From assembly GCA_014138725.1 (NCBI GenBank), contig JACJID010000005.1, positions 186,001 through 250,000 on the forward strand: a stretch of DNA of 64,000 nucleotides, written 5' to 3'. The translations under genes and the position numbers were made by a program. Under the pieces are notes generated by a model. The model had not been told where the DNA came from and did no database searches. It worked only from the letters and a program-made list of their open reading frames with translations. This document shows positions 1-64,000 of this stretch, piece by piece; the first letter of the stretch is position 1; every line of letters starts with the position of its first letter. Origin of the DNA: Kutzneria viridogrisea. Its GTDB lineage: Bacteria; Actinomycetota; Actinomycetes; Mycobacteriales; Pseudonocardiaceae.

Positions 1-1180
1 AGGACTGCTGCTGATTGTTGGACGCGATCTGCTGGATGCCGCCAGTCGAGGGCCGCCGCTGGGCCTGACCACCGCCGGTGCCCCCCGGCGCCGAGGGCAC
101 CTGGGTGGCCGCGATCGCGGTGCCGGGGCCGTTGGCGCCGGTCGGCTGGCCGGGCGAGTCCTGCACGGTGGTCGGCAGGCAGACCTGCGCCTCGTTCTGG
201 TCGCTACTCGGCTTGGGGATGGACAGGTTCGTGCTGGACAGCCAGGGCCCGATCGTGAGCCCGAAGACGCCAACGGCGGCCACGGCACCAGCGGTCAGCA
301 CCAGCTTGAGCCGGGCGGCGAACACGGCGCTTTTCGCGAACAGGCCCGAGGTCACCGCGCCGACACCGGCGCCTCCGGCGGCGACGTGCGTGACGGTCGC
401 GGCCAGGCCGACCCCGACCGCGGGCAGCAGCAGTCCGGCGTGTGCCCGCAGGCTGGAGCAGACCTCGCTCAACTCGCCCTGTAGCGACTGGCAGGACTCG
501 CAGCCGCGCAGGTGGGCTCGGATCCGCCTGCCCTCGACGCCCTTGATCGTGCCCGCGGTGTAGGCCCCGAGCTTGTCCCGGACCGAGCGGCAGCCCGTGG
601 CGCCGTGCTCCTCGGACAGGTGGGCCTGCAGGTACGCGGCGCGCAGGCCTTCCCGCGCCCGGCGGGCCAGCGCGGCGGTCGCGTTCGCGCTCAGCCCGAA
701 GTGCGGGGCGACCACGGCCGGCCGCTCGCCCTCCACCTCGACCTGCCACAGCACGCTGCGCCAGCGCTCGGGCAGGCTGGTGAACGCCCTGGTGATCAGC
801 GTGCTCTCGGCCAGCCGGGTCGAGGTGTCCGCGCACGGCTCCGCACGGCGGTTGAGCTCCTCGTCCTCGACCGGGACGTCCCTGCGCCGCGCGCTCCACT
901 CCCAGGAGACGCGGCGGGCAACTGTTAAAAGGTAAGTGCGGACGTGGTCGGTGGGCCCGGATCCCCTGCGCAACGCCTGGAGCACCCGGAAGAAGGCCTC
1001 GGCGGTCAGGTCCTCGGCCTCGGCGGCATCCCTGACCTGCTGCATCGCGAATCTGCGCACGGCGTCGGCGTGCCGCGAGAACAGCTGACCGAAGGCGCTG
1101 TCATCGCCTGCTCGCAGCCGGTCCAGCAGCGCGCGGTCGTCCTCGGACCTCCCCGCAGACGGGCGGCTGAACTCTGCCAT
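1..1180 (-). CDS. ECF-type RNA polymerase sigma factor with C-terminal zinc-finger and membrane domain (3' end outside window)
   Basis: The ATG at 1180 follows GAGAGGGGCGGAG and opens a frame of about 393 codons that runs off the left edge. Residues 1-85 look like sigma region 2 (LLDRLRAGDDSAFGQLF, then RDAAEAEDLTAEAFFRVLQ) and residues 110-180 like region 4 (FTSLPERWRSVLWQVEVEG, then a helix-turn-helix). After this come a zinc-finger-like HLRGCESCQ motif and an Ala/Val-rich membrane segment near residues 255-305, then a Pro/Gly/Gln-rich tail. The layout is that of ECF factors carrying their own anti-sigma-like extension, which would tether or inhibit the sigma domain at the membrane; this role is inferred. 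A TTA leucine codon lies at 926-928. Its C-terminus is not visible. Confidence 0.85.
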   Translation of the reverse strand, partial: MAEFSRPSAGRSEDDRALLDRLRAGDDSAFGQLFSRHADAVRRFAMQQVRDAAEAEDLTAEAFFRVLQALRRGSGPTDHVRTYLLTVARRVSWEWSARRRDVPVEDEELNRRAEPCADTSTRLAESTLITRAFTSLPERWRSVLWQVEVEGERPAVVAPHFGLSANATAALARRAREGLRAAYLQAHLSEEHGATGCRSVRDKLGAYTAGTIKGVEGRRIRAHLRGCESCQSLQGELSEVCSSLRAHAGLLLPAVGVGLAATVTHVAAGGAGVGAVTSGLFAKSAVFAARLKLVLTAGAVAAVGVFGLTIGPWLSSTNLSIPKPSSDQNEAQVCLPTTVQDSPGQPTGANGPGTAIAATQVPSAPGGTGGGQAQRRPSTGGIQQIASNNQQQS

Positions 1181-1430
1181 CTCCGCCCCTCTCGCCCAGG
1201 TCGGCGCCGTCCCTCACTGGGAAAGGCCACCGAAAGTGTGAGGTACGACCCCACTATCAGGTGTAACCAAACGTAACAGGGGTAGGCAACCCCAGTTGTT
1301 CATACTGGGAGGACAAGTCGGCCTCATACCGCCGATCGGCCTCACACGGTCGTGCTGACCACGGGTGTCGGACCGGTCACGGCTCGACGTCAGCTTCGCG
1401 CCCCCGGCCGGAGAAGGCCCTCCCCGTGAG

Positions 1431-1436
1431 TAGCCT
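1431..1436 (+). promoter_or_regulatory. -10 hexamer TAGCCT for a leaderless transcript
   Basis: TAGCCT is followed by six bases (TCTCTC) and then the GTG start of the hypothetical gene at 1443. No Shine-Dalgarno sequence lies before the start, so transcription probably begins at the start codon. Confidence 0.5.
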
Positions 1437-1442
1437 TCTCTC

Positions 1443-1829
1443 GTGGTGGAGTGGCGTGGTGAGGCGTCGGCGCGGTTCCCCGAACTGCGCGACTACCTCG
1501 AACGCGACTCGTGGTCCTGCCACGTCTTCCTGTTCGAGGTGCTGCAACTCGCGGTGGACGCGCACCGGGCGGCCGACGAGGACCTGTTGAACCGGTCCTA
1601 CGGCTTCGCCCAGTGGTGCTTCGACCAGCCGGGCGGCTTCCTGTCCAACGCCGCGGTGGTCAGCTTCTACGAGCACGTCTTCGACGCGTGGGAACTGCGA
1701 CACGAGGTCGCCGACCGGCTGTCCCCCGCCGTCACGGCGAAGGTCCGCCCGCTGTGGGAGTGGCGGCTGCCCGCGGACCGGTTGGCCGAGGTGGACCGGC
1801 TGTTGGGGGTCGCGGGACACCCCGCGTGA
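1443..1829 (+). CDS. hypothetical protein, 128 aa
   Basis: Acidic, soluble protein (MVEWRGEASARFPELRDYLE at the N-terminus) with aromatic-rich helical stretches such as SWSCHVFLFEVLQ and YGFAQWCFDQPGGFLSNAAV. No signal peptide or membrane segment. It resembles small immunity-like/DUF7674-type proteins of actinobacteria, but I cannot confirm the family. The GTG start sits six bases after a TAGCCT -10, so the message is probably leaderless. The gene stands alone, 43 bp before tRNA-Gly. No catalytic motif is visible. Confidence 0.7.
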   Translation: MVEWRGEASARFPELRDYLERDSWSCHVFLFEVLQLAVDAHRAADEDLLNRSYGFAQWCFDQPGGFLSNAAVVSFYEHVFDAWELRHEVADRLSPAVTAKVRPLWEWRLPADRLAEVDRLLGVAGHPA

Positions 1830-1872
1830 AGGCACCCCTCGGCATGGGATATGCTGTGCACAGCACGGCGTT

Positions 1873-1945
1873 GCGGACGTAGCGCAGTTGGTAGCGCATC
1901 ACCTTGCCAAGGTGAGGGTCGCGAGTTCGAGTCTCGTCGTCCGCT
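1873..1945 (+). tRNA. tRNA-Gly (anticodon GCC)
   Basis: A 73-nt cloverleaf: acceptor GCGGACG pairs with CGTCCGC at 1938-1944, discriminator T1945. The anticodon arm CACCT-TGCCA-AGGTG puts GCC in the loop, and the T arm has the GTTCGAGTC core. CCA is not encoded. A long terminator follows seven bases later. Confidence 0.97.
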
Positions 1946-1951
1946 CGTGTC

Positions 1952-1994
1952 CGAGGGGCCTGTCTTCGTGGAGAGCACGAAGACAGGCCCCTCG
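1952..1994 (+). terminator. intrinsic terminator of tRNA-Gly
   Basis: A perfect 19-bp stem (CGAGGGGCCTGTCTTCGTG at 1952-1970 with its complement at 1976-1994), five-base loop GAGAG, then GCTTTTGTTTT. Immediately after the T-rich tail comes a second G/C inverted repeat, GGGGGGCCGAGCCCCCC, followed by AAGCCCCCC (2006-2030). The same two-part arrangement follows tRNA-Leu at the other end of the window. Confidence 0.93.
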
Positions 1995-2075
1995 CTTTTG
2001 TTTTGGGGGGCCGAGCCCCCCAAGCCCCCCACGGAATGGCCCTACGGGGCGGGGACTTGGTTCGGGGCTGGGCGG

Positions 2076-3779
2076 CTACGGGCGGACGGTAGTGGGGGTG
2101 GGGAGGATCAACTCGGTGTTGTGGTCGGGGGCGGTGCCGAGGCGGGTGGCGGAGGCGTGCAGGTCGTTGAAGGACAGCTCGCGGTAGAGGGCGGCGAGAC
2201 CGGCCTGGGAGAGGTCGCCGAAATCGGTGCGGTAGCCGGCGGCTGACTCGATCAGGGTGGTGAACAGCGAGACGGTGCCATCCCGGTTGTCGACCAGTTC
2301 GATCACGCGGGCGTGCTGCGGGTAGTCGCAGTGCGAGGCGGTGTTGATCTCCCAGAAGGAACGTTCCGGCACCTCGTGGCCGTGCGCGGTGATCCTGTTG
2401 ACGTGCGTGTGGCCGTTCACCCAGGCCAGCACGTTGGGGAAGCGCTGCAACAGGGCGACCAGCTCGGCGCCGCTGTGCCTGCCCTCCCACGGGCGGGCGG
2501 GATCGGGCAGCAGGTTGGTCATGGAGCCGCTGGTGTGGTGGCTGAAGATCAGCACGTGCTGGTCGCCGGAGCCGCCGCGCACCAGGTGGCCGTCGGCGTC
2601 GTAGTAGCGGGAGCTGACCGACTTGAGCAGGCCCTCCAGCCAGGTGAGCTGGCGGGTGCTGAGCGAGCCCTCCGCCCAACCGGCCGGGTTGGTGCTGTCC
2701 AGGCTGATGCCGAGCACCCCAGGCGCCACCTGGAACGAGTAGTAGGCGGTGCCGGTGTCCCGGTAGCCGTGGCCGACCGGGCCGGGGCCGGTGTTGGCGG
2801 GGTCCAGGTGCGCGGCGATGTACTGGGCCGGGGTGAACGGCTTGCGGCGCGGGTCGGCGGTGACCTCGCGGACCGAGCCGATGTTGGCGGTGAGCACGGC
2901 GATGGCGGTGACCAGGTCCCCCTCGGCCAGCGCCGTGGCGAGGCGCTCGGCGGCCGAGTCGTCCATGCCCTCGATCTTGACGCCGCCGGTGTAGAGCTTG
3001 TCCAGCAGCGCGATGTTGGCGGGCAGCGTGCCCTCCACGCTGTCGTCGTGGTTGCCGAAGGTCGAGTACCAGGGCGTGCGCAGGCCAGGGGCGGTGAACG
3101 GCCGGGTCGCCGCGGCGAGGAAGCCGGGGACCTGCGGGAAACCGGCCTGCTTGTACCGGTCCAGCAGCGGGGACTCGGGGTTCCAGAACAGCTTGCTGCC
3201 GGAGTTCTGCACGCCCTCGAACCGGCTCAGGTCCCCGGTGTTCGGGGTGATGGTGCCACCGTTGAGCACCGACATCATCCAGTCCAGCTCGACCAGCTCG
3301 TGGTTGTCGGTGTTGTCCCCGGTGGCGACGACGAAGTCGAAGGGGCGCCCGGTGTACGGGCCGGAGGCGAGGCTGTTCACCCGCTGCACCAGCGAGCTGG
3401 CACCGAGCGCGGACAGGGTCTCCTGCACGCGGTGCGCACCGGCACCGGCGAGCGGGTGCAGGTACTCGAACCGGGCCGGGCTCTGCGCGTCGACCAGGTG
3501 CAGGTCGGTGAACTGGACGAAGGAGGCGAGCGGGGTGCGCCGGTCGTCCCGGCCCGGGCTGCCGGTGCCCAGGTCCTCGCGGACCAGCAGCGGCCAACCG
3601 GGACCGGCGGTGAGTCGGCGGTAGCCACTGTCCCCCAGCGGCATGGCAACGGTGTCCAGCGTGGTGCCAGCGGTGCGGACCGCGCGCTGACGCGTGGTGG
3701 CCAGCGCGGTCGCGGGAAGGCTGAGCGCGAGGGCCGCAGCCCCCATGCCGCCCAGGAAGCCCCGTCGGTTCAGTCGCAA
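2076..3779 (-). CDS. Tat-exported calcineurin-like metallophosphoesterase (TIGR03767-type)
   Basis: The best start is TTG at 3779, six bases after GAGGGG; longer frames run into the divergent neighbour. The N-terminus LRLNRRGFLGGMGAAALALS is a twin-arginine signal, so the folded enzyme is probably exported. Metallophosphoesterase metal-binding motifs appear in order: FTDLHLVDAQ, VATGDNTDN, STFGNHDD, FSHHTSG and VNGHTHVN. At 567 residues the length fits the actinobacterial TIGR03767 group, whose substrates are not known to me; a phosphodiester or phosphomonoester is expected. Transcribed divergently from the DUF445 gene with 111 bp between starts, so both promoters share that gap. Confidence 0.9.
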   Translation of the reverse strand: MRLNRRGFLGGMGAAALALSLPATALATTRQRAVRTAGTTLDTVAMPLGDSGYRRLTAGPGWPLLVREDLGTGSPGRDDRRTPLASFVQFTDLHLVDAQSPARFEYLHPLAGAGAHRVQETLSALGASSLVQRVNSLASGPYTGRPFDFVVATGDNTDNHELVELDWMMSVLNGGTITPNTGDLSRFEGVQNSGSKLFWNPESPLLDRYKQAGFPQVPGFLAAATRPFTAPGLRTPWYSTFGNHDDSVEGTLPANIALLDKLYTGGVKIEGMDDSAAERLATALAEGDLVTAIAVLTANIGSVREVTADPRRKPFTPAQYIAAHLDPANTGPGPVGHGYRDTGTAYYSFQVAPGVLGISLDSTNPAGWAEGSLSTRQLTWLEGLLKSVSSRYYDADGHLVRGGSGDQHVLIFSHHTSGSMTNLLPDPARPWEGRHSGAELVALLQRFPNVLAWVNGHTHVNRITAHGHEVPERSFWEINTASHCDYPQHARVIELVDNRDGTVSLFTTLIESAAGYRTDFGDLSQAGLAALYRELSFNDLHASATRLGTAPDHNTELILPTPTTVRP

Positions 3780-3877
3780 GACAACCCCCTCACGGTTTTG
3801 TGAAGAAGATTCATGGATGAACGTAGACCGTGACTGAACACGCCGGGAAGGACTGCCGAACCAAGTCCCAACGAAGG

Positions 3878-3883
3878 TAGGTT
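3878..3883 (+). promoter_or_regulatory. -10 hexamer TAGGTT for a leaderless transcript
   Basis: TAGGTT, seven bases (CTCCACC), then the GTG start at 3891. No ribosome-binding sequence precedes the start. Confidence 0.5.
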
Positions 3884-3890
3884 CTCCACC

Positions 3891-5099
3891 GTGAGCTGGC
3901 ATGACCTCGCCGTCTACGTGTCAATGCCGTTCATCGCTGCCGTCGTGGGTTACGTGACCAAGCGCGTGGCGATCAAGATGATGTTCGAGCCGATCGAGTT
4001 CGTCGGCATCAAGCCGGTGCTGGGCTGGCAGGGCATCCTGCCCAAGAACGCCGAGCGCATGGCGGCCACGGCCACCGACACGCTGATCAACAACCTGCTC
4101 AGCCCGCGCGAGGTGGTGGCCAGGCTCGACCCGGAGCGGATCGCGCGCGAGGTGGAGCAGCCGCTGCTGCACGCCGTGGAGGCGATCACCCGCGAGGTGA
4201 TGTCCCAGTACCAGCCGGACCTGTGGGAGATGCTGCCGGGCGCTGCGCAGCGGCTGCTGATCCGCCAGGTGCAGGCCGAGGCGCCGAAGATCGTCAAGAA
4301 CCTGCTCGCCGAGATCATCGAGGACATCGACGGGGTGCTGGACATCCGGCACATGGCGGTGACCAACCTGTCCAGGGACAAGGTGCTGCTCAACCGGCTG
4401 ATCCGGGACATCGCCAAGCCGGAGTTCCGCTTCATCGCCCGCTGCGGCACGTACTTCGGCTTCGCGCTGGGCCTGGTGCAGCTGGGCGTGTGGGCGCTGA
4501 CCCACCAGCCGCTGATCATGCCGCTGTTCGGCCTGCTGGTCGGCTGGTTCACCGACTGGCTCGCCCTGAAGATGATCTTCTTCCCGCGCGAGCCGAAGCG
4601 CTATCTCGGGCTGGTCACCTGGCAGGGCCTGTTCCAGAAGCGCCGCGAGCAGGTGGCCGCCGACTACGGGGACCTGATCGCCCGCGAGGTGATCACCGTG
4701 CCGAACGTGGTCGAGGAGGTGCTGCGCGGCCCCAAGTCGGACCGGCTGTTCACGCTGATCCAGAACGAGGTGCAGCGCTCGGTGGACGCGCAGACCGGGC
4801 TGGTCAAGCCGTTCGTGGTGGCGGCCGTGGGTTCGCGCAGGTACCAGGAGATGAAGGTCGCCGCGGCGGCCAAGGCCATCGAGCACATCCCGGCCGCGGC
4901 CCGCAGCGCCGAGCACTACGCCGAGGACGCGCTGGACGTGCGCAACACCATCGTGGAGCGCATGACGAGGCTGAGCCCGACGGAGTTCGAGGGCATCCTG
5001 CGCCCGGCGTTCCGCCAGGACGAGTGGAAGCTGATCACGGTCGGCGCCGTGATCGGCTTCCTGGTCGGCGAGCTGCAGGTGCTGCTGCTGCTCGGCTAG
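3891..5099 (+). CDS. DUF445 family membrane protein
   Basis: 402 residues with a hydrophobic N-terminal segment (VSMPFIAAVVGYVTKRVAIK), the DUF445 signature MMFEPIEFVGIKPVLGWQG and its inexact second copy at residues 225-250 (LALKMIFFPREPKRYLGLVT, then WQGLFQKRREQ), a central pair of membrane segments (FGFALGLVQLGVWALTHQPL, then PLFGLLVGWF) and a C-terminal helix ending VGELQVLLLLG. The duplicated KMxFxP motif on each half is typical of this family, which has no settled function; membrane stress roles have been proposed for the Bacillus relative YheB. The stop TAG at 5097-5099 overlaps the stop of the convergent gene. Confidence 0.88.
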   Translation: MSWHDLAVYVSMPFIAAVVGYVTKRVAIKMMFEPIEFVGIKPVLGWQGILPKNAERMAATATDTLINNLLSPREVVARLDPERIAREVEQPLLHAVEAITREVMSQYQPDLWEMLPGAAQRLLIRQVQAEAPKIVKNLLAEIIEDIDGVLDIRHMAVTNLSRDKVLLNRLIRDIAKPEFRFIARCGTYFGFALGLVQLGVWALTHQPLIMPLFGLLVGWFTDWLALKMIFFPREPKRYLGLVTWQGLFQKRREQVAADYGDLIAREVITVPNVVEEVLRGPKSDRLFTLIQNEVQRSVDAQTGLVKPFVVAAVGSRRYQEMKVAAAAKAIEHIPAAARSAEHYAEDALDVRNTIVERMTRLSPTEFEGILRPAFRQDEWKLITVGAVIGFLVGELQVLLLLG

Positions 5100-5365
5100 C
5101 CCTCCAGCCGGTACATCCCGAAGATCATGAACGCGGTCTCGAACCGGATGGCCAGGTCACCGAAACCGTTGCCCCACACGCGCACGCTGAGCACGTCGGT
5201 GCCGGGGCTGGTGGCGAAGGCCAGCGTGACCTCCGTGTCGCCCTCCAGGGGCATCTCGTACCAGCCGTCCTCGGAGGTCGAGTCGCTGGTGATCAGCCCG
5301 AGGTCCACCGAGCGCCAGTCGCCCTCGTCGAGCTGCTGCCCGGCGAACGTGCTGGCCACCTCCAC
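5096..5365 (-). CDS. hypothetical beta-rich protein, about 89 aa
   Basis: A short acidic protein with alternating hydrophobic residues (EVTLAFATSPGTDVLSVRVW, FGDLAIRFETAFMIFGMYRL) suggesting a beta-sandwich fold. No signal peptide. The first usable start in frame is GTG 5365, but protein-like sequence (LEAAISKGELLAEGWILAQN) continues upstream to a stop near 5468 with no ATG, GTG or TTG, so the true start may be an unusual codon such as CTG, or the gene may have lost its original start. Convergent with the DUF445 gene; the two stop codons overlap by two bases. No family recognised. Confidence 0.6.
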   Translation of the reverse strand: MEVASTFAGQQLDEGDWRSVDLGLITSDSTSEDGWYEMPLEGDTEVTLAFATSPGTDVLSVRVWGNGFGDLAIRFETAFMIFGMYRLEG

Positions 5366-5486
5366 GAACGCCTTGGCGTTCTGCGCGAGGATCCAGCCCT
5401 CGGCGAGCAGCTCTCCCTTGCTGATGGCGGCCTCCAGTGTTGCGTTGCTGCGCCCCGGATCCCGAGCTTACCTGCACGGACCTGGC

Positions 5487-5511
5487 GCCCCGCCGGGTTT
5501 GTCGGCGGGGC
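5487..5511 (-). terminator. hairpin downstream of the chitinase gene
   Basis: GCCCCGCC (5487-5494) pairs with GGCGGGGC (5504-5511) around a nine-base loop. It lies 13 bases beyond the chitinase stop. There is no T-run, as is common for actinobacterial terminators. Confidence 0.55.
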
Positions 5512-5523
5512 ACCACGCCGCGC

Positions 5524-7128
5524 TCAGCCGCCGAAGTACGAGCTGAAGTTGTTCTGGAACTCCCAGTTGTCGAACTTGTCCCAGTTGATCGACCAGGTCA
5601 TCAGCCCGCGCAGGTCGGGGTGCGTGCCGTGCACCACGTACCCGCCGCAGTTGCTGCCCTTGGTGAGGCAGTCCAGGGCCTGGTCCAGCTGGGCGGTGGG
5701 AATCCAGCCGTTGCCCGCGTTCTGGTTGGCGGGCACGCCGATGGCGATCTGGTCGGGACGCAGCGCCGGGAACCGGTTGTTGGTGTTGCCCGCCACCGGG
5801 AAGCCGGTCAGCAGCATGTCGGTCATCGCGATGTGGAAGTCGGCCCCGCCCATCTGGTGGTACTGGTTGTCCAGGCCCATGATCGGCCCGGAGTTGTAGT
5901 CCTGGACCGTGAGCAGGGTCAGCGCGTCGCGCAGCGCGTAGATCACCGGCAGGAAGGCCCCCGCCCGCGCGTCCTGGGCGCCCTGCGGGCCGGGCCCGTA
6001 GAACTGGTAGCCCAGCTGCACGAAGAAGGTCTCCGGCGCCATGGTGAGCACGAACTTGTCCCCGTAGCGAGCCTTGAGCTGCTTGAGCGCGGAGATCAGG
6101 TTCACCACGATCGGCGTGGTCGGGTTCTTGAAGTCCGAGTCACCGGCGTTGAGCTTCACCGACTGGTTCTCGAAGTCGACGTCCACCCCGTCCAGGCCCC
6201 ACTTGTCGATGATGGCGCTGACCGAGCTGACGAAGTTGGCCACCGCGGCCGAGGAGGTCAGCTGCACCTCGCCGTTGGCCCCGCCGATGGAGATCAGCAC
6301 CTTCTTGCCCTTGGCCTGCTGGGCCTTGACCCCGGCCAGGAACGCCGCGTCGCTCTCCACCCCCGCGCACTCGCTCGCCCCGCAGCGGTTGAACACCACC
6401 GTGCCGTTGCCCGCCGAGTCGGCGAAGGCCAGGTCGATGACGTTCCAGCGGTCCGGCACGTTGGCGATGGGCAGGTAGCCCGAGCCGTTGGCGAAGCTGG
6501 CGTGCAGGTAGCCGACCAGCGCGTGGGCGGGCAGGCCCTGGTTCGGCGTCGGAGTCGTCGTGGTGGTGGTCGTGGTCGGCGGCGGAGTCGTGGTGGTCGT
6601 GGTCGTTGTCGTGGTGGTCGTCGGCGGAGTACCGCCCGGACCGGTCAGCGACACGTCGTCCAGGTAGTAGGCGGGCTGGCCGTACCAGCCGTGCGCGTAG
6701 ATCGTGACGCTGGTGGTGGACGGGCCGGTGGTGAAGCTGGTGGACAGCTGGGTCCACGTGGCGGCCGAGGTCCAGGTGCTCGGGTCGGTGGTGCCGGTGC
6801 CGGTGGCGCCCAGGTAGACGTAGCTGCCCTGCACCCAGGCCGAGAGCGAGTACTGCGAGTTGGGCTGCACGCTGACGACCTGCGAGCACTGGGCGAAGTC
6901 CTGGCCGGCGGGGGTGGCCGAGGCCGCCCCGCTGCCGGAGTGCACCGGCGTGCTGACGGCGGCTCCCCCGGAACAGATCCAGCCGGACAGGCCGGACTCG
7001 AACCCGGCGTTCGCGGCCAGGTTCGGGGCCTCCGGTGCACCGGTCGCGGACTGGGCGGTGAGCCCGGTGGTGACCAGTGCGGCCACTGTGACCCCGGCTA
7101 ACAGGTGGACCAGCGATCTGCGTGCCAT
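5524..7128 (-). CDS. secreted GH18 chitinase with N-terminal carbohydrate-binding module
   Basis: ATG at 7128 follows GGAGG. Residues 1-31 form a Sec signal peptide (ARRSLVHLLAGVTVAALVTT, cleavage near SATGA-PEA). Residues 32-175 form a beta-sandwich binding module (NAGFESGLSGWICSGGAA; AYYLDDVSL) of the CBM16/CBM4-9 kind. A Thr/Pro linker follows, then a GH18 barrel with the catalytic DxxDxDxE motif LDGVDVDFE, where the Glu is the acid/base, and the substrate-binding MAPETFF and QDYN motifs. It should cut chitin outside the cell to release N-acetylglucosamine oligomers. Two DasR-type operators lie 40-80 bases upstream, predicting repression relieved by GlcN-6-P. Confidence 0.95.
   Translation of the reverse strand: MARRSLVHLLAGVTVAALVTTGLTAQSATGAPEAPNLAANAGFESGLSGWICSGGAAVSTPVHSGSGAASATPAGQDFAQCSQVVSVQPNSQYSLSAWVQGSYVYLGATGTGTTDPSTWTSAATWTQLSTSFTTGPSTTSVTIYAHGWYGQPAYYLDDVSLTGPGGTPPTTTTTTTTTTTTPPPTTTTTTTTPTPNQGLPAHALVGYLHASFANGSGYLPIANVPDRWNVIDLAFADSAGNGTVVFNRCGASECAGVESDAAFLAGVKAQQAKGKKVLISIGGANGEVQLTSSAAVANFVSSVSAIIDKWGLDGVDVDFENQSVKLNAGDSDFKNPTTPIVVNLISALKQLKARYGDKFVLTMAPETFFVQLGYQFYGPGPQGAQDARAGAFLPVIYALRDALTLLTVQDYNSGPIMGLDNQYHQMGGADFHIAMTDMLLTGFPVAGNTNNRFPALRPDQIAIGVPANQNAGNGWIPTAQLDQALDCLTKGSNCGGYVVHGTHPDLRGLMTWSINWDKFDNWEFQNNFSSYFGG
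6540..6631 (-). repeat. Thr-codon microsatellite encoding the chitinase linker
   Basis: On the minus strand this stretch is runs of ACC/ACG/ACA codons broken by a short Pro-rich segment, encoding two poly-Thr tracts between the binding module and the catalytic barrel. Such low-complexity linkers are normal in secreted actinobacterial glycoside hydrolases and are probable glycosylation sites. Confidence 0.75.
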
Positions 7129-7167
7129 GCCTGACCTCCGCGTGGATGCGACGCACGTCACAGGGAT

Positions 7168-7179
7168 TGGACTAGACCA
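7168..7179 (-). promoter_or_regulatory. DasR-type operator (dre), proximal copy
   Basis: TGGACTAGACCA differs at one position from the palindrome TGGTCTAGACCA, the core of the GntR-family regulator DasR site found upstream of Streptomyces chitinase genes. It ends 40 bases before the chitinase ATG. Confidence 0.7.
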
Positions 7180-7194
7180 CATTCGGGGGTGTCA

Positions 7195-7206
7195 AGGTCT
7201 AGACCA
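7195..7206 (-). promoter_or_regulatory. DasR-type operator (dre), distal copy
   Basis: AGGTCTAGACCA, again one mismatch from TGGTCTAGACCA. Its centre is 27 bp from the centre of the proximal site, giving the tandem direct-repeat layout seen in chitinase promoters. Confidence 0.72.
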
Positions 7207-7332
7207 AATTCGGTCACTCGGCGGACAGGCCGGTCAGGCCGATACTGTCCGGGTGATCGGTGGCATGACAGCGGCGCACACTGGGCATCCTGTGCACGTG
7301 GACCGAGCCCGCCGCAACCGCATGGGAAGCAC

Positions 7333-7740
7333 ATGAACGAAGACCCGCTGCCCGAACCGCCCACCGACCACGAGGAGGTGCACTTCGACCTCGCCGGGCT
7401 GGTGGGCATCCGCGAGCTGGTGGCAGGACGCGCCCGGGCGCAGGGCCTGACCGGTGAGCGCGCCGAGGACCTGGTCCTCGCGGTGCACGAGCTGGCGGCC
7501 AACAGCGTGCGGCACGGCGGCGGCAGCGGGACGTTCCGGCTGTGGTGCGAGGGCACCGCGCTGGTGTGCGAGGTCAGCGACAAGGGCTGGATCACCGACC
7601 CGCTCGCCGGGCACCGCAAGCCCGCGGTGGACCAGTGCGGTGGGCGTGGGCTGTGGCTGGTGCACGAGCTGTGTGACGCGGTGCTGATGCGCTCCAGCGA
7701 GGCGGGCACCTCGATCCAGGTGCGGATGTCACCGCCCTGA
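7333..7740 (+). CDS. ATP-binding anti-sigma-factor-like protein (HATPase_c_2 / RsbW family)
   Basis: 135 residues from ATG 7333, preceded by GGGAAG. The GHKL ATPase boxes are clear: N box LVLAVHELAANSVRHGGG, G1 box CEVSDKGWI and G2 box GGRGLWLVHELCD. Single-domain proteins of this type in actinobacteria bind a sigma factor or an anti-anti-sigma partner and may phosphorylate it on Ser/Thr. No partner gene (STAS or sigma) lies next to it, so its target is unknown. A longer in-frame start at 7189 is rejected because it would cross the chitinase operators and adds non-conserved sequence. Confidence 0.88.
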   Translation: MNEDPLPEPPTDHEEVHFDLAGLVGIRELVAGRARAQGLTGERAEDLVLAVHELAANSVRHGGGSGTFRLWCEGTALVCEVSDKGWITDPLAGHRKPAVDQCGGRGLWLVHELCDAVLMRSSEAGTSIQVRMSPP

Positions 7741-7769
7741 GGACGGTCCGCACCCGGATCGGGGCGGGG

Positions 7770-8651
7770 CTAGTCGGTCTGGGCCCGCTTCGTGTTGCCC
7801 GCGATCGCGTCCACGATCTGCGGCCACGCGCCCGGCGGCAGGTCGTGGCCCATGCCGGGCACGACGAGCAGTTCGGCACCGGGCACGGCCTCAGCGGTGG
7901 CCCGCCCGCCGCTGACGTCGATCAGCTTGTCCTGTTCGCCGTGGATCACCAGCGTGGGCAGCCGCACCTCGCGCAGGTCCGCGGTGCGGTCCGGCGCGGA
8001 GACGATCGCCGCCAGCTGCCGCTGGAAGCCCATGGGCCGCACCGACCGCTCGAAGGAGGCCGCCGCGCGCTCGGCGAGTTTGGCCTCGTCCAGCGGGAAC
8101 CCGGGCGAGCCGAAGGCCTGCGCCGCGCGCACCGCGTTGGCCGCGGCCTCCTCGCGGGTGGTCGGCGGGGTCTGCATCAGGGCCGCCATGGCCTCCGGCG
8201 TGGCCTGGCCCACCGCGCGGTCGCCGGTGGTGGACATGATCGAGCAGACGCTGAGCAGCCGGTGCGGGTGGTCGATGGCCATGCGCTGCACGATCATGCC
8301 GCCCATCGAGGCGCCGACCACATGCGCGCGGTCCACCTCCAGCTCGGACAGCAACTCCGCCGCGTCGGTGGCCATGTCGCCGATGCCATAGGGCACCGTG
8401 CTGAAGTCGCCCGCGTACACCGCGGGCACGTCCAGCACCGGCAGGTGGTCGTCCAGGCTGCTGGACAGGCCGATGTCCCGGTTGTCGAACCGGATCACGT
8501 GGAAACCGCGCTCCGCCAGCAGCCGGCAGAACTCCGGGTCCCACAGCGTCAACTGCGCGCCCAGCCCCATCACCAGCAGCATCGCCGGGTCGTCCGGATC
8601 ACCGAAGGTCTCGTACTCGATCTCGATGCCGTTGGCGGTCACACGCGGCAC
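7770..8651 (-). CDS. alpha/beta-fold hydrolase
   Basis: 293 residues starting with GTG eight bases after GAGAGG. The fold is marked by VMGLGAQLTLWD (oxyanion region), the nucleophile elbow VGASMGG (Ser about residue 116), the acid VIHGEQDK and the base GMGHDLPPG. Resembles RdmC-like methylesterases and other soluble esterases, substrate not predictable. Downstream of two small genes on the same strand (12 bp from the 122-aa gene), which suggests cotranscription. Confidence 0.88.
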   Translation of the reverse strand: MPRVTANGIEIEYETFGDPDDPAMLLVMGLGAQLTLWDPEFCRLLAERGFHVIRFDNRDIGLSSSLDDHLPVLDVPAVYAGDFSTVPYGIGDMATDAAELLSELEVDRAHVVGASMGGMIVQRMAIDHPHRLLSVCSIMSTTGDRAVGQATPEAMAALMQTPPTTREEAAANAVRAAQAFGSPGFPLDEAKLAERAAASFERSVRPMGFQRQLAAIVSAPDRTADLREVRLPTLVIHGEQDKLIDVSGGRATAEAVPGAELLVVPGMGHDLPPGAWPQIVDAIAGNTKRAQTD

Positions 8652-8663
8652 GGTGGCGTCCTC

Positions 8664-9032
8664 TCACAGGTCGGGCAGCGGGTCGGGCGGCAGGAACTCG
8701 TCCCCGGACATCTCCGCGTCGGCCGCCCGCACAACCGACAGGTACTCGTCGTCGATCTCCAACAGCATGCTGCCCAACGAGATCACCGGCCCGGCGCCCT
8801 CCTCCACCGGAGTGAGCCGGGAGGTCCTGGGGAAGCTGGCCCACACCGAGTCCGGCTCGTTGCGGCGCAGTTGCTTGCACGCCAGCACGGTGATCCTGGA
8901 CCGGCTGACGACCACCAGCACGCTGATCATCCCCGGCGGGCCGGCCGAGATCGCGGGGAAGACGTAGTCGATCTGCTCGTCAGGCTGCAGGAACTCCAGG
9001 CAGCTGCGTCGGACGGCGGTGGACAGTGGCAC
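8664..9032 (-). CDS. conserved hypothetical protein, 122 aa
   Basis: GTG start at 9032 four bases after GGGAGG. The chain has a beta-rich centre (YVFPAISAGPPGMISVLVVV, then SRSRITVLACKQ) and a LISLGSMLLEID-type strand, recalling the PH-like proteins common in actinobacteria. No signal peptide or catalytic motif. It sits between a zinc-ribbon gene (75 bp upstream) and the hydrolase, likely one transcription unit. Confidence 0.75.
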   Translation of the reverse strand: MPLSTAVRRSCLEFLQPDEQIDYVFPAISAGPPGMISVLVVVSRSRITVLACKQLRRNEPDSVWASFPRTSRLTPVEEGAGPVISLGSMLLEIDDEYLSVVRAADAEMSGDEFLPPDPLPDL

Positions 9033-9107
9033 GACGCCTCCCTCGACGTAGTACCACCGAGTGTGCCCGAGCAGGTCAGACCGCGTCGACCTCGGGCAGT
9101 GCGGGAC

Positions 9108-9737
9108 TCAGAGCCTCGAGCCGCAGTCCGAGCAGAAGACCGCACCGAGCTTGTTGTTCTGCGAGCCGCAGCCGCCGCAGGGCACCGGTACCGCCATGGG
9201 TGAGCCGCAGGCGGAGCAGAACTTGCCGCCGTCCACCTTGGCCTTGCAGCTCGGGCAGTTCAGCTTGGCCCTGGTCGACATGTCCACGTTCGCGGTCCAG
9301 TCGGTCTCGTACGCCTTCTGCCGGACCTGCTGGACCTGCGCCTCGGCCTGCGCGCGGGCGATCTCCTCGGCCAGCACCGGTGAGCAGCGCAGGCACTGAC
9401 CGATCTCGTCGTTCCAGCACAGGGCGGCGCACATCCAGTCGCCGCAGCCCCTGCACTGCCGGAAGTTGTCCCTGACCTGCTCGACCGCCGTGCCCAGCGC
9501 GCGGTCCTTGGCCGGGGAGTTGGTCGCGCGGTCGTAGCGCCACTGCTCCGCGGACCGGCTGATGTCCTCGGCCGCGCCACCGAACAGGGAGCCGACCACC
9601 CGCAGCAGGCCGCGGCCCATCTCCACCTTGTCCCGCTGGAACGGCGACCGGTAGCCGTTGCCACACCGTTCGCAGTAGAACTCGAACTGGTAGCCCTCGG
9701 TGTTGGACAGGTCGTGGAAGTTGTCGGTGAACGGCAC
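9108..9737 (-). CDS. zinc-ribbon protein with five Cys-pair knuckles
   Basis: Probable start GTG 9737 (VPFTDNFHDLSNTEGYQFEF); 209 residues. It carries an N-terminal CERCGNGY knuckle, CRGCGDWMCAALC and CLRC in the middle, and a C-terminal double zinc ribbon (CPSCKAKVDGGKFCSACGS followed by CGGCGSQNNKLGAVFCSDCG). A Gln/Ala-rich helix near residues 130-155 links the two halves. Such proteins bind zinc and probably mediate protein-protein contacts; the actual role is unknown. The longer frame reaching 10070 lacks a ribosome site and crosses the divergent promoter. First gene of a likely three-gene unit with the 122-aa protein and hydrolase. Confidence 0.8.
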   Translation of the reverse strand: MPFTDNFHDLSNTEGYQFEFYCERCGNGYRSPFQRDKVEMGRGLLRVVGSLFGGAAEDISRSAEQWRYDRATNSPAKDRALGTAVEQVRDNFRQCRGCGDWMCAALCWNDEIGQCLRCSPVLAEEIARAQAEAQVQQVRQKAYETDWTANVDMSTRAKLNCPSCKAKVDGGKFCSACGSPMAVPVPCGGCGSQNNKLGAVFCSDCGSRL

Positions 9738-10041
9738 AAGTCCAGGCACGAGCGAACGATAGCCGGTTGCGCACGTCCGCACACAACAATTGACAACACC
9801 CCGTCGCACAAAAGAGCAGAACAATGCACTTAGGTGCAATTCACCCGCCCTTTCGGGCAGGGCTCGCCGCACGCGGACACGCCTCGTGCCGGCCCGGTCA
9901 CGAGCCGCCAGCAGGCGCAGACCTGACCGCTGAGCTGCGAGTTCGTCCGAGTTGCCCGTTGTCGGTCCGAGCCGGACGGTCCGCCGACTAGTCTGTCCGG
10001 GCAGTGGCAGCCGGGAACGGACGATGACCGCAGGAGAAACA
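9738..10041. other. 304-bp divergent intergenic region with operator-like palindrome
   Basis: Holds the promoters of the zinc-ribbon gene (leftward) and the methyltransferase (rightward). Visible elements: the inverted repeat TGCAC-TTAG-GTGCA at 9825-9838, a GCCCTTTCGGGC hairpin near 9849, TTGACA at 9790-9795, and TAGTCT at 9989-9994, which is a plausible -10 for the methyltransferase. No coding sequence is supported here. Confidence 0.55.
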
Positions 10042-10884
10042 GTGAGCAAGGAAAGCCAGACGAGCGGCATCTACCAGGAGCCGCGCGAGGTCACCGATAT
10101 CTCGGACTGCTACTTCTACCACACGATGGACATTCCCGGTCACGGCACGGTCGAGGGTGAGTGGGATCTGCGCGGCAAGGAATACCAGTACCTGGGCGGC
10201 GTGGACTTCGCGGGCAAGCGGGTGCTCGAACTCGGCCCCGCCAGCGGGTTCCTGACCACGTACATGGAGAGCCGGGGCGCCGAGGTCGTCGTGCGCGACC
10301 TGTCCGAGGACTTCTCCTGGGACACCGTGCCGTTCGCGGGCATGGACTACGCCGAGGCCGACGAGAACCGGCGCAGCCACCTGCGCAAGCTGAACAACGG
10401 CTTCTGGCTCAACCACGCCGCGAACAAGTCCCGGGCCAAGGTCACCTACGGCACCATCTACACGGTGCCCGAGGAGATCGGCCCGGTGGACATCGCCACC
10501 TTCGCCAGCATCCTGCTGCACGTGCGCGACCCGTTCGCCGCGCTGCACAGCGCCTCCAAGCTGGTCACCGACAAGATCATCGTCACCGACCTGTACCCGA
10601 CCACCGACTTCCACCTGGTGCCCAACATCGTGGACGCGCAGGGGCCGCAGGGCGAGGAGACCGCCACGCTGACCGCGCTCGGCGAGGCCAAGATGGTGTT
10701 CCTGCCCCGGCACGAGGACCAGGCCTACGCGGACACCTGGTGGATGATGAGCCCCGCCATCATCCAGCGCTTCCTCGGCGTGCTCGGCTTCGAGAAGACC
10801 GAGGTCACCTACCACCACGCCCCCGCACGCGGGCACCGCACGTTCCTGTACACCGTGGTGGGCCACCGCACCCGCCAGCCCTGA
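10042..10884 (+). CDS. SAM-dependent methyltransferase (class I)
   Basis: GTG 10042 is preceded at good spacing by AGGAGA; ATG 10024 is an alternative. 280 residues. Motif I is VLELGPASGFLTTYME (SAM binding), followed by VVVRDLSEDFSWD, and motif IV-like VDIATFASILLHVRDPFAAL. The N-terminal part (YFYHTMDIPGHGTVEGEWDL) and the aromatic C-terminal part (DTWWMMSPAIIQRFLGVLGF) suggest an enzyme acting on a lipid-linked, sugar or small-molecule acceptor; similar proteins occur in glycan and natural-product loci. Monocistronic; a G/C hairpin follows. Confidence 0.85.
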   Translation: MSKESQTSGIYQEPREVTDISDCYFYHTMDIPGHGTVEGEWDLRGKEYQYLGGVDFAGKRVLELGPASGFLTTYMESRGAEVVVRDLSEDFSWDTVPFAGMDYAEADENRRSHLRKLNNGFWLNHAANKSRAKVTYGTIYTVPEEIGPVDIATFASILLHVRDPFAALHSASKLVTDKIIVTDLYPTTDFHLVPNIVDAQGPQGEETATLTALGEAKMVFLPRHEDQAYADTWWMMSPAIIQRFLGVLGFEKTEVTYHHAPARGHRTFLYTVVGHRTRQP

Positions 10885-10893
10885 GCCACCGAT

Positions 10894-10928
10894 CCCGCCG
10901 CCCCGGCCCAGCGGCCCGGGGTGGCGGG
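10894..10928 (+). terminator. G/C hairpin after the methyltransferase gene
   Basis: CCCGCCGCCCCGG (10894-10906) pairs with CCGGGGTGGCGGG (10916-10928) with a single G-U wobble. No T-run follows. It separates the rightward methyltransferase gene from the leftward toxin gene and could serve both. Confidence 0.65.
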
Positions 10929-11012
10929 ACGGCTCAGGCCGCCGAACCGCGAAGCAAGTCGTCGGCGCCACCGCCGCAATCGCCATGCCCAGCCATCGCC
11001 GCCTCTTCCCGT

Positions 11013-11387
11013 TCAGGCGGTCCGGGCCCGCAGCACCGACGCGATCTTGTCGAGATCGTCCTCGTCGCACGCGGCCACAGCGAGCACGAACTCGGTCGCC
11101 TCGTTCACGTCAGGTGTGAAGTCAGCACCATTGAGCGCCAGGAACGTGCGGCACGCGACCCATGCGAGGCGCTTGTTGCCGTCGACCAACGGGTGATTGC
11201 GCAGAACGGAGTGCAGTAGCGCGGCTGCCTTCACGTGAAGATCCGGGTAGGCGTCCTGGCCGAACGCGGTCGCCTGCGGCCGGTGAGCCGCAGAGTCGAT
11301 CAACCCTGCGTCCCGGATCAACGCTTTCCCACCCATGGTCAAGTGCGCGATCGCCACGAGATCGTTTGTGGTCAGGTACTGGGTCAC
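11013..11387 (-). CDS. doc: Doc/Fic-family toxin (death-on-curing type)
   Basis: 124 residues with the Fic core HPLVDGNKRLAW at about residues 65-76, matching the Doc version of HxFx(D/E)GNxR, and the N-terminal ALIRDAGLIDSAAHRP motif typical of Doc. Doc phosphorylates EF-Tu in the phage P1 system; the same activity here is inferred. The start ATG at 11387 overlaps the antitoxin stop as ATGA, so the toxin is translated by coupling to its antitoxin. Confidence 0.92.
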   Translation of the reverse strand: MTQYLTTNDLVAIAHLTMGGKALIRDAGLIDSAAHRPQATAFGQDAYPDLHVKAAALLHSVLRNHPLVDGNKRLAWVACRTFLALNGADFTPDVNEATEFVLAVAACDEDDLDKIASVLRARTA

Positions 11388-11590
11388 GCTTTGGCCAGCC
11401 GGTCAAGGATCTCGGCATCCTTCGTGACGACCCTGCGAGCAACGGCCATCACGGAAGCGTGTCGCAAAGCCTCGAGCCGCTCCCTGATCGCCTCGACCAC
11501 GAAGCTGTTGATCGACACGTCCTCCGCGTCGGCCGCCGCGCGGAGTGCGGCGTCCAGTTCGTCCGGCACCCGCAGTGTCATTGTGGTCAT
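11384..11590 (-). CDS. ribbon-helix-helix antitoxin partner of Doc
   Basis: 68 residues. The N-terminal MTLRVPDELDAALRAAADAE strand-helix followed by SINSFVVEAIRERLEALR is a CopG/Arc-like DNA-binding fold. The C-terminal tail (VVTKDAEILDRLAKA) is the likely toxin-binding part. Located immediately before doc with a 4-bp overlap. The ATG lies six bases after a TAGCAT -10 with no ribosome site, so the operon is probably leaderless and self-repressed. Confidence 0.88.
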   Translation of the reverse strand: MTTMTLRVPDELDAALRAAADAEDVSINSFVVEAIRERLEALRHASVMAVARRVVTKDAEILDRLAKA

Positions 11591-11596
11591 ACAAGC

Positions 11597-11602
11597 ATGC
11601 TA
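11597..11602 (-). promoter_or_regulatory. -10 hexamer TAGCAT of the doc operon
   Basis: TAGCAT sits six bases before the antitoxin ATG, within a GCATGC palindrome. The higB start 850 bp away uses the identical hexamer at seven bases. Confidence 0.55.
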
Positions 11603-11651
11603 TCGCGAAGTGGTGGCGTGAGGCGGTGGCATGTCACTCCGCGACAGGTGT

Positions 11652-11741
11652 GAGCCCCACCGGGCAGCTCACACCCGTACCGCCGAGGCCGCAGTAGCCG
11701 TGCGGGTTCTTGGCCTCGGACAGGTACTGCTGGTGGTAGTC
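11652..11741 (-). repeat. duplicated 90-bp fragment of the msrA 3' end (outer copy)
   Basis: Identical base for base to 12487-12576 inside msrA. On the minus strand it encodes the MsrA segment [20 protein letters not shown] plus the following nine residues, but here it is a non-coding remnant with no start or stop of its own. Together with the inner copy it brackets the 745-bp islet that holds the HigBA-type pair. Confidence 0.95.
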
Positions 11742-11781
11742 ATGTCGTGAGCGCAACAGCACCTCGCACCGGAGGCCACGA

Positions 11782-12078
11782 TCAGGCAGCTGAGCTACCC
11801 GGCGTCAGCTGCACAACGAGCTTCGCCTCCAGCGCACGAGCGAGCCGTTCAAGCACTGGAATGGTCGGAACCGTTCCCCCCGCCTCGAATCGAGCGACGG
11901 CGGGTTGGGTCATCCCTGCGGTCTCGGCGAGCTGCGACTGCGTCCAGCCGCGCTGCTCCCGCATCTCACGAACGGCCTTGCCCAGCTCGAACGCAAGCCG
12001 TGCCGCCTGATACGCCTCTTCAGCTCCCGGCTCCGCCATGCGCTCATCACGGAGCTGCCGCCAATCGCTACCGGCCAT
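11782..12078 (-). CDS. XRE-family antitoxin (HigA-like)
   Basis: 98 residues from ATG 12078, which follows GGGGAG. A C-terminal helix-turn-helix is clear: [20 protein letters not shown], then [20 protein letters not shown]. The N-terminal half is acidic and helical. In the toxin-first arrangement typical of HigBA it lies 53 bp downstream of the Gp49-like toxin, and would neutralise the toxin and repress the operon. Confidence 0.88.
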
Positions 12079-12131
12079 TGCCTTCACTCCCCGTCGTGCG
12101 CATCCACGGTGTGCTCCTGCGCGATGCACAG

Positions 12132-12437
12132 TCACAATGCACGTCGCGCACGATCCACCTCGCGTTCTTCCCGCATGCGAGTCTTGCGGAACACCGTGAG
12201 CAGCACGATCCGCCTCCCCGATGCGATCCAATACGTGACCCGCACAGCTTCGCCGTCCAGGTGGAACCGAAGCTCGCGCAGCTTGCCGTCCAGTTGCCGG
12301 GTGTACGGCTCTCCCAGCAGTGGCCCCTGGTCGGCCAGCAGGTCGATGTAGAACGCCGCCGTCGCAAAGTGAGCTGTGGGCAGGTTCTCCAGCCAATCCC
12401 GTACCTCCGGCTCCAGCTCAACAGTACCCCAGCTCAT
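12132..12437 (-). CDS. HigB / phage Gp49-like toxin (RelE superfamily)
   Basis: 101 residues. The pattern VRDWLENLP, LLADQGPLLGEPYTRQLDGK, LRELRF and VRVTYWIASGRRIVLLTVFR, ending in a basic REEREVDRARRAL tail, is that of the Gp49-like (DUF891) HigB toxins, which cut mRNA on the ribosome. ATG 12437 lies seven bases after TAGCAT and has no Shine-Dalgarno, so it is probably leaderless. The gene starts 32 bp from the msrA stop and lies within the segment bracketed by the msrA duplication. Confidence 0.9.
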   Translation of the reverse strand: MSWGTVELEPEVRDWLENLPTAHFATAAFYIDLLADQGPLLGEPYTRQLDGKLRELRFHLDGEAVRVTYWIASGRRIVLLTVFRKTRMREEREVDRARRAL

Positions 12438-12444
12438 ACCATCG

Positions 12445-12450
12445 ATGCTA
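12445..12450 (-). promoter_or_regulatory. -10 hexamer TAGCAT of the higBA-type operon
   Basis: TAGCAT, seven bases, ATG 12437. Same hexamer as the doc operon promoter. Confidence 0.5.
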
Positions 12451-12468
12451 TACCGAAGCCGGAAGCTG

Positions 12469-13137
12469 TCACCCCTCGCCGATGCCGAGCCCCACCGGGC
12501 AGCTCACACCCGTACCGCCGAGGCCGCAGTAGCCGTGCGGGTTCTTGGCCTCGGACAGGTACTGCTGGTGGTAGTCCTCGGCGTAGTAGAAGGTGTCCAG
12601 CGCCGCGAGCTCGGTGGTGGTGGCGCCGTGACCGGCGGCGGCCAGTGCCTTGTCGTAGGCGGCACGGCTGGCCTCGACGACGGGCTGCTGCTCGGGTGCG
12701 GTCCAGTAGACGGCGGAGCGGTACTGGGTGCCGACGTCGTTGCCCTGGCGCATCCGCTGGGTGGGGTCGTGCCCCTCCCAGAAGACCTTGAGGATCCCGT
12801 CCAGGCTGATCACGGCCGGGTCGAACACGACGAGCACGGCCTCGGTGTGCCCGGTCAGCCCGCTGCACACCTCCTCGTAGCTGGGGTTGGGCGTGTACCC
12901 GCCCGCGTAGCCGACGGCGGTGGTCCACACGCCGGGGGTCTGCCAGAACTTGCGCTCGGCGCCCCAGAAGCAGCCCATGCCGACGACCAGGGTGTGCAGC
13001 CCCTCGGGGAAGGGCGGCTGGATCGGCCGGTCGGTGAACACGGCATGAGCAGCCGTGACCGGCATCGTCGCTTTCCGGCCCGCCAACGCATCGGCAGGGC
13101 TTACCATCTGTTGCTTGTCACGCCCGAACCACGCCAT
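12469..13137 (-). CDS. msrA: peptide-methionine (S)-S-oxide reductase MsrA
   Basis: 222 residues from ATG 13137. The active-site motif [13 protein letters not shown] carries the catalytic Cys; [25 protein letters not shown] and the [14 protein letters not shown] motif are family hallmarks. The C-terminal [15 protein letters not shown] supplies the resolving cysteines. It reduces Met-S-sulfoxide in oxidised proteins using thioredoxin. Residues 184-213 are encoded by the inner copy of the 90-bp duplication (12487-12576). The complete gene is intact; the last five residues (GIGEG) are outside the duplicated block. Confidence 0.96.
12487..12576 (-). repeat. 90-bp direct repeat within msrA (inner copy)
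   Basis: Exact match of 11652-11741, same orientation, offset 835 bp. Encodes the penultimate part of MsrA. The retention of full identity indicates a recent event. Confidence 0.95.
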
Positions 13138-13271
13138 ACGACCACTGTACGAGCCGGTGACCGGCCTACGGCGATCCGTAAGCACCCCGCAACAACCGGG
13201 CGCTGCGGGCGGCTGACGACGATGTGAGCGACCATGTCACCCAGTGGTGTCGGCAGTTGAGGAGCGGTGCG

Positions 13272-14231
13272 ATGACGTGGCAATCGGAGCTGCGCGAGCT
13301 GGACGCCGCGTTGCGGGAGCAGAGGATCTCCCCCGCCGACTACCGGCGCAGACGTGACCACCTGCTGGCGGAGGCCTCGGGCGGGATGCCGCCGGGGCCG
13401 AACACGCCGGTGATGCGCCCCGCCGACCAACCGGGTCAGTCCGAGGTGGTGCCGCCCTGGTCCCCGCTGGCGCCCCAGCCCCAGCCCGCGCAGCAACCGC
13501 AGCAGCCCGCGCCCTCGCAGCAGCCCATCCTGCCGATGCCGGGCACGCCCTACCAGTCGCAGCCGAGTCTGGACGCCGACGTGTTCAGCGTGCGGGCGAC
13601 TCGCCCGCGGCGCTCGGGGCGCGGCCTGGTGCTGGTGGTCGTCGTGGTGCTGGGCCTGGGTGTGGGCTGGTGGTTCGGCTTCGGGCCGGGGACGGGGGGT
13701 GGCACCAGCCCGACGGAGTCCGCCGGGGTCCCGACCAACGCCGTGGTGGCGCAGGCGGTCACGGTGGACAAGCTGCCGCAGCTGCCCGGCACGGCCCGTG
13801 CGGACAAGGGCAAGCTGAGCCTGGACGACGGGGTGCAGAAGGGGCTGTTCACCAGCGCGCAGGCCGATCTGCTCGCGAAGAACTCGGTGACCGACGCCGT
13901 GTTCACCGGCTCCGGGGACCAGAAGACCTTCTACCTGGTGTTCGCCTTCAACTCCTCGGACCAGGCCAGGGCCGAGGCCCTGCTCAATGACCTGCTGGAC
14001 TTCCAGAAGCTGGGTGGTTTCACCCCGGCGCAGGTCAGCGAGGTGCCGAAGGGGGTCAGCGTGGTGAGATCGGTCACTGGCCAGGGCGCCCAGTTCCGTG
14101 CCCTCTACCGTTCGGGGCGGTCGGTGCTGGTGATCGCGGCGGCGCAGGCGGCGCCCGCCGACGAGCAGGCGGTGGCCTCGGCCGTGCAGGACGCGACACG
14201 CAGGACGGTCACGGGCATAGCGGTGGGGTGA
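13272..14231 (+). CDS. single-pass membrane protein with SHOCT-like N-terminus
   Basis: 319 residues from ATG 13272 after GAGGAG. Residues 1-37 (MTWQSELRELDAALREQRIS, then PADYRRRRDHLLAEA) form a short helical domain like SHOCT. A Pro/Gln-rich cytoplasmic linker follows, then a membrane helix near residues 120-140 (GLVLVVVVVLGLGVGWWFGF), then an extracellular domain of about 170 residues with VDKLPQLPGTARADKGKLSL. The next gene is a diverged copy with the same plan. Function unknown; the topology suggests a cell-envelope sensor or assembly factor. Confidence 0.82.
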   Translation: MTWQSELRELDAALREQRISPADYRRRRDHLLAEASGGMPPGPNTPVMRPADQPGQSEVVPPWSPLAPQPQPAQQPQQPAPSQQPILPMPGTPYQSQPSLDADVFSVRATRPRRSGRGLVLVVVVVLGLGVGWWFGFGPGTGGGTSPTESAGVPTNAVVAQAVTVDKLPQLPGTARADKGKLSLDDGVQKGLFTSAQADLLAKNSVTDAVFTGSGDQKTFYLVFAFNSSDQARAEALLNDLLDFQKLGGFTPAQVSEVPKGVSVVRSVTGQGAQFRALYRSGRSVLVIAAAQAAPADEQAVASAVQDATRRTVTGIAVG

Positions 14232-14337
14232 CCTACCAGGTCACAACCCTGTTTCCTCAGTGCCGAGTCGCCGGAGGCGGGCCGGGGCGGTTCGGCACAA
14301 TGTCATGCGGTGAGTTGAACGATCCGGAGGGTTGGCG

Positions 14338-15480
14338 ATGTCCTGGCAAGAGGAGCTGCAGCAGCTCGACAACGAGCTGGCCCAAGGCCGGGTGACCGCC
14401 GAGGACTACCGCCAGCGGCGTGACCAGCTGCTCAGCCTCGCCCAGCAGGGCGGGCAGCAGGAGCAGCAGGCCCCCGCCCAGCAGCAGAACAGCCCGTTCG
14501 CCGCGCCGTTCCGCTGGCAGCCGCCCGCGGGGCAGAGCCCGGCCGAGACGACCCAGGTGATCCGGCCGGTCTCCGACCAGCAGCCGCCCCCGGCCGACTC
14601 CGCCGACCGCACCCAGGTGGTGCCGGGCGCGGGCCAGCAGGTGCCGCAGGGTGAGCGCACCCAGGTGGTGCCGAACGTGGGCGGCTACCAACAGGGCCCG
14701 CAGACCCCGCCGCCGTGGGCCGCGCAGCAGGCACCGCAGCCGCAGCAGTCCGGGGACTTCACCGCGCCCTGGTCGAACAACGACCTGCCGCCGGACTTCG
14801 GCAAGGCGAGCTGGCCTCGCCAGGGCCCCGAGGTGTTCGACAGCTCGGGCGGCGGGGGCAACCGCGGCAAGATCATCGCGATCGTGGTGGCGGTCGTCGT
14901 GGTGCTGGGCCTGGCCGGTGGCATCTACTTCTTCACCACCTCCGGCTCGAAGCCGGAGGCCAACCCGGACCAGGGCGCGAGCACTACTCAGGCCGCGCCG
15001 ACCACGAGCACCGGCCCGCAGCTGCCGAAGGGCCCGTTCGTGCCAATGCAGGGCACGATCGGGCTGAACGCGACGGTCACCATCGACGCCGCGGTGCTGG
15101 CGAAGATCCCGACCGAGTCCGAGGGCCCGTTCCTGAAGTCCAAGGGCGTCACGCAGGTCGCCGCGGTGACCGCGGTCAAGGACGGCACGACCACCGGTGT
15201 GTGGGCGTTCACCCCGGGCCAGGGCGGTGACCCGAAGGCGCTGCTGGACTCGATCGACGAGGTGTTCGTCAAGGCCAACTACAAGGAGGTGCCCGGGGCA
15301 CCCGCGGGTACCCGCGCCCGGTTCCTGACCGACCCCAACGGCACGGCCTACCGCGCGCACTACATCTCCAACGGGGTGGTGGTCCGGGTCGAGGCGTTCG
15401 GCAAGGACGCCACGGCCGCCGAGCGGGCGTTCCGCGACCTGCTGTCCGCGGAGACCGCGAAGTACCCCGTGGCTCAGTGA
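14338..15480 (+). CDS. single-pass membrane protein, paralogue of the preceding gene
   Basis: 380 residues from ATG 14338 after GGAGG. The N-terminal MSWQEELQQLDNELAQGRVT, AEDYRQRRDQLLSLA block is clearly homologous to the upstream protein. The linker is longer, Gln/Pro-rich, and contains two TQVV(P/I)-type repeats (DRTQVVPGAG, ERTQVVPNVG) resembling FHA-binding or phosphothreonine sites of kinase substrates. The membrane helix IIAIVVAVVVVLGLAGGIYF is followed by an extracellular domain. Its stop overlaps the GTG start of the 1220-aa glycosyltransferase (GTGA), so the two are translationally coupled. Confidence 0.85.
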   Translation: MSWQEELQQLDNELAQGRVTAEDYRQRRDQLLSLAQQGGQQEQQAPAQQQNSPFAAPFRWQPPAGQSPAETTQVIRPVSDQQPPPADSADRTQVVPGAGQQVPQGERTQVVPNVGGYQQGPQTPPPWAAQQAPQPQQSGDFTAPWSNNDLPPDFGKASWPRQGPEVFDSSGGGGNRGKIIAIVVAVVVVLGLAGGIYFFTTSGSKPEANPDQGASTTQAAPTTSTGPQLPKGPFVPMQGTIGLNATVTIDAAVLAKIPTESEGPFLKSKGVTQVAAVTAVKDGTTTGVWAFTPGQGGDPKALLDSIDEVFVKANYKEVPGAPAGTRARFLTDPNGTAYRAHYISNGVVVRVEAFGKDATAAERAFRDLLSAETAKYPVAQ

Positions 15481-15497
15481 GCGAGCTTGCGAGCGAA
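15477..15497 (+). repeat. 20-nt start-codon repeat encoding MSELASE (copy 1)
   Basis: TGAGCGAGCTTGCGAGCGAA at 15478-15497 spans the start of the 1220-aa gene. The same 20 bases cover the start of the osmoprotectant-binding lipoprotein gene (42783-42802, opposite strand). It is a direct repeat GCGAGC-TT-GCGAGC. Confidence 0.8.
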
Positions 15498-18400
15498 CCA
15501 TTGAGCACCGGGCCCGTGCCGAGCGGGATCAACTACGCGGACGGAGCTGAGTCGGCGGTCCTGCGCGCGCTGCGTGCGGCCACCGACGTCAGCGCGGGCT
15601 CGACCGAACTCGCACGGCAGATCCGCTCGTGGGAGCTGAGCTACCACCTCTCCCCGCAGCGGCTCGGGTTGCTCGCGCCGCTGCGGCTGCGGCCCGGCGC
15701 GCGGGCGCTGGACCTGGGTTGCGGCACCGGCGTGCTGAGCCGGGCGCTGGGTGAGGCCGGTCTGGACGTGCTGGGTGTCGAGGGCGCCGAGGACCGGGCC
15801 GCGGCGGCTCGCGAGCGGTGCCGGGACCTGCCCGGGGTGCGCATCGTGCAGGGCGCCGTGGAGCGCGAGCTCGCCGGGGCCGAGCCGGTGGACCTGGCGC
15901 TGCTGTGCGGGGTCCTGGAGTACAGCCCGCAGTTCGGTGACGGCCCGGAAGCCTTGCTGCGCCTGGTTTCCGGCGCGCTGACCGAGTCGGGTGCCGTGGT
16001 GCTGGCGATCGAGAACCAGCTCGGTCTCGGCTACCTGCTCGGCCGCGACGAGGACCATCACGGCAAGGCGTGGATCGGGCTGGCCGACTACCCCGGTGAC
16101 CGCGCGGTGCCGACCACCTGGACCCGGTCGAGGCTGGCGGAGCTGCTCGCGGGCGCCGGGCTCACGGCGCAGCGCTGGCTGCTGCCGTACCCGGACTACA
16201 AGCACCCGAGGGTGGTGCTGGACGCCGAGGTGTTCGACCGCGCCGATGCCGTGGACCTGGTCGACAAGCTGGTGCGCGACCCGTTGCAGGGCGCGTTCGG
16301 CGGTGGCCTGGCGGCCGGTCCCGGGCGGGTGCTCAACCGGCTGGTCACCGGCGAGGGCTTCGGTGCCGAGGTGGCGCCGTCCTTCCTCGTGGTGGCCGGG
16401 CGCAGCCCCGAGACCGTCGCGGCGGTCACCGAGCCGGGGCTGGCGTGGCTGGTCAGCGGGAACCGGCGGCCGAACTGGCGCCGCACCCGCAGGCTGGACC
16501 CGGACCTGGTGCTGCGGGCCACCCACTCCCCCGCCGCCGAGCCGATGCGGTGGCTGCGGCAGCAGGCGCCCACCGAGGAGCCGTGGGTGCCGGGCCGTCC
16601 CGTGGACCAGCTGCTGCTGGACGCGCTGCACCGCGGTGACCTCGCCGAGCTGAAACGGCTCCTGGTGGCGTGGAAGGACATCTGCCTCGCGCAGGCCAGC
16701 CCGCTGACCGCCGAGGACGAGCGGCACCCGTACCTGCCGGGGCGCGAGGGCGTGCCCGTACTGCCCGCGGACCTGTTGGACGCGCACCCCGGCAACGTGA
16801 TCGTCCGCGCGGACGGCGAGGCGATCCGGGTGGACCGCGAGTGGCGGGCCGGTACCGGGGTGGACGCGGAACTGGCTCTGCTGCGGGCTTTGCTGGAGTT
16901 CAGCCGCGAGCTGGCCGCCAGCGGAGCGCCGCACCCGTGGCCCGCGGACACCACCATGCGCGGACTGCTGCGCGAGCTGTGCGAGCCGATCGGCCTCACG
17001 GCGGCGCTGGACCGGCGCGGTGCGGAACTGCTCAGGGCCGAGGCCGCGCTCCAGGAACTGGTCACCGGGGTGGACCCGGAGCAGGCCGTCCGCTCGATGA
17101 GCGCCGAACTGGACCGCGTACCTGGAATTCCACTGTGGACTGTCCAAGGTGGACTGGACACGATCCGGCACACCTTCCGCAGGCACGACGAGCTGCTCGG
17201 CGAGCTGGCCGAGGCCCGGACCGAGCTGGACCGGCTGCGCGCGGAGCTGGCACGCGGCCGCGAGCAGGCCGCCGAGGAGCTGGCCGGTGCCGAGCAGGAC
17301 AAGGCGGAGCTGCGGCACACCCTGGGCATGGCGCGGGCGAGCCTGGACCGGATGGACGACCGGATCGGCATGGTGTTCGCCGAGCTGGCCGAGGTCAACC
17401 GCGAGGCCGAGCGCGAGCGGCAGGCCGCACGGGAGGCGCAGGAGCGGAACGCGCAGACCGCGGGGCAGTTGCACGCCCTGACCGAACGGCTGGTGCGGAC
17501 CAGGGCGCGCCTGGACCTGCTGGAGAACTCCTCGCTGGTGCGGGCGGGCCACCGCTACCTGTGGCCCGCGGCGCGGGCCGCGCGCGGGGTTCGCGACCTG
17601 GCGCTGGGCCGCAACGGGGAGGAGCCGGACGGCGTGCTCCGGCGGCTGGGCCGGCTGGCGCCCTCCGTGGTCCCGCTGGCGGCGGCACGAGTGCGCGGCC
17701 AGGCGCGGCCGTCCCGGGAGCACGGGCTGCACCACGCGATCGAGCTGCCTCGTGAACCGGTGCACCTCGGGCGTGGTCAGGTGCTGGACGTGCATGGCTG
17801 GGCGGTGCACACCGACCTGCCGATCAGCTCGCTGTCGATCGTCGTGGACGGCACGGAACACCGCGCGAGCTACGGCTACAAGCGGGTCGACGTGGTGCAC
17901 GCGCTGGAGGCCCAGCTCGGCATCGCCGTCGCTCAGGGTTCGGGCATGCGCGCGCGGATCCCGCTCACCGCGGTCGAGGCCGACCGGGTGGTGCAGGTCC
18001 TGCTGCGGGTCCGGCTCACCGACGGCACGGTGCTGGAGCGCGAGCTGCCCGCGCTGCACCTGCACGCGGGAACCGGGGCCGAGCCGTCACGGATTCGTTG
18101 GCACGGAACGGGTCCGCGGGTCGCGGTGTGCCTGCCCGCGCACCAGCCCAGTGCCGAACTGCTGTCGGCCCAGGTGGACGCGTTGCGGGCGCAGACCCAC
18201 ACCAACTGGGTCTGCCTGATCAGCGATGACGCCTCGGCCCCGCGGGCGCGGGCCGCCGTGCGGGAGCTGATCGCGGGCGACGAGCGCTTCGTGCTGGTGG
18301 AGCACGAGCGGCACGTGGGCATGTTCGGCAACACCGAACGGGCGCTGGGCCTGGTGCCCGCCGATGCCCAGTTCGTGGCGCTGAGCGACCAGGACGTGGT

Positions 18401-19139
18401 GTGGGACAAGGACAAGCTGGAGTCCCTGCTCGCCGGGTTCACCGAGGACCGGGTGCAGCTGGTGTACTCCGACGCGCGGCTGCTCGACGAGCGGCAGCAC
18501 GTGCTGACCGACTCGCTGTGGGGTGAGCGGCCCAACCAGTGGCAGGACCTGGAGTCCCTGCTGCTGTTCAACACGGTGACCAGCGCGGCGGCGATGGTGC
18601 GCGCGGACCTGGTGCGCGAGCGGGTGTTGCCGTTCCCGCTGACCCCGCCGTCGATGTCGCACGACCACTGGCTGGCGGTGGCGGCACTCGCGGCGGGACG
18701 ACTGTCCTTCGTGGACCGTCCACTTCAGACGTACCGGCAGCGGGGTGGCGAGGTGCCGCACTGGCAGCCGCCGTGGAGCCCGGGCACGCTGACCGTGCTG
18801 CTGGCGGGCATCGGCCGGGACCGGCTGCTCGGCGCGGAGGACCTGCGGCTGCTCGACGGGGCGGCGGTGGACCAGTTGCCGGGGCTCGCGCAGTTCGCGG
18901 GCACCTTGTTGCTGCGCAACCGGGACCGGCTCGGCGAGCACACGCGCGCCGACCTGCTCCGGCTCACGCTGGCCGATCACGCGCGGGGCGCGGCCCTGTC
19001 CCTGCTGGCACGAGTCCTGCGCGGGAAGCCGGACACGGCTGGGGTGGAGCGGTACCTGCTGGCGACCGTGCTGCGCCGCCAGGCCAAGAACCGGCGCCTG
19101 CAACCGAACCCGGTGCGCAGGCCGCCGACCCTGGACTGA
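15477..19139 (+). CDS. multidomain protein: methyltransferase, coiled coil and GT2 glycosyltransferase
   Basis: 1220 residues; GTG start overlaps the previous stop by four bases. Residues 60-230 form a class I methyltransferase (ALDLGCGTGVLSRALGEAGL; LALLCGVLEYSPQFG). Residues 230-560 continue with an unassigned region in which LLDAHPGNVIVRADGEAI looks like a kinase-type HxGN loop. Residues 565-675 are a long Ala/Glu/Arg coiled coil. Residues 760-860 are beta-rich. Residues 880-1140 are a GT-A glycosyltransferase of family 2 with VAVCLPAHQPS at its start and the metal-binding ALSDQDVVWDKDKL; rhamnosyltransferases look similar. It probably builds and caps a surface glycan. Its stop directly adjoins that of the convergent gene. 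Confidence 0.85.
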   Translation: MSELASEPLSTGPVPSGINYADGAESAVLRALRAATDVSAGSTELARQIRSWELSYHLSPQRLGLLAPLRLRPGARALDLGCGTGVLSRALGEAGLDVLGVEGAEDRAAAARERCRDLPGVRIVQGAVERELAGAEPVDLALLCGVLEYSPQFGDGPEALLRLVSGALTESGAVVLAIENQLGLGYLLGRDEDHHGKAWIGLADYPGDRAVPTTWTRSRLAELLAGAGLTAQRWLLPYPDYKHPRVVLDAEVFDRADAVDLVDKLVRDPLQGAFGGGLAAGPGRVLNRLVTGEGFGAEVAPSFLVVAGRSPETVAAVTEPGLAWLVSGNRRPNWRRTRRLDPDLVLRATHSPAAEPMRWLRQQAPTEEPWVPGRPVDQLLLDALHRGDLAELKRLLVAWKDICLAQASPLTAEDERHPYLPGREGVPVLPADLLDAHPGNVIVRADGEAIRVDREWRAGTGVDAELALLRALLEFSRELAASGAPHPWPADTTMRGLLRELCEPIGLTAALDRRGAELLRAEAALQELVTGVDPEQAVRSMSAELDRVPGIPLWTVQGGLDTIRHTFRRHDELLGELAEARTELDRLRAELARGREQAAEELAGAEQDKAELRHTLGMARASLDRMDDRIGMVFAELAEVNREAERERQAAREAQERNAQTAGQLHALTERLVRTRARLDLLENSSLVRAGHRYLWPAARAARGVRDLALGRNGEEPDGVLRRLGRLAPSVVPLAAARVRGQARPSREHGLHHAIELPREPVHLGRGQVLDVHGWAVHTDLPISSLSIVVDGTEHRASYGYKRVDVVHALEAQLGIAVAQGSGMRARIPLTAVEADRVVQVLLRVRLTDGTVLERELPALHLHAGTGAEPSRIRWHGTGPRVAVCLPAHQPSAELLSAQVDALRAQTHTNWVCLISDDASAPRARAAVRELIAGDERFVLVEHERHVGMFGNTERALGLVPADAQFVALSDQDVVWDKDKLESLLAGFTEDRVQLVYSDARLLDERQHVLTDSLWGERPNQWQDLESLLLFNTVTSAAAMVRADLVRERVLPFPLTPPSMSHDHWLAVAALAAGRLSFVDRPLQTYRQRGGEVPHWQPPWSPGTLTVLLAGIGRDRLLGAEDLRLLDGAAVDQLPGLAQFAGTLLLRNRDRLGEHTRADLLRLTLADHARGAALSLLARVLRGKPDTAGVERYLLATVLRRQAKNRRLQPNPVRRPPTLD

Positions 19140-21065
19140 TCACCTGCGGGGTGGCAGCACCCCGCAGGCGGCCATCACGGCGTCCACGTCGTGCCGGAAC
19201 CGGCGCGCGGAGAAGTGCTCGCGGCAGGTCTCCAGCAGGGCGGCCTGCACCTCGGTCCAGAGCACGTCGTCACCGAGCATGCGCTGGCAGAGCTCGACGA
19301 GCTCGGCGGGCGAGCTGCCGACCAGGTGCTTGGCGGTCCAGCCCAGGTGCAGGCCCTCGCCGCCGACCGGGGTGGTCACGAAGGGCAGACCGGCGGCCAT
19401 CGAGTCCACGAACTTGATCTTGACCCCGGCGCCGTAGCGCATCGGCACCACGTGCAGCCGCGACTTGGCCAGCCACTGCGCCGGGCTGGCGACCTTGCCG
19501 ACCACCTCGATCGTCTCGCTGCGCAGGGCGAGCACCGCAGGCGAGGGGTCCGCGCCGATCACGCGCAGCCGCAGGTCCGGGTCGGTGCGCAGCAGGCTCG
19601 GCAGCACCTCGTTGGCCAGCGCGAGCACCGCGTACTCGTTGGGGGTGCCGGGAGTTCCGTCGAAACCGCCGAAGAAGGCCAGCCCCGAGCGGGATTCCAG
19701 GCCGGGCACCTGCTCGGGCACCTGCACCGGGTAGCAGACCACGTGCATCGGCGTGCCGGGCGCGACCCGCGAGGCCCAGTGCGCCTCCTCCTCGCTCACG
19801 CACACCCCGATGTCGGCCCAGGTGAACGCCTCGACCTCCTCGGCGCGCAGCTCGGCGGCCTCCAACGCGAACCGGCGGCGGGCGTCCGGGTCGGTGGCGG
19901 TCTCGAAGTGCTGCTCGGGCCTGCGGTGGAACAGGGCCTCCGAGTCGTAGATCCGGATGGCCTGCGGCTGGCTCTCGGCAACGGGAATGCCCATGCGGCC
20001 CAGGTTGTGCGGCCGGAACACCACGATCACGTCGTAGAGTCCGGCCCGCTGCCAGCCCCAGCGCACCGGGTCCTCGACGCCCCACACGACCTCGACCCCG
20101 CGTGCGGCCAGGCTCGGCGCGTACTGCTCGGCCAGGTCAGGAAGTGCTGCCAGGTAAGTGATCCGTGCCGTCGGGCAGGCGTCCACCCACGCGTCCAGCA
20201 CAGCCTGGGTGCGCGGGTCGCCTCGTCCCCGGTCGGCCTGCGGCACGCGGTCGTCGATCAGCAGCACCCGGTACGGCGTGTGGTTGTCGCGCAGCCACCA
20301 CAGCCGGTGCTGCTGCGCGGGCAGCGCGGTGACGGCCGGCCGCCGGGACAGCTCCTCGGTCCAGCGGCGCTGGAAGATCCCGTGGTTGAGCCGCATCAGC
20401 TCCAGCGCGCGCTCCGAGCCCGCGCTGCCGTGCCGGGCGTGCAGCACCTGCGAGGCCGGTTCGACCCAGGTCTGCCAGCCGAGCTTGCGCAGTTGCAGCG
20501 CGAGGTCCACGTCCTCGAAGTAGGCGATCTCGTACTCCGGGGAGAAGCCGCCCGCTTCGAGCAGGGCACGCCGCCGCACCAGCAGGCAGGCCGCCGAGGC
20601 GTAGTCCACCTCGCGCGGGAACAGCGGGGCCTCGTCCCAGGCGCGGCACCAGCCGTCCCCGCCGATGATGCTGCCCGCCTCCTGCACCGTGCCGTCCTGG
20701 TTGAGCATCACCGGGGCCACGGCGGCGGCCTCCGGCTTGCTGTCCAGCACGGCCAGCAGCGGGTCCAGCCAGCCCGCGCCGAGCTCGACGTCGGCGTTGA
20801 GGAAGCACACCAGCTCGGTGCGGCTGCGCTGCACGCCGAGGTTGCAGCCCGCGCCGAAGCCCAGGTTCTCGCTCATCCGGAGCACGGTGGCCCCGGTGAG
20901 GTTGCGCTCCAGCCACTCGCCGGTGCCGTCCGGCGAGGCGCTGTCCACCACGATCACCTCGTGGGGCTGCGGGGTGTGCTCGGCGAGCAGGCGCAGGCAC
21001 TGGACGACCAGGTCCCGGCCGCCGTAGGACACCAGGACGAAGGTGATCCGCGGCGCCCCGGTCAC
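19140..21065 (-). CDS. double glycosyltransferase: GT2 domain fused to GT4-like domain
   Basis: 641 residues; GTG 21065 overlaps the upstream stop (GTGA). Residues 5-260 are a GT2 domain (ITFVLVSYGGRDLVVQCLRL; VDSASPDGTGEWLE; the DxD-like LNADVELGAGW; ISYFEDVDLALQLRKLGW-like acceptor region reading IAYFEDVDLALQLRKLG). Residues 290-640 are a second, GT-B fold glycosyltransferase with the nucleotide-sugar motif VKIKFVDSMAAGLPFVTTPV. Two transferases in one chain usually add consecutive sugars of a repeat unit. Second gene of a leftward unit starting with the coiled-coil protein. Confidence 0.88.
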   Translation of the reverse strand: MTGAPRITFVLVSYGGRDLVVQCLRLLAEHTPQPHEVIVVDSASPDGTGEWLERNLTGATVLRMSENLGFGAGCNLGVQRSRTELVCFLNADVELGAGWLDPLLAVLDSKPEAAAVAPVMLNQDGTVQEAGSIIGGDGWCRAWDEAPLFPREVDYASAACLLVRRRALLEAGGFSPEYEIAYFEDVDLALQLRKLGWQTWVEPASQVLHARHGSAGSERALELMRLNHGIFQRRWTEELSRRPAVTALPAQQHRLWWLRDNHTPYRVLLIDDRVPQADRGRGDPRTQAVLDAWVDACPTARITYLAALPDLAEQYAPSLAARGVEVVWGVEDPVRWGWQRAGLYDVIVVFRPHNLGRMGIPVAESQPQAIRIYDSEALFHRRPEQHFETATDPDARRRFALEAAELRAEEVEAFTWADIGVCVSEEEAHWASRVAPGTPMHVVCYPVQVPEQVPGLESRSGLAFFGGFDGTPGTPNEYAVLALANEVLPSLLRTDPDLRLRVIGADPSPAVLALRSETIEVVGKVASPAQWLAKSRLHVVPMRYGAGVKIKFVDSMAAGLPFVTTPVGGEGLHLGWTAKHLVGSSPAELVELCQRMLGDDVLWTEVQAALLETCREHFSARRFRHDVDAVMAACGVLPPRR

Positions 21066-22354
21066 GGGTTCTTGATCTTCCCGTACGCCTCGCGCAACGG
21101 CTGGGACCAGCGCAGCAACTTGGTCCTGCGCAACGCGTCCAGCTCGCGCACGGCGTGCCCGGACTGCGCGGCCAGCGCCTGGTGCCGGTCGGCCAGCTGG
21201 CGGTGCAGCTCGCGCTCGTGGTCCAGCTCGGCACGCAGCTTGTCCAAGTCGTTGTGCACGGACACGACCTGGTCCATCAGCACCTGGCGCTCGTGGACCT
21301 GGCGCTGGCGCAGCTGGGAGTGGGCCACCCGCAGGGCCTCGTTCTCCTCGACCAGGTCGACGATCCGCCGCTGCGGGTCCTCGCCACCGGCGGCCAACAG
21401 GTTCTCGGCGGCGATCGCCAACGAGTCCAGGTGCGCACCGGCCGCGGCCTTGGCTGCGTCGGCCTCCACGGCGGCGACCGACTCCAGGGCCTGCACCAGC
21501 GCGGGCACGTCCCCGGCGACCACGCGGCTGGGCGCGAACTCCTGCACCGGCCAGCGCTCCTCCCCGCTGGGGTCGAGCAGCACGAAGGGCACGCCGAGAC
21601 CGGCGCACACCGCGGCCACGTGCTCGTCGGCGGCGATCACGGCGTCGGCGGCGGCCAGCGCGGCGATCCGGTCCTCGAAGGCCAGGTCGGCGGGCAGCAC
21701 GCGGTCGCCGAGCTCACCGGGAACCGGGCCGGTGGGCATGACCAGCACCTCGCGGTCGCCGAGGGCGGCACGCAGCGCGGGCAGGTCCACCTGTGCGACC
21801 AGGTCGGCGGTCAGGTGCAGCAGCAGGAAGCCCTTGTCGGCGGGCAACTCGCCGAGCTGGCGCAGTTGGCGCTGCCGTGCGAACAGGGCGGGGCGCTCCA
21901 CGAGGTTGCCCGCGAGCACACCCAGGTGCGGCACGATCGGCACGTGGCCACCGGCCCGTGCGCTGGAGCGGGCGTCGCGCACCGCCAGCACGGTCGGCGT
22001 CTTGCCAGCCAGGCGCACGCCCGCGGACAGCACGGTCGGTGCGGCCTCGGTGGCGAAGCACGGGGCCGCGGCCTTGGCCTCCTCGGTGCCGTACAGCGCG
22101 CCGAGGTCGGCGCCCAGCGCGAAGCTCGGGCAGAGCACGCTGACGTGCGCGGTGTGCTTGCCGGTGAGCCGCACGGCGACGATCCCGCCGTCGGAGACGC
22201 TCGGCCGGGATGCGCCCAGCGGGGTGTAGAGCGGGATGCCCCAGCCGGGTAGGCGCCTGTGCAGCTCGCGCTCCAGCACCCTCGGGTACACCTGGTCGCC
22301 CACGCCTGGCAGGTCACTGCTACCCCACAGGGCGATGACACCTTCTGTTCGCAC
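21062..22354 (-). CDS. polysaccharide pyruvyltransferase-like protein with C-terminal coiled coil
   Basis: 430 residues from GTG 22354, which sits seven bases after TACAGT, giving a leaderless start. The N-terminal VIALWGSSDLPGVGDQVYPR and later LAAADAVIAADEHVAAVCAG and LGVPFVLLD fit the polysaccharide pyruvyltransferase fold (GT-B-like), but I see no decisive catalytic motif. Residues 320-410 form a coiled coil (LVEENEALRVAHSQLRQRQV and LDKLRAELDHERELHRQLAD), as also found in the 1220-aa protein. The last codons overlap the double glycosyltransferase. Assignment of pyruvyl transfer is tentative. Confidence 0.7.
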   Translation of the reverse strand: MRTEGVIALWGSSDLPGVGDQVYPRVLERELHRRLPGWGIPLYTPLGASRPSVSDGGIVAVRLTGKHTAHVSVLCPSFALGADLGALYGTEEAKAAAPCFATEAAPTVLSAGVRLAGKTPTVLAVRDARSSARAGGHVPIVPHLGVLAGNLVERPALFARQRQLRQLGELPADKGFLLLHLTADLVAQVDLPALRAALGDREVLVMPTGPVPGELGDRVLPADLAFEDRIAALAAADAVIAADEHVAAVCAGLGVPFVLLDPSGEERWPVQEFAPSRVVAGDVPALVQALESVAAVEADAAKAAAGAHLDSLAIAAENLLAAGGEDPQRRIVDLVEENEALRVAHSQLRQRQVHERQVLMDQVVSVHNDLDKLRAELDHERELHRQLADRHQALAAQSGHAVRELDALRRTKLLRWSQPLREAYGKIKNP

Positions 22355-22361
22355 GGGCAGC

Positions 22362-22367
22362 ACTGTA
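22362..22367 (-). promoter_or_regulatory. -10 hexamer TACAGT for a leaderless transcript
   Basis: TACAGT, seven bases, then GTG 22354. This decides between three in-frame starts (22372, 22363, 22354). Confidence 0.5.
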
Positions 22368-22390
22368 ACCAATGGGCCGGGCCGCCCAGG

Positions 22391-23707
22391 TCACCTTCGC
22401 GGATGTGCGAGCAGGGCCTGCACCAGGGTGTCCACGATGGGCTGCTGCACGATCGGGCTGACCCCCGAGGTGATGTTGCGCTCCACGACCTCGACCACCA
22501 CCGTGTCGCTGTCCACCATGCGCTGCGCCTCGGCGTTCGGGTCGGCCTGCACCAGGGCCACGTTGGCGATGCTGACGTCGGCGAAGGCCGCACCCACGAA
22601 GGGGATCGCGAAGTTGGTGAACGAGTCGGAGACCAGCGTGGTCTTGCCGGGGATCATGCCGGTGAGCAGGTTGTTGGTGGTGTACGTGGCCACCGTGCGC
22701 GGGTCCGGGGTGGTGCGCGGGCTGCGGTCGGTGCGCCCGTCCGGGGCCAGCATGTAGGTGTTGATGTTGTCCACCCCGGTGCGGCCGATCATCGGCGGCA
22801 GGTCGGCCACCCCGTCGCGGGTGCCGGTCTGCGCCACCCGCCAGGTGCTGGTGGTGCCGGGCAGCACCTTCTCCGCGATGGCCTTGGTCATCACCAGGCC
22901 GCCGTCGTAGGTCCAGTGCGTGTCCTGCGGGAAGTAGACGTGGCCGCCGTGCTTGGCCGCCTCGGCGCGCAGGGCCTCGCGCAGGTCGAGCGCCCCCGTC
23001 TCGGACACCAGGCGGGGCCAGAACTGCTGGCCGAACGCCTCCGAGCAGGACTTGCCCGCGTAGTGGTCGGGCAGGTTCTCCGGTTCCTGGGTGGACTTGT
23101 CCGGGGGCACGACGAACACGAACCGGCGGCCGGAGTTCTCCACCGCCCACTTGAGCCGGGCCAGGTTGCTCAGCACCTGGTCCAGCGGCACCGTGGGCTG
23201 GCAGCGGCTCTGCATGTCCACGCCGAAGTACATCCAGCCGTTCTTGCCCTCCACCACGCGCGGGAAGCCAGCGACCGGCGGCGGCTCGATGTCGGTGGTG
23301 CCGCTCTGCGGGGACTGGGGGCCGGTCGGCGCGGGCGCGATCGGCCCGGACTGGTTGGGCTCGCCGCCGCCCAGCATCGGGGCCTCGCCGAACAGGCCGC
23401 GGCTGATCGCGTCGTTGAGCGAGATCGCCCCCGGCCGGAAGGACAGGTTGTCCACCGCCCACGGGGCCAGCCCGGTGAAGAAGCCCCAGCCCTGGGACAG
23501 GCTGGGGAACTGGTGCACCGCCCGGTTCTCGATGGACGGTGGTGGGCCGAACAGGACCAGGCCCACCACCGGGGTCAGGAAGAACACCAGCGCGCTGATC
23601 AGCGAGAACCGCTGCCTGCCGTGCCGGGGCCGGTACAGCGGGTGGTCGGTGGGCAGCCACGACTCGTGCCTGGGTATCGGCTGCGTGTCTTCCCCCGAAC
23701 GCTGCAT
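22391..23707 (-). CDS. AlgX/AlgJ-like SGNH O-acetyltransferase component
   Basis: 438 residues. A short cytoplasmic N-terminus is followed by a membrane anchor (FSLISALVFFLTPVVGLVLF), then the exported domain. FVFVVPPDKSTQEPENLPDH, the DxH-type motif PQDTHWTYDGG and the nucleophile region LVSDSFTNFAIP match AlgX/AlgJ alginate acetylation proteins, in which the catalytic Ser, Asp and His form an SGNH-like site. It would O-acetylate a polymer outside the membrane. No membrane-bound O-acyltransferase partner is visible nearby. ATG 23707 follows TAGGGT by six bases, so leaderless. Confidence 0.88.
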   Translation of the reverse strand: MQRSGEDTQPIPRHESWLPTDHPLYRPRHGRQRFSLISALVFFLTPVVGLVLFGPPPSIENRAVHQFPSLSQGWGFFTGLAPWAVDNLSFRPGAISLNDAISRGLFGEAPMLGGGEPNQSGPIAPAPTGPQSPQSGTTDIEPPPVAGFPRVVEGKNGWMYFGVDMQSRCQPTVPLDQVLSNLARLKWAVENSGRRFVFVVPPDKSTQEPENLPDHYAGKSCSEAFGQQFWPRLVSETGALDLREALRAEAAKHGGHVYFPQDTHWTYDGGLVMTKAIAEKVLPGTTSTWRVAQTGTRDGVADLPPMIGRTGVDNINTYMLAPDGRTDRSPRTTPDPRTVATYTTNNLLTGMIPGKTTLVSDSFTNFAIPFVGAAFADVSIANVALVQADPNAEAQRMVDSDTVVVEVVERNITSGVSPIVQQPIVDTLVQALLAHPRR

Positions 23708-23713
23708 TCGGGC

Positions 23714-23719
23714 ACCCTA
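23714..23719 (-). promoter_or_regulatory. -10 hexamer TAGGGT for a leaderless transcript
   Basis: TAGGGT, six bases, ATG 23707 of the AlgX-like gene. Confidence 0.5.
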
Positions 23720-23729
23720 ACCGACCTGC

Positions 23730-26084
23730 TCAGTCCACCAGGTCCAAAGCCGCATCCCTGATCGCTGTGACGTCGATGCCGTGCAGCCGGTGGGCGTCGG
23801 CCACCGTCGAGGACTGGCCGAACCCGGTCACGCCCAGCGTGGTCGTCGGCACCCCGCGCACCGCGCCGAGGAACGCCAGCGTGTGCGGGTGGCCGTCCAG
23901 CACCGTCACCAGCGGGGCCCGCTCCCGCGGTGGCAGCAGCACGTCCAGCACCGACTCGTCCACCAGTTCGGCGGGCCCGCCCGTCGGCAGCCCGGTCCGC
24001 GCCCGCGTGGCGCGGAACAACAGGTCCGCGCTGGTCACCACGTTGACCGCGGCCGAGATCCCGTGTTCGGCCAGCTCCTCGGCGGCCCGCACCGCCTGCG
24101 GCACCGTGACGCCCATCGCCGCGATCACCACGTCCACCCGCTCGGGGGCCCGCAGCCGGTAGCCGCCCGCCACGGCCTGCCGCCTGCGCTGCTCGCGGTC
24201 GGCCGCGGGCACCTCCGCCAGCGACTGGTCGACCGGCCGGGTGGACAGCCGGAAGTAGGCGCTGCACCCGTCCGGCCTGCCCACGAACCGCATGGCGTGC
24301 AACAGGGTCCACTCCAGGTCCTGGCCGAAGGCGGGCTCGTAGGCCACGACCCCCGGGTGCTCCAGTCCGACCGAGGGGGTGATGACGCTCTGGTGCGCCC
24401 CGCCCTCGGCCGCCAGCGTCACCCCGGAGGGCGTGCCCACCAGGATGGACTGGCCGCCCGCGTAGATGCCGAAGGTCCAGGGCTCCAGCGCGCGGTTCAC
24501 GAACGGGTCGTAGATGGTGCCGATCGGGATCAGCGGCTGGCCCCAGCGGCTCCACGTGGCGCCCAGCTCCCCCAGCGCGCCGACCAGGTTCACCTCGGCG
24601 ATGCCCAGTTCCACGTGCTGCCCGGTGGTGTTCTCGGCCCAGCGGATGCGGGTCTCCGGGTCGTCCGCGAACCAGTCCTCCGGCCCGACCTCGTCGGCCT
24701 TGAACACCCCCACCTTGTTCAGCCACCCGGCCAGGTTCGTGGAGGACGCCACGTCCGGCGACACCGTCACCACTCGCGCGGCCACCTCCGGCGCCGCCCT
24801 GCGCAGATCGGTGAGCAGCCGCCCCAGCGCCGCCTGCGTGGACAGCCCCGAGCCGCGATGCCCCGCCGACACCTCCACCGGCACGGTCGGCGGCGCGGTC
24901 CTCGCGATGTCAGGCCGCCGCAACCTCTCCGCGACCTGCCCGCACAGCTCCGCCTCCGCCGAGCCCACCTCGAACGGCCGCCACGGGTCGCCGACCTCGG
25001 TGTGCAGCGAACGGGCCAGCTCCGCGTACTGGTCGGGGGTGAGCAGCGCGGAGTGGTTCGCCGGGTGGCCCTCCGTGGGCAGCCCGCGGCCCTTGATCGT
25101 GTAGGCGAAGACCACCGTGGGCCTGGTCGGGTCGGCCTGCTGGAACGCCGTGGTCAGCCCGCCGAGGTCGTGCCCACCCAGGTCGCGCACCGCGCTGTGC
25201 AGGGTCGGCCCGTCCACCGAGGCGAGCATGCGCACCAGCGCCGGATCCGGTGTGCCGCCCGCGATCCTGGCCCGCAGCTCCTCCCCGCGCACCCGCAGCA
25301 GCCGCTGGTACTCCGCGTTGGGCATGCCGTCGATGCGCTGGCGGAGCAGCTCCCCGCCGTCCCGGCCGAACAGCTCCTCGAGCACGGGCCCGTACTTGCA
25401 GGTCAGCACCTCCCACCCGGCGGAGCGGAACATGCCAGCGAGCCGCTCGTAGGCGATGCCGGGCACCACGCGGTCCAGGGACTGGCGGTTGAGGTCGACC
25501 ACCCAGAGCAGTTCGCCCAGCCGCACGACCTGCGGGTCGAGCACGGCCTCCCAGACCGCCCCCTCGTCCAGTTCCGCGTCCCCGAGCAGCGCGATCATCC
25601 GCCCGTTCGGGCTGGTCTGCTTGCCGCCACCAAAGTGCGCGTCGACGTACCGCCGCGCCAGCGCAGCCCAGATCGTGGCTGTCGCACCGATGCCCACGCT
25701 GCCGGTCGAGAAGTCGACGGTGTCCGGGTCCTTCGTGCGCGAGGGGTAGGACTGGAGCCCGCCCAGGTCCCGCAACCTCGTCAGGTACTCGGTGTCCAGG
25801 TCACCCAGCAGGTGGTTGATCGCGTGTAGCACCGGCGAGGCGTGCGGTTTCACGCTGACCCGGTCCTGCGCGCTCAGGCCGGTGAACCAGAGCGCGGTCA
25901 TGATCGAGGCCATCGAGGCGGAGCTGGCCTGGTGGCCGCCGACCTTCACGCCGGAGGCATCGCCCCTGAGGTGGTTGGCGTGGTGCACGATCGAGGTCGC
26001 CAGCCAGAGGATGCGCCGTTCGACGGCGAGCAGGGTCTTGTCTGCGTCGACGCTGACGCGGGCCACGGTGGTCACGAATGACAA
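23730..26084 (-). CDS. thiamine-diphosphate enzyme related to homodimeric pyruvate dehydrogenase E1 (transketolase-like)
   Basis: 784 residues, about 100 shorter than AceE. N-terminal VHHANHLRGDASGVKVGGHQ and VKPHASPVLHAINHLLG are characteristic of the AceE group. The thiamine diphosphate motif is GDAELDEGAVWEAV with VVDLNRQSLD closing it. The pyrimidine-binding domain carries VELGIAEVNLVGALGELG with the catalytic-type Glu. No E2 or E3 gene lies nearby, so it may act in the housekeeping complex or as a separate decarboxylase/transketolase. TTG 26084 lies six bases after TATGGT (leaderless); GTG 26075 is an alternative. A CRP-type site lies upstream. Confidence 0.85.
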   Translation of the reverse strand: MSFVTTVARVSVDADKTLLAVERRILWLATSIVHHANHLRGDASGVKVGGHQASSASMASIMTALWFTGLSAQDRVSVKPHASPVLHAINHLLGDLDTEYLTRLRDLGGLQSYPSRTKDPDTVDFSTGSVGIGATATIWAALARRYVDAHFGGGKQTSPNGRMIALLGDAELDEGAVWEAVLDPQVVRLGELLWVVDLNRQSLDRVVPGIAYERLAGMFRSAGWEVLTCKYGPVLEELFGRDGGELLRQRIDGMPNAEYQRLLRVRGEELRARIAGGTPDPALVRMLASVDGPTLHSAVRDLGGHDLGGLTTAFQQADPTRPTVVFAYTIKGRGLPTEGHPANHSALLTPDQYAELARSLHTEVGDPWRPFEVGSAEAELCGQVAERLRRPDIARTAPPTVPVEVSAGHRGSGLSTQAALGRLLTDLRRAAPEVAARVVTVSPDVASSTNLAGWLNKVGVFKADEVGPEDWFADDPETRIRWAENTTGQHVELGIAEVNLVGALGELGATWSRWGQPLIPIGTIYDPFVNRALEPWTFGIYAGGQSILVGTPSGVTLAAEGGAHQSVITPSVGLEHPGVVAYEPAFGQDLEWTLLHAMRFVGRPDGCSAYFRLSTRPVDQSLAEVPAADREQRRRQAVAGGYRLRAPERVDVVIAAMGVTVPQAVRAAEELAEHGISAAVNVVTSADLLFRATRARTGLPTGGPAELVDESVLDVLLPPRERAPLVTVLDGHPHTLAFLGAVRGVPTTTLGVTGFGQSSTVADAHRLHGIDVTAIRDAALDLVD

Positions 26085-26090
26085 ACGTAA

Positions 26091-26096
26091 ACCATA
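26091..26096 (-). promoter_or_regulatory. -10 hexamer TATGGT upstream of the E1-like gene
   Basis: TATGGT, six bases (TTACGT), then TTG 26084. No ribosome-binding sequence is present. Confidence 0.45.
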
Positions 26097-26115
26097 CGGG
26101 ACGGTAACCCACTCA

Positions 26116-26131
26116 TGTGATACGCATCACT
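26116..26131. promoter_or_regulatory. CRP/GlxR-type binding site
   Basis: TGTGATACGCATCACT fits TGTGA-N6-TCACA with one mismatch in the last base. Its centre lies about 33 bp upstream of the inferred -10 of the E1-like gene. Control by a cAMP receptor protein is inferred. Confidence 0.65.
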
Positions 26132-26207
26132 TAAGTGTGCATTCAGTTTCTTTCCGTGACGACCAATCTCTGTGGATGCGCTCCCAGGCTACTGAGAGTG
26201 GCTACTA

Positions 26208-26221
26208 GTTAAACTGTTAAC
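26208..26221. promoter_or_regulatory. inverted repeat GTTAA-ACTG-TTAAC
   Basis: A perfect 5-bp inverted repeat with a four-base centre in an A/T-rich pocket of a G/C-rich genome, 106 bp before the small membrane-protein ORF. Possibly an operator; no regulator is assigned. Confidence 0.4.
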
Positions 26222-26326
26222 AGCACCTGTATTCCCCGAATGGGTGAATCTCTGCGACCGTTCTCCTGGGCTCGGTGGCACCAAGGACCGCCGGGTGTCG
26301 TGGGGGCATCAACCTTGGAGGCGGCA

Positions 26327-26428
26327 GTGGCTTTGCAGGTGGCAGCACTGGTCGTGGCCAGTCTGGTGTTACTGGTCCGGATCGTCGTCGCACTCTACGA
26401 CCGACCCTCGAAGCCGACAGGTCGGTAG
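26327..26428 (+). CDS. small single-pass membrane protein, 33 aa
   Basis: GTG 26327 follows GGAGG by six bases. The product is one hydrophobic helix (ALQVAALVVASLVLLVRIVV) and a short basic tail. The stop TAG is six bases before the GTG of the 125-aa gene, suggesting an operon. Only the good ribosome site and clean helix support it. Confidence 0.45.
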   Translation: MALQVAALVVASLVLLVRIVVALYDRPSKPTGR

Positions 26429-26434
26429 GCCGCC

Positions 26435-26812
26435 GTGGACAGGGCCTTGCGCAAGCTCGCCGAACTGCGTGAATGCGGTTTCCAGTTCATGAACCTGCCC
26501 GATGCCGACGGCCAACTGGACCGGATCATGGGTTTCCGGCACCTGCGGGGTTACCTGGATTCGCTGGTCTTCCGCTCGGAGACCGAGGCCCGCGCCGGAC
26601 GCATTCCCGCCGTGCACGCCTCCACCCGGCACGTGCGCGCCGTCTGGCTGTACGAGGGCACCCTCTCCGACACCATCGACCGCCTACTGGAGCTGCCGCT
26701 GCCCGGCGCCCCCACGGCCCCCACCCTGGCCAAGTGCGGCTCGGCCCCCGACCTGCTGCCCAACGGCCTGAACCCGTTCCAGCTGTGGACCCCACCGGGC
26801 GCGACGGCCTGA
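26435..26812 (+). CDS. hypothetical protein, 125 aa
   Basis: Soluble protein starting MDRALRKLAELRECGFQFMN, with MGFRHLRGYLDSLVFRSETE and AVHASTRHVRAVWLYEGTLS in the middle and a Pro-rich C-terminus. No family recognised. The GTG start has no clear ribosome site, so translation may depend on the small ORF before it. A double-DnaA-box repeat (26824-26935) begins 12 bp after the stop. Confidence 0.6.
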   Translation: MDRALRKLAELRECGFQFMNLPDADGQLDRIMGFRHLRGYLDSLVFRSETEARAGRIPAVHASTRHVRAVWLYEGTLSDTIDRLLELPLPGAPTAPTLAKCGSAPDLLPNGLNPFQLWTPPGATA

Positions 26813-26823
26813 CCCACCCAGTC

Positions 26824-26935
26824 CATCCCCCGCCACTCCCTGGGGGGCGACCCCGTTTCCAGCCTACCGCCCGCCCCACCCCGTTGATCTTGCTGAAGAT
26901 CCACATGTGGACAGCTCGCCGCCTGGGGACAACTC
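26824..26935 (-). repeat. dispersed intergenic repeat with two DnaA-box-like nonamers (copy R1)
   Basis: Read on the minus strand: TTGTCCCCA (26924-26932), nine-base spacer GGCGGCGAG, CTGTCCACA (26906-26914), the hairpin GATCTT-CAGC-AAGATC, then GGCGGTAGGCTGG, GGGGTCGCCCCCC and GGGAGTGGCGGGGGATG. It shares order and sequence with R2, R3 and R4. Here both nonamers have drifted by one base from TTGTCCACA. Confidence 0.88.
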
Positions 26936-26948
26936 AAGTCTGCGCAGG

Positions 26949-27686
26949 TCAGCCGGGTAGCGAGATGTGTAGGATGCGCCCGGTCGTGGTGAACCCGGCC
27001 CGGTTGTAGATCGCAGCCTCACGCTCACCCGCGGCCGTCAGGAAGGGCGTGTCCAGGCCCGCGTTGTACGCCGTGCGCGTCAGGTAGCTGGTGACGGCCG
27101 CGGCGATGCCACGTCGCTGCCAGGCGGGCCGCACGCCGATGCCCGCGATCTCCGTGGCGCCCGCGATCGGGGCGGTGTACATGCCGCCGCCGGCCGGCTC
27201 GCCGGACCGGGTCCGCACCAGCATCGCCATGCCGCCACGGTTGAGCATGGCGCGGGTCCTCGCCACGTCGGTGGCCTCGGGCGCGGGACTGCCGTACGCC
27301 TCGCACAGCGCGGTGTGCAGCGCCAGCAGATCCTCGTCGGAGGTCACTGTGAGCGCCTCGAACTCGGGGTCCAGCTCGATCTCGGGCACCGACTCCGGGG
27401 TGCAGGTCATCAGCGGGTGCAGCTGCTCCACCTCGAACCCGGCCGACTCCAGCCGCGGCCGCACGGCGGGGGCGCTGGCGGGCACGTACTCCAGCCGCGG
27501 CTTGCGGTTGCGGGAGCGGAACTCGGCGACCAGCACGTCGACCTCGGCGGACGTGGGCTCGGCACCGATCTCCGGCATCGCGTAGTTCACGTACGGGTTG
27601 TCGCTGTGCGCGTCGAACCCGGCGAGGAACGGCCCGATCCGGGTGTCGCGGCCCGCCAGCAGGTACTCGGTGATCTGCGTGTCCAC
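26949..27686 (-). CDS. GNAT-family N-acetyltransferase
   Basis: 245 residues from GTG 27686, seven bases after TAGCCT (leaderless). The C-terminal half holds the GNAT core: GGMYTAPIAGATEIAGIGVR, then the acetyl-CoA loop PAWQRRGIAAAVTSYLTR and AAIYNRAGFTTTGRILHIS. The N-terminal half looks like a degenerate second acetyltransferase domain (VNYAMPEIGAEPTSAEVDVL). Substrate unknown. Divergent from the merR gene with 87 bp between starts. Confidence 0.88.
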   Translation of the reverse strand: MDTQITEYLLAGRDTRIGPFLAGFDAHSDNPYVNYAMPEIGAEPTSAEVDVLVAEFRSRNRKPRLEYVPASAPAVRPRLESAGFEVEQLHPLMTCTPESVPEIELDPEFEALTVTSDEDLLALHTALCEAYGSPAPEATDVARTRAMLNRGGMAMLVRTRSGEPAGGGMYTAPIAGATEIAGIGVRPAWQRRGIAAAVTSYLTRTAYNAGLDTPFLTAAGEREAAIYNRAGFTTTGRILHISLPG

Positions 27687-27691
27687 GGCGC

Positions 27692-27713
27692 GCAGGCTAG
27701 CCCCGGCGGCCCC
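27692..27713 (-). promoter_or_regulatory. leaderless promoter of the GNAT gene
   Basis: The -10 TAGCCT (27694-27699) is separated from GTG 27686 by GCGCGCC. No Shine-Dalgarno sequence precedes the start. Confidence 0.45.
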
Positions 27714-27761
27714 GGCGCACACCGGGTTTTCGCCCCTGGCCTTGACGTCGGTGTGAAGGTC

Positions 27762-27767
27762 TAGCTT
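27762..27767 (+). promoter_or_regulatory. -10 hexamer TAGCTT of the merR-thioredoxin operon
   Basis: TAGCTT, six bases (CGGTCC), then ATG 27774. The 19-bp-spaced MerR operator expected here cannot be fixed by eye; GTGAAGGTCTAGCTTC overlaps the -10. Confidence 0.5.
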
Positions 27768-27773
27768 CGGTCC

Positions 27774-28145
27774 ATGCGCATCGGTGAACTCGCCGAACTG
27801 ACCGGCACCTCGACCAGGTCGCTGCGGTACTACGAGGAGCAGGGCCTGCTGTCGGCACGGCGGGACGCCAAGGGCTACCGCGAGTACGACGAGGCCGATC
27901 TGCGGGCGGTCCGGGAGATCCGCTCGCTGCTGGCGATCGGCTTCGGGCTGGAGGACACCCGGCCGTTCGTGGCCTGCCTGCGGGCGGGCGGCGCCAGCGG
28001 GGACTCCTGCCCGGACTCGGTGGCCGTCTACCGGCGCAAGCTCGCCGAGATCGACGACTGCATCGACCGGTTGCAGGCGGTGCGCACACAACTGGCCAGG
28101 TCCATCGACAGGTGTTCAGGGGAGAGACGATGCTGCCCGAGGTGA
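27774..28145 (+). CDS. MerR-family transcription regulator, probably redox-sensing
   Basis: 123 residues. N-terminal winged helix MRIGELAELTGTSTRSLRYY, then EEQGLLSARRDAKGYREYDE. The C-terminal part holds Cys residues in FVACLRAGGASGDSCPDS and a terminal RCSGERRCCPR, which could bind metal or form disulfides. The last 16 bases overlap the start of a thioredoxin gene, so it probably controls its own operon by thiol state; this is inferred. ATG 27774 lies six bases after TAGCTT, giving a leaderless message. Confidence 0.9.
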   Translation: MRIGELAELTGTSTRSLRYYEEQGLLSARRDAKGYREYDEADLRAVREIRSLLAIGFGLEDTRPFVACLRAGGASGDSCPDSVAVYRRKLAEIDDCIDRLQAVRTQLARSIDRCSGERRCCPR

Positions 28146-28441
28146 CCGACGCCGACTTCGGCGAACAGGTGCTGACCAGCGACAAGCCGGTGCTGGTGGA
28201 GTTCTGGGCGAGTTGGTGCGGGCCCTGCCGCATGGTGGGACCGGTGCTGGCCCAGATCGCCGAGGAGCACGCCGAGCGGCTGCGCGTGGTCAAGCTCGAC
28301 ATGGACGCCAGTCCGGGGACCGCCCGCGACTACCAGGTCATGGCCGCGCCGACCATGCTGCTGTTCGAGAAAGGGCAGGTCACGCGAACCATCGTGGGGG
28401 CAAAGCCCAAGGCCGCGCTGGAACGGGTTCTCTTCGGCTGA
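28130..28441 (+). CDS. thioredoxin
   Basis: 103 residues from ATG 28130, three bases after GGGGAGAG. The fold is complete: KPVLVEFWASWCGPCRMVGP with the WCGPC active site, VKLDMDASPGTARDYQVMAA and the cis-Pro motif APTMLLFEKGQ. Cytoplasmic disulfide reductase, possible electron donor for MsrA. Overlaps the merR gene by 16 bases in another frame. Confidence 0.95.
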   Translation: MLPEVTDADFGEQVLTSDKPVLVEFWASWCGPCRMVGPVLAQIAEEHAERLRVVKLDMDASPGTARDYQVMAAPTMLLFEKGQVTRTIVGAKPKAALERVLFG

Positions 28442-28533
28442 TCGGGTGCCGCGCTTGCGCGTGACGGCCGTCTCGCTGACACTCCGAATTCGTACCGGGT
28501 CACACCCTGCACGATCCGGTGGTGAGGTGAGTG

Positions 28534-29448
28534 ATGAGCCCGATGAGGGTCCTCCGACAACTCGAAGACGCCCTGGAGCACGGACCGTTCGAGCGCGCGC
28601 TGACATTGGCCGTCGATGCCAGCGGGCTGAGCCTGCACCAACTGCAGTGCTCACTGGCCGATCAGGGCGTGCAGATCAGCACCACAACCCTGTCCTACTG
28701 GAAGAACGGCCGCAGCAGGCCGGAGCGCCCCGACTCGCTGCGCGGCCTGGCAGTGCTCGAGACAGTGCTGGAACTGGAGCCCGGGGCGCTGGCCGGGCTG
28801 CTGGGCCCGCGCCGACCGCGGGGCCGCTGGCTCGACCCCACGGTCGGCCAGATGTGGGGCGGGGTCAGCTACCTGGAACCGCTGCTGACCTGGCTGGACA
28901 TGCCCTCGCGGGCGCCGCTGCGCAGGCTGAGCCTGCACGAGGCGCTGCACGTGGGCCCGGACCGGATCAACCGCAGGCTGCAGATCCGCGAGGTGCTGCG
29001 GGCCAGTGAGCAGCGGGTGGGCCGGACCGTGGCGATGCTGCGGGGCATTCCCGGCGGCTCGCCGCCCGCGCTGACCTCCACCCGGTACTGCCGGGTGGGG
29101 CGGGTGCGCTCGGTCGCCGCCGACGCGTTCCTGATCGCCGAGCTGGTGTTCGACCGCCAGCTGGCCGAGGGCGAGACGACGATCCTGGAGTACGAGTTCG
29201 AGTTCGCCGACACGGTGCCCGACGACCGCTACGACCGGCGGTTCATGCAGCGCACCTCGGAACACCTACAGGAGGTGCACTTCTCGCCGGAAGCGCTGCC
29301 CGCGAGCTGCCAGTCGTACCGGATGGACTCGCCGACCTCGGCTGAGGACGTGCTGGGCGAGGTGCGGGTCGACGCCGCGCACCCCGCCCACCTGGCCCAG
29401 GTCGACGTCTCACCCGGCATCTACGGGCTGAGCTGGACCTGGGCCTGA
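28534..29448 (+). CDS. hypothetical protein with XRE-like N-terminus, 304 aa
   Basis: ATG 28534 lies after GGTGAGGTGA. Residues 25-75 (LSLHQLQCSLADQGVQISTT, TLSYWKNGRSRPERPDSL) look like a helix-turn-helix of the XRE type, in which an operator-reading helix is STTTLSYWKNG. The remainder is a beta-rich domain (STRYCRVGRVRSVAADAFLI; ETTILEYEFEFADTVPDDRY; CQSYRMDSPTSAEDVLGEVR) with no recognised family. Possibly a ligand-binding regulator specific to actinobacteria. Confidence 0.75.
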   Translation: MSPMRVLRQLEDALEHGPFERALTLAVDASGLSLHQLQCSLADQGVQISTTTLSYWKNGRSRPERPDSLRGLAVLETVLELEPGALAGLLGPRRPRGRWLDPTVGQMWGGVSYLEPLLTWLDMPSRAPLRRLSLHEALHVGPDRINRRLQIREVLRASEQRVGRTVAMLRGIPGGSPPALTSTRYCRVGRVRSVAADAFLIAELVFDRQLAEGETTILEYEFEFADTVPDDRYDRRFMQRTSEHLQEVHFSPEALPASCQSYRMDSPTSAEDVLGEVRVDAAHPAHLAQVDVSPGIYGLSWTWA

Positions 29449-29453
29449 GCGGT

Positions 29454-29963
29454 TCAGCCGCGCACGGACCCGACCATCAGGTGGCCGCCGTTGAACACGT
29501 GGCCGCCGGTCCAGGTGACCGTCACGGGCCCGCGCACGCCGTCCAGCGAGAACTCCAGGGCGGCGGGCGCGGGCGCGTCCGGGTCGTCGCCGTCGGCGAC
29601 CGGGATGCCGGTCCAGCGCAGCGGCAGTTCGGCCGCGTGGCCCGGGCCCACGGTCACCGGCGGGGCGGCGGCTCCCTCCTGCTCGGCGCGGGTGGGCAGC
29701 AGCGCGCCGTTGCCGTCCACGAAACGCGGGTCGAGCAGGTAGCCGGACAGGGTGCAGCTCGCGCCCTGGTTGGCGGTCAGCGTCAGGAACGAGGCGCGCT
29801 GACCGACCCCGGGGTCGATCTGACCGAGTGTGCCGTTGAGGTCGGCGGCCGAGCACGTGCTGTAGTGCGGCGCGGGTGCGGCGGTCGCGACCCCCGCGGT
29901 GCTGCCGACCAGGATCGCGGCCATCACGAGAGCGGCTGCGGAGCGCGTGGTGCTCGTCCTCAA
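29454..29963 (-). CDS. exported DUF4232-type protein
   Basis: 169 residues from TTG 29963, which follows GGAGGG at a seven-base spacing. The Sec signal peptide ends at ATA-APAP. The mature domain (CSAADLNGTLGQIDPGVGQR; LTLTANQGASCTLSGYLLDP; LPLRWTGIPV) has the Cys pair and beta pattern of DUF4232. No lipobox Cys follows the signal, so it should be secreted or wall-associated. Convergent with the 304-aa gene, five bases between stops. Confidence 0.85.
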   Translation of the reverse strand: MRTSTTRSAAALVMAAILVGSTAGVATAAPAPHYSTCSAADLNGTLGQIDPGVGQRASFLTLTANQGASCTLSGYLLDPRFVDGNGALLPTRAEQEGAAAPPVTVGPGHAAELPLRWTGIPVADGDDPDAPAPAALEFSLDGVRGPVTVTWTGGHVFNGGHLMVGSVRG

Positions 29964-30050
29964 GAGAATTCCCTCCAGTCACTTTGTGTAATCAGTAGAC
30001 GTCTGATAACTCGACAGCGTTGATCCACAGTGACGCCTGTCACTACTCAC

Positions 30051-30066
30051 TGTTCCACGTGGAACC
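30051..30066. promoter_or_regulatory. parS-like ParB-binding site
   Basis: TGTTCCACGTGGAACC contains the perfect 14-bp palindrome GTTCCACGTGGAAC. This is the chromosomal centromere motif bound by ParB: the CACGTG core flanked by GTT/AAC arms. It is intergenic, 10 bp from the stop of the binding-protein gene. parS sites cluster near oriC. Confidence 0.75.
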
Positions 30067-30076
30067 GGCGCTCCGG

Positions 30077-31564
30077 TCAACGTCCGGGGGTCATCGGCTG
30101 CCCGCTTCTGGCGGAGGACAGTTGCACGAAGTCGACCTTGCCGGTGGGGTCGCGGCGCAGGATCGGCACGGCTTTCGCGATCGGGTTGCCCGAGTTGTCC
30201 AACGAGATCCAGCCACTGGCCCCCGGCACGGCCTGGCTGTCGTGCAGTCGATTCCACTCCTGCTCGACATCGGCCGGGCCGACCGACAACCCGCCCTGGT
30301 TCGCGATCAGCTGGGTCGCCTTCACGACGGTGGCGACCGCGTCGTAGGCCATGATCGCCACCCCGTCGTCCAGCGAGTCCCGGTCAGCCTGGAACAGGCT
30401 GCCGTAACAGGTGTCCCGGCAGCCCCGGAAGACGGCCGCCGCCTGCGACTGCACCGCATCGGGCCTCGTGGTCCAGGTGGCCGGGTGCGCGAGCCCGGTG
30501 TAGAGCAGGGTCACGTTCGTGGCCAGGCCCTGCCGGAACTGCTCGCCGGGGTCGGTCAGGTTCGTGGCGTCGTCCCCCGCGACCACCGTCAGGTGCTTGC
30601 CCGTGCACTGCCTGCCGGAGAGCCTGCTGACGAAATCGCCCAACGCCTTGCCCCGCCCCGCGAAGAAGATGGCGTCCGGGGAGTTGTAACAGATGTCCGA
30701 CAACATCTGCTGGAACGTGTTGACCACACCGCTCAGCGAGGAGTCGAACTTCTCCGTCTGGCCGACCAGGCGGTGTTCGGCGTCCGGGAAGTTGGCGGCG
30801 AACGCGCTGGCGATGGTGGCCGAGTAGTTGTCGGTGGCGTTGACGTCCTGCACCAGCATCGCCTGCGTGGTCGACTGGTGCAGGTACGCCACGACCGCCT
30901 TCACCTGGTCCGAGTTGGACGGGGCGATGCGGACCAGGCCGGGGATGCCGCTGAAGTTGTCCGCGGTGATCCTGGACCCGACCGAGGGGATGTGCGCCTG
31001 GGACAGGCTGAGCACGGCGTCGTGGGTGCTGGTCAGGCTCTGCCCGAGCCCGGAGACGGCCACCAGGTGGTCCTCGCCGACCGCCCGGCGCTTGAGGTCC
31101 TCGACCACCGGGCGCCACTGGTCGCTGCGGCTGCCGGTGTTGGCGATCAGGATCCTGATCCGCGGCAGGCTGCCGGAGGTGTTGGCCACGACCTGCGCCA
31201 GCGCGGCGCCCTGCAACTCGTGCCGCACCGCCACCGGTGTGCTGCTGTCCTGGTCGGTGGGCAGCGTCGGCTGCATGACCGCGATGCTGACGTAGGGCTT
31301 GCCGCTGGCCAGCACTTCCTTGTTCTGCTTGAGGATCAGGTCCGACACCTCGGCCAGGTCCTCGGAGAAGTGGTAGCTGCCATCGGTGACGCCCACGCAC
31401 TCCCCGGTGCTCGCCGCGTCCACCCCGTCCGCGCAGTGGCCGCGGGTGAACCACAGGTAGCCACCGACCCCGAACACCAGAACGACGGGCAGCACCAGGG
31501 CGATCGTGCGCAACGCCTTGGACAGCAAGGACTTCGGCACCGGGATGATCGGGTTCTGGTTCAC
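30077..31564 (-). CDS. membrane-anchored type-1 periplasmic-binding (LivJ-like) protein
   Basis: 495 residues from GTG 31564, which overlaps the NTPase stop (GTGA). A membrane anchor at residues 15-37 (ALRTIALVLPVVLVFGVGGY) is followed by an extracytoplasmic Cys-bearing stretch (HCADGVDAASTGECVGVTDG) and a two-lobed type-1 binding fold: SIAVMQPTL, RIRILIANTGSRSDQWRPVV, IPSVGSRITADNFSGIPGLV and DAIFFAGRGKALGDFVSRLS. No permease is encoded nearby, so it is unlikely to serve an ordinary importer. Coupling to a STAND-like NTPase suggests sensing of an external ligand. Confidence 0.85.
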   Translation of the reverse strand: MNQNPIIPVPKSLLSKALRTIALVLPVVLVFGVGGYLWFTRGHCADGVDAASTGECVGVTDGSYHFSEDLAEVSDLILKQNKEVLASGKPYVSIAVMQPTLPTDQDSSTPVAVRHELQGAALAQVVANTSGSLPRIRILIANTGSRSDQWRPVVEDLKRRAVGEDHLVAVSGLGQSLTSTHDAVLSLSQAHIPSVGSRITADNFSGIPGLVRIAPSNSDQVKAVVAYLHQSTTQAMLVQDVNATDNYSATIASAFAANFPDAEHRLVGQTEKFDSSLSGVVNTFQQMLSDICYNSPDAIFFAGRGKALGDFVSRLSGRQCTGKHLTVVAGDDATNLTDPGEQFRQGLATNVTLLYTGLAHPATWTTRPDAVQSQAAAVFRGCRDTCYGSLFQADRDSLDDGVAIMAYDAVATVVKATQLIANQGGLSVGPADVEQEWNRLHDSQAVPGASGWISLDNSGNPIAKAVPILRRDPTGKVDFVQLSSARSGQPMTPGR

Positions 31565-33423
31565 CTGCGGTACTCCTCGGCCCGGTCCAGCAGCACCCGG
31601 GACCAGTTGTGCCGCTTGGCCAGGTCCCGGTAGCCGGACTCGATCTCCTGCCACAGCGTGCGTCTGGGGTCGCCCAGCGGGTCGGCGTTGATCCACAGCG
31701 AGGCCACCAGCCACCCGGTGGCCGGGTCCACCCCGGACTCCCTGACCAGCGCCGCCGCCTGGTCGAACGCGCTCCTGTCCTGGGGCAGCGCGTTGGGCGC
31801 CGCGGTGATCGCGTCCAGCTGGGTCAGCCACTGCTCGTCGGACTCGTGTGTGAACACGCGCTCCAGGTGCTGCACGACTTCCTTGAACTCCCCGAGCGCC
31901 AGCCGGTGGTAGTTGACGTGCACCAACTGGCTGGCCCGCGTGCACTGCCTGCGGTGCACCGACTCCCAGCTGTTCGCCCGCCCGCGGTTGAGCCGCGTCA
32001 GTTCGTGCAGCAGCACCCTGCGCATCCACGGGTGCATCCCCGTACCGTTCTCGGCCAGCAGCAACCGATTCCCCAGCAACCCGTACGGGTCGCCGGGGGC
32101 GCCGGGACGGTCCGCGCCCAGGTCCTCGGTCGCCCCGCCCCGCTCGACGGTCGGTGTGGCCGAGGTGTTGATCAGCAGGCGCTGCTGCTCAGCGGTGAGG
32201 CCGTACAACAGTTCCCGTCGCGCCACCGGAACCAGCTCGGCGAAGGCCGCGCGCAGCGACACCTCGTCCCGGTCGGTCTCGGCCATGGCGGCGCTGAGCC
32301 TGGTCACCGCCCACGGCAGCCCGCCGGTGAGCCGGTGCACCACCCGCGCGTCCTCCTCGTCCTGCACCGTGTCCCGCCGGTCCGCCGTAAGCAGGTCGCC
32401 CACCTCGTCCAGGCTCAGGTCCCTGGCGGCGACCAGGTACCAGCGCGCGTCGCGCCCGCGACCCGCCGGGGACCAGTCGGCGAGCGTGGCCTGCTCCGGT
32501 GTGCGAACCGCCCGGCCGCGCTTGCGCGCGGACGCCGACGGGCTGTGCCAGTGCGAGTCCCACTCGCGGAGCCAGCTGCGACTGGTGCAGACCACGAGGA
32601 ACGGGTCGGGCATCTCGGGGTCGCGGCTGGCCCGCATGAGCGTTGCGAGCAGCTTGCGACCGCTCACCGAGTCCACGTTGTCCAGCAGCACCAGGCAGTT
32701 CGTGGTGCGCTGGCCGGAACGCCACAGGCCGCGGTAGGCCCGGCGCATGTCCAGCAGGAACGCGGTGCAGAACATGTCGTCGAGCTCCTGGTCGGCACCG
32801 TGTGCGTGCCACTTGATCATGTCCAGCAGGGCGCCGTACGGCCCCGGCGGCGCGGCGCTGGCCTCCTTGGACAGCCGGGCCCCGAAGGTGAGCCTGCGCC
32901 GCCTGCTGACCCAGCCGAGCCCACCCCACAACAGCTTCAGCACCGAACCCGTCCACGAGGGCACACCGGTCGCGGTCACCAGGCGCAGCAGTTCCTCGAT
33001 CTCATCGGCGGAACGCTCCAATGGGTCCTGCTTGCGCAACAACTCATTGACCATCCTGATCGCCTGTGAACGACTGTTCAGCGGCAGTGCACTTCCGACC
33101 ATCAGAAGGCAGAGTGCGAGATGCGGGAACGCGATCTGACCGAACTGCCCGCACTTCGCCGACAATTCGAAGGCCAGCTCCGAAATGATCTTCCTGGTCG
33201 GCCGTTCGGCAACCCCGTCCAGGTCCACCCTGACCACGGGAAGTCTGCCCCGGCAATCCTCGTGCAGATGTGCGAGAAAGGCCGTCTTACCGCTTCCCCT
33301 CGGCCCCACCAGCGTGACGACCGGCAGGTCGGCACCCCGTCTTCGACCGAGGCTCGCCCTGTCTCTGCGCAGGCACTCCGCGATCAGCCGCTCGACACCC
33401 GCACGCCCGTAGAGTTCCGCCAT
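31561..33423 (-). CDS. STAND-type P-loop NTPase coupled to a binding protein
   Basis: 620 residues from ATG 33423 after GGGGGGAACCG. Walker A is TLVGPRGSGKTAFLAHLHED, Walker B NCLVLLDNVDSVSG, a sensor region LVVCTSRSWLREWD, and TGGLPWAVTRLSAAMAE is the GLP motif of NB-ARC/STAND ATPases. The N-terminal AELYGRAGVERLIAECLRRD resembles the self-recognition region of STAND proteins. The C-terminal 200 residues are helical (HPWMRRVLLHELTRLNRGRA) without obvious repeats or effector domain. Such NTPases act as ligand-triggered switches. A 12-bp inverted repeat in its leader suggests dedicated control. Confidence 0.82.
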   Translation of the reverse strand: MAELYGRAGVERLIAECLRRDRASLGRRRGADLPVVTLVGPRGSGKTAFLAHLHEDCRGRLPVVRVDLDGVAERPTRKIISELAFELSAKCGQFGQIAFPHLALCLLMVGSALPLNSRSQAIRMVNELLRKQDPLERSADEIEELLRLVTATGVPSWTGSVLKLLWGGLGWVSRRRRLTFGARLSKEASAAPPGPYGALLDMIKWHAHGADQELDDMFCTAFLLDMRRAYRGLWRSGQRTTNCLVLLDNVDSVSGRKLLATLMRASRDPEMPDPFLVVCTSRSWLREWDSHWHSPSASARKRGRAVRTPEQATLADWSPAGRGRDARWYLVAARDLSLDEVGDLLTADRRDTVQDEEDARVVHRLTGGLPWAVTRLSAAMAETDRDEVSLRAAFAELVPVARRELLYGLTAEQQRLLINTSATPTVERGGATEDLGADRPGAPGDPYGLLGNRLLLAENGTGMHPWMRRVLLHELTRLNRGRANSWESVHRRQCTRASQLVHVNYHRLALGEFKEVVQHLERVFTHESDEQWLTQLDAITAAPNALPQDRSAFDQAAALVRESGVDPATGWLVASLWINADPLGDPRRTLWQEIESGYRDLAKRHNWSRVLLDRAEEYRR

Positions 33424-33438
33424 CGGTTCCCCCCGGTG

Positions 33439-33478
33439 CGCTGTCGCTTGGCGGAAAATGGTGCCACAAGCGACAGCG
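33439..33478 (-). promoter_or_regulatory. 12-bp inverted repeat in the leader of the NTPase gene
   Basis: CGCTGTCGCTTG (33439-33450) and its exact complement CAAGCGACAGCG (33467-33478) flank a 16-base spacer. The near arm is 15 bases from the ATG. It is either an operator or an mRNA hairpin that shields the ribosome site. Confidence 0.6.
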
Positions 33479-33513
33479 GACCAGTGACGGCAAAAAGGGT
33501 GACGCTGTTCGGG

Positions 33514-35313
33514 TCAACGCCCTACCGCATAGCCCTGCATACCGCGGGCGTTAGCTCCTGCACGGAGCAACTTCGTCGCTGGATCGCGTGAAACCGCGGA
33601 CAAGCGACCCAACGCCCAGGGTCCTGCGTCGACAATCCCGTGCCCGCGCTCGCGCAACTGGCCGATCACCTCGGCGCCCAGTCGCGATTCCACCACCAAT
33701 TCACCGGGCTGCCAGCTACGCGGGTAGAACGAACTCGGGAACGCCGTGCTCTGCCAGGCGGGCGCGTCGATCGCCTGTTGCAGGTTCATGCCGCCGAGGG
33801 TGTGCGCCAGCCAGAAGCAGAGCTGCCACTGGTCCTGCTGATCGCCGCCGGGCGTGCCGAAGGCCAGCACCGGCTCGCCCTCGCGCAGCGCCAGCGAGGG
33901 CGTGAGCGTGGTGCGCGGGCGGCGGCCGGGCGCCAGCGAGGCGGGCAGCCCCTCCTCCAGCCAGAACATCTGCGCCCGCGTGCCCAGGGCGAAGCCCAGT
34001 GCCGGGATCGTCGGCGAGGACTGCAGCCAGCCACCCGAGGGCGTGGCCGAGATGATGTTGCCCCAGCGGTCCACCACGTCGATGTGCACGGTGTCCCCGC
34101 GCACCCGGCCGTCCCGGCTCACCGTGGGCTCGCCCAGCGCCCCGGACACGGCCGCCTCACCGCCGCCGATGCCCCGCCCCTGCGCGATGAACTCCGCGAG
34201 CCGGGGCACCCGCCCACCGGGTGCGCCGGGGCGCAGTTCGAGGGAAGCCCTGTCGCCGATCAACTTCGCGCGTTCCGCCGCGTACCCGGTGGACAGCAGG
34301 TCGTTGATCGGCACGTCCGCGCTGTCCCCGTACCAGGCCTCGCGGTCGGCGAAGGCGAGCTTCGCGCACTCCACCGCCAGGTGCACGGTCTCCGCCGTGG
34401 GCAAACCGTCCACATAGGACAAGCGGTCCGCGAACCGGTCCAGCAGGAGCAGTTGCTGGAGCAGCACGGGTCCCTGCGACCAGGGACCGCACTTGGCCAG
34501 GGTCCACGGCCCGAACTGCGCGGTGACCGGGTCCTCGTAGCTGGCGGACCAGTTCGCCAGGTCCGCACCGGTGAGCAGGCCTGGGTGGTCGCGGCCCGAG
34601 TCGTCGCGGAACGCCTTGCGGCTGAACGACTCGATCTCCGCGGCGACGAAGCCCTGGTACCAGGCGCGGCGCCCCGCCTCGATCTGCGCCTCGCGGTCGG
34701 CCCCCGCCGACTCGGCCTCGGCGAGCAGCCGCTCCCAGGTGTCGGCCAGCACGGGGTTGCGCATGCGGGAGCCGGGCGCGGGCACCCGGCCGCCGGGCAG
34801 CCACAGGTCGGCGGAGGTGGTCCAGTGCTCGCGGAACAGGTCTGCGACCGTGGCGATCGTGGCCGGGATCCGTTCCACCAGCGGGAATCCGTCCCGCGCG
34901 TAGCCGATGGCGTAGCCAAGCACCTCGCGCAGCGACTTGGTTCCGTGGTCGCGCAACAGGGTCAGCCAGCCGTCCCACGCGCCGGGCACCGTGGCCGCGA
35001 GCAGCCCGCTGCCCGGAACCAGGTCCAGACCCAGGTCCCGGTAGTGCTCGATCGTGGCGGCGGCCGGGGCGACCCCCTGTGCGCACAACACCTTCGGCCG
35101 CGGATCGCCCGCCGTGGCGAACACCGCGGGCACCTCACCGCCGGGCCCAACCAGGTGTGGCTCCACGACCTGGAGCACGAAGCCCGCGGCTACCGCCGCG
35201 TCGAAGGCGTTGCCGCCCGACTCCAGCACGGCCATGCCCGCCGCCGAGGCGAGCCAGTGGGTGGACGCGACCATGCCGACCGTGCCGGCCAGTTCAGGGC
35301 GAGTGGTGAACAC
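33514..35313 (-). CDS. gamma-glutamyltransferase-like Ntn hydrolase
   Basis: 599 residues from GTG 35313. The N-terminal GMVASTHWLASAAGMAVLES, then GGNAFDAAVAAGFVLQVVEP are hallmarks of the gamma-glutamyltransferase family. The autocatalytic Thr lies in RGDTVHIDVVDRWGNIISAT, where the nucleophile would be the Thr of the DTVHIDVVD motif; TTHxSV is usual, so the Asp is a variation. There is no signal peptide, hence probably cytoplasmic. It could split glutathione-like or gamma-glutamyl compounds, though actinobacteria use mycothiol, so the substrate is open. Seven bp upstream lies the dehydrogenase stop. Confidence 0.88.
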   Translation of the reverse strand: MFTTRPELAGTVGMVASTHWLASAAGMAVLESGGNAFDAAVAAGFVLQVVEPHLVGPGGEVPAVFATAGDPRPKVLCAQGVAPAAATIEHYRDLGLDLVPGSGLLAATVPGAWDGWLTLLRDHGTKSLREVLGYAIGYARDGFPLVERIPATIATVADLFREHWTTSADLWLPGGRVPAPGSRMRNPVLADTWERLLAEAESAGADREAQIEAGRRAWYQGFVAAEIESFSRKAFRDDSGRDHPGLLTGADLANWSASYEDPVTAQFGPWTLAKCGPWSQGPVLLQQLLLLDRFADRLSYVDGLPTAETVHLAVECAKLAFADREAWYGDSADVPINDLLSTGYAAERAKLIGDRASLELRPGAPGGRVPRLAEFIAQGRGIGGGEAAVSGALGEPTVSRDGRVRGDTVHIDVVDRWGNIISATPSGGWLQSSPTIPALGFALGTRAQMFWLEEGLPASLAPGRRPRTTLTPSLALREGEPVLAFGTPGGDQQDQWQLCFWLAHTLGGMNLQQAIDAPAWQSTAFPSSFYPRSWQPGELVVESRLGAEVIGQLRERGHGIVDAGPWALGRLSAVSRDPATKLLRAGANARGMQGYAVGR

Positions 35314-35320
35314 TCCCCCA

Positions 35321-36634
35321 TCACACCACGGCTGCCAGCACCTGCAAGGGGTTCGCGGGCCCGCGGCCCACACCCCACCAGGTCAGCCCGCAGCGCTGGA
35401 GGGCGTCGGGGTCCAGGTGGTTGCGGGTGTCCACCACCAGCGGGGAGTCCACCAGCTCGGCCACCCGCGACCAGTCCAGGCAGCGGAACTCCGGCCACTC
35501 GGTGAGCAGGGCGACCACGTCGGCGCCCTTCACGGCGGCGTACGCGTCGTCCACCACCCGCACGCCAGGGACCTCGCCGCGCACACCGGGGTCGTAGCCG
35601 GTGAGCTCGGCCCCCTCGGCCAGCAGCAGCTCCGCGACGGCCAGCGCCGGTGAGTCGCGCAGGTCGTCGGTGCCCGCCTTGAAGGCCAGGCCCAGCAGGC
35701 CGATCCGCTTGCCGCGCAGCCTGCCGCCCGCCGCGTGCCTGATCTTGGACACGACCCGCTCGCGCTGCCGCGTGTTGGTGTCGATGGTGGCCGTGAGCAG
35801 CGGGAAGTCGAAGCCGACCGCACCGGCCACCTGGACCAGCGCGTGCGTGTCCTTGGGCAGGCAGGACCCGCCCCAGCCCGGCCCCGGCTGGAGGAAGGAC
35901 TGGCCGATGCGCCGGTCGTAGCCCATGCCCTCGGTCACGTCGGCCACGTCCGCGCCCAGCCGCTCGCAGAGTTCGGCGATCGCGTTGACGTAGGACAGCT
36001 TCATGGCCAGGAAGCAGTTCGCCGCGTACTTGACCAGCTCGGCACTGGCCGCGTCGGTGAGCACCGTGGGCGCGCCCAACCGGGCGTAAAGCGCGGCCAC
36101 GCGTTCGGCCGCGTCCTGGGTGTCGCAGCCGACGACGATCCGGTCCGGGTTGAGGAAGTCGCGCACGGCCGTGCCCTCGCGCAGGAACTCCGGGTTGGAC
36201 ACCACCGGCACGTCCTTGCGCTTGAGCAGCGCGCTGACCCTGGCCGCGGTGCCGACCGGCACGGTGGACTTGTTCACCACCACGCAGCCGACCGGCAGCA
36301 CGGTGCGCACCTCGGCGATCACCGACTCCACGGCGGCCAGGTCGGCGGCGCCGCCCGCGCCCATCGGGGTGGGCACGCACAGGAACACCACCTCGGCGTC
36401 GACCACGGCCTGCGCCGCACCGACCACGAACTCCAGCCGCCCCGCGGCCAGCCCCTCGTTGACCAGTTCGGACAGTCCGGGCTCCAGGATGGACACGTGC
36501 CCGGCGCGCAGCCTGTGCACCTTGGCCACGTCCACGTCCGCGCAGACCACCCGGTGACCGAGGGAGGCCAGACAGGCTCCCGTGGTCAGACCGACGTACC
36601 CGGTGCCGACCACCGCGATCCTTCGAGCGAACAC
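35321..36634 (-). CDS. UDP-glucose 6-dehydrogenase (UDP-glucose/GDP-mannose dehydrogenase family)
   Basis: 437 residues from GTG 36634. The N-terminal Rossmann motif RIAVVGTGYVGLTTGACLAS, the central NPEFLREGTAVRDF and KYAANCFLAMKLSYVNAIAE, and the catalytic-Cys motif GPGWGGSCLPKDTHAL identify the family. UDP-glucose is oxidised to UDP-glucuronate with two NAD. The product would feed acidic surface polysaccharide, fitting the glycan genes at 15-24 kb. It is followed by the gamma-glutamyltransferase gene eight bp away, likely same transcript. Confidence 0.93.
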   Translation of the reverse strand: MFARRIAVVGTGYVGLTTGACLASLGHRVVCADVDVAKVHRLRAGHVSILEPGLSELVNEGLAAGRLEFVVGAAQAVVDAEVVFLCVPTPMGAGGAADLAAVESVIAEVRTVLPVGCVVVNKSTVPVGTAARVSALLKRKDVPVVSNPEFLREGTAVRDFLNPDRIVVGCDTQDAAERVAALYARLGAPTVLTDAASAELVKYAANCFLAMKLSYVNAIAELCERLGADVADVTEGMGYDRRIGQSFLQPGPGWGGSCLPKDTHALVQVAGAVGFDFPLLTATIDTNTRQRERVVSKIRHAAGGRLRGKRIGLLGLAFKAGTDDLRDSPALAVAELLLAEGAELTGYDPGVRGEVPGVRVVDDAYAAVKGADVVALLTEWPEFRCLDWSRVAELVDSPLVVDTRNHLDPDALQRCGLTWWGVGRGPANPLQVLAAVV

Positions 36635-36757
36635 CTCGCACCACCCCGAACCGGTAGCAGGGCCATCGCAGTGAAGGTGGCAGGCGCAGTTGAAGACGCG
36701 CATAACTCGAACCGTCCGTCACGAGTTCGGACGGTGACGTTAACCCGCACACGGACG

Positions 36758-36763
36758 TAAGGT
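36758..36763 (+). promoter_or_regulatory. -10 hexamer TAAGGT for a leaderless transcript
   Basis: TAAGGT, seven bases (GCCGCCC), GTG 36771. It favours this start over GTG 36762, which would lie within the hexamer. Confidence 0.45.
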
Positions 36764-36770
36764 GCCGCCC

Positions 36771-37733
36771 GTGGAGCAGAGACGTCTCGGTGATTCGGGT
36801 CTTGTCGTCAGCGCGGTCGGGCTCGGCTGCAACAACCTCGGCAGGCCGGGTACAGCGACGGAGTCGCTGGCCGGGGCGCGGGCCGTGGTGGAGGCGGCCC
36901 TGGACAACGGGGTGATGTTCTTCGACGTGGCCGACGTCTACGGGGCGCCCAGGGGTCGCAGCGAGGAGCTTCTGGGGCAGGCCCTGTCGGGGCGCCGCGA
37001 GCACGCCGTGATCGCCACCAAGTTCGGCGTGGACATGCAGGGTGTCAACGGCCCCGACTTCGGCGCGCGCGGCTCGCGGCGCTACGTGCGGCGGGCGGTG
37101 GAGTCCTCCCTGCGCAGGCTGAACACCGACTGGATCGACCTGTACCAGCTGCACCGCCCCGATCCGGCGACCCCGCTGGAGGAGACCCTGTCGGTGCTGG
37201 ACGACCTGGTGCACGAGGGCAAGATCCGCTACGTGGGGCACTGCAACCTGGCCGGGTGGCAGCTGGCCGACGCCGCGTGGTCGGCGAACTCGGCGAACGT
37301 GGCCGCCCCGGTGTCCGCGCAGAACCACTACTCCCTGCTGGAGCGCGAGGTGGAGCGCGAGGTCGTGCCCGCCTGCCAGCGGTTCGGTCTCGGGCTGCTG
37401 CCGTACTTCCCGCTGGCCAACGGCCTGCTGACCGGCAAGTACAGCCGGGAGGGGCAGCCGCCCGCGGGCAGCAGGCTGGCCGGGCGGGACCGGCTGCTGG
37501 CCGACGCGCCCTGGGACCGGATCGAGAAGCTGCGCGCCTTCGCCGAGGAGCGCAGCATGCCGATGGCCCAGCTGGCGATCGGCTGGCTGGCCGCGCAGCC
37601 CACGGTCGGCTCGGTGATCTGCGGGGCGACCAACCCGGACCAGGTCAGGGCGAACGCGAAGGCAGCGGACTGGACCCCGCTGCCCGAGGAGCTGGACGTG
37701 ATCGACGAGATCTGCCCGCCTGGCAGGCGCTGA
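36771..37733 (+). CDS. aldo/keto reductase
   Basis: 320 residues. The family pattern is complete: RRLGDSGLVVSAVGLGCNNL, the catalytic tetrad Asp/Tyr in FFDVADVYGAPRGRSEELLG, Lys in VIATKFG, and His in LYQLHRPDP; the C-terminal NADPH loop is SVICGATNPDQVRANAKA. It reduces an aldehyde or sugar ketone; the substrate is unknown. The GTG 36771 start is preferred for its position after TAAGGT. Divergent from the UDP-glucose dehydrogenase gene. Confidence 0.92.
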   Translation: MEQRRLGDSGLVVSAVGLGCNNLGRPGTATESLAGARAVVEAALDNGVMFFDVADVYGAPRGRSEELLGQALSGRREHAVIATKFGVDMQGVNGPDFGARGSRRYVRRAVESSLRRLNTDWIDLYQLHRPDPATPLEETLSVLDDLVHEGKIRYVGHCNLAGWQLADAAWSANSANVAAPVSAQNHYSLLEREVEREVVPACQRFGLGLLPYFPLANGLLTGKYSREGQPPAGSRLAGRDRLLADAPWDRIEKLRAFAEERSMPMAQLAIGWLAAQPTVGSVICGATNPDQVRANAKAADWTPLPEELDVIDEICPPGRR

Positions 37734-37970
37734 GCCAGTTGTCCACAGGCGCCGAGTTGTCCACACGTGGATCTTCATCAAGATCAACTAGGGGGTGCGC
37801 GGGGTAGACTGGAACTGGGGACGCCCCCCGAGGAGTGGTGGGGGATGCCCCTGAGTGGGGGTCCGACCCAGGTCGTAGCGGAGTGTGATGCTCATCATCC
37901 CCCGGTAGCAGGCGAGCAATCCCCTCGCGGCCGACGCGGGCGCGGGCCGGAGCACAGCACAGTGGTCTAC
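37734..37970. other. 237-bp intergenic stretch, mostly repeat R2
   Basis: From the aldo/keto reductase stop to the 36-aa ORF. The first 114 bp are repeat R2; the remainder (37848-37970) has TGATGCTCATCATC (a short inverted repeat near 37887) and no supported gene. ORFs drawn across the repeat are not credible. Confidence 0.5.
37737..37847 (+). repeat. dispersed intergenic repeat with two DnaA-box-like nonamers (copy R2)
   Basis: Two perfect TTGTCCACA boxes (37739-37747 and 37757-37765) with nine-base spacer GGCGCCGAG, then CGTGGATCTTCATCAAGATC with its hairpin, the conserved GGGGTAGACTGG, GGGGACGCCCCCC and GAGTGGTGGGGGATG. The best preserved copy of the four. Confidence 0.92.
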
Positions 37971-38081
37971 ATGGAAATCCTGCTGTTCGCGCTGATGTTC
38001 TGCGGCCTCGCGCTCGTGGTGGCGCTGCCGCTGCTGGCGATGCTGCACCTCTCGGAGAGGCCCACCAACCAGGACTTGTGA
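37971..38081 (+). CDS. possible small membrane protein, 36 aa
   Basis: An ATG opens MEILLFALMFCGLALVVALP followed by LLAMLHLSERPTNQDL: one membrane helix and a short soluble tail. No ribosome site is apparent, so support rests on the clean hydrophobic pattern, and on its position just before the SDR gene. Confidence 0.35.
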   Translation: MEILLFALMFCGLALVVALPLLAMLHLSERPTNQDL

Positions 38082-38094
38082 GCCGGTCAGGTCG

Positions 38095-38100
38095 TAGCCT
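38095..38100 (+). promoter_or_regulatory. -10 hexamer TAGCCT for a leaderless transcript
   Basis: TAGCCT, six bases (CCCGGC), then ATG 38107. Confidence 0.5.
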
Positions 38101-38106
38101 CCCGGC

Positions 38107-38865
38107 ATGCAGATCTCTGACAACGCCGCGATCGTCACCGGTGGTGCCTCCGGGCTCGGCGGCGCGACCGCACGCGCGCTGGCCGCGCGGGGGGCCAAGG
38201 TGTTCGCCCTGGACCTGCCCAAGTCCATCGAGAACGCCGAGACCGTGGAGGGCGTCACCTACCTGGCCGCCGACGTGACCAGCGGCGAGCAGGTGCAGGC
38301 CGCCGTGGACACGGTGACCGCGGGGGACGCGCCGCTGCGCATCGTGGTCAACTGCGCCGGGGTGGGCACCGCGGGCCGCGTGGTGGGCAAGACCGGCCCG
38401 CACGACCTGGACGTGTTCCGCAAGGTCATCGAGGTCAACCTGATCGGCACGTTCAACGTGCTGAGGCTGACCGCCGCCGCCATCGCGAAGACCCCCGAAC
38501 TGGACGGTGGGCAGCGCGGGGTGGTGGTCAACACCGCCTCGGTCGCCGCCTACGACGGGCAGATCGGGCAGGCGGCGTACGCCTCCTCGAAGGGCGGCGT
38601 GGTCGGGCTGACCCTGCCCGCGGCCCGTGACCTGTCCGGTTCCGGCATCCGGGTGATGACCATCGCCCCGGGCATCATCGACACCCCGATGCTCGCCGGG
38701 GTCACCGAGGAGTTCCGCGCCGGGCTGGCCTCCGGTGTGCCGTTCCCGAAGCGCCTGGGCCTGCCCGCCGAGTACGCGCAGCTGGCTGTGGCCATCGTGG
38801 AGCACGACTACCTCAACGGCGAAGTGATCCGCATGGACGGCGCGCTGCGCATGGCGCCCCGCTAG
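38107..38865 (+). CDS. short-chain dehydrogenase (3-hydroxyacyl-CoA dehydrogenase type II-like)
   Basis: 252 residues. The cofactor motif IVTGGASGLGGATARALAAR, the NCAGVGTAG loop and the catalytic Ser/Tyr/Lys set (NTASVAAYDGQIGQAAYASS followed by KGGVVG) are intact. The sequence around APGIIDTPMLAG and the C-terminal YLNGEVIRMDGALRM closely recall type 10 17-beta-hydroxysteroid/3-hydroxyacyl-CoA dehydrogenases, which oxidise 3-hydroxyacyl-CoA with NAD. Monocistronic and probably leaderless. Convergent with the RecB-like gene. Confidence 0.93.
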   Translation: MQISDNAAIVTGGASGLGGATARALAARGAKVFALDLPKSIENAETVEGVTYLAADVTSGEQVQAAVDTVTAGDAPLRIVVNCAGVGTAGRVVGKTGPHDLDVFRKVIEVNLIGTFNVLRLTAAAIAKTPELDGGQRGVVVNTASVAAYDGQIGQAAYASSKGGVVGLTLPAARDLSGSGIRVMTIAPGIIDTPMLAGVTEEFRAGLASGVPFPKRLGLPAEYAQLAVAIVEHDYLNGEVIRMDGALRMAPR

Positions 38866-38869
38866 GTCG

Positions 38870-40498
38870 TCACAGGTCCCCGGCGTAGGGCAGCCGCCCC
38901 ATCGCCGGGGACGCCATCCAGTCCCGCAGCGCCAGGGTGGCCCGCACGTCGTCCTCGTTGTACTCCAGCAGCCGGTGCCGCTGGGAGTGCTCGGCGGGCA
39001 GCCCGTCCATGCCGACCGCGTCCCGGTACCAGCGCATGGAGTTCTCGCCCCCGGCCTCGGGGTCGCGCCAGTGGAACCCGGCCATCGGGGCGATCGTCTT
39101 GAGCCCCTTGCCGTGCGCGCAGAGGAACTGGTCGCGGACGCTGCCGAACACGTCGAACCAGGCGTCCGAGCTGATGAACGCCTGCACCTGCTTGACCGTG
39201 GGCACGCCGGGCTGCCCGACGAACCGGTCCGCGGAGGCGATCAGCCAGCGGTTCTCGGCCAGCTCGTTGTAGCAGTAGGCGCGGAAGCTCAGCCCGCGCG
39301 CGGTGGCCCGCAGCCGCACGCCCATCAGCCAGTTCCAGAACTCCGCGAAGGACCGGGCCTCGTCCGCACAGGGCACCGGGTCCCAGGTGACGAACGGCCG
39401 GTAGCCGAGGGGCTCGCCCACGTCGGCCCCGCTGACCAGGCAGCCCCACAGGTAGGCGCCCGCGTCCCCGAAGCTCTCCATGTCCACGTCGACCTCGACG
39501 TCCGCGCGCGGCACGGTGACCTCGCGGACCCGCCGCACCACGGTGAGGTCGCGCAGCCAGGCCCTGGCCAGCACCACGGCGTCCTGCGGGGGCATGCCGA
39601 CCAGCGGCACGTCCCGCAGGTCGGCGGTGGCGAGCTGGTCCACCGTGGTGATGCCGACCTTGCGCAGCTGCACCGCGTCCTCGCCGCGCACCACCAGGCT
39701 GACGTCCCTGGCCTCACGCAGGTCCACCTCGCACACCGGCCACCACGGGCAGCTGCGGCACTCCACGATGCGCGAGGGCCTGGCCAGCGGTTCCGCGCCG
39801 ATCGAGGCCGCGGTGGCCACGGCGAGCCGGTCGCCGAAGCGGCTGTCGTACTCCGAGAGCGCGGTGCGGCCCCCTGGCCAGGTGGGCGCGTCCAGGTCGT
39901 GCCAGAGCACCACGTCGGCGTCCATGCCGATCACGCCGCCGTAGCTGCGGCCGCCCGCCGCGAAGCCCGCGGCCTGCAACATGCGCTGGGCGTGCGCGAG
40001 CCGCAGCTGGTCACGCGGCTGCGGGCGCACCTTGCGCCGCGGGTCGGCGCGCATGCCGATCGGGGTCGGCTCGCCCACCGGGGTGGTCCGCGCCCCACTG
40101 CCCGGATCGGTGATCTTGTGCCGCACCACGAGCACCGGCACGTAGCCGCCATCCACCCGCACCAGCAGGTCGATGCCGCCGCGACGGCCGCCCCCGAGGT
40201 CGCGCGGCAGGACCGGCGCCCAGACGTAGCGCGCTCCGGCGGCCAGCGCGGCCAGGGTGGCTCGCTCCCGGTCGGCCGTGCGCGCGTCGAGCGGGATCTC
40301 GGTCCAGTCCGAGCCCACCACCTTCGCCATCCGGTCGGCCACCAGCCTGCGGTGCGCCATGGCGTCCGCGCGCCGCTGCTCCCCGGACGGGTCCGGCGGG
40401 GCCTTCGGGGCGTCCACCATGGACGGGTCGCTCTCCAGGTGCACGCGTCGCCGACAGCGGGTCACCACACCAGCGTCGAGCAGCACCGAGGACGTCAC
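38870..40498 (-). CDS. TM0106-family RecB-like putative nuclease
   Basis: 542 residues from GTG 40498, which follows TAGGCT by seven bases. The N-terminal half has a PD-(D/E)xK-like region (GIDLLVRVDGGYVPVLVVRH with the Lys following) and a Cys cluster, VECRSCPWWPVCEVD, which likely holds an iron-sulfur or zinc site. A helix-hairpin-helix-type segment (VQLRKVGITTVDQLATADL) leads to a C-terminal RNase H-like 3'-5' exonuclease domain with VDVDMESFG and LLEYNEDDVRATLALRDWM. Members occur widely in actinobacteria; a role in DNA repair or defence is possible but not shown. Confidence 0.88.
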   Translation of the reverse strand: MTSSVLLDAGVVTRCRRRVHLESDPSMVDAPKAPPDPSGEQRRADAMAHRRLVADRMAKVVGSDWTEIPLDARTADRERATLAALAAGARYVWAPVLPRDLGGGRRGGIDLLVRVDGGYVPVLVVRHKITDPGSGARTTPVGEPTPIGMRADPRRKVRPQPRDQLRLAHAQRMLQAAGFAAGGRSYGGVIGMDADVVLWHDLDAPTWPGGRTALSEYDSRFGDRLAVATAASIGAEPLARPSRIVECRSCPWWPVCEVDLREARDVSLVVRGEDAVQLRKVGITTVDQLATADLRDVPLVGMPPQDAVVLARAWLRDLTVVRRVREVTVPRADVEVDVDMESFGDAGAYLWGCLVSGADVGEPLGYRPFVTWDPVPCADEARSFAEFWNWLMGVRLRATARGLSFRAYCYNELAENRWLIASADRFVGQPGVPTVKQVQAFISSDAWFDVFGSVRDQFLCAHGKGLKTIAPMAGFHWRDPEAGGENSMRWYRDAVGMDGLPAEHSQRHRLLEYNEDDVRATLALRDWMASPAMGRLPYAGDL

Positions 40499-40505
40499 GC
40501 CAAGC

Positions 40506-40511
40506 AGCCTA
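40506..40511 (-). promoter_or_regulatory. -10 hexamer TAGGCT for a leaderless transcript
   Basis: TAGGCT, seven bases (GCTTGGC), GTG 40498. It argues against the longer ATG start at 40528. Confidence 0.5.
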
Positions 40512-40565
40512 AGCCCGCCCACCGACATGCGTGCTCACCGCCCGGTGGATCTCCACCGGGCGGAC

Positions 40566-40571
40566 TAGAGT
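40566..40571 (+). promoter_or_regulatory. -10 hexamer TAGAGT for a leaderless transcript
   Basis: TAGAGT, seven bases (CCCCGGC), GTG 40579. Together with the opposing TAGGCT it makes an 80-bp divergent leaderless promoter pair. Confidence 0.5.
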
Positions 40572-40578
40572 CCCCGGC

Positions 40579-41010
40579 GTGGCAGCACGCAAACCCCGGT
40601 TCACGCCTGCTCGTGCCAAGAACCTGCTCGGCATCGCCAAGGTGGTCGGCCCCACCGTGGTCCCGGTGGTCGCCCCGTACGCGCTGAAAGCTGCCGGTGC
40701 CGTGCGCAACTCCTACGACCGCATGCGGGCACGCCGCCTCGGGGTCGAGGTGGACCAGCTCGCCTCGTACTCGGGGCGCGGCGGCGCGCTGCACGCCAGG
40801 ATCGCCGGGGTCGCGGGTGCGCTGCCCGACCTGCGCGCCGCCGGCCACGCCGGGTTCGCCGAGGCCGCAGAGCACACGCTGACCCAGCTGGCCGCCGCCG
40901 TGCGCGCCGCCGAGACCATGCCCACCAGCCGCCGCAAGGCCGCGCACCGGGCCGTGTCGGCCGAGCTGGACCGCGTGGAGGAGGAGTTGCTGCGCCTGCT
41001 CGGCGTCTGA
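40579..41010 (+). CDS. conserved hypothetical protein (DUF6474-like), 143 aa
   Basis: Basic N-terminus (AARKPRFTPARAKNLLGIAK), a moderately hydrophobic segment (VVGPTVVPVVAPYALKAAGA), then helical stretches (ARIAGVAGALPDLRAAGHAG; LTQLAAAVRAAETMPTSRRK; AELDRVEEELLRLLGV). The layout fits the actinobacterial DUF6474 group, for which no role is known to me. Divergent from the RecB-like gene. Confidence 0.78.
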   Translation: MAARKPRFTPARAKNLLGIAKVVGPTVVPVVAPYALKAAGAVRNSYDRMRARRLGVEVDQLASYSGRGGALHARIAGVAGALPDLRAAGHAGFAEAAEHTLTQLAAAVRAAETMPTSRRKAAHRAVSAELDRVEEELLRLLGV

Positions 41011-41113
41011 CTCATCCCTTGGTGTGCTCAGGTCCAACACTGATGGGTCTGTCCGGTCCGTCCGCGCCCCAATAACGTCGTCGGCAGACGATCACCACAC
41101 CGGGAGAGGGCGC

Positions 41114-41665
41114 ATGCTGAGCGAGCTCCAGCTCAAGAACATCCAGTCCATGTTCGACGTGCTCGACCAGGACGGCAACGGCCTGATCGAACGGGAGGAC
41201 CTGACCTCCGTCGGCGAGGGCATCACCGAGGTGTTCGCGCACGAGGAGTCCTCGCCGCACCACGCCGCCGTGACCAAGGCCTACGAGGCGTGGTGGGAGC
41301 AGATCCGCGCCGGGGCCGACGCCGACGGGGACGGCCGGATCACCAGGGAGGAGTTCGTCGCCGCCGTGGAGAAGGGGCTGCTGTCGGACCCCAACTACCT
41401 CGACGTGATCGCCGCCGCGGCCGACACCATCTTCGACGCCGCCGACGTGAATGGCGACGGGGTCCTCAACCAGACCGAGGTCGTCGCCCTCTACAGCGGG
41501 GCCGGTGTGGGCGCCGCGGCGGCGATCGGCGCATTCAAGCAGATCGACACCAACGGGGACGGCAGCATCAGCCGCGAGGAGTGGCAGCAGTCCGTGCGGG
41601 GCGCCTTCACCAGCACGGACCCCGGCTCCACCGGCGCCAACATGCTGGGCAACGCTTCCAGCTGA
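41114..41665 (+). CDS. EF-hand calcium-binding protein (calerythrin-like)
   Basis: 183 residues from ATG 41114 after GGGAGAGGG. Four EF-hand loops are visible: DQDGNGLIERED (residues 17-28), DADGDGRITREE (residues 72-83), DVNGDGVLNQTE (116-127) and DTNGDGSISREE (150-161). All four loops keep Asp at position 1 and acidic residues at position 12, so all can bind calcium. Such proteins act as calcium buffers or sensors in actinobacteria. Repeat R3 lies just downstream. Confidence 0.93.
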   Translation: MLSELQLKNIQSMFDVLDQDGNGLIEREDLTSVGEGITEVFAHEESSPHHAAVTKAYEAWWEQIRAGADADGDGRITREEFVAAVEKGLLSDPNYLDVIAAAADTIFDAADVNGDGVLNQTEVVALYSGAGVGAAAAIGAFKQIDTNGDGSISREEWQQSVRGAFTSTDPGSTGANMLGNASS

Positions 41666-41672
41666 GGAACAA

Positions 41673-41782
41673 ATCCCCCACCACTCCCTGGGGGGCGTCC
41701 CCGTCACCAGTCTACCGCCCACCCCCGACACCTGATCTTGCTCAAGATCCACATGTGGACAACTCGCCGCCTGTGGACAGCC
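41673..41782 (-). repeat. dispersed intergenic repeat with two DnaA-box-like nonamers (copy R3)
   Basis: On the minus strand: CTGTCCACA (41772-41780), spacer GGCGGCGAG, TTGTCCACA (41754-41762), hairpin GATCTT-GAGC-AAGATC, GGCGGTAGACTGG, GGGGACGCCCCCC and GGGAGTGGTGGGGGAT. It fills the whole gap between the EF-hand and binding-lipoprotein genes. Confidence 0.92.
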
Positions 41783-42802
41783 TCAGGGCCGCGCCTGCTT
41801 GGGCATCGTGACGAAACCCTGCTCGACCAGCCAGTCCCTGGCCACGTCGGCGGGGTCCTTGCCCTGCACGTCGACCTGGGCGTTCAGCTTGAGCATGGTG
41901 TCGTTGTCCAGCCGCTCGGCGACCGGCCGCAGCACCTGCTCGATCTGCGGGTGCTCGGCCAGCACCTTCGAGGACACGTTGACGGCGGCGTTGTACTGCG
42001 GGAAGAAGTGCCTGTCGTCGGCGAGCACGCCCAGGTCCAGGGACAGGATCCGGGCGTCGGTGGTGAACACCTCGCCGAAGTTGCAGGCGCTGGCGTCCTT
42101 GGTGGCCTGGTAGACGGCCCCGGTGCCGAGGATCTTGACGTTGCCGGGCGGCACGTCGATCCCGTAGTGCTTGGTCATGCCGGGGAACCCGTCGTTGCGG
42201 CTGGCGAACTCGGTCTCCAGGCAGAACGTGGCGGCCGAGGGGTCGCGGCGGGCGAGCGCGGCCAGGTCGGACAGGGTGTGCACCCCGTACTTGTCCTGCA
42301 CCTGCTTGGTCATCGCGATGGCGTAGCGGTCGTTGACCGGGGACATGGCGATCCAGTCGATGCCGTGCGCCTTGTCCTCGGCGCGGACCTTGGTGAACTG
42401 CTCCTGAGGGTCGGTGATCACGTCGTTGTGCCCGAGGTAGCTGATCCACGCCGTGCCGGTGTACTCCCAGGTCAGGTCGATCTGCCCGGCCTTCAACGCG
42501 TTGCGGGCGCTGGTGGAGCCCTGGATGTTGGTGAGGTCGCGCACCTCGGCGCCCGCGGCGGACAACGCCAGCTCGGCGAGGTAGCCCAGCACGATGTTCT
42601 CGGTGAAGTCCTTGGAGCCCACGGCCAGTTCGACCCCGCGCAGCTCCGGCACCTCCTTGATCGAGCCCGGCCCCACCCGCACCGGCACGGCCGAGCCCGA
42701 GCTCAACCCGCAGCCGCCGAGCAGCACACCGACCAGCAGCAGTCCTACGACACGCCGCACCACCGCCCTGTGCCCGATTGATTCGCTCGCAAGCTCGCTC
42801 AT
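41783..42802 (-). CDS. osmoprotectant ABC importer, substrate-binding lipoprotein (OpuC/ProX type)
   Basis: 339 residues. A lipoprotein signal ends in the lipobox LLGG-CG. The mature part is a quaternary-amine-binding fold: VAVGSKDF-type start reading LAVGSKDFTENIVLGYLAEL, QIDLTWEYTGTAWISYLG, and CNFGEVFTTDARILSLDLGV. The first seven codons (MSELASE) come from a 20-nt sequence also found at 15477, so they are probably not part of the ancestral signal peptide and the true signal starts near HRAVVRRVVGLLLVG. Last gene of the operon; overlaps the permease stop as ATGA. Confidence 0.93.
   Translation of the reverse strand: MSELASESIGHRAVVRRVVGLLLVGVLLGGCGLSSGSAVPVRVGPGSIKEVPELRGVELAVGSKDFTENIVLGYLAELALSAAGAEVRDLTNIQGSTSARNALKAGQIDLTWEYTGTAWISYLGHNDVITDPQEQFTKVRAEDKAHGIDWIAMSPVNDRYAIAMTKQVQDKYGVHTLSDLAALARRDPSAATFCLETEFASRNDGFPGMTKHYGIDVPPGNVKILGTGAVYQATKDASACNFGEVFTTDARILSLDLGVLADDRHFFPQYNAAVNVSSKVLAEHPQIEQVLRPVAERLDNDTMLKLNAQVDVQGKDPADVARDWLVEQGFVTMPKQARP
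42783..42802 (-). repeat. 20-nt start-codon repeat encoding MSELASE (copy 2)
   Basis: TGAGCGAGCTTGCGAGCGAA, identical to 15478-15497, again spanning the overlap between a stop codon and the next start codon. Confidence 0.8.
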
Positions 42803-43545
42803 CGCAACCCCCTCGGAGCCAGGTAGCGCTCGGCGAGCGCACCGAGCCAGTCCACGAGCAGTGCCAGCGCCATGGCCAGCACCGCGCCGGTCACCAGCAC
42901 CGAGTACCGGCCCAGCTTGTCCCCGGTGTCGATCAACACGCCCAGTCCGCCGCCCGCGACGAAGAAGGCCAGGGTCGCCGTGCCGACGGCGAGCACCAGT
43001 GAGGTGCGCAGCCCGGCCAGGATGAGCGGCACGGCCAGCGGCAGTTCGATGCGGCGCAGCACCGCCGAGGCCGACATGCCGATGCCCCGACCGGCCTCGA
43101 CCAGCGAGGGGTCCACCTGCTGGATGCCGACGATGGTGTTGCGCAGCACCGGGAGCAGCGCGTACAGGGCGATCGGCAGCGCCGCGATCCAGAACCCGGT
43201 CGCGCCGGTGACCAGGAAGAACAGCACGAGCAGGCCGATCGCGGGCGCGGCCTGGCCGATGTTGGCCAGCACCAGCACGAAGGGCGCGGCCGGCCTGGCC
43301 CAGCGACGGGTCAGCACCACACCCAGCGGCACGCCGACCAGCACCACGATCGCCGTGACGGCCACCGACAGCAGCAGGTGCTGCCAGGTCAGGCCGAGAA
43401 TGGTGCTGACGTTGATGTTGCGCTGCTCGATGTCGTCCAGCGGCCCCGAGGCGATCACGCCCAGCACCGCGGCCAGCCCGACCAGCACGACCACCGGCTG
43501 GGCGAACAGCCGGATCCGCTCGGCCCTGGGATTAGTCGTGGTCAT
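42799..43545 (-). CDS. osmoprotectant ABC importer, permease 2
   Basis: 248 residues with five or six membrane helices. The EAA-type loop is SLVEAGRGIGMSASAVLRRI with ELPLAVPLILAGLRT after it; IGLLVLFFLVTGATGFWIAA and LPIALYALLPVLRNTIVGIQ are typical of the OpuB/OpuC permeases. It forms the membrane channel with the permease at 44683. Starts 14 bp inside the ATPase gene. Confidence 0.92.
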   Translation of the reverse strand: MTTTNPRAERIRLFAQPVVVLVGLAAVLGVIASGPLDDIEQRNINVSTILGLTWQHLLLSVAVTAIVVLVGVPLGVVLTRRWARPAAPFVLVLANIGQAAPAIGLLVLFFLVTGATGFWIAALPIALYALLPVLRNTIVGIQQVDPSLVEAGRGIGMSASAVLRRIELPLAVPLILAGLRTSLVLAVGTATLAFFVAGGGLGVLIDTGDKLGRYSVLVTGAVLAMALALLVDWLGALAERYLAPRGLR

Positions 43546-44686
43546 GCTCGTGCTCCTCCCGCAGGGTGCGGATCACGTCCATCACCGTGTCTATGCGCAC
43601 GACGCCCAGGTACTCGCCGTGCTGCCCGGTGACCGGCACGTGCCCGCCCTCGGTGAGGATCGCCTCCAGCGCGTCCTGCAGGGTGGACCGCTGGGTGACG
43701 GTCGCCTCCACCGGCCTGCCCAGGGTGCTCAGCGCACCGCCGCCGACCAGTTCGCGCACGTGCACCCAGCGCACCGGCCGCCTGCGCGCGTCGAGCAACA
43801 GCGCGTACTTGCTGTTCTGCATGGTGAGCCGCACGTGCAGGGCGGCGGGATCCTCGTCGGTAGGGGCCGTGACCGCCTCGTCCAGGTCCACGTCCTTGAC
43901 CCGCAGCAGGGTGAGCTGCTTGAGCGAGGCGCCCGCGCCGACGAACCCGGCCACCGTGTCGTCGGCGGGGTTGGCCAGCACGGCCTCGGGCGTGTCGTAC
44001 TGGAGGATGCTGGACCGGGGGCCGAGCACGGCGATCCGGTCGCCGAGCTTGACCGCCTCGTCGAAGTCGTGCGTGACGAACACGATCGTCTTGCGCAGCT
44101 CGGACTGCAGCCGCAGCAGCTCGTCCTGCAGGTTGCCCCTGGTGATCGGGTCCACGGCGCCGAACGGCTCGTCCATCAGCAGCACCGGCGGGTCGGCGGC
44201 CAGTGCCCTGGCCACGCCGACGCGCTGCTGCTGGCCGCCGGAGAGCTGGCGCGGGAACCGGTTCCGGAACTGGGCCGGGTCCAGCCCGACCAGGTCGAGC
44301 AGCTCCTCGACGCGGGCGCGCACCTTCTGTTGTTGCCAGCCGAGCAGGCCGGGCACCAGGCCGATGTTCTCGCCGACGGTCATGTGCGGGAACAGCCCGG
44401 CCTGCTGGATGGCGTAGCCGATGCCTCTGCGCAGCTTGTCCGGGTTCAGCGAGAGCGCGTCCCGGCCGCCGATGGTGATCCGCCCCGAGCTGGGCTCGAT
44501 CAACCTGTTGATCATCTTCATGGTGGTGGTCTTGCCGCAGCCGGACGGCCCGACGAACACCACGACCTGACCGGCCGGGATGGTCATGCTGAACTCGTCC
44601 ACGGCGGCCACCTGGCTGCCCGGGTACCGCTTGGTCACCTGGTCCAGGCAGATCTCCACACCGCTGACGGTGCCTTCTCCGGTCAC
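43532..44686 (-). CDS. osmoprotectant ABC importer, ATPase with CBS domains
   Basis: 384 residues from GTG 44686, overlapping the previous stop. Walker A GPSGCGKTTTMKMINRLIEP, signature LSGGQQQRVGVARALAADPP, Walker B VLLMDEPFGAVDP and the H-loop FVTHDFDEAVKLGD. Residues 265-375 are a CBS pair (HVPVTGQHGEYLGVVRIDTV) of the kind that lets OpuA-type importers respond to ionic strength. Energises uptake of glycine betaine, carnitine or choline. Confidence 0.94.
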   Translation of the reverse strand: MTGEGTVSGVEICLDQVTKRYPGSQVAAVDEFSMTIPAGQVVVFVGPSGCGKTTTMKMINRLIEPSSGRITIGGRDALSLNPDKLRRGIGYAIQQAGLFPHMTVGENIGLVPGLLGWQQQKVRARVEELLDLVGLDPAQFRNRFPRQLSGGQQQRVGVARALAADPPVLLMDEPFGAVDPITRGNLQDELLRLQSELRKTIVFVTHDFDEAVKLGDRIAVLGPRSSILQYDTPEAVLANPADDTVAGFVGAGASLKQLTLLRVKDVDLDEAVTAPTDEDPAALHVRLTMQNSKYALLLDARRRPVRWVHVRELVGGGALSTLGRPVEATVTQRSTLQDALEAILTEGGHVPVTGQHGEYLGVVRIDTVMDVIRTLREEHEHDHD

Positions 44687-45327
44687 GCCACACCCCTCGA
44701 AATCGTCAGCCTGCCGAGCAGCACGTAGGCCCCGTCCAGCACCAACGCGACGATCACCACACCGATCGTGCCCGCCAGTGCCAGGTTGATCGCGTTGGCG
44801 CTGCCCACCCGGGACAGCCCGCTGAAGATGACGTTGCCCAGGCCCGGCCCCTTCACGTACGCCGCGATGGCCGCGATGCCCATCAGCAGCTGGGTGCTCA
44901 CCCGCATCCCGGTGAGCACCGCGGGCCAGGCCAGTCGCAACTGCACCCTGGTCAGCACCCCCGCACGGCTCATGCCGATGCCCCTGGCTGCGTCCAGCAC
45001 CGCGGGGTCCACCCCGGCCAGCCCGACGATCGTGTTGCGCACGATCGGCAGCAGCGCGTAGAGCACCAGCGCGGTGACCGTGGGCGCCACACCCAGGCCC
45101 AGCACGGGGATGAGCAGCCCGAGCAGGGCGAAGGACGGGATGGTCAGCACGGCGCTGGTCAACGCCGTGGCCACCGCGGACCCGGCCGGACTGCGGTGAA
45201 CCGCGACACCCAGGGCCACGCCGAGCACCGCCGCGATCAGTGTGCACTGGATCACAGCGCTGGCGTGCTGTGCGGCGTCGACCAGCAGTTCCTGCCAGCG
45301 CGACGCCACGTAGTCGGCAAAGCTCAT
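44683..45327 (-). CDS. osmoprotectant ABC importer, permease 1
   Basis: 214 residues; first gene of the four-gene operon. Five to six membrane helices, VLTIPSFALLGLLIPVLGLG, VLYALLPIVRNTIVGLAGVD and the EAA loop DAARGIGMSRAGVLTRVQLR. Same family as the second permease, so the channel is a heterodimer. Its promoter region is shared with the divergent 175-aa gene; TAGACCAAACGGGTAGGGG lies upstream but I cannot choose a -10. Confidence 0.92.
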   Translation of the reverse strand: MSFADYVASRWQELLVDAAQHASAVIQCTLIAAVLGVALGVAVHRSPAGSAVATALTSAVLTIPSFALLGLLIPVLGLGVAPTVTALVLYALLPIVRNTIVGLAGVDPAVLDAARGIGMSRAGVLTRVQLRLAWPAVLTGMRVSTQLLMGIAAIAAYVKGPGLGNVIFSGLSRVGSANAINLALAGTIGVVIVALVLDGAYVLLGRLTISRGVA

Positions 45328-45396
45328 GGGTTACCCCTACCCGTTTGGTCTAGTCCTCAAACACGTAGGTGTCCCCCGGTTGCCGAGGTGAACCCC

Positions 45397-45402
45397 TACT
45401 CT
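45397..45402 (+). promoter_or_regulatory. -10 hexamer TACTCT for a leaderless transcript
   Basis: TACTCT, six bases (CATCGG), GTG 45409. Confidence 0.45.
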
Positions 45403-45408
45403 CATCGG

Positions 45409-45936
45409 GTGGCGCGACGGCATCCCCCGATCCGCGGCGCGGTGCGTGCACTGCGCGGCGGGATGCTGGCCACCAGCTCCACCGCGCTGGCGGTGACCGC
45501 GCACGGGGTGTCCGGTGGCGGCTGGTCGGAGGTCCTGCCCGCGCTGCCGATGACCCTGCTGGTCGGGCTGGCCGGTACCGCGCTGGCCGACCGGGGCCGC
45601 GGCAGTTGGACGATCCTGGGTGCGCTGGGCGTGGCCGAACTCGCCCAGCACTCGCTGCTGTCGGTGATGGGCGGTGAGCACTACATCACAGTGCCCCAGG
45701 TCATGCTGTGCGCGCACGTGATCGCGGTGCTGCTCACGGCCGCGCTGCTGGCCAGGGCGGACGCGGCGGTGGTCGCCGTGGCCTCGGCCGTGGCCCGGCT
45801 GGTGCCGCTCGCCCTGTCGCTGTGCCCACCTCCGTTCGCCGCCCCGCGCCCCGCCGTGCCCACGCACTCCGGGCACGTGCTCGACGTGCTGCTGCGCAGG
45901 GTGTGCACGCGCCGGGGCCCGCCGGTTCTCTCCTGA
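45409..45936 (+). CDS. small multispanning membrane protein, 175 aa
   Basis: Four hydrophobic segments (LATSSTALAVTAHGV; LPALPMTLLVGLAGTALAD; ILGALGVAELAQHSLLSVMG; MLCAHVIAVLLTAALLARAD) and histidines in TAHGVSGGGW, QHSLLSVMGGEH and CAHV that could bind metal. It lies 68 bp before the ycnI gene and on the same strand, so a role in copper handling is possible. C-terminal tail is Pro/Arg-rich. No named family recognised. Confidence 0.72.
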   Translation: MARRHPPIRGAVRALRGGMLATSSTALAVTAHGVSGGGWSEVLPALPMTLLVGLAGTALADRGRGSWTILGALGVAELAQHSLLSVMGGEHYITVPQVMLCAHVIAVLLTAALLARADAAVVAVASAVARLVPLALSLCPPPFAAPRPAVPTHSGHVLDVLLRRVCTRRGPPVLS

Positions 45937-46004
45937 TCCGCGTAATCCCCCGACAACGACCGGTCAGCGCGCCGGCCGTCCCCTCACGTCCCCAGGAGAG
46001 CCCC

Positions 46005-46775
46005 GTGTCCACTCTGCGCACCTCCGCGCGCGTCGGCAGCGTCCTCGCCGTGGCAGGCATCGCCGCGCTGCTGTCGGCCCTGCCCGCCTCGGCCCACGTC
46101 ACCGCGAACACCGCCAAGGCCGTCCAGGGCGGCTTCGCCAAGATCACCTTCAAGGTGCCCAACGAGGACCCCACCGCCGGCACCACGAAGGTCGTCGTGA
46201 ACTTCTCGCAGGACTACCCGGTCCCTGGCGCCTCGGTGAAGCCGGTGCCGGGCTGGAAGGCCCAGGTCGAGATCGCCGACCTGCCCAAGCCGATCAAGGA
46301 GAACAAGGCCGACGTCAGCAAGGCGGTCAAGACGATCACCTGGACGGCCGACCCCGGCACCAGGATCAACCCCGGTGAGTTCCAGGAGTTCGACGTCTCC
46401 GCGGGCCCGCTGCCCGACGACACCGACGTGCTGACCTTCCCCGCCGTGCAGACCTACGACAGCGGCAAGGTCGTCAACTGGACCGACCCGACGCCCAAGG
46501 CCGGGCAGCAGGAGCCGGAGCACCCCTCGCCCTCGATCAAGCTGGCGACCAAGGCCAACGACCCCGGCACCATGGACATGTCCGGGCACGACTCCGCCGC
46601 GGCGGGCGGCTCGGCCCCCACGGCGGCGGGCACCGCGGGCACCGACGACACGGCCCGCTGGCTGGGCGGTGCCGGACTGGTGGTCGGCGCCCTGGGCCTG
46701 GGGCTGGGTGCCGGTGCCGTGCTGCGCAGCCGCAGGCCCGCCGCGAGCGGTGCCGAGGGGAGCAAGTCCGAGTGA
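46005..46775 (+). CDS. YcnI-family (DUF1775) exported copper-associated protein
   Basis: 256 residues from GTG 46005 after AGGAGA. A signal peptide ends at ASA, so the mature protein begins with His (AHVTANTAKAVQGGFAKITF), which in YcnI binds Cu(II) through a monohistidine brace. DUF1775 core motifs include VPNEDPTAGTTKVVVNFSQD and LPDDTDVLTFPAVQTYDSGK. A Met/His stretch (GTMDMSGHDS) and a C-terminal membrane helix (GGAGLVVGALGLGLGAGAVL) follow. Heads a three-gene copper operon; the stop overlaps the copC start. Confidence 0.93.
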   Translation: MSTLRTSARVGSVLAVAGIAALLSALPASAHVTANTAKAVQGGFAKITFKVPNEDPTAGTTKVVVNFSQDYPVPGASVKPVPGWKAQVEIADLPKPIKENKADVSKAVKTITWTADPGTRINPGEFQEFDVSAGPLPDDTDVLTFPAVQTYDSGKVVNWTDPTPKAGQQEPEHPSPSIKLATKANDPGTMDMSGHDSAAAGGSAPTAAGTAGTDDTARWLGGAGLVVGALGLGLGAGAVLRSRRPAASGAEGSKSE

Positions 46776-47311
46776 AGCGGTTCGCCGTGTCCCTGCTGCT
46801 GGCGGTGGGGGCGATGCTGGGCCTGGCCGTGCCCGCGTTCGCGCACAACGTGCTGATCAGCAGCGATCCCAAGGACGGCGCCTCCGTCGAGGTGGGTCCG
46901 AGCCAGGTCACGCTGAACTTCGACCTGCCCATCCAGGCGGGCGACTTCAACGTGGTCACGGTGAACGGCCCGGGCGGCACCCGGTGGGAGGGCGGGGCCG
47001 CCACCGTGGCGGGCAGTTCGATCTCGGCCCCGGTGCGGCCGCTGGGCGCGGCGGGCGAGTACACCGTCGGGTACCGGATCCTGTCCGCCGACGGCCACCC
47101 GGTGTCCGGGGCGGTGAAGTTCACGCTCAGCAAGGCGGGCACCGGCACCCCGGCCACGCCGAGCAGCACCGCGGCGGCCTCGCCGGGTGCGTCCGCTGAC
47201 GGCGGCGGCATGCCGGTGTGGCCCTGGGTCGTGGGCGGCGTGCTGCTGCTGGCGGTCGGTGTCGTGGTGGCGCTGCGGGCGGGCAGCAGCAAGGAGGACG
47301 AGTCGAAGTGA
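46772..47311 (+). CDS. copC: CopC-domain copper-binding protein
   Basis: 179 residues; GTG start overlaps the ycnI stop (GTGA). The signal peptide ends in AFA, leaving an N-terminal His (HNVLISSDPKDGASVEVGPS) as a copper ligand; the second ligand region is YRILSADGHPVSGAVKF. A Ser/Ala-rich linker precedes a C-terminal membrane anchor (PWVVGGVLLLAVGVVVALRA). It hands periplasmic-side copper to the CopD protein encoded next. Confidence 0.94.
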   Translation: MKRFAVSLLLAVGAMLGLAVPAFAHNVLISSDPKDGASVEVGPSQVTLNFDLPIQAGDFNVVTVNGPGGTRWEGGAATVAGSSISAPVRPLGAAGEYTVGYRILSADGHPVSGAVKFTLSKAGTGTPATPSSTAAASPGASADGGGMPVWPWVVGGVLLLAVGVVVALRAGSSKEDESK

Positions 47312-48342
47312 CGGCTACCCGGACCACCGCGCGCAACGGGTACGGCCTGGTCGGCGGGCTGGTGCTGGCCGCCGTCGCCGGGGCGCTGATCGGCACCTCG
47401 CTGACCGGTGAGACACCGGTGCCCGGCGTGGCCGAACCCGGCGTGGTGGTCCGGTTCGGGCTGCCGCTGGTGCGGGTGCTGCTGGACGTGTCCGCGCTGG
47501 GCACGGTCGGGCTGAGCCTGCTGCCGATGCTGCTCGGCTTCGACCGGCCCACGCAGACCGAGCCGGTGCTGCGGCTGGCCCGCAGGGCCGCGGTGATCAC
47601 CTCTGCGGGCTGGGTCGTCGGTGCCCTGCTGTCGCTGGTGTTCCAGACCGCCGACCTGCACCCGGACCAGGGGCCGACCATCGGCTCGATCGTGGACTAC
47701 GTGCGCACCATCGGCGCGGGCCAGGCGCTGGTGATCAGCGCGGTGGTCGCGCTGATCTACCTGGGCTTCGCCGTGCTGGCCGTGCGGCACGGCGAGTCGG
47801 TGCCCGCCGAGCTGCGGGTGGTGCTGTCGGTGTTCGGCCTGCTGCCCATCCCGGTCACCGGGCACGCCTCGAACTTCGGGCTGGCCTGGGGCGGGCACGG
47901 GCTGACCATGGTCTCGATGGAGCTGCACGTCATGGCGGCGGCGGGCTGGACCGGTGGGCTGGCCGCACTGGGTGTGCTGGTGGCCAGCAACCGGACGTTG
48001 CTGGCCACCGCGCTGCCCAAGTTCTCCAAGCTGGCCACCCTGTGCATCGCCGTGGTCGGGGTGACCGGCCTGGTCAACGCCTTCCTCACGCTCTACGAGA
48101 CGCCCGGAGTCGACCCGGTCGGCGGCCTGTTCACCACCCACTACGGCTGGATCGTGCTGGGCAAGCTGGCCTGCTTCGCTGTGCTCGCCGCGCTGGGCGC
48201 GAACATCCGGTTCCGGCTGCTGCCGCTGATCGTGCAGCACCAGCGGGTGTCCGCGCTGGTCAGCTGGATCTCGCTGGAGGTCGCGGTGATGGGCCTGGCC
48301 TACGGGCTGGCCGTGGTGCTCACCCGCGCTCCCGTGGCGTGA
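47308..48342 (+). CDS. copD: CopD-family copper membrane protein
   Basis: 344 residues; GTG start overlaps the copC stop. About eight membrane helices, among them LVGGLVLAAVAGALIGTSL, LVISAVVALIYLGFAVLAV and LACFAVLAALGANIRFRLLP. Conserved His and Trp residues in PVTGHASNFG, GGHGLTMVSMELHVMAAAGW and TTHYGWIVLGKL match the CopD metal-binding positions. Takes up copper across the membrane, probably for cuproenzyme assembly. Confidence 0.93.
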   Translation: MTATRTTARNGYGLVGGLVLAAVAGALIGTSLTGETPVPGVAEPGVVVRFGLPLVRVLLDVSALGTVGLSLLPMLLGFDRPTQTEPVLRLARRAAVITSAGWVVGALLSLVFQTADLHPDQGPTIGSIVDYVRTIGAGQALVISAVVALIYLGFAVLAVRHGESVPAELRVVLSVFGLLPIPVTGHASNFGLAWGGHGLTMVSMELHVMAAAGWTGGLAALGVLVASNRTLLATALPKFSKLATLCIAVVGVTGLVNAFLTLYETPGVDPVGGLFTTHYGWIVLGKLACFAVLAALGANIRFRLLPLIVQHQRVSALVSWISLEVAVMGLAYGLAVVLTRAPVA

Positions 48343-48391
48343 CTCTCCCGCGCGCGACGGGAACCGACCTGCCGGGCGAGAGTCCGATCGC

Positions 48392-49192
48392 TCAGATGCC
48401 GGCGGCCTGAGTGCTTGCGCTGCCCTGCAACAGCACCGATGCCACCTGTGCGGGGTCGTCGCTCATCGGCACGTGACCGCAGCCGGGCAGCGGGATGTGC
48501 CGGGCGGCGGGCAGCGCACGGCGGGCGCGTTTCGCCTGGTAGGGCAGCAGCAGGCTGTCCCGGGTGCCCCAGGCGATCGTCACCGGGATGTCCTCGGGGA
48601 TCTGCCCGGCGAAGGGCGTGCCCTCCTTGACGATCGCCTTGTAGGCGGGCCACGCGATCTTGAACGCCTCGTAGTCGTGCAGCGCCTGGTCCGGGTCCAG
48701 CCTGCCCGGGTGCGCCACGATCGCGGCGTACATCAGGCCGCGGCCGAGGGCGCTGCGGGTCAGCTTCGGCACGGCGGGCTCGATGACCCGGCCGATGCCG
48801 CGCATCGTGCCGAACACCGCCTTGGTGTAGCTGAAGTCCCAGTTGGCACGCCAGAAACCGGCCGGCGACAGCACGGTCGCCGACCGGACCTGGCCACGTA
48901 CCGCCAGCTCCAGAGCCAGTCGACCACCCAGTGAGTTGCCCGCGACATGTGGACGCGACACCCCCAGGGCCGCGCACAACCGTCCGAGCTGGTCGATCGT
49001 CTGGTCGAGCGCGGTACCCGCCGAGGGATCCAGTGTGGGGGACTCGCCGTGGCCCGGCAGGTCGACCATGATCAGGTCGCGGTGCGGGGCCAGCCGGTCC
49101 ACCAGCGGTGCCCAGGCCTGCCTGCGGTGAGTGACACCGTGCAGCAGGACGAGCGGTTCGCCTGAGCCGGTCCGTTCGTACGCCAACGCCAT
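48392..49192 (-). CDS. alpha/beta-fold hydrolase
   Basis: 266 residues from ATG 49192 after GGAGG. Oxyanion motif LLHGVTHRRQAW, nucleophile VAGNSLGGRLAL (Ser about residue 88), acid AWGTRDSLLLP and His in GCGHVPMSDDP. DLPGHGESPTL is typical of haloalkane dehalogenase/epoxide hydrolase-like esterases. Substrate unknown. An imperfect palindrome lies in its promoter. Confidence 0.9.
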   Translation of the reverse strand: MALAYERTGSGEPLVLLHGVTHRRQAWAPLVDRLAPHRDLIMVDLPGHGESPTLDPSAGTALDQTIDQLGRLCAALGVSRPHVAGNSLGGRLALELAVRGQVRSATVLSPAGFWRANWDFSYTKAVFGTMRGIGRVIEPAVPKLTRSALGRGLMYAAIVAHPGRLDPDQALHDYEAFKIAWPAYKAIVKEGTPFAGQIPEDIPVTIAWGTRDSLLLPYQAKRARRALPAARHIPLPGCGHVPMSDDPAQVASVLLQGSASTQAAGI

Positions 49193-49213
49193 GAGGACAC
49201 CTCCGCGCCTACC

Positions 49214-49241
49214 TACTCGCGGTAACTATACCGACAAGTAA
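49214..49241 (-). promoter_or_regulatory. imperfect palindrome, possible TetR-type operator
   Basis: TACTTGTCGGTA and TACCGCGAGTA face each other across TAGT in the promoter of the hydrolase gene. Such TACTxGCGGTA-like arms are common targets of TetR-family repressors. No regulator gene is adjacent. Confidence 0.4.
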
Positions 49242-49328
49242 CACCCGTGCCACGGCGATCAACCCGGGCGAGGCGTTCCGGCAGGCGCGGAGGGTTTCCC
49301 GCAGGAGGGGAGTCTGCGGGAGGCTTCC

Positions 49329-49736
49329 TCAGCCGTTGTTCAGCCACTCCTTGATCATCTTCTCCCACTGGCGGTCGTCAGTGGTCTCCATGAATTCCTT
49401 GCGGTTGATCAGGAGGTAGAACTCGCCCTGCACCGTGCTGTCGATGATGAGGGGCTTACCGGCGTTGAGCAGACCGCCGATGAAACGGCCGTAGTGCTCA
49501 GTGAACTCCGTCTTCACGGACTTGATGTCCGCACGCGTGAGCTCGAGGTCGCCGCTGTCGCTCCACTGGCTGAGAACCAGCTTGTCGTCGTAGAGCGTCA
49601 CATCACCCCGGCGCTGGAACAGGGCCTTCTGGCTGACACCAGCAGCCACCTTGTCCGCACCCGTCTTGCGGGACAACTCGTCCGTGGTCGCACCGACGTA
49701 GTTGCCCTGTGCAATCGCTGCTTGGTTCGAAGTCAC
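49329..49736 (-). CDS. hypothetical protein with PH/GRAM-like fold, 135 aa
   Basis: GTG 49736 follows GGGAAG; ATG 49778 or 49772 are alternatives without a ribosome site. The middle (FQRRGDVTLYDDKLVLSQW, then LELTRADIKSVKTEFTEHYG) has the strand-rich pattern of PH-like domains, ending in a helix EKMIKEWLNNG. Codon use is less G/C-rich than neighbours. No signal peptide. Known actinobacterial relatives are uncharacterised as far as I know. Confidence 0.72.
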   Translation of the reverse strand: MTSNQAAIAQGNYVGATTDELSRKTGADKVAAGVSQKALFQRRGDVTLYDDKLVLSQWSDSGDLELTRADIKSVKTEFTEHYGRFIGGLLNAGKPLIIDSTVQGEFYLLINRKEFMETTDDRQWEKMIKEWLNNG

Positions 49737-49878
49737 GAGATGAATACTTCCCTTTTCGAGTGCCGATCGCATCGACACATAGACCAGATCGCCGTAACTT
49801 TGGTAGAAGCCCCGGCAACTTTGGTAGGGCAGCGCCCGCGATCAGGTCTTCCAGGCAGGTTTTCCCTGCACAACCGCG

Positions 49879-50187
49879 TCAGTCGCGGTCGATGACCTGC
49901 GCGGCGGATGGCTGCTTGCGCAGGGTGGTCAGCCTGCCCAGCACGCCCTGTCCCCTGCGCTCCAGCTCCTTGCGGTCGATCCAGCCCGCCGCGTAGTGCC
50001 GGTACGCCTGGGAGAGCATGACGAGCTCGGCGAGGTAGTCGGCGGACCTTCGGCGCCTGGCCTCGGGCAGCGCGGGCAGCAGCGGCAGCTGGCTGTCCAC
50101 CACCTCGTCCAGCAGCTGCGCGGTGCGCAGGGCACGCCTGGCCCGCCACCCGGTCCACGCGAAGAAACGCCTTCTACCAAAGCCCAT
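49879..50187 (-). CDS. hypothetical basic protein, 102 aa
   Basis: Starts at ATG 50187 (GFGRRRFFAWTGWRARRALR), with an N-terminal Arg/Trp-rich amphipathic stretch and two helices (LLPALPEARRRRSADYLAEL; YAAGWIDRKELERRGQGVLG). No family recognised. The ribosome site is weak. Confidence 0.6.
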   Translation of the reverse strand: MGFGRRRFFAWTGWRARRALRTAQLLDEVVDSQLPLLPALPEARRRRSADYLAELVMLSQAYRHYAAGWIDRKELERRGQGVLGRLTTLRKQPSAAQVIDRD

Positions 50188-50288
50188 CACAGTGACAGCC
50201 CACCTCGCCGCCGTACGCACGCCCCCCGAGGACGTCGTGATGCCTCTGGAGTCGTTCGGGGCCGAAATTGCGTTACCGGGATGTGACG

Positions 50289-51203
50289 CTACCGGTAGGG
50301 GGCCCACCGGGAGAAGATGTCCCCGGCACGAACTGAGCGCAGCCGGCGGCGCAGCTCCGAGCGGATGTTCGGGTTGCTGCGGGCTATCGGCAGGACAGCG
50401 GCGGTGAGCTTGAGCTCACGCACCTCGCGCAGCACCGCGAAACCATCCCATTGGGTGACGTCGAAGCCGTACGCCTCGGCCAGCTGGGCGTGCTTGTTGA
50501 CGGTGTGGTGGAACCGCAGCTGCCCGACCGCGATCGGCACCAGGTCCCACTCGCGCGGGCCGAGCACGGTGGTGTCGAAGTCGCACAGCACCGTGCCGCC
50601 GGGAGTGGTGATCAGATTGCCCAGGTGCGCGTCCCCGTGCACCACCCCGCGGGGCAGCTCGTAGCGGACCTCGCCGAGCCGGGCCTCCACCTCGTCACAG
50701 CGGCGCAGCAGGAACTCCACGTCATCGGGGTCCCAGCCCTCGGCGTCACCGATCCGCCTGCGCAGGTCGTCGATCGGGTTCCACTCCGGCAGGCTCGCGT
50801 CCTCCACCGGGATCTCGTGCATCTGCTTGAGCAGCACCGCCAGCTCGGCGACGGTGGGCTCCTCGCCGGTGTCCGGCACCTCCTGCCAGAACGTGGCCGA
50901 GTGCACGCCGATGTGCAGCGGCTGCGGCACGTCGGGCAGCAGCTCCACGGCGGGCACCCCGTAGTCGGCGAGCAGCTTGGCCGCGTTCACCACGTTGTCG
51001 GCCCGGTGCCGCAGGCCCGGTGTCAGCACGATCCGCACCACGACCGGGTGCCGGGCGAGCCGGAACACGGCGTTGTTCACGAAGCGGATGAGCTCCGCAC
51101 CTGTCGCGTCGAGGCCCACCTCCTCGCACGCCTTGGCGAGGACGGCCCGCAGCCGTTCCCTCGTCGATCGCCCGTCAGACACCGAAGCCGTCACAGTGGT
51201 CAT
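50289..51203 (-). CDS. aminoglycoside phosphotransferase-family kinase
   Basis: 304 residues; ATG overlaps the upstream regulator stop (ATGA). The kinase catalytic loop is GVVHGDAHLGNLITTPGG, the metal-binding loop LCDFDTTVLGPREWDL, and the N-lobe has NNAVFRLARHPVVVRIVL. In actinobacteria this gene is often tied to an XRE-TPR regulator, suggesting it phosphorylates an endogenous small molecule, not a drug; this is an inference. Confidence 0.9.
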   Translation of the reverse strand: MTTVTASVSDGRSTRERLRAVLAKACEEVGLDATGAELIRFVNNAVFRLARHPVVVRIVLTPGLRHRADNVVNAAKLLADYGVPAVELLPDVPQPLHIGVHSATFWQEVPDTGEEPTVAELAVLLKQMHEIPVEDASLPEWNPIDDLRRRIGDAEGWDPDDVEFLLRRCDEVEARLGEVRYELPRGVVHGDAHLGNLITTPGGTVLCDFDTTVLGPREWDLVPIAVGQLRFHHTVNKHAQLAEAYGFDVTQWDGFAVLREVRELKLTAAVLPIARSNPNIRSELRRRLRSVRAGDIFSRWAPYR

Positions 51204-52576
51204 ACCGTCCGATACACCTTGATCCGCTCGGCCAGGTCCAGCGCGGCCGAGTTGTTCTTGCGCCTGCTCGCTTCCAGCTGGAGCGGCTTGAGCCGGTCCG
51301 AGATGCGCTTGGACTTGATCGCATCGCCCAGCTTCATGGCCTGGTTGCCGACCTTCACCCCCTGGTCCACGTCACCGACCCGCATGTGGTTCTCGGCCAG
51401 CATGCTCAGCCCGAACACGTGGGTGCGCTGCATGTTGCTCTCGTAGCCGTCGTTGCACTTGATCAGCTCGTTGACCGCGAGCGGCGCGTACTTGAGGCGG
51501 TTCTCCTCGAACTCGCCCAGGGCGCTCAGCGCCGAGCCGATCATCCCGTGCAGGTCGTTGACGTCGAAGAACTTGACCCAGCCGGGCGCTTCCTCACCCT
51601 GCGCCCGCTCGAACTCGTCGCGGGTCCGCCCGATCATGCGCTGCACCTGGTCCTGCCGGTTCAGCCTGCCGTAGGCCCAGGCCTCGTTCGCGCAGAGCAC
51701 GGCCACGGTCAGCGCGGACCCCGACTCCTGGGCCGCGATCTGGCCCAGCTGGAACATCTTCAGCGCCTCACCGGCCGCGTCGTTGTGCAGGTAGACCCGG
51801 CCCATCCGGTACAGGATGTTGGCGACCAGGCCGTTGTCCCCGCCGAGCTTGGCCAGCTCCAGCGCCTTCGCGAAGTGCGTGCGCGCCGAGTCCAGCAGGC
51901 CGGTGTCGAAGGAGGTCCACCCGGCCAGGCTGTGCATGTCGGCCACGGCCTTGTAGAGCCTGTTCTGCACCACGTCGGAGGCGGTCACCTCCAGCAGCTG
52001 CCGCGTCCAGGACAGCTGGGCGACCACGGCGTCGCGGCAGAAGCCGCCGCCGTACTGGTAGTCCAGCGAGCGCAGCGCTCGCGTGGCCGCCTCGATCTGC
52101 CGGACGTCGGTCAGTCCGATCCGGTTCGGGGTCGGTGTCTGCGCCGCGGTCGGCACCCACGCGCCGCTCTCCGGGCCGAGTACCTGGGCGCCCATCGTCA
52201 CCGAGGCCGCGTGCTGGAGGAACCGGCGGCGCTTGGCCTCCTCGTCCTCACGCTGCTCGGCCTCGTCCGCCCCGCCGACCACCTTGAGCGCGGTGGCCTC
52301 GTCGTAGGCCAGGCCCATGTAGCCGCGTGGCACACCGAGGCCGTCGGCGATCCTGGCCAGCACGTCGTAGGCCATGACCTGGCGGCCCTTGAGGATCTCC
52401 GAGACCTCGGACTGGGACTGGCCGGTGAGGGCCGCGATCTGACGCTGGGACACGCCAACCCGTCGCAGCTGCTTGTAGACGGAACTGACGTCCCGTGCAG
52501 CCAGCGCGTCGCGCATCTCCTGGCGCTCCCAGTTGTCCGGCGTAACTGGAGAGCTCTGGGAACCGATGGTGTTCAA
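51200..52576 (-). CDS. XRE-family regulator with C-terminal TPR-like domain
   Basis: 458 residues. N-terminal HTH: LRRVGVSQRQIAALTGQSQS followed by EVSEILKGRQVMAYDVLARI. A linker rich in Glu/Arg leads to helical repeats (YKAVADMHSLAGWTSFDTGL; HFAKALELAKLGGDNGLVAN; YRMGRVYLHNDAAGEALKMF), forming a TPR superhelix likely to bind a peptide or small ligand, as in Rgg/PlcR-like regulators. Cotranslated with the kinase gene. Upstream lie three CTGATCGG elements. Confidence 0.92.
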   Translation of the reverse strand: MNTIGSQSSPVTPDNWERQEMRDALAARDVSSVYKQLRRVGVSQRQIAALTGQSQSEVSEILKGRQVMAYDVLARIADGLGVPRGYMGLAYDEATALKVVGGADEAEQREDEEAKRRRFLQHAASVTMGAQVLGPESGAWVPTAAQTPTPNRIGLTDVRQIEAATRALRSLDYQYGGGFCRDAVVAQLSWTRQLLEVTASDVVQNRLYKAVADMHSLAGWTSFDTGLLDSARTHFAKALELAKLGGDNGLVANILYRMGRVYLHNDAAGEALKMFQLGQIAAQESGSALTVAVLCANEAWAYGRLNRQDQVQRMIGRTRDEFERAQGEEAPGWVKFFDVNDLHGMIGSALSALGEFEENRLKYAPLAVNELIKCNDGYESNMQRTHVFGLSMLAENHMRVGDVDQGVKVGNQAMKLGDAIKSKRISDRLKPLQLEASRRKNNSAALDLAERIKVYRTV

Positions 52577-52644
52577 TTCCGCCCCCTCACGGTTCGACGG
52601 GCGTCATCCGAAGAGTAAGGGCACTTCTCCCCGGCGGTGAAGCC

Positions 52645-52713
52645 CTGATCGGCAGGGCTGATCGGTCGGGCCGAACCTGGCTGACCGTTCACCGTGCATC
52701 TCCCACCGATCAG
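52645..52713. promoter_or_regulatory. three CTGATCGG elements upstream of the XRE regulator
   Basis: CTGATCGG at 52645-52652 and 52658-52665, 13 bp apart, plus its reverse complement CCGATCAG at 52706-52713. They lie between the divergent regulator and the 74-aa gene, a suitable place for autoregulatory operators. Confidence 0.5.
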
Positions 52714-52792
52714 CGCTGTGACACCCCACTACGTTTCAACTGGTCCCAATCTAGTTTTCCGTAAGCGGTCGAGCACGGAGGGACACAGCAGC

Positions 52793-53017
52793 GTGGATCT
52801 GGTCGAGCGAGCTGCCACCCCCTCCGTCGGCACCCGGCGCGCATGGCGCATCCACTGCAGCGATGTGGTTAACCGGGAGCGGTGCCTGACCGTCGTCGTG
52901 GACAAGGGCAAGGTGGTCCTCGTCGGACCTCCTGGCGAGACCGCGGTGCTGTCCGCTGGCCAACTCGGCCAGCTGAGGACGGCGCTGCGCGAGGCCGCCG
53001 ACCAGGCGGAAAGGTGA
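52793..53017 (+). CDS. small conserved hypothetical protein, 74 aa
   Basis: GTG 52793, ten bases after GGAGGG. Sequence begins VDLVERAATPSVGTRRAWRI, then HCSDVVNRERCLTVVVDKGK and VVLVGPPGETAVLSAGQLGQ. A beta-hairpin plus C-terminal helix is likely. Small proteins of this size next to XRE regulators are common in actinobacterial developmental loci, and a relation to BldB- or DUF397-type proteins is possible but unproven. Divergent from the XRE regulator; 12 bp before the next gene. Confidence 0.68.
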   Translation: MDLVERAATPSVGTRRAWRIHCSDVVNRERCLTVVVDKGKVVLVGPPGETAVLSAGQLGQLRTALREAADQAER

Positions 53018-53029
53018 CGGTGAACTTCC

Positions 53030-53395
53030 GTGGACGAGATTCTCGGCCAGGTTCTGAGGAACGCGGTGTGGGAACGCCTGGACATGCTCTCCGAGCTGGC
53101 CAACCAGGCTGACGCCCCCTCGCTGCTCTCCGTCGCCCGCTCCGAACTGCCCCGGCTGACCGACGGCTGGCGCGCACTGCTCGCCGCGCACGAGCCCGAC
53201 GAGCGTGGCAACTGCCCCGAGTGCTCGACCCGTTGGAGGCAGCAGAAGTCCCCGTGCTCGGTCTGGCGTGCCGCCTACGAGCACCTGGTTGCCGGCGGCC
53301 TCGCCGCCCGCCCAGCACGACACATGCTCAGCCACCAGGAGCAGCCAGCCCCCGTTCAGCGAGGAGCACACCGAACCGCGCTGGCTGCCCACTAG
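53030..53395 (+). CDS. hypothetical protein with Cys motif, 121 aa
   Basis: GTG 53030 starts VDEILGQVLRNAVWERLDML. The central ERGNCPECSTRWRQQKSPCS places three cysteines that could bind zinc, followed by VWRAAYEHLVAGGLAAR. The C-terminal 30 residues are low-complexity. Probably cotranscribed with the 74-aa gene, 12 bp upstream. Confidence 0.65.
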   Translation: MDEILGQVLRNAVWERLDMLSELANQADAPSLLSVARSELPRLTDGWRALLAAHEPDERGNCPECSTRWRQQKSPCSVWRAAYEHLVAGGLAARPARHMLSHQEQPAPVQRGAHRTALAAH

Positions 53396-53527
53396 CTGGC
53401 GGTTCCAGCCAGTCCGGGAAACCCCGACCCCGGACGAGCCGGACCACCGCCAACGGCCGACGACCCGGAGACGCCCGAACCCCCGACCGAGACGTACCGG
53501 GTCGTCGGCCTAAAACTCCACAAGCTC

Positions 53528-53579
53528 CCGCGGGCCGGTGCTGTGTGCACCACGCCTCCCAACCGGCACCGGCCCGCGG
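53528..53579. terminator. 14-bp inverted repeat in the convergent gap
   Basis: CCGCGGGCCGGTGC (53528-53541) pairs perfectly with 53566-53579 around a 24-base loop. Lies downstream of the Cys-motif gene. Confidence 0.6.
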
Positions 53580-53590
53580 TCACCAAACTC

Positions 53591-53629
53591 GGCGTTGGTG
53601 TCTGTTTTCCCCGGACAGGCACCAACGCC
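53591..53629. terminator. bidirectional terminator before the MFS gene end
   Basis: GGCGTTGGTGTCTGT (53591-53605) pairs with ACAGGCACCAACGCC (53615-53629), one mismatch. It lies four bases beyond the MFS stop and ends rightward transcription from the opposite side. Confidence 0.72.
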
Positions 53630-53633
53630 GTCC

Positions 53634-54908
53634 TCATGTCACGGCCCTGATCCTGGTGACCATGAAGCCGCCGACCAGCGTGGCGACGGCGGACAGGGCG
53701 AACAGCGCGGGGTAGCCGCCGGTGGTGCCGAGCACCAGACCGGCCACGACCGGGGCGATCACCAGGGGCAGCGAGTTGGCCACGTTGATGACACCGAGGT
53801 CCTTGGCCCGGTTCGAGGCGGCGGGCAGCACCTGGGTGAGCACGGCGAGCGCCACCGCCCAGTAGACGCCGAAGCCGACCCCGAGCAGTGGGGCCGCGAC
53901 CAGTGCGGCGGGCCAGCTCTGCGACACCACGAGCACCGCCGCGGCCAGGGCCATGACCAGCGAGGACGCCACCACGTAGGGCTTGCGGCGCCCCGAGGAG
54001 TCCGACATCCGGCCGGCGACCAGCGCGCCGATGATCAGCGCGACCCCGTACAGCGCCATCAGGATCAGCAGACCGGTGGTGGGGTCCGGGTAGTGCACGG
54101 CGTCGGCCAGGAAGTACAGCAGGTACAGGGTGCCAAGGGCGTTGCCGAAGTTGACCATGAAGTGGGTGCCCCACCCCCAGCCGAAGTCGGGGTGCCGCCG
54201 CGGCGAGATCCACAGGTTCGCCACCACCTCGCGGAACCGGCCGTCCGGCCGCAGCCGCCTCGGCAGCACGGCGTCCGGGGTGCACAGCACGAAGGCCAGC
54301 GCCCCCAGCACGACCAGCACCGCACAGGCCGCGTAACCAGGCGAGATGCCGGTGATCACCACCGAGACCAGTGCCGCACCGGCCACCGTACCGAGCATCT
54401 GGCTGATCCCGATGAAGCCGCCGATCTCGGCCCGCTGGTCCACCGGGACCCGGTCGGGCAGCGCCGCGGTGAGGCTGGCCAGCATGCCGTTCAACCCGGC
54501 TTGCACCAGCGACCAGCCGAGCACCATGACCGGCACGTTCGGCGCCGCGGCCAGCACGAGCAGGCCGACCGCACCCAGCGCGGCGCCGAGCAGGGTCCAC
54601 GGGTGGCGCCTGCCCAGGCGCGAGCAGGTGCGGTCCGACAGTGCGCCGATCACCGGGTTGGCGAACAGGGCCACCACCGCGCCGATGCCCGTGACCAGGC
54701 TGAACACCGCTTCCTTGTCGCTGTGGGCGAGCAACTCGGCCTGCTCCGGCAGCAGCACCTGGATGGGCGCGTAGATGCCCAGCCAGAGCCCGAGGTTGGC
54801 CAGGAACAGCAGGGTGGTCCAGCCGCCGCGGACTTTGGTCACGGGTTCGGTGAGCGCACGGTCTCCGTCGTCGAACGGTCCTCCGTCCAGCTCAGCGGCC
54901 TGGGCCAT
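53634..54908 (-). CDS. MFS transporter, probably for glycosides
   Basis: 424 residues, twelve predicted membrane helices. ATG 54908 shares one base with the GH1 stop (TGATG). The loop 2-3 motif GALSDRTCSRLGRRHPWTLL and its mirror AGRMSDSSGRRKPYVVAS are MFS signatures. As the second gene of a unit with a beta-glucosidase, it likely imports a disaccharide or glucoside that the enzyme cleaves inside the cell. Expected to be under the divergent TetR. Confidence 0.9.
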   Translation of the reverse strand: MAQAAELDGGPFDDGDRALTEPVTKVRGGWTTLLFLANLGLWLGIYAPIQVLLPEQAELLAHSDKEAVFSLVTGIGAVVALFANPVIGALSDRTCSRLGRRHPWTLLGAALGAVGLLVLAAAPNVPVMVLGWSLVQAGLNGMLASLTAALPDRVPVDQRAEIGGFIGISQMLGTVAGAALVSVVITGISPGYAACAVLVVLGALAFVLCTPDAVLPRRLRPDGRFREVVANLWISPRRHPDFGWGWGTHFMVNFGNALGTLYLLYFLADAVHYPDPTTGLLILMALYGVALIIGALVAGRMSDSSGRRKPYVVASSLVMALAAAVLVVSQSWPAALVAAPLLGVGFGVYWAVALAVLTQVLPAASNRAKDLGVINVANSLPLVIAPVVAGLVLGTTGGYPALFALSAVATLVGGFMVTRIRAVT

Positions 54909-56221
54909 CAGCGGGTACCCCCGATCAGCGCCCGGTACCAGTGGAAGGAGGACTTCGGGGTACGGCACTGGGTCGTGTAGTCCACGTCGACCAGGCCGAA
55001 CCTCGGCTGGTAGCCCTTGGACCACTCGAAGTTGTCCAGCAGGGACCACACGAAGTAGCCCCGCACGTCCACGCCCTGCCGCATCGCCGCGTGCAGCGCG
55101 CGCAGGTGGCCGTCCAGGAACTCGATGCGCTGCTGGTCGTCCACCCCGTCGTAGCTGCACCCGTTCTCGGTGATGTACACCGGTGGCAGCGCGGACCCGT
55201 GCCGGTCGCGCAGTTCGAGCAGGAACTGCCGGAACCCGTCCGGCACGACCGGCGAGCCGTTGGTGGTCATCGGGTAGCCCTCGACGGCGCCCAGGTCGAA
55301 GGGCAGCGGGTTGCCCTCGGACGGGGCGCTGACCTGGGTCGGCTCGTAGTAGTTGACCCCGTAGAGGTCCAGCGGGGCGGCGATGGTCGGCAGGTCCTCG
55401 GCGAACCCGGTGGGCAGCAGCGGGTGCAACTGCTCGGGGTAGCTGCCGGCGAGCACCGGGTCGGCGAACAGCCAGTTCAGCAGGTCGCTTGCGTAGTCGG
55501 CGGCTGCCCGGTCGGCGGCCGAGTCGGTGGCCGACCAGATCGGGCCGTGGTTGTTGGCGGTGCCGATCTGCCGTGCGCCCGCCGCGCGCAGCGCCTGCAC
55601 GGCCAGCCCGTGTGCGAGGTTCTGGTGGTGCGCGGTCGGCACCGAGTCGAGCAGCAGGAACTGGCCCGGTGCGTACTGGCCGATCCCGTAGCCGTAGACG
55701 GTCGTCACCATCGGCTCGTTGAGCGGGATCCACATCGCCACCCGGTCGGCGAGCCGCTCCCCCACCAGCGCCGCGTAGTCCGCGAAGTGCTTGGCGGTGT
55801 CCCTGGACAGCCAGCCGCCCGCGTCCTCGACCGGCTGCGGGGTGTCCCAGTGGTAGAGCGTGGCTGCGGGCGCGATGCCCGCCTCGCACAGCGCGTCCAC
55901 CAGCCGGTCGTAGAAGCCGAGCCCCTCGGCGTTGGCCGGTCCGGTGCCCTCGGGCTGGATCCTCGGCCAGGCGATGGAGAACCGGTACGCGTCGACGCCG
56001 AGCTGGGACATCAGCGCGATGTCCTCGGGGTAGCGGTGGTAGTGGTCGCAGGCCACGTCCCCGGTGTGACCGGAGTACACCCGATCGGGTGTCGCGCAGA
56101 AGGTGTCCCAGGTGGATCGTCCCCTGCCACCCTCGGAGACGGCACCCTCTACCTGGTACGCCGAGGTGGAGACACCCCACAAGAAGCCATCGGGGAAGGA
56201 CGGGAGGGCAGGCTCAGTCAT
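54908..56221 (-). CDS. GH1 beta-glucosidase
   Basis: 437 residues. PSFPDGFLWGVSTSAYQVEG opens the GH1 barrel; the acid/base Glu is in IPLNEPMVTTVYGYG and the nucleophile Glu in PPVYITENGCSYDG. YHWDTPQPVEDAGGWL and FVWSLLDNFEWSKGYQPRFG complete the family signature. No signal peptide, so it acts in the cytoplasm on imported beta-glucosides. First gene of the unit with the MFS transporter. Confidence 0.95.
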   Translation of the reverse strand: MTEPALPSFPDGFLWGVSTSAYQVEGAVSEGGRGRSTWDTFCATPDRVYSGHTGDVACDHYHRYPEDIALMSQLGVDAYRFSIAWPRIQPEGTGPANAEGLGFYDRLVDALCEAGIAPAATLYHWDTPQPVEDAGGWLSRDTAKHFADYAALVGERLADRVAMWIPLNEPMVTTVYGYGIGQYAPGQFLLLDSVPTAHHQNLAHGLAVQALRAAGARQIGTANNHGPIWSATDSAADRAAADYASDLLNWLFADPVLAGSYPEQLHPLLPTGFAEDLPTIAAPLDLYGVNYYEPTQVSAPSEGNPLPFDLGAVEGYPMTTNGSPVVPDGFRQFLLELRDRHGSALPPVYITENGCSYDGVDDQQRIEFLDGHLRALHAAMRQGVDVRGYFVWSLLDNFEWSKGYQPRFGLVDVDYTTQCRTPKSSFHWYRALIGGTR

Positions 56222-56362
56222 GGCACCACCTCAGTTACTGGCGTTACCCGCCGGTAGACGTGAAACTTGTTCGGATCCTAGGCGTGTTGGACGTCACAGG
56301 GAAGTGCCTGCCCGGGGTCACCGGCAAGATGACCTCCTATCGCCGTCACTCGAGGAGTCAGC
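56222..56362. promoter_or_regulatory. divergent promoter region between GH1 and TetR genes
   Basis: 141 bp with GGCGTTACCCGCCGGTAGACG near 56240, where TTACC and GGTAG form an inverted pair, plus a CGGATCCTAGG segment. A TetR operator is expected here by position; the exact site is not certain. Confidence 0.45.
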
Positions 56363-57052
56363 GTGTCCGCCAAAGACCTTCTTGCAGGGTCGAACGTCAA
56401 GTCCGATGACCTGCGTACGGGGTCGGCCATCGTCACGGAGGTGACTCCCCTGCGTCGCAAGCCGGTGCAGCAGCGCAGCGCCCAGCGCGTGGAACGCATG
56501 CTGGAGGCCTGCGCGGCACTGATCGAGGAGGTCGGCTACGACGGGGTGACGACAACACTGATCGCCGAGCGGGCCGGGGTGGCGGTCGGCTCCCTGTACC
56601 AGTTCTTCCCGGACAAGCGGGCGGTCGTGCAGGCGCTGACCCTGCGCAACCTGGAGCGGTTCATGGCCGTGGTGGTCCAGCGCTTCGAGTCCACCGAGCT
56701 GGACCACTGGTGGGACGCGGTCGACTCGATGTTCGACGTGTACGTGGAGATGCACCGCACGGTGCCCGCGTTCAGCAGACTGCACTTCGGCGACGTGGTG
56801 GACACCCGCCTGCTGGACGAGGGCAAGGACAACAACACCGTGATCGCCGAGGGGCTCGCCGCGATCATCGCGCAGCGCTTCGACCGGTCGATGGACGAGC
56901 TGGCCCTGCCCGTGGCGGTGGCCATCGAGGCCGCCGACGGGGTGTTGAAGTTCGCCTTCCGGCGCAACGACAGCGGGGACCAGAAGGTGGTCGACGAGGC
57001 CAAATCGATGATCAAGGGCTACCTGTCGACCCGGCTGGGCGACCCCGAGTAG
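56363..57052 (+). CDS. TetR-family transcription regulator
   Basis: 229 residues from GTG 56363, five bases after GAGGAG. The HTH is ERMLEACAALIEEVGYDGVT, then LIAERAGVAVGSLYQFFPDK. The C-terminal ligand domain starts about residue 85 (LERFMAVVVQRFESTELDHW). Divergent from the GH1-MFS operon, which it probably represses in the absence of a sugar or aglycone. Confidence 0.92.
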   Translation: MSAKDLLAGSNVKSDDLRTGSAIVTEVTPLRRKPVQQRSAQRVERMLEACAALIEEVGYDGVTTTLIAERAGVAVGSLYQFFPDKRAVVQALTLRNLERFMAVVVQRFESTELDHWWDAVDSMFDVYVEMHRTVPAFSRLHFGDVVDTRLLDEGKDNNTVIAEGLAAIIAQRFDRSMDELALPVAVAIEAADGVLKFAFRRNDSGDQKVVDEAKSMIKGYLSTRLGDPE

Positions 57053-57060
57053 CACCCGGC

Positions 57061-58266
57061 TCAGCCGAACGCGTGGCCCTCGCCCCGGTAGGTGGGGGCC
57101 GTGCGTTCGACCTGGTAACCGCGGACCAAGTGGAACTCACGGAAGCGCTCCGCCAGCTCACCGGCCTTGGCGTGCCGCAGCCACACCCGGTCGCCGACCC
57201 CGAGCTGCGCGACGGCCTTGCCGACCACCGGGGTCTGCACCTCGCCCGCGCCCTCCAGCGCGGTCAGCTTCAGCCCGGTCGGCAGGTACGGGGTGGGCAC
57301 GCGGTCCGGACCGATCGGCCCGGAGGCCAGGTAGCCCCCGGCGAACAGGGTCGCCGAGTGCGGCCCCGGCCTGCGCACCACCGGCAGCGCGAACAGTGCG
57401 GCGGGCCGTGGCTGGAAGCCCTGGTAGGTGTCGAACAGGGTGGGCCCGAGCAGCCCCGACCCCGCCGCCAGCTCGGTGACCGCGCTCTCCTCGGCGGTGC
57501 GCTCCAGGCTGCCGGTGCCACCGCCGTTGACGAACTCCAGCGGGGTGAGCGCGCTGACCGCGGCCACCGCCTCCGCCCTGCGCCCGGCCAGCTCGCTCGC
57601 CGAGTGGCGCTGCATCCAGCGCACGGCCGCGGCGCGCAGCGGCTTGCCGGGCGGGGCGTCGCCGATGCCGGCGATCTGCCCCTCGTAGGCCATGATGCCG
57701 ACCAGCGTGAACCCCGGCCTGGCCAGCACCTGCTTGGCCAGCGCGAGGGCATCGGCCGGGGTGTGCACCGGCGAGCGCAGCGGCCCGACGTGCACCGCCC
57801 GCGAACCGCGCAGGGGCCGCCAGGAGGCGTCCAGTTCCAGGCAGACCCGGATGTCGGGGTGTCCGCCGCCCAGCGCCGCGTCGACCAGGTCCAGGTGCCG
57901 CACGGAGTCGACCATGATCGTGACCGCGGCCCGCGCCGCCTCGTCCACGGCCAGCTTCTGCAGTGCGGCCCGGTCCACCGTCGGGTAGCCGACCAGCACG
58001 TCCTGGCTGACTCCCTCGGCGACCAGCCATCTCGCCTCGTCCAGCGAGTACGCCATCACACCCGCGTAGCCGGGCAGCTCCAGCACCCGTTCCAGCAGGG
58101 TGCGGCAGCGGACCGACTTGCTGGCAACGCGGATCGGCCGACCGGCCGCCCTGCGCACCAACTCGGTGGCGTTGTGGTCGAAGGCGTCCAGGTCGACGAT
58201 CGCCAGCGGTGGGTCGATGCCCTCGGTGGCGGCGTCGTAGCGGACGCGCTGCTGTTGCGGTGACAC
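57061..58266 (-). CDS. PLP-dependent amino acid deaminase/aldolase (alanine racemase N-terminal fold)
   Basis: 401 residues. IVDLDAFDHNATELVRRAAG with RVASKSVRCRTLLERVLELP gives the PLP-binding Lys in the alanine racemase-like barrel. Motifs IMAYEGQIAG, LEFVNGGGTGSLE and GSGLLGPTLFDTY resemble D-threonine aldolase/D-serine dehydratase relatives. The C-terminal GDRVWLRHAKAGELAERF matches the metal-binding HxxC region only weakly. GTG 58266 follows TACCGT by six bases (leaderless). Eight bp from the TetR stop, convergent. Confidence 0.88.
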   Translation of the reverse strand: MSPQQQRVRYDAATEGIDPPLAIVDLDAFDHNATELVRRAAGRPIRVASKSVRCRTLLERVLELPGYAGVMAYSLDEARWLVAEGVSQDVLVGYPTVDRAALQKLAVDEAARAAVTIMVDSVRHLDLVDAALGGGHPDIRVCLELDASWRPLRGSRAVHVGPLRSPVHTPADALALAKQVLARPGFTLVGIMAYEGQIAGIGDAPPGKPLRAAAVRWMQRHSASELAGRRAEAVAAVSALTPLEFVNGGGTGSLERTAEESAVTELAAGSGLLGPTLFDTYQGFQPRPAALFALPVVRRPGPHSATLFAGGYLASGPIGPDRVPTPYLPTGLKLTALEGAGEVQTPVVGKAVAQLGVGDRVWLRHAKAGELAERFREFHLVRGYQVERTAPTYRGEGHAFG

Positions 58267-58272
58267 CCTTGC

Positions 58273-58278
58273 ACGGTA
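58273..58278 (-). promoter_or_regulatory. -10 hexamer TACCGT for a leaderless transcript
   Basis: TACCGT, six bases (GCAAGG), then GTG 58266. Confidence 0.45.
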
Positions 58279-58354
58279 CGACCGAACACCTTGAAAGGTG
58301 AATACTTTTCACCTAACTTGTGTGCACCGGATCACACGATCGCGGAGGGCAACG

Positions 58355-59698
58355 ATGGTCGGACGCATCCCGACGGGCACCAGGTCGGCACGTCCCGCGC
58401 CGTGGCAGAACTGGGCGGGCACTGAGCGGTGCCACCCGGTGCACGTGGCCCGGCCCGGCAGCGTGGAGGGCATCGCCGAGGCGGTCCGCAACGCCGCCAG
58501 GGACGGGTTCACCGTGCGCCCGAGGGGCAGCGGGCACTCGTTCACCGGGGTCGCCGCGACCGACGGCGTGGCGATGGACCTCGGCGAGTGGTCCGGGCTG
58601 GTCAGTGCCGAGGGCTCGACGGGGCTGGTCACGGTGCGCTCCGGCACCCCGCTGCACCAGCTGAACTCCGAACTGGACCGGCTCGGCCTGGCCATGGCCA
58701 ATCTCGGCGACATCGACACGCAGACCGTGTCCGGGGCGATCTCCACCGGGACGCACGGCACCGGCGCCCGGCTCGGCGGGCTGGCCACGCAGGTGCGCGG
58801 GCTCGAACTGGTGCTCGCCGACGGGTCCGTGGTCAGCTGCTCCCCCGACGAACGCCCCGAGCTGTTCAGCGCGGCGCGGGTCGGCCTCGGCGCACTGGGC
58901 GTGATCAGCACGGTCACCCTGCAGTGCGTACCCTCGTTCGTGCTGCACGCCAGGGAGTACCCCGGTCGGCTGGACGAGATCCTGGAGCGGTTCGACGAGC
59001 TGACCGGGTCCGAGGACCACGTGGAGTTCCACTGGTTCCCGCACGGCGACCGCGTGCTGGTGAAGCGGAACACGCGACTGCCCGCGGGCACCGCGCCGGA
59101 GCCGATGTCGCGGGCTCGGCGGTTCTACGAGTACGAGCTCATGGAGAACGGTGCGTTCGGCCTGGTCTGCCGGCTCGGCCGCGCGATCCCGTCCACCGTG
59201 CCCGCGCTGAACCGCATGGTCGCCAACCTGGTGTCCGAGCGCTCGTACAGCGACGTGTCGCACCGGGTGTTCACCACGCCCCGGCGGGTGCGGTTCGTGG
59301 AGTCGGAGTACGCCGTGCCGCGCGAGTCGCTGCACGAGGTGCTGCGCGAGTTCCGCGCCTCGATGCCCACGCTGAAGCACCCCGTGATCGTCCCGGTGGA
59401 GGTGCGAGTTGCCGCCGCGGACGACATCCCGCTGTCCACCGCGTACGGCAGGGACACCGCCTACATCGCGATCCACCAGTACCTCGGCATGCCCTACCGG
59501 GACTACTTCGACCGCTTCGAGTCGATCGTCGGCGCGGTGGGCGGCCGCCCGCACTGGGGCAAGATGCACACCCTGCGCGCCGAGGACCTCGCCGAGCGGT
59601 ACCCGAGGTTCGAGGACTTTCGGAAAGTCCGCGCCGCGGTGGACCCCGACGGGGTGTTCCGCAACGCGTACCTGGACCGCGTGCTCGGCCAGCCGTGA
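58355..59698 (+). CDS. FAD-linked aldonolactone oxidase (D-arabinono/L-gulono-1,4-lactone type)
   Basis: 447 residues from ATG 58355, five bases after GGAGGG. The FAD-binding domain has VRPRGSGHSFTGVAATDGVA and ISTGTHGTGARLGGLATQVR. The C-terminal ALO domain includes VEFHWFPHGDRVLVKRNTRL, IAIHQYLGMPYRDYFDRFES and the HWGKMHTL motif that holds the catalytic His/Lys. Oxidises a sugar lactone with release of H2O2, or to another acceptor. Divergent from the PLP enzyme gene. Confidence 0.93.
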   Translation: MVGRIPTGTRSARPAPWQNWAGTERCHPVHVARPGSVEGIAEAVRNAARDGFTVRPRGSGHSFTGVAATDGVAMDLGEWSGLVSAEGSTGLVTVRSGTPLHQLNSELDRLGLAMANLGDIDTQTVSGAISTGTHGTGARLGGLATQVRGLELVLADGSVVSCSPDERPELFSAARVGLGALGVISTVTLQCVPSFVLHAREYPGRLDEILERFDELTGSEDHVEFHWFPHGDRVLVKRNTRLPAGTAPEPMSRARRFYEYELMENGAFGLVCRLGRAIPSTVPALNRMVANLVSERSYSDVSHRVFTTPRRVRFVESEYAVPRESLHEVLREFRASMPTLKHPVIVPVEVRVAAADDIPLSTAYGRDTAYIAIHQYLGMPYRDYFDRFESIVGAVGGRPHWGKMHTLRAEDLAERYPRFEDFRKVRAAVDPDGVFRNAYLDRVLGQP

Positions 59699-59776
59699 CC
59701 CTGCGTCAGTGTGCACACCTGTGTGTTACTGAGTCGCCACTCAAGGGATTCGCCCAGCTCCGGGTATGCGCAAACG

Positions 59777-59885
59777 TTTGTCCACAGCTGGCCGAGTTGT
59801 CCACAGGCTGTGCGTGAGCATGATCCACAACGGGGGTGCGCGGTAGACTGGATGCGGGGACGCCCCCCGGTGAGGGTGGGGGGTT
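59777..59885 (+). repeat. dispersed intergenic repeat with two DnaA-box-like nonamers (copy R4)
   Basis: Two perfect TTGTCCACA boxes (59778-59786 and 59797-59805), with a ten-base spacer in place of nine, then a degenerate middle in which the GATCTT hairpin is lost, GCGGTAGACTGG, GGGGACGCCCCCC and GTGGGGGGTTC. Gaps on either side hold no supported gene. Confidence 0.88.
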
Positions 59886-59919
59886 CACTGAACAGGTTCA
59901 GGGCGGGGAAAGATGCTGT

Positions 59920-60579
59920 TCAGTTGAGCAGCGACCGGACCGCCGAGCTGATCGGCACCTCGCCGTTGACCAGTTCCAGCACCTGCCCCGCGGTGCGCGG
60001 CTCGTCCAGCAGCGCGACCAGCACGGCGGCCACGTCGGCCCGGGTCACCGTGGCCCTGGGGACCGAGGGCGGCGCGAGGTGAACCTGTCCGGTCGGCGCG
60101 TCGTCGGTGAGCCCACCGGGACGCAGCACGGTCCAGTCCAGGTCCCTGGCGCTGACCTCCTGCTCGGCGGCGAGCTTGGCGCGCAGGTAGGCGGCCCAGA
60201 TCTCGTCGGTGCCGGGGGCTGGGGCGCGGTCCACACCCATCGAGCTGACCAGCAGGTAGCGGCGCACACCGGCGAGTTCGGCGGCCTCGGCCAGCAGCAC
60301 GGCCGCGGCGCGGTCCACGGTGTCCTTGCGGTCGGCCCCACTACCGGGTCCGGCACCTGCGGCGAACACCACGGCGTCGGCGCCCTTGAGGTGCCCGGCG
60401 AGCTCATCGGCCCCGGCCCGCTCCAGGTCGCACACGACGGCCTCGGCGCCCGCGGCGTGCAGGTCCTCGGTGTGGTCGGGGTTGCGCACCAGCCCGACCG
60501 GCGCGTCCGCTCTCGCGGCGAGCAGCCGCTCCAGCTCCAGCGCGATCTTGCCGTGTCCGCCCGCGATCACCACTCGCAT
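59920..60579 (-). CDS. NAD(P)H-binding SDR-like protein
   Basis: 219 residues. The N-terminal VVIAGGHGKIALELERLLAA keeps the GxxGxxA fingerprint; later ADAVVFAAGAGPGSGADRKD, RYLLVSSMGVDRAP and LDWTVLRPGGLTDD are typical of the atypical SDR family with NAD(P)-binding and no full Tyr-Lys dyad (YLRAKLAAE supplies a Tyr and Lys). ATG 60579 lies seven bases after TAGGGT, so leaderless. Confidence 0.92.
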   Translation of the reverse strand: MRVVIAGGHGKIALELERLLAARADAPVGLVRNPDHTEDLHAAGAEAVVCDLERAGADELAGHLKGADAVVFAAGAGPGSGADRKDTVDRAAAVLLAEAAELAGVRRYLLVSSMGVDRAPAPGTDEIWAAYLRAKLAAEQEVSARDLDWTVLRPGGLTDDAPTGQVHLAPPSVPRATVTRADVAAVLVALLDEPRTAGQVLELVNGEVPISSAVRSLLN

Positions 60580-60586
60580 GTGCCCG

Positions 60587-60592
60587 ACCCTA
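60587..60592 (-). promoter_or_regulatory. -10 hexamer TAGGGT for a leaderless transcript
   Basis: TAGGGT, seven bases (CGGGCAC), ATG 60579. It overlaps the last codons of the upstream gene's gap. Confidence 0.45.
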
Positions 60593-60594
60593 GT

Positions 60595-61230
60595 TCAGCT
60601 GGCGGTGGCCAGCACCTGCTCGTAAACGACCTCGTTCACCCACCGGGAGACGGCGGTCTGCTCGGCGGGCAGGTGCTCCTGCGGGCCGGCGAGGTCCAGC
60701 GAGACCGAGCCGTCGGGGTCGGCGGTCACCACGGACACCCCGTAGCGGCGAGCCCTGGGCAGGCAGTTGGTCAGGTAGTCGTCGGTGAGCGCCACGGAGG
60801 AGGGCAGCACCACGGCGGCGTCCCCGTGCAGGGCGAAGGGCACGGCGGAGGCCAGCCCGGTGCGCCAGTGCTTGGCGACGGCGACCACGCCGACGATGCG
60901 GATGGCGGGCGGCGGCACGCGGCCTGCCAGCTCCGGCCACACCCAGGTGGCGACGGTGGTGCGGTCGACGACCGGGCCGCAGCCGAAGCACAACCGCTCG
61001 GCGTGCGCGTCGGGCAGCAGTTCCGCGACCACGACGACCTTGCGGCCCAGCAGCGTCAGCTGCGGGAGCACGACGCCCTTCCAGCCGAGGCGCTCGACGG
61101 CCTGCGCCGCGAGCTGGTCGGCGGGTGCGGGGAGTTCGATCGCGGGAACGGCGCGGGTCGGCAGCGCGTTGGCGTTCTTGTGGACTGCTGCCGTGTTGCC
61201 TGCGGCGGTGTTGCCTGCTGGGCGGCTCAC
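60595..61230 (-). CDS. hypothetical protein, 211 aa
   Basis: GTG 61230 follows GGAGG by eight bases. Features: VVLPQLTLLGRKVVVVAELL, LCFGCGPVVDRTTVATWVWP, IRIVGVVAVAKHWRTGLASA and VALTDDYLTNCLPRARRYGV. No recognised domain or signal peptide. The 15-bp gap to the SDR suggests shared transcription in addition to the SDR's own promoter. Confidence 0.75.
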   Translation of the reverse strand: MSRPAGNTAAGNTAAVHKNANALPTRAVPAIELPAPADQLAAQAVERLGWKGVVLPQLTLLGRKVVVVAELLPDAHAERLCFGCGPVVDRTTVATWVWPELAGRVPPPAIRIVGVVAVAKHWRTGLASAVPFALHGDAAVVLPSSVALTDDYLTNCLPRARRYGVSVVTADPDGSVSLDLAGPQEHLPAEQTAVSRWVNEVVYEQVLATAS

Positions 61231-61869
61231 GAACTTCGCCTCCTCATCTCAGCCTCGACGACTGCGCCGTCGCGTTCGAATTTCTTGCATTACTGGAGTA
61301 CCAGGTCTGACCGGCGCGGATTCACCTGAAGATGCCCTCCTGCGACTGGCGGCAACATGCGGTCGGTGACCGGTCGATGACGGGGCAACCGACTTCGGCC
61401 CGGCGATGCTGCCGTTCGTGTGAATGGCGGCGGTGGGCGGTCGTGCCTCGCTACTCAGACGATGACCTGGCCAATCCCGGCGCATAGCCGCAGGCAGGGG
61501 CGCCTGCGGGCGCTGTCGGTAGCGCTCACGGGCCGCAGCGCGGACAGCACGCCAGGCGTGCGCCCTCCCGTTGAGCGGATGGGCGCCGAGGCACCGGTGC
61601 CGACCACTGACCGTTCGTCGCGCCAGGACGACCGGACGCCCCGACCGGTCGTCGTCGGTGAGCGGTCGGCGTGCCGTTGCGCACCTGCGGTCACAAAACC
61701 GGTACAGTCCGTTCCCGGCACCCGTGCGGTGCCTGGCTGGTCCACCTCAGTCCCGGCGCCGGGTGGAAAAACCGCCGAAGGGTGCGCACTCCCCAAGAAC
61801 CAGGTCCCTTTCAGTCCTGTCCCGCGTCGTTCTCCCATCGCCGAGCCGGGCGGCCAGATGAGAGGACAC
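61231..61869. other. 639-bp intergenic region with possible promoter and hairpins
   Basis: No ORF here has credible protein character on either strand. Visible elements: GACGACCGG/CCGGTCGTC stem (61627-61653), a likely -10 TACAGT (61703-61708) for the rightward gene, and the hairpin GGCACC-CGTGC-GGTGCC (61717-61733) that would start the mRNA. The implied leader of about 155 nt is long for this window. Confidence 0.5.
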
Positions 61870-62955
61870 ATGCCCAACCGCACGTCGTTGATCCGTCGTC
61901 TCGCCGAGTTGCGCTCCAGCTACACCGGGGAGACCGATTCCTCCGTGCTGCCCGCGATCAGCCAGGGCGGACAACTGCTGGACCCCGACGAGCGCGCCCA
62001 GCTGCTCTCAACGCTGGCCCACAACTGGGTCACCCGTGCCCTCGGCGAGAACAGCCTGCCCCCGCTGCCCGCCCGCATCCGCCAAGCAGTCCTGCCCGAC
62101 GCCACCACCCGGGACCAACGCGAACTCGAATCCGGCATCCTCGCCGCCGCCGGACGCGCCGTGAACTACCTCCACCTCCGCCGCCCCGCCGACCTGCTGC
62201 GACCCGCCCGCGTGTTCCGCATGGTCCGCTCACTCCCAGGCGACCTCGTCCTGCACATCGAGCCACCCGCACTGGCCCCACTCATGCTCGAACTGATGCC
62301 CCGCATCACCACCGACGACGTCCTGGGCCTACCGGGCCTCCGCGCCCGCCTGCACCGACGCCACGTCGAGCTCTACCTCGTCGACACCGACCCACCCGCC
62401 ACCGTCCTGATCTCCAACGTCTCCTACCGGCAATGGCTCGCCGCCATGGCCTTCGTGGAGTCGGCGGCACCGGTCAGCGGCGGGGTGCGCTGGCTCGGCA
62501 ACGACGTGCAGCCGCTGACCCCGCAGGAGGCCGAGGTGCTCGCCAGCAGGCACCGCGCACCGGGGCCCGCCCACCTGACCAGTGCGCTGCTGCGCAGGGC
62601 GCTGGTCTTCGGGGACGCACTGTGGTTCAGCTCATGGGCGAACGGCTGCGCCACGGCGAAGGTGGAGTGGCCACTGGGCCCGTCGCTGCCCCAGGTGGCC
62701 AGCAAGCTGATCCACCCCGTGTTCGGGCTGCCCGGTGACATCTTCCGCATTCATCACCCGAACGAGGACTACCTGGCCATCACCGACGAGGCCGGTCCGC
62801 GTTGTGCCGATCACCCGTTGTCCGGGGCCGCGTGCCTCGTGTTGCGCCCCACTCACGGACCTGACAGTGGATTCGCCGAACACGTGTTGACCACGGGTTG
62901 GCACGAGGCCGCCGCCCCCTGGGACGAATGGGCCGCCACCCTCACCCCCAAGTGA
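61870..62955 (+). CDS. hypothetical protein, 361 aa
   Basis: ATG 61870 follows GAGAGG by four bases. Begins MPNRTSLIRRLAELRSSYTG. The middle holds LVLHIEPPALAPLMLELMPR, VELYLVDTDPPATVLISNVS and the C-terminal half EWPLGPSLPQVASKLIHPVF, GDIFRIHHPNEDYLAITDEA. No family recognised; soluble. A G/C hairpin ends the transcript and tRNA-Leu converges from the right. Confidence 0.78.
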   Translation: MPNRTSLIRRLAELRSSYTGETDSSVLPAISQGGQLLDPDERAQLLSTLAHNWVTRALGENSLPPLPARIRQAVLPDATTRDQRELESGILAAAGRAVNYLHLRRPADLLRPARVFRMVRSLPGDLVLHIEPPALAPLMLELMPRITTDDVLGLPGLRARLHRRHVELYLVDTDPPATVLISNVSYRQWLAAMAFVESAAPVSGGVRWLGNDVQPLTPQEAEVLASRHRAPGPAHLTSALLRRALVFGDALWFSSWANGCATAKVEWPLGPSLPQVASKLIHPVFGLPGDIFRIHHPNEDYLAITDEAGPRCADHPLSGAACLVLRPTHGPDSGFAEHVLTTGWHEAAAPWDEWAATLTPK

Positions 62956-62991
62956 TCGACATCACCCATTTCCCATGCCGCACAACCGATA

Positions 62992-63014
62992 GGGGGCGCG
63001 GGGGCAGCGCCCCC
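62992..63014 (+). terminator. hairpin downstream of the 361-aa gene
   Basis: GGGGGCGC (62992-62999) pairs with GCGCCCCC (63007-63014). Followed by further G-runs to 63045 that could form a quadruplex on the plus strand. Confidence 0.6.
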
Positions 63015-63050
63015 ACATCGGGGGATCGGGGGTCTGGGGGTCGCCCCCCA

Positions 63051-63107
63051 GAACAAAAAAACGAAGCAGGGGCTTAGTCGCGCTTTTTGCGACTAAGCCC
63101 CTGCTTT
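63051..63107 (-). terminator. intrinsic terminator of tRNA-Leu
   Basis: A perfect 16-bp stem (GCAGGGGCTTAGTCGC at 63066-63081 with 63089-63104), seven-base loop, then a T-rich tail (minus strand TTCGTTTTTTTGTT) and the GGGGGGC-GACCCCC element. Same design as the terminator after tRNA-Gly. Confidence 0.95.
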
Positions 63108-63114
63108 CGCGGAG

Positions 63115-63197
63115 TGGGCGAGGGGGGAGTTGAACCCCCACGTCCTTTCGGACACACGGACCTGAACCGTGCGCGTCTGCCATTCCGCCACTCGCCC
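63115..63197 (-). tRNA. tRNA-Leu (anticodon CAG)
   Basis: 83-nt tRNA. Acceptor GGGCGAG (63197-63191) pairs with CTCGCCC (63122-63116), discriminator A. Anticodon loop TTCAGGT carries CAG. A long variable arm (GTCCGAAAGGAC) marks the class II Leu form. T arm GGGGGTTCAACTCCCCC. CCA is not encoded. Confidence 0.97.
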
Positions 63198-63312
63198 TCG
63201 GTGACAGGAAGAACCCTAGCACGGTCGTGGCACGGACTCCTAATTGGCCCGTGTCCCGCCTCGCGCACACGGATACGATCGGTGCCAGGGAGTCGTCACG
63301 TGGAGGAGTGAA

Positions 63313-64000
63313 GTGGGTCGTGTGCAGCGCTTCGAGCGCCGCCTTGAGGGCGTTGTCGGCAACGCCTTCGCGCGTGTGTTCGGGGGCAGCGTCGTCCCGC
63401 AGGAGGTGGCACAGGCGCTACAGCGCGAGGGCGAGCTCAACGTCCGCGAGCTGGCAGGTGGCCACCAACTCGCACCGAACCACTACCGGGTGCTGCTCGG
63501 ACCTGCTGATCACGACCGCCTGGCGGGCGCGGAGCAGGACGAACAGCGAATCACCGAGTTGCTGGAGGACTGCGTCCGCGAGCACCTCGCAGAGCACGGA
63601 TGGGACACCTATGGTGACGTCGTAGTCTCCCTGGAGCGCTCCGAGGCGCTGCACACGGGACAGTTCCGAACCAGCTCGTCCGTCGACCCGGATGTCCGAC
63701 GGCCAGCACCACCTCGCACCGCAGGAGACCGATCCATGAGCCAGCCACCGGGCCAGTACCCACCGCAGGACCCGTACGGACAGCACCCGGGTCAGCAGGG
63801 GCAGGGCCAACAGCACGGTTACCCGCAGCAGCAGGGCGGCGGGTACGACCAGGGCTACCCCCAGCAGGGCGGGTACGACCAGTACGGGCAGCAGGGCGGC
63901 GGGTACCCCCAGCAGGGCGGTTACGACCAGGGTTACCCGCAGCAGCAGGGCGGCGGGTACGACCAGGGCTACCCCCAGCAAGGTGGGTACGACCAGGGCT
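63313..64000 (+). CDS. fhaA: FHA-domain protein FhaA (N-terminal part; gene runs off the window)
   Basis: GTG 63313 follows GGAGGA. Residues 1-125 are the DUF3662 domain (VGRVQRFERRLEGVVGNAFA; RVFGGSVVPQEVAQALQREG; LAPNHYRVLLGPADHDRLAG). From residue 138 a Gln/Tyr/Gly/Pro-rich linker of GYDQGYPQQ-type repeats runs to the edge; the FHA domain would lie beyond. FhaA binds phosphothreonine partners of the PknB kinase and regulates wall synthesis and division. In relatives it heads the fha-pstP-rodA-pbpA-pknA-pknB cluster near oriC. Confidence 0.95.
   Translation, partial: MGRVQRFERRLEGVVGNAFARVFGGSVVPQEVAQALQREGELNVRELAGGHQLAPNHYRVLLGPADHDRLAGAEQDEQRITELLEDCVREHLAEHGWDTYGDVVVSLERSEALHTGQFRTSSSVDPDVRRPAPPRTAGDRSMSQPPGQYPPQDPYGQHPGQQGQGQQHGYPQQQGGGYDQGYPQQGGYDQYGQQGGGYPQQGGYDQGYPQQQGGGYDQGYPQQGGYDQG
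63820..64000 (+). repeat. tandem repeats encoding the FhaA linker
   Basis: Repeats of about 27-36 bp encoding GGYDQGYPQQ with small variations (GGYDQYGQQG, GGYPQQGGYD). At least five units are visible before the edge. Low-complexity linker DNA of this kind varies in length among strains. Confidence 0.8.

What the first reader, a model, noticed from the sequence alone, without database searches (positions are those of the whole stretch)
37737..37847. Four dispersed intergenic repeats each carry a pair of DnaA-box-like nonamers
R1 (26824-26935, minus), R2 (37737-37847, plus), R3 (41673-41782, minus) and R4 (59777-59885, plus) share the order: nonamer, 9-10 bp spacer, nonamer, a GATCTT-N4-AAGATC hairpin, GCGGTAGACTGG, GGGGACGCCCCCC, and a GTGGGGG end. 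R2 and R4 have two perfect TTGTCCACA boxes, which is the actinobacterial DnaA box; R1 and R3 have near matches. All four fill gaps between genes. They could titrate DnaA as datA does in E. coli, mark origin-proximal DNA, or be a small mobile element that happens to carry the boxes.
Basis: partly seen in the sequence, partly recalled or inferred. Interest (0 to 1): 0.78.

Follow-up and report, generated by a model that had tools for sequence, protein, structure and literature searches.

The report
Scattered promoter repeats with DnaA boxes
A soil actinomycete carries about 66 copies of a short non-coding DNA element that looks like a switchable promoter with two DnaA-type binding sites, the same layout found in front of its DNA-uptake genes, which gives a first handle on how DNA uptake might be controlled and tied to DNA replication in these bacteria.

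Summary
R1-R4 are four of about 66 copies in a 10.2-Mb Kutzneria-type genome; the window lies 28-92 kb from dnaA. Copies picked by their right half alone carry a DnaA-box nonamer upstream in 125 of 136 cases over seven genera (control windows 3 of 408). The boxes survive where the middle has diverged, and substitutions fall where DnaA boxes vary. Listed copies in relatives cluster round dnaA, partly a general core-gene gradient (tRNA genes show it too), and 50 of 66 own copies lie between convergent genes.

New: the same box pair without the right half stands before comEA-type, Ssd/tad, yraN, cpaB-like and ssb genes in several genera. There a -10-like .A...T starts 39-40 bases after the second box in 33 of 44 sites (other three-base windows: mean 1.5). 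The repeat's TAGACT sits in that register. The repeat is therefore best read as a dispersed copy of a regulated promoter module with no gene behind it, not merely a datA-like sink. DnaA is the likeliest binder; a dedicated uptake activator is not excluded. Transcription, binding and any effect on initiation are untested.

The parts
26824..26934 (-). R1, copy of the repeat, between convergent genes 26435-26812 (+) and 26949-27722 (-)
26924..26932 (-). R1 box 1, TTGTCCCCA
26906..26914 (-). R1 box 2, CTGTCCACA
26861..26866 (-). R1 putative -10 element, TAGGCT
   Evidence: core C5:212844-212868; register
37737..37847 (+). R2, copy of the repeat, starts just after the stop of the aldo/keto reductase gene (36885-37733)
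   Evidence: absent at the same site in Solihabitans fulvus (L096) and Kutzneria buriramensis (L091)
37739..37747 (+). R2 box 1, TTGTCCACA
37757..37765 (+). R2 box 2, TTGTCCACA
37805..37810 (+). R2 putative -10 element, TAGACT, 39 bases after box 2
37817..37847 (+). R2 right half: GGGGACGCCCC inverted repeat and the G-rich stretch after it, where any transcript would be expected to start
   Evidence: same plan in six other genera
41672..41781 (-). R3, copy of the repeat, fills the gap between convergent genes 41114-41665 (+) and 41783-42727 (-)
41772..41780 (-). R3 box 1, CTGTCCACA
41754..41762 (-). R3 box 2, TTGTCCACA
41709..41714 (-). R3 putative -10 element, TAGACT
   Evidence: core C5:227692-227716
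59777..59885 (+). R4, diverged copy (10-base spacer, no GATCTT hairpin), between convergent genes 58439-59698 (+) and 59920-60573 (-)
59778..59786 (+). R4 box 1, TTGTCCACA
59797..59805 (+). R4 box 2, TTGTCCACA
59844..59849 (+). R4 putative -10 element, TAGACT
   Evidence: core C5:245842-245866

Best explanation
Each repeat is a dispersed copy of a regulated promoter module: two DnaA-box nonamers in tandem (an operator pair, start-to-start mostly 18-19 bases), then 36-40 bases of free sequence, then a -10 element (TAGACT/TAGGCT) without a -35, then a GC-rich inverted repeat at the expected start of transcription. The same operator plus -10, without that right half, fronts DNA-uptake genes of these bacteria. 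DnaA most likely binds the pair and recruits or holds RNA polymerase, so the repeats would act as orphan DnaA-dependent promoters and, being some 130 box sites crowded towards oriC and duplicated early in replication, also as a sink for DnaA. Shown: architecture, constraint, spacing, distribution, shared layout with uptake genes. Inferred: that DnaA is the binder, that the module is transcribed, that it draws DnaA from oriC.
For: Boxes present in copies chosen without them: 125 of 136 with a strict box, controls 3 of 408. Box 2 substitutions in 66 copies: position 1 (7), 3 (6), 5 (5), 4 (1), none at 2 and 6-9; the E. coli consensus TTWTNCACA is loose at 3 and 5 (PMC12371093, section 6), and CTGTCCACA occurs at oriC of these genomes. 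Eight copies with middle identity 0.32-0.57 have 5 mismatches in 144 box positions. In G059, 3 of 5 copies have the second box inverted at the same place. oriC gaps carry the same nonamer with the same variants; DnaA has the GRDHTT signature. Promoter layout.A...T at 39-40 in 33 of 44 sites lacking the right half (6 of 6 own, which prompted the test; 27 of 38 in relatives), other three-base windows mean 1.5, maximum 6; after dropping nine likely orthologues 24 of 35, shuffles mean 2.2, maximum 8. Repeat TAG at 39 (60) or 38 (6) in the own genome, at 36-40 in the six other genera except two copies at 47; no box was found by that scan in 12 of 136. Genes behind the 44 sites.
Against: No expression or binding data. 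No -35 and no terminator at R2. The E. coli protein prefers pairs 2-3 bp apart (PMC11317965), here 8-11. G069 and G015 copies keep at most one strict box (0 of 15 and 0 of 10 with two). G039 and G015 have no exact TTGTCCACA at oriC, yet G039 has 12 exact pairs elsewhere. In 58 of 66 own copies the gene on the right reads towards the element, so a transcript would be antisense or very short. Copy number varies widely: at the same stringency six same-genus genomes have 4-19 right-half matches against 65 here, and 35 of 71 family relatives have none. The origin bias exceeds that of tRNA genes only about twofold, and in G032 the two listed copies (of 36 matches) do not cluster. The conservation of the right half is unexplained.
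Confidence: 0.52

Rival explanations
1. Pure DnaA sink: the repeats titrate DnaA near oriC as datA or DnaA-box clusters do; TAGACT is incidental or serves another protein.
For: Box constraint and degeneracy, box pairs and repeats concentrated near dnaA, placement between convergent genes away from promoters. PMC12371093 reports box enrichment near oriC in E. coli.
Against: Does not explain the TAG.CT kept at a fixed distance from box 2, nor the same layout ahead of DNA-uptake genes. Origin bias partly shared by tRNA genes. Same-genus relatives have far fewer copies.
Confidence: 0.2
2. The operator is read not by DnaA but by an unidentified activator of DNA uptake whose site resembles the DnaA box; the repeats belong to that regulon.
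For: Strict geometry and association with comEA-type, Ssd/tad, yraN, ssb and cpaB-like genes. G039 keeps exact pairs elsewhere but has no exact box at oriC; the K. albida paper reports no classic boxes at its oriC. PMC12849477 (passages) says the cascade controlling competence in Micrococcus luteus remains to be identified, and PMC8467076 (passages) names an HTH protein beside a CpaB gene as a candidate regulator there.
Against: The nonamer is the published high-affinity DnaA box of S. coelicolor and M. tuberculosis (PMC4285127, passages), with the same variants at oriC; spacing and orientation vary by genus, unusual for a rigid dimer site.
Confidence: 0.3
3. A non-autonomous mobile element of REP or MITE type that carries a DnaA-responsive promoter and is kept only because it copies itself.
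For: Empty site, middles shared within a genus and not between genera, three tandem copies about 213 bases apart in Actinokineospora inagensis, sharp left end at the first box, copy number differing widely between species.
Against: Retention of boxes and -10 with free middle sequence across seven genera; origin bias; no similar sequence found on plasmids or phages with R2 as query. No mobilising enzyme was looked for.
Confidence: 0.25
4. Bidirectional transcription terminator placed between convergent genes.
For: Position (50 of 66 convergent); GGGG/CCCC inverted repeat with variable loop.
Against: Folding energies of the right half near those of mononucleotide shuffles (mean z by genus 0.10 to -0.75 forward, -0.48 to -1.67 reverse, up to 20 copies each), no T run at R2, boxes and TAGACT unexplained.
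Confidence: 0.06

Closest known systems
datA / DARS of E. coli and chromosomal DnaA-box clusters (D78, H24, H69 of Streptomyces coelicolor: recalled; of that 2006 paper only the title was seen, in a reference list)
   Same: Non-coding DnaA-box sites outside oriC, concentrated near it.
   Different: About 66 small units on one plan rather than one or a few clusters; two boxes at mostly 18-19 bases; a -10-like element and a conserved right half attached.
DnaA-regulated promoters with double boxes (E. coli, PMC11317965, abstract and passages)
   Same: Pairs of boxes upstream of genes.
   Different: Spacing 8-11 instead of 2-3 bp; 39-40 bases to the -10-like element; most copies here front no gene; the targets seen are largely DNA-uptake genes.
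REP / BIME / MITE-type intergenic repeats (recalled)
   Same: Short, dispersed, intergenic, often downstream of genes, genus-specific expansions.
   Different: Conserved cargo is a DnaA-box pair plus promoter-like element; origin-proximal; partner transposase not looked for.

Membership tests
DnaA box (DnaA binding site) | Nonamer matching the local high-affinity box, with variation at known loose positions | tested here: met
   box identity from PMC4285127, loose positions from PMC12371093
DnaA box (DnaA binding site) | Binding by DnaA in vitro or in vivo | not testable with these tools
   none
datA-like titration locus | Lies in the origin-proximal part of the chromosome | tested here: met
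   47 of 84 listed copies (of 161 matches) within 10% of the half-genome; stronger than the tRNA control in the two genomes tested
datA-like titration locus | Changes initiation frequency when deleted or multiplied | not testable with these tools
   none
sigma-70 type promoter | -10 element with A at position 2 and T at position 6 at a fixed place | tested here: met
sigma-70 type promoter | -35 element TTGACA-like 16-18 bases upstream | tested here: not met
   R2 only, finds no such site; an activator-dependent promoter may lack it
sigma-70 type promoter | Measured transcription start | not testable with these tools
   none
REP / MITE mobile element | Present/absent as a unit at orthologous sites | tested here: met
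   one site (R2)
REP / MITE mobile element | Mobilising transposase (RAYT or IS parent) in the genome | not tested
Intrinsic terminator | GC-rich stem followed by a T run, more stable than shuffles | tested here: not met

The most novel reading that the evidence does not exclude
In Pseudonocardiaceae DnaA itself is the activator of a DNA-uptake regulon (comEA-comEC, tad pilus, ssb, yraN-comM), and the same operator-promoter has been copied into dozens of gene-less sites round the origin, so that replication initiation, DnaA availability and competence are coupled through one shared pool of sites.
Probability: 0.3. Interest if true: 0.9.

Novelty: new variant of a known kind. Interest (0 to 1): 0.74.

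Why it matters
Little is known of how competence genes are switched on in Actinomycetota, and for Micrococcus luteus the controlling cascade is stated to be unidentified (PMC12849477, passages). A concrete operator-promoter layout in front of the uptake genes makes that question directly testable. The repeats also show how a promoter-like module can spread as a non-coding element while its binding sites stay under constraint.

Tried and rejected
Promoter for a flanking gene as the general role: rejected, since in 58 of 66 copies the gene on the right reads towards the element (50 convergent, 8 with both neighbours against it). Terminator: folding no better than shuffles, no T run at R2. Known RNA family: only a tRNA at gathering level in the window, none at E up to 5 for 37700-37900. 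Replication-fork polarity: 37 copies point to the origin and 47 away, no clear bias. parS: none in the window, L087 or L090; the pattern gave two hits in L088 that were not followed up. Plasmid or phage origin: no match with R2. HTH regulator next to the CpaB- and comEA-type promoters (PMC8467076, proposes one in M. luteus): in six loci listed I recognised none by eye (FmdB-like and DegV-like neighbours); no HMM was run on them. A first right-half pattern with a wrong gap was replaced. Literature: listings showed no description of this repeat or of a DnaA-box pair before competence genes; some listings were capped (20 of 80, 30 of 365, 12 of 13) and the library holds only open-licence papers.

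Limits of counts: of 161 model matches in nine relatives only the 84 listed ones were mapped, none of them in G028; genome lengths there were rounded, and for G003 and G059 the main contig is shorter than the length used. From other genera I read 20 of 72 right-half matches of G034, 15 of 27 of G069, 5 of 5 of G059, 10 of 25 of G035, 10 of 52 of G007, 10 of 31 of G015. In one search, 14 of 110 copies lacked a called neighbour on one or both sides and were left out of the 96. Of 59 pair sites I fetched 40; 18 of the others overlap copies listed, and one (G059) was left out for lack of room. Two of the 40 carried the right half and were dropped from the 44 promoter-class sites; the test for it was a simple pattern, and L292 may be a further diverged repeat. 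Of the 44, five next genes were not scanned (L297, L300, L305, L306, L311) and six sites had no next gene called on the same strand (L282, L286, L292, L296, L309, L320). In one search near-palindromic boxes count on both strands. Gene calls are from my own codon-usage caller, trained on the window.

Full report
Where it is. The window is contig C5:186001-250000 of a 10.25-Mb, 11-contig genome. dnaA lies at C5:278509, so the window is 28-92 kb from it. The genome is put in the same genus as G001, whose contig C4 has the length (670175) of the Kutzneria buriramensis DSM 45791 contig found with a window protein; I therefore take the genus to be Kutzneria. By the same matching of contig lengths G034 is Goodfellowiella coeruleoviolacea, G069 Kibdelosporangium persicum and G035 Labedaea rhizosphaerae.

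The observation. R1-R4 are real and at the stated places. The genome holds 65 matches to GGTAGACTGGN4GGGGNCGCCCC with up to two mismatches, 0 for the reversed pattern, plus one copy with an extra base; the sequence model gives 69 matches. Exact box pairs number 31, control 0. By contig the 65 fall 18 on C5 (the dnaA contig), 14 on C2, 11 on C8, 10 on C6, 7 on C3, 2 each on C4 and C9, 1 on C10 and none on C1, C7 and C11; the contig order is unknown.

Constraint on the boxes. I took the 66 copies by their right half only. Mean identity to the majority base: box 1 0.92, spacer 0.82, box 2 0.97, middle 0.79, GGTAGACTGG 0.98 (the last used for picking). Box 2 differs from TTGTCCACA at position 1 in 7 copies, 3 in 6, 5 in 5, 4 in 1, and never at 2, 6, 7, 8 or 9. 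Box 1 varies mostly at position 5 (C to G in 18). Eight copies have a diverged middle (identity 0.32-0.57), R4 among them, and show 5 mismatches in 144 box positions.

Other genera. I read 70 right-half matches from six other genera (20 of 72 in G034, 15 of 27 in G069, 5 of 5 in G059, 10 of 25 in G035, 10 of 52 in G007, 10 of 31 in G015). With the 66 own copies, 125 of 136 have a strict box in -85 to -25; three control windows per copy gave 3 of 408. The box nearer the right half mostly starts at -43 to -47, although the sequence between is genus-specific. In G059 it is inverted in 3 of 5. In G069 and G015 at most one strict box is left. One search covered the own genome and 119 relatives: 36 of 119 relatives match, all among the 71 of this family, 0 of 48 in other families of the order. 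Six same-genus genomes have only 4-19 matches each. Across 394 genomes of the class, the box-gap-core pattern gave 50 in the own genome, three in the only two other family members sampled, and one in the remaining 391.

Distribution. In eight closed or nearly closed relatives, 84 listed copies (of 161 matches in nine relatives) lie at a median 0.08 of the half-genome from dnaA, 47 within 0.1 (Kolmogorov-Smirnov against uniform 5e-29; genome lengths rounded). G039 (3 listed, p 0.15) and G032 (2 listed, one 4.2 Mb away, p 0.31) show no significant bias alone. Box pairs chosen without the right half are also biased: 59 sites, median 0.17, p 4e-11. The control matters: tRNA genes in G005 and G006 are origin-biased too (34 of 109 within 0.1 against 27 of 46 copies; Fisher p 0.001; Mann-Whitney 0.003 and 0.017). 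The K. albida paper also describes a core region round oriC (PMC4210621, passages). So the excess over a core gradient is about twofold. Orientation towards the origin shows no clear bias (37 to 47).

Gene context. 50 of 66 own copies lie between convergent genes, against 7 of 64 gaps of 90 bases or more in 144 kb (Fisher 2e-14; those 64 include gaps with copies). In relatives 53 of 96 copies with both neighbours called are convergent (110 examined). At the R2 site the alignment with Solihabitans fulvus has one gap at 37738-37847, just the element, with the left flank and AGGTCGTAG onwards aligned and some 20 bases between aligning weakly; K. buriramensis lacks the element too, with a larger gap. 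The element thus comes or goes as a unit at this one site.

The turn in the story. Six own box pairs and 38 of 40 fetched from relatives lack the right half. Behind them stand comEA-type genes (L039, L294, L303, L308, L312; a ComEC-type gene follows in L039), Ssd/CpaE-type genes (L060, L285, L301, L304, L310, L313, L317; a weak T2SSE match follows in L060), yraN (L033, L283, L298, L316; a ComM-type Mg-chelatase gene follows in L033), ssb (L289, L293), CpaB/RcpC-like genes (L049, L287, L318) and DUF4192 (L291, L299, L314). That is 21 of 44 DNA-uptake or pilus genes by HMM; several are orthologues within the genus, but each class save comEA and ssb (two genera each) is seen in three or four genera. 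Nine other scanned genes have other or no families; five were not scanned and six sites had no next gene called on the same strand. At these sites a hexamer .A...T begins 39 or 40 bases after box 2 in 33 of 44 (own 6 of 6, which prompted the test; relatives 27 of 38); other three-base windows give a mean of 1.5 and a maximum of 6. After dropping nine likely orthologues it is 24 of 35, shuffles mean 2.2, maximum 8. A and T at those positions are the two strongest marks of a sigma-70 -10 element (recalled). In the repeats TAGACT or TAGGCT begins at 39 (60 copies) or 38 (6), and at 36-40 in the other genera apart from two copies at 47 (no box found by that scan in 12 of 136). So the left part of the repeat has the layout of those promoters.

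Who reads it. TTGTCCACA is the high-affinity DnaA box of Streptomyces coelicolor and Mycobacterium tuberculosis (PMC4285127, passages). The dnaA-dnaN gaps of these genomes carry the same nonamer and variants: 91 boxes within one mismatch (near-palindromes counted on both strands) against 5 reversed controls over 18 loci; one of these is masked (G002) and one is split by the record end (G032; its other side, L338, has two exact boxes). G015 and G039 have no exact box there. The K. albida paper reports no classic boxes at its oriC. DnaA here has the GRDHTT signature. Against DnaA: E. coli DnaA prefers boxes 2-3 bp apart (PMC11317965, abstract and passages), and a dedicated activator would suit a fixed layout. 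I put DnaA at about two in three.

What it does. Most likely the module is an activator-dependent promoter. In front of uptake genes it would drive them. In the repeats it has no gene: the predicted transcript starts in GGGGNCGCCCC and mostly runs against a convergent gene. Folding of the right half is near shuffles, so I do not read it as a structured RNA or terminator; its conservation is unexplained. Whether the copies are kept for the host (DnaA sink, orphan promoters) or spread for themselves cannot be told here; constraint across genera favours a use, unit-wise presence or absence, genus-specific middles and very uneven copy number favour copying. Both can be true.

Literature. PMC12371093 (abstract and section 6 read) reports box enrichment near oriC in E. 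coli and gives the loose consensus. PMC12849477 and PMC8467076 (passages) show that the control of competence in M. luteus is open. The Streptomyces D78 work is recalled; its paper is not held. The listings of my searches (some capped) showed no account of this repeat.

Noticed in passing
L039, L049, L060, L033 and L281-L320: Box pairs with a -10-like hexamer 39-40 bases on stand before DNA-uptake and pilus genes in several genera: a candidate competence regulon motif.
   Followed up: yes
L154:8666-9199 (-): Three tandem copies of the repeat about 213 bases apart in Actinokineospora inagensis, boxes kept in all three; G007 also has neighbouring copies about 200-290 bases apart.
   Followed up: partly
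L231-L245 (G069): In place of box 1 many of these copies carry a palindrome of the type CGAACGGTCCGTTCG, and a conserved GGTAACC stretch after the single box: perhaps a second protein's site (by eye).
   Followed up: no
L211-L230 (G034): A conserved stretch TCACCCGATCGTG precedes the box pair in many copies (by eye).
   Followed up: no
own copies at C5:143126, C9:141839, C5:66263, C4:976772, C3:1093583: The tail after the right half carries a short palindrome of the type TAGTCGTTACGACTA in one subfamily; another subfamily ends GTCACCAGGTAG and could pair with the CTGGTGAC of its own core (by eye).
   Followed up: no
   Followed up: partly
L291, L299, L314: DUF4192 genes of unknown function share the DNA-uptake operator, which suggests a role in uptake.
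   Followed up: no
L170:9286-9389 (+): Amycolatopsis bullii has a diverged copy in the gap after the OpuAC-type gene, the counterpart of the R3 neighbourhood, while a sister species (L167) shows none there.
   Followed up: no
L088 (C5 about 282.6 and 284.1 kb): Two matches to a parS-like pattern a few kb from dnaA.
   Followed up: no
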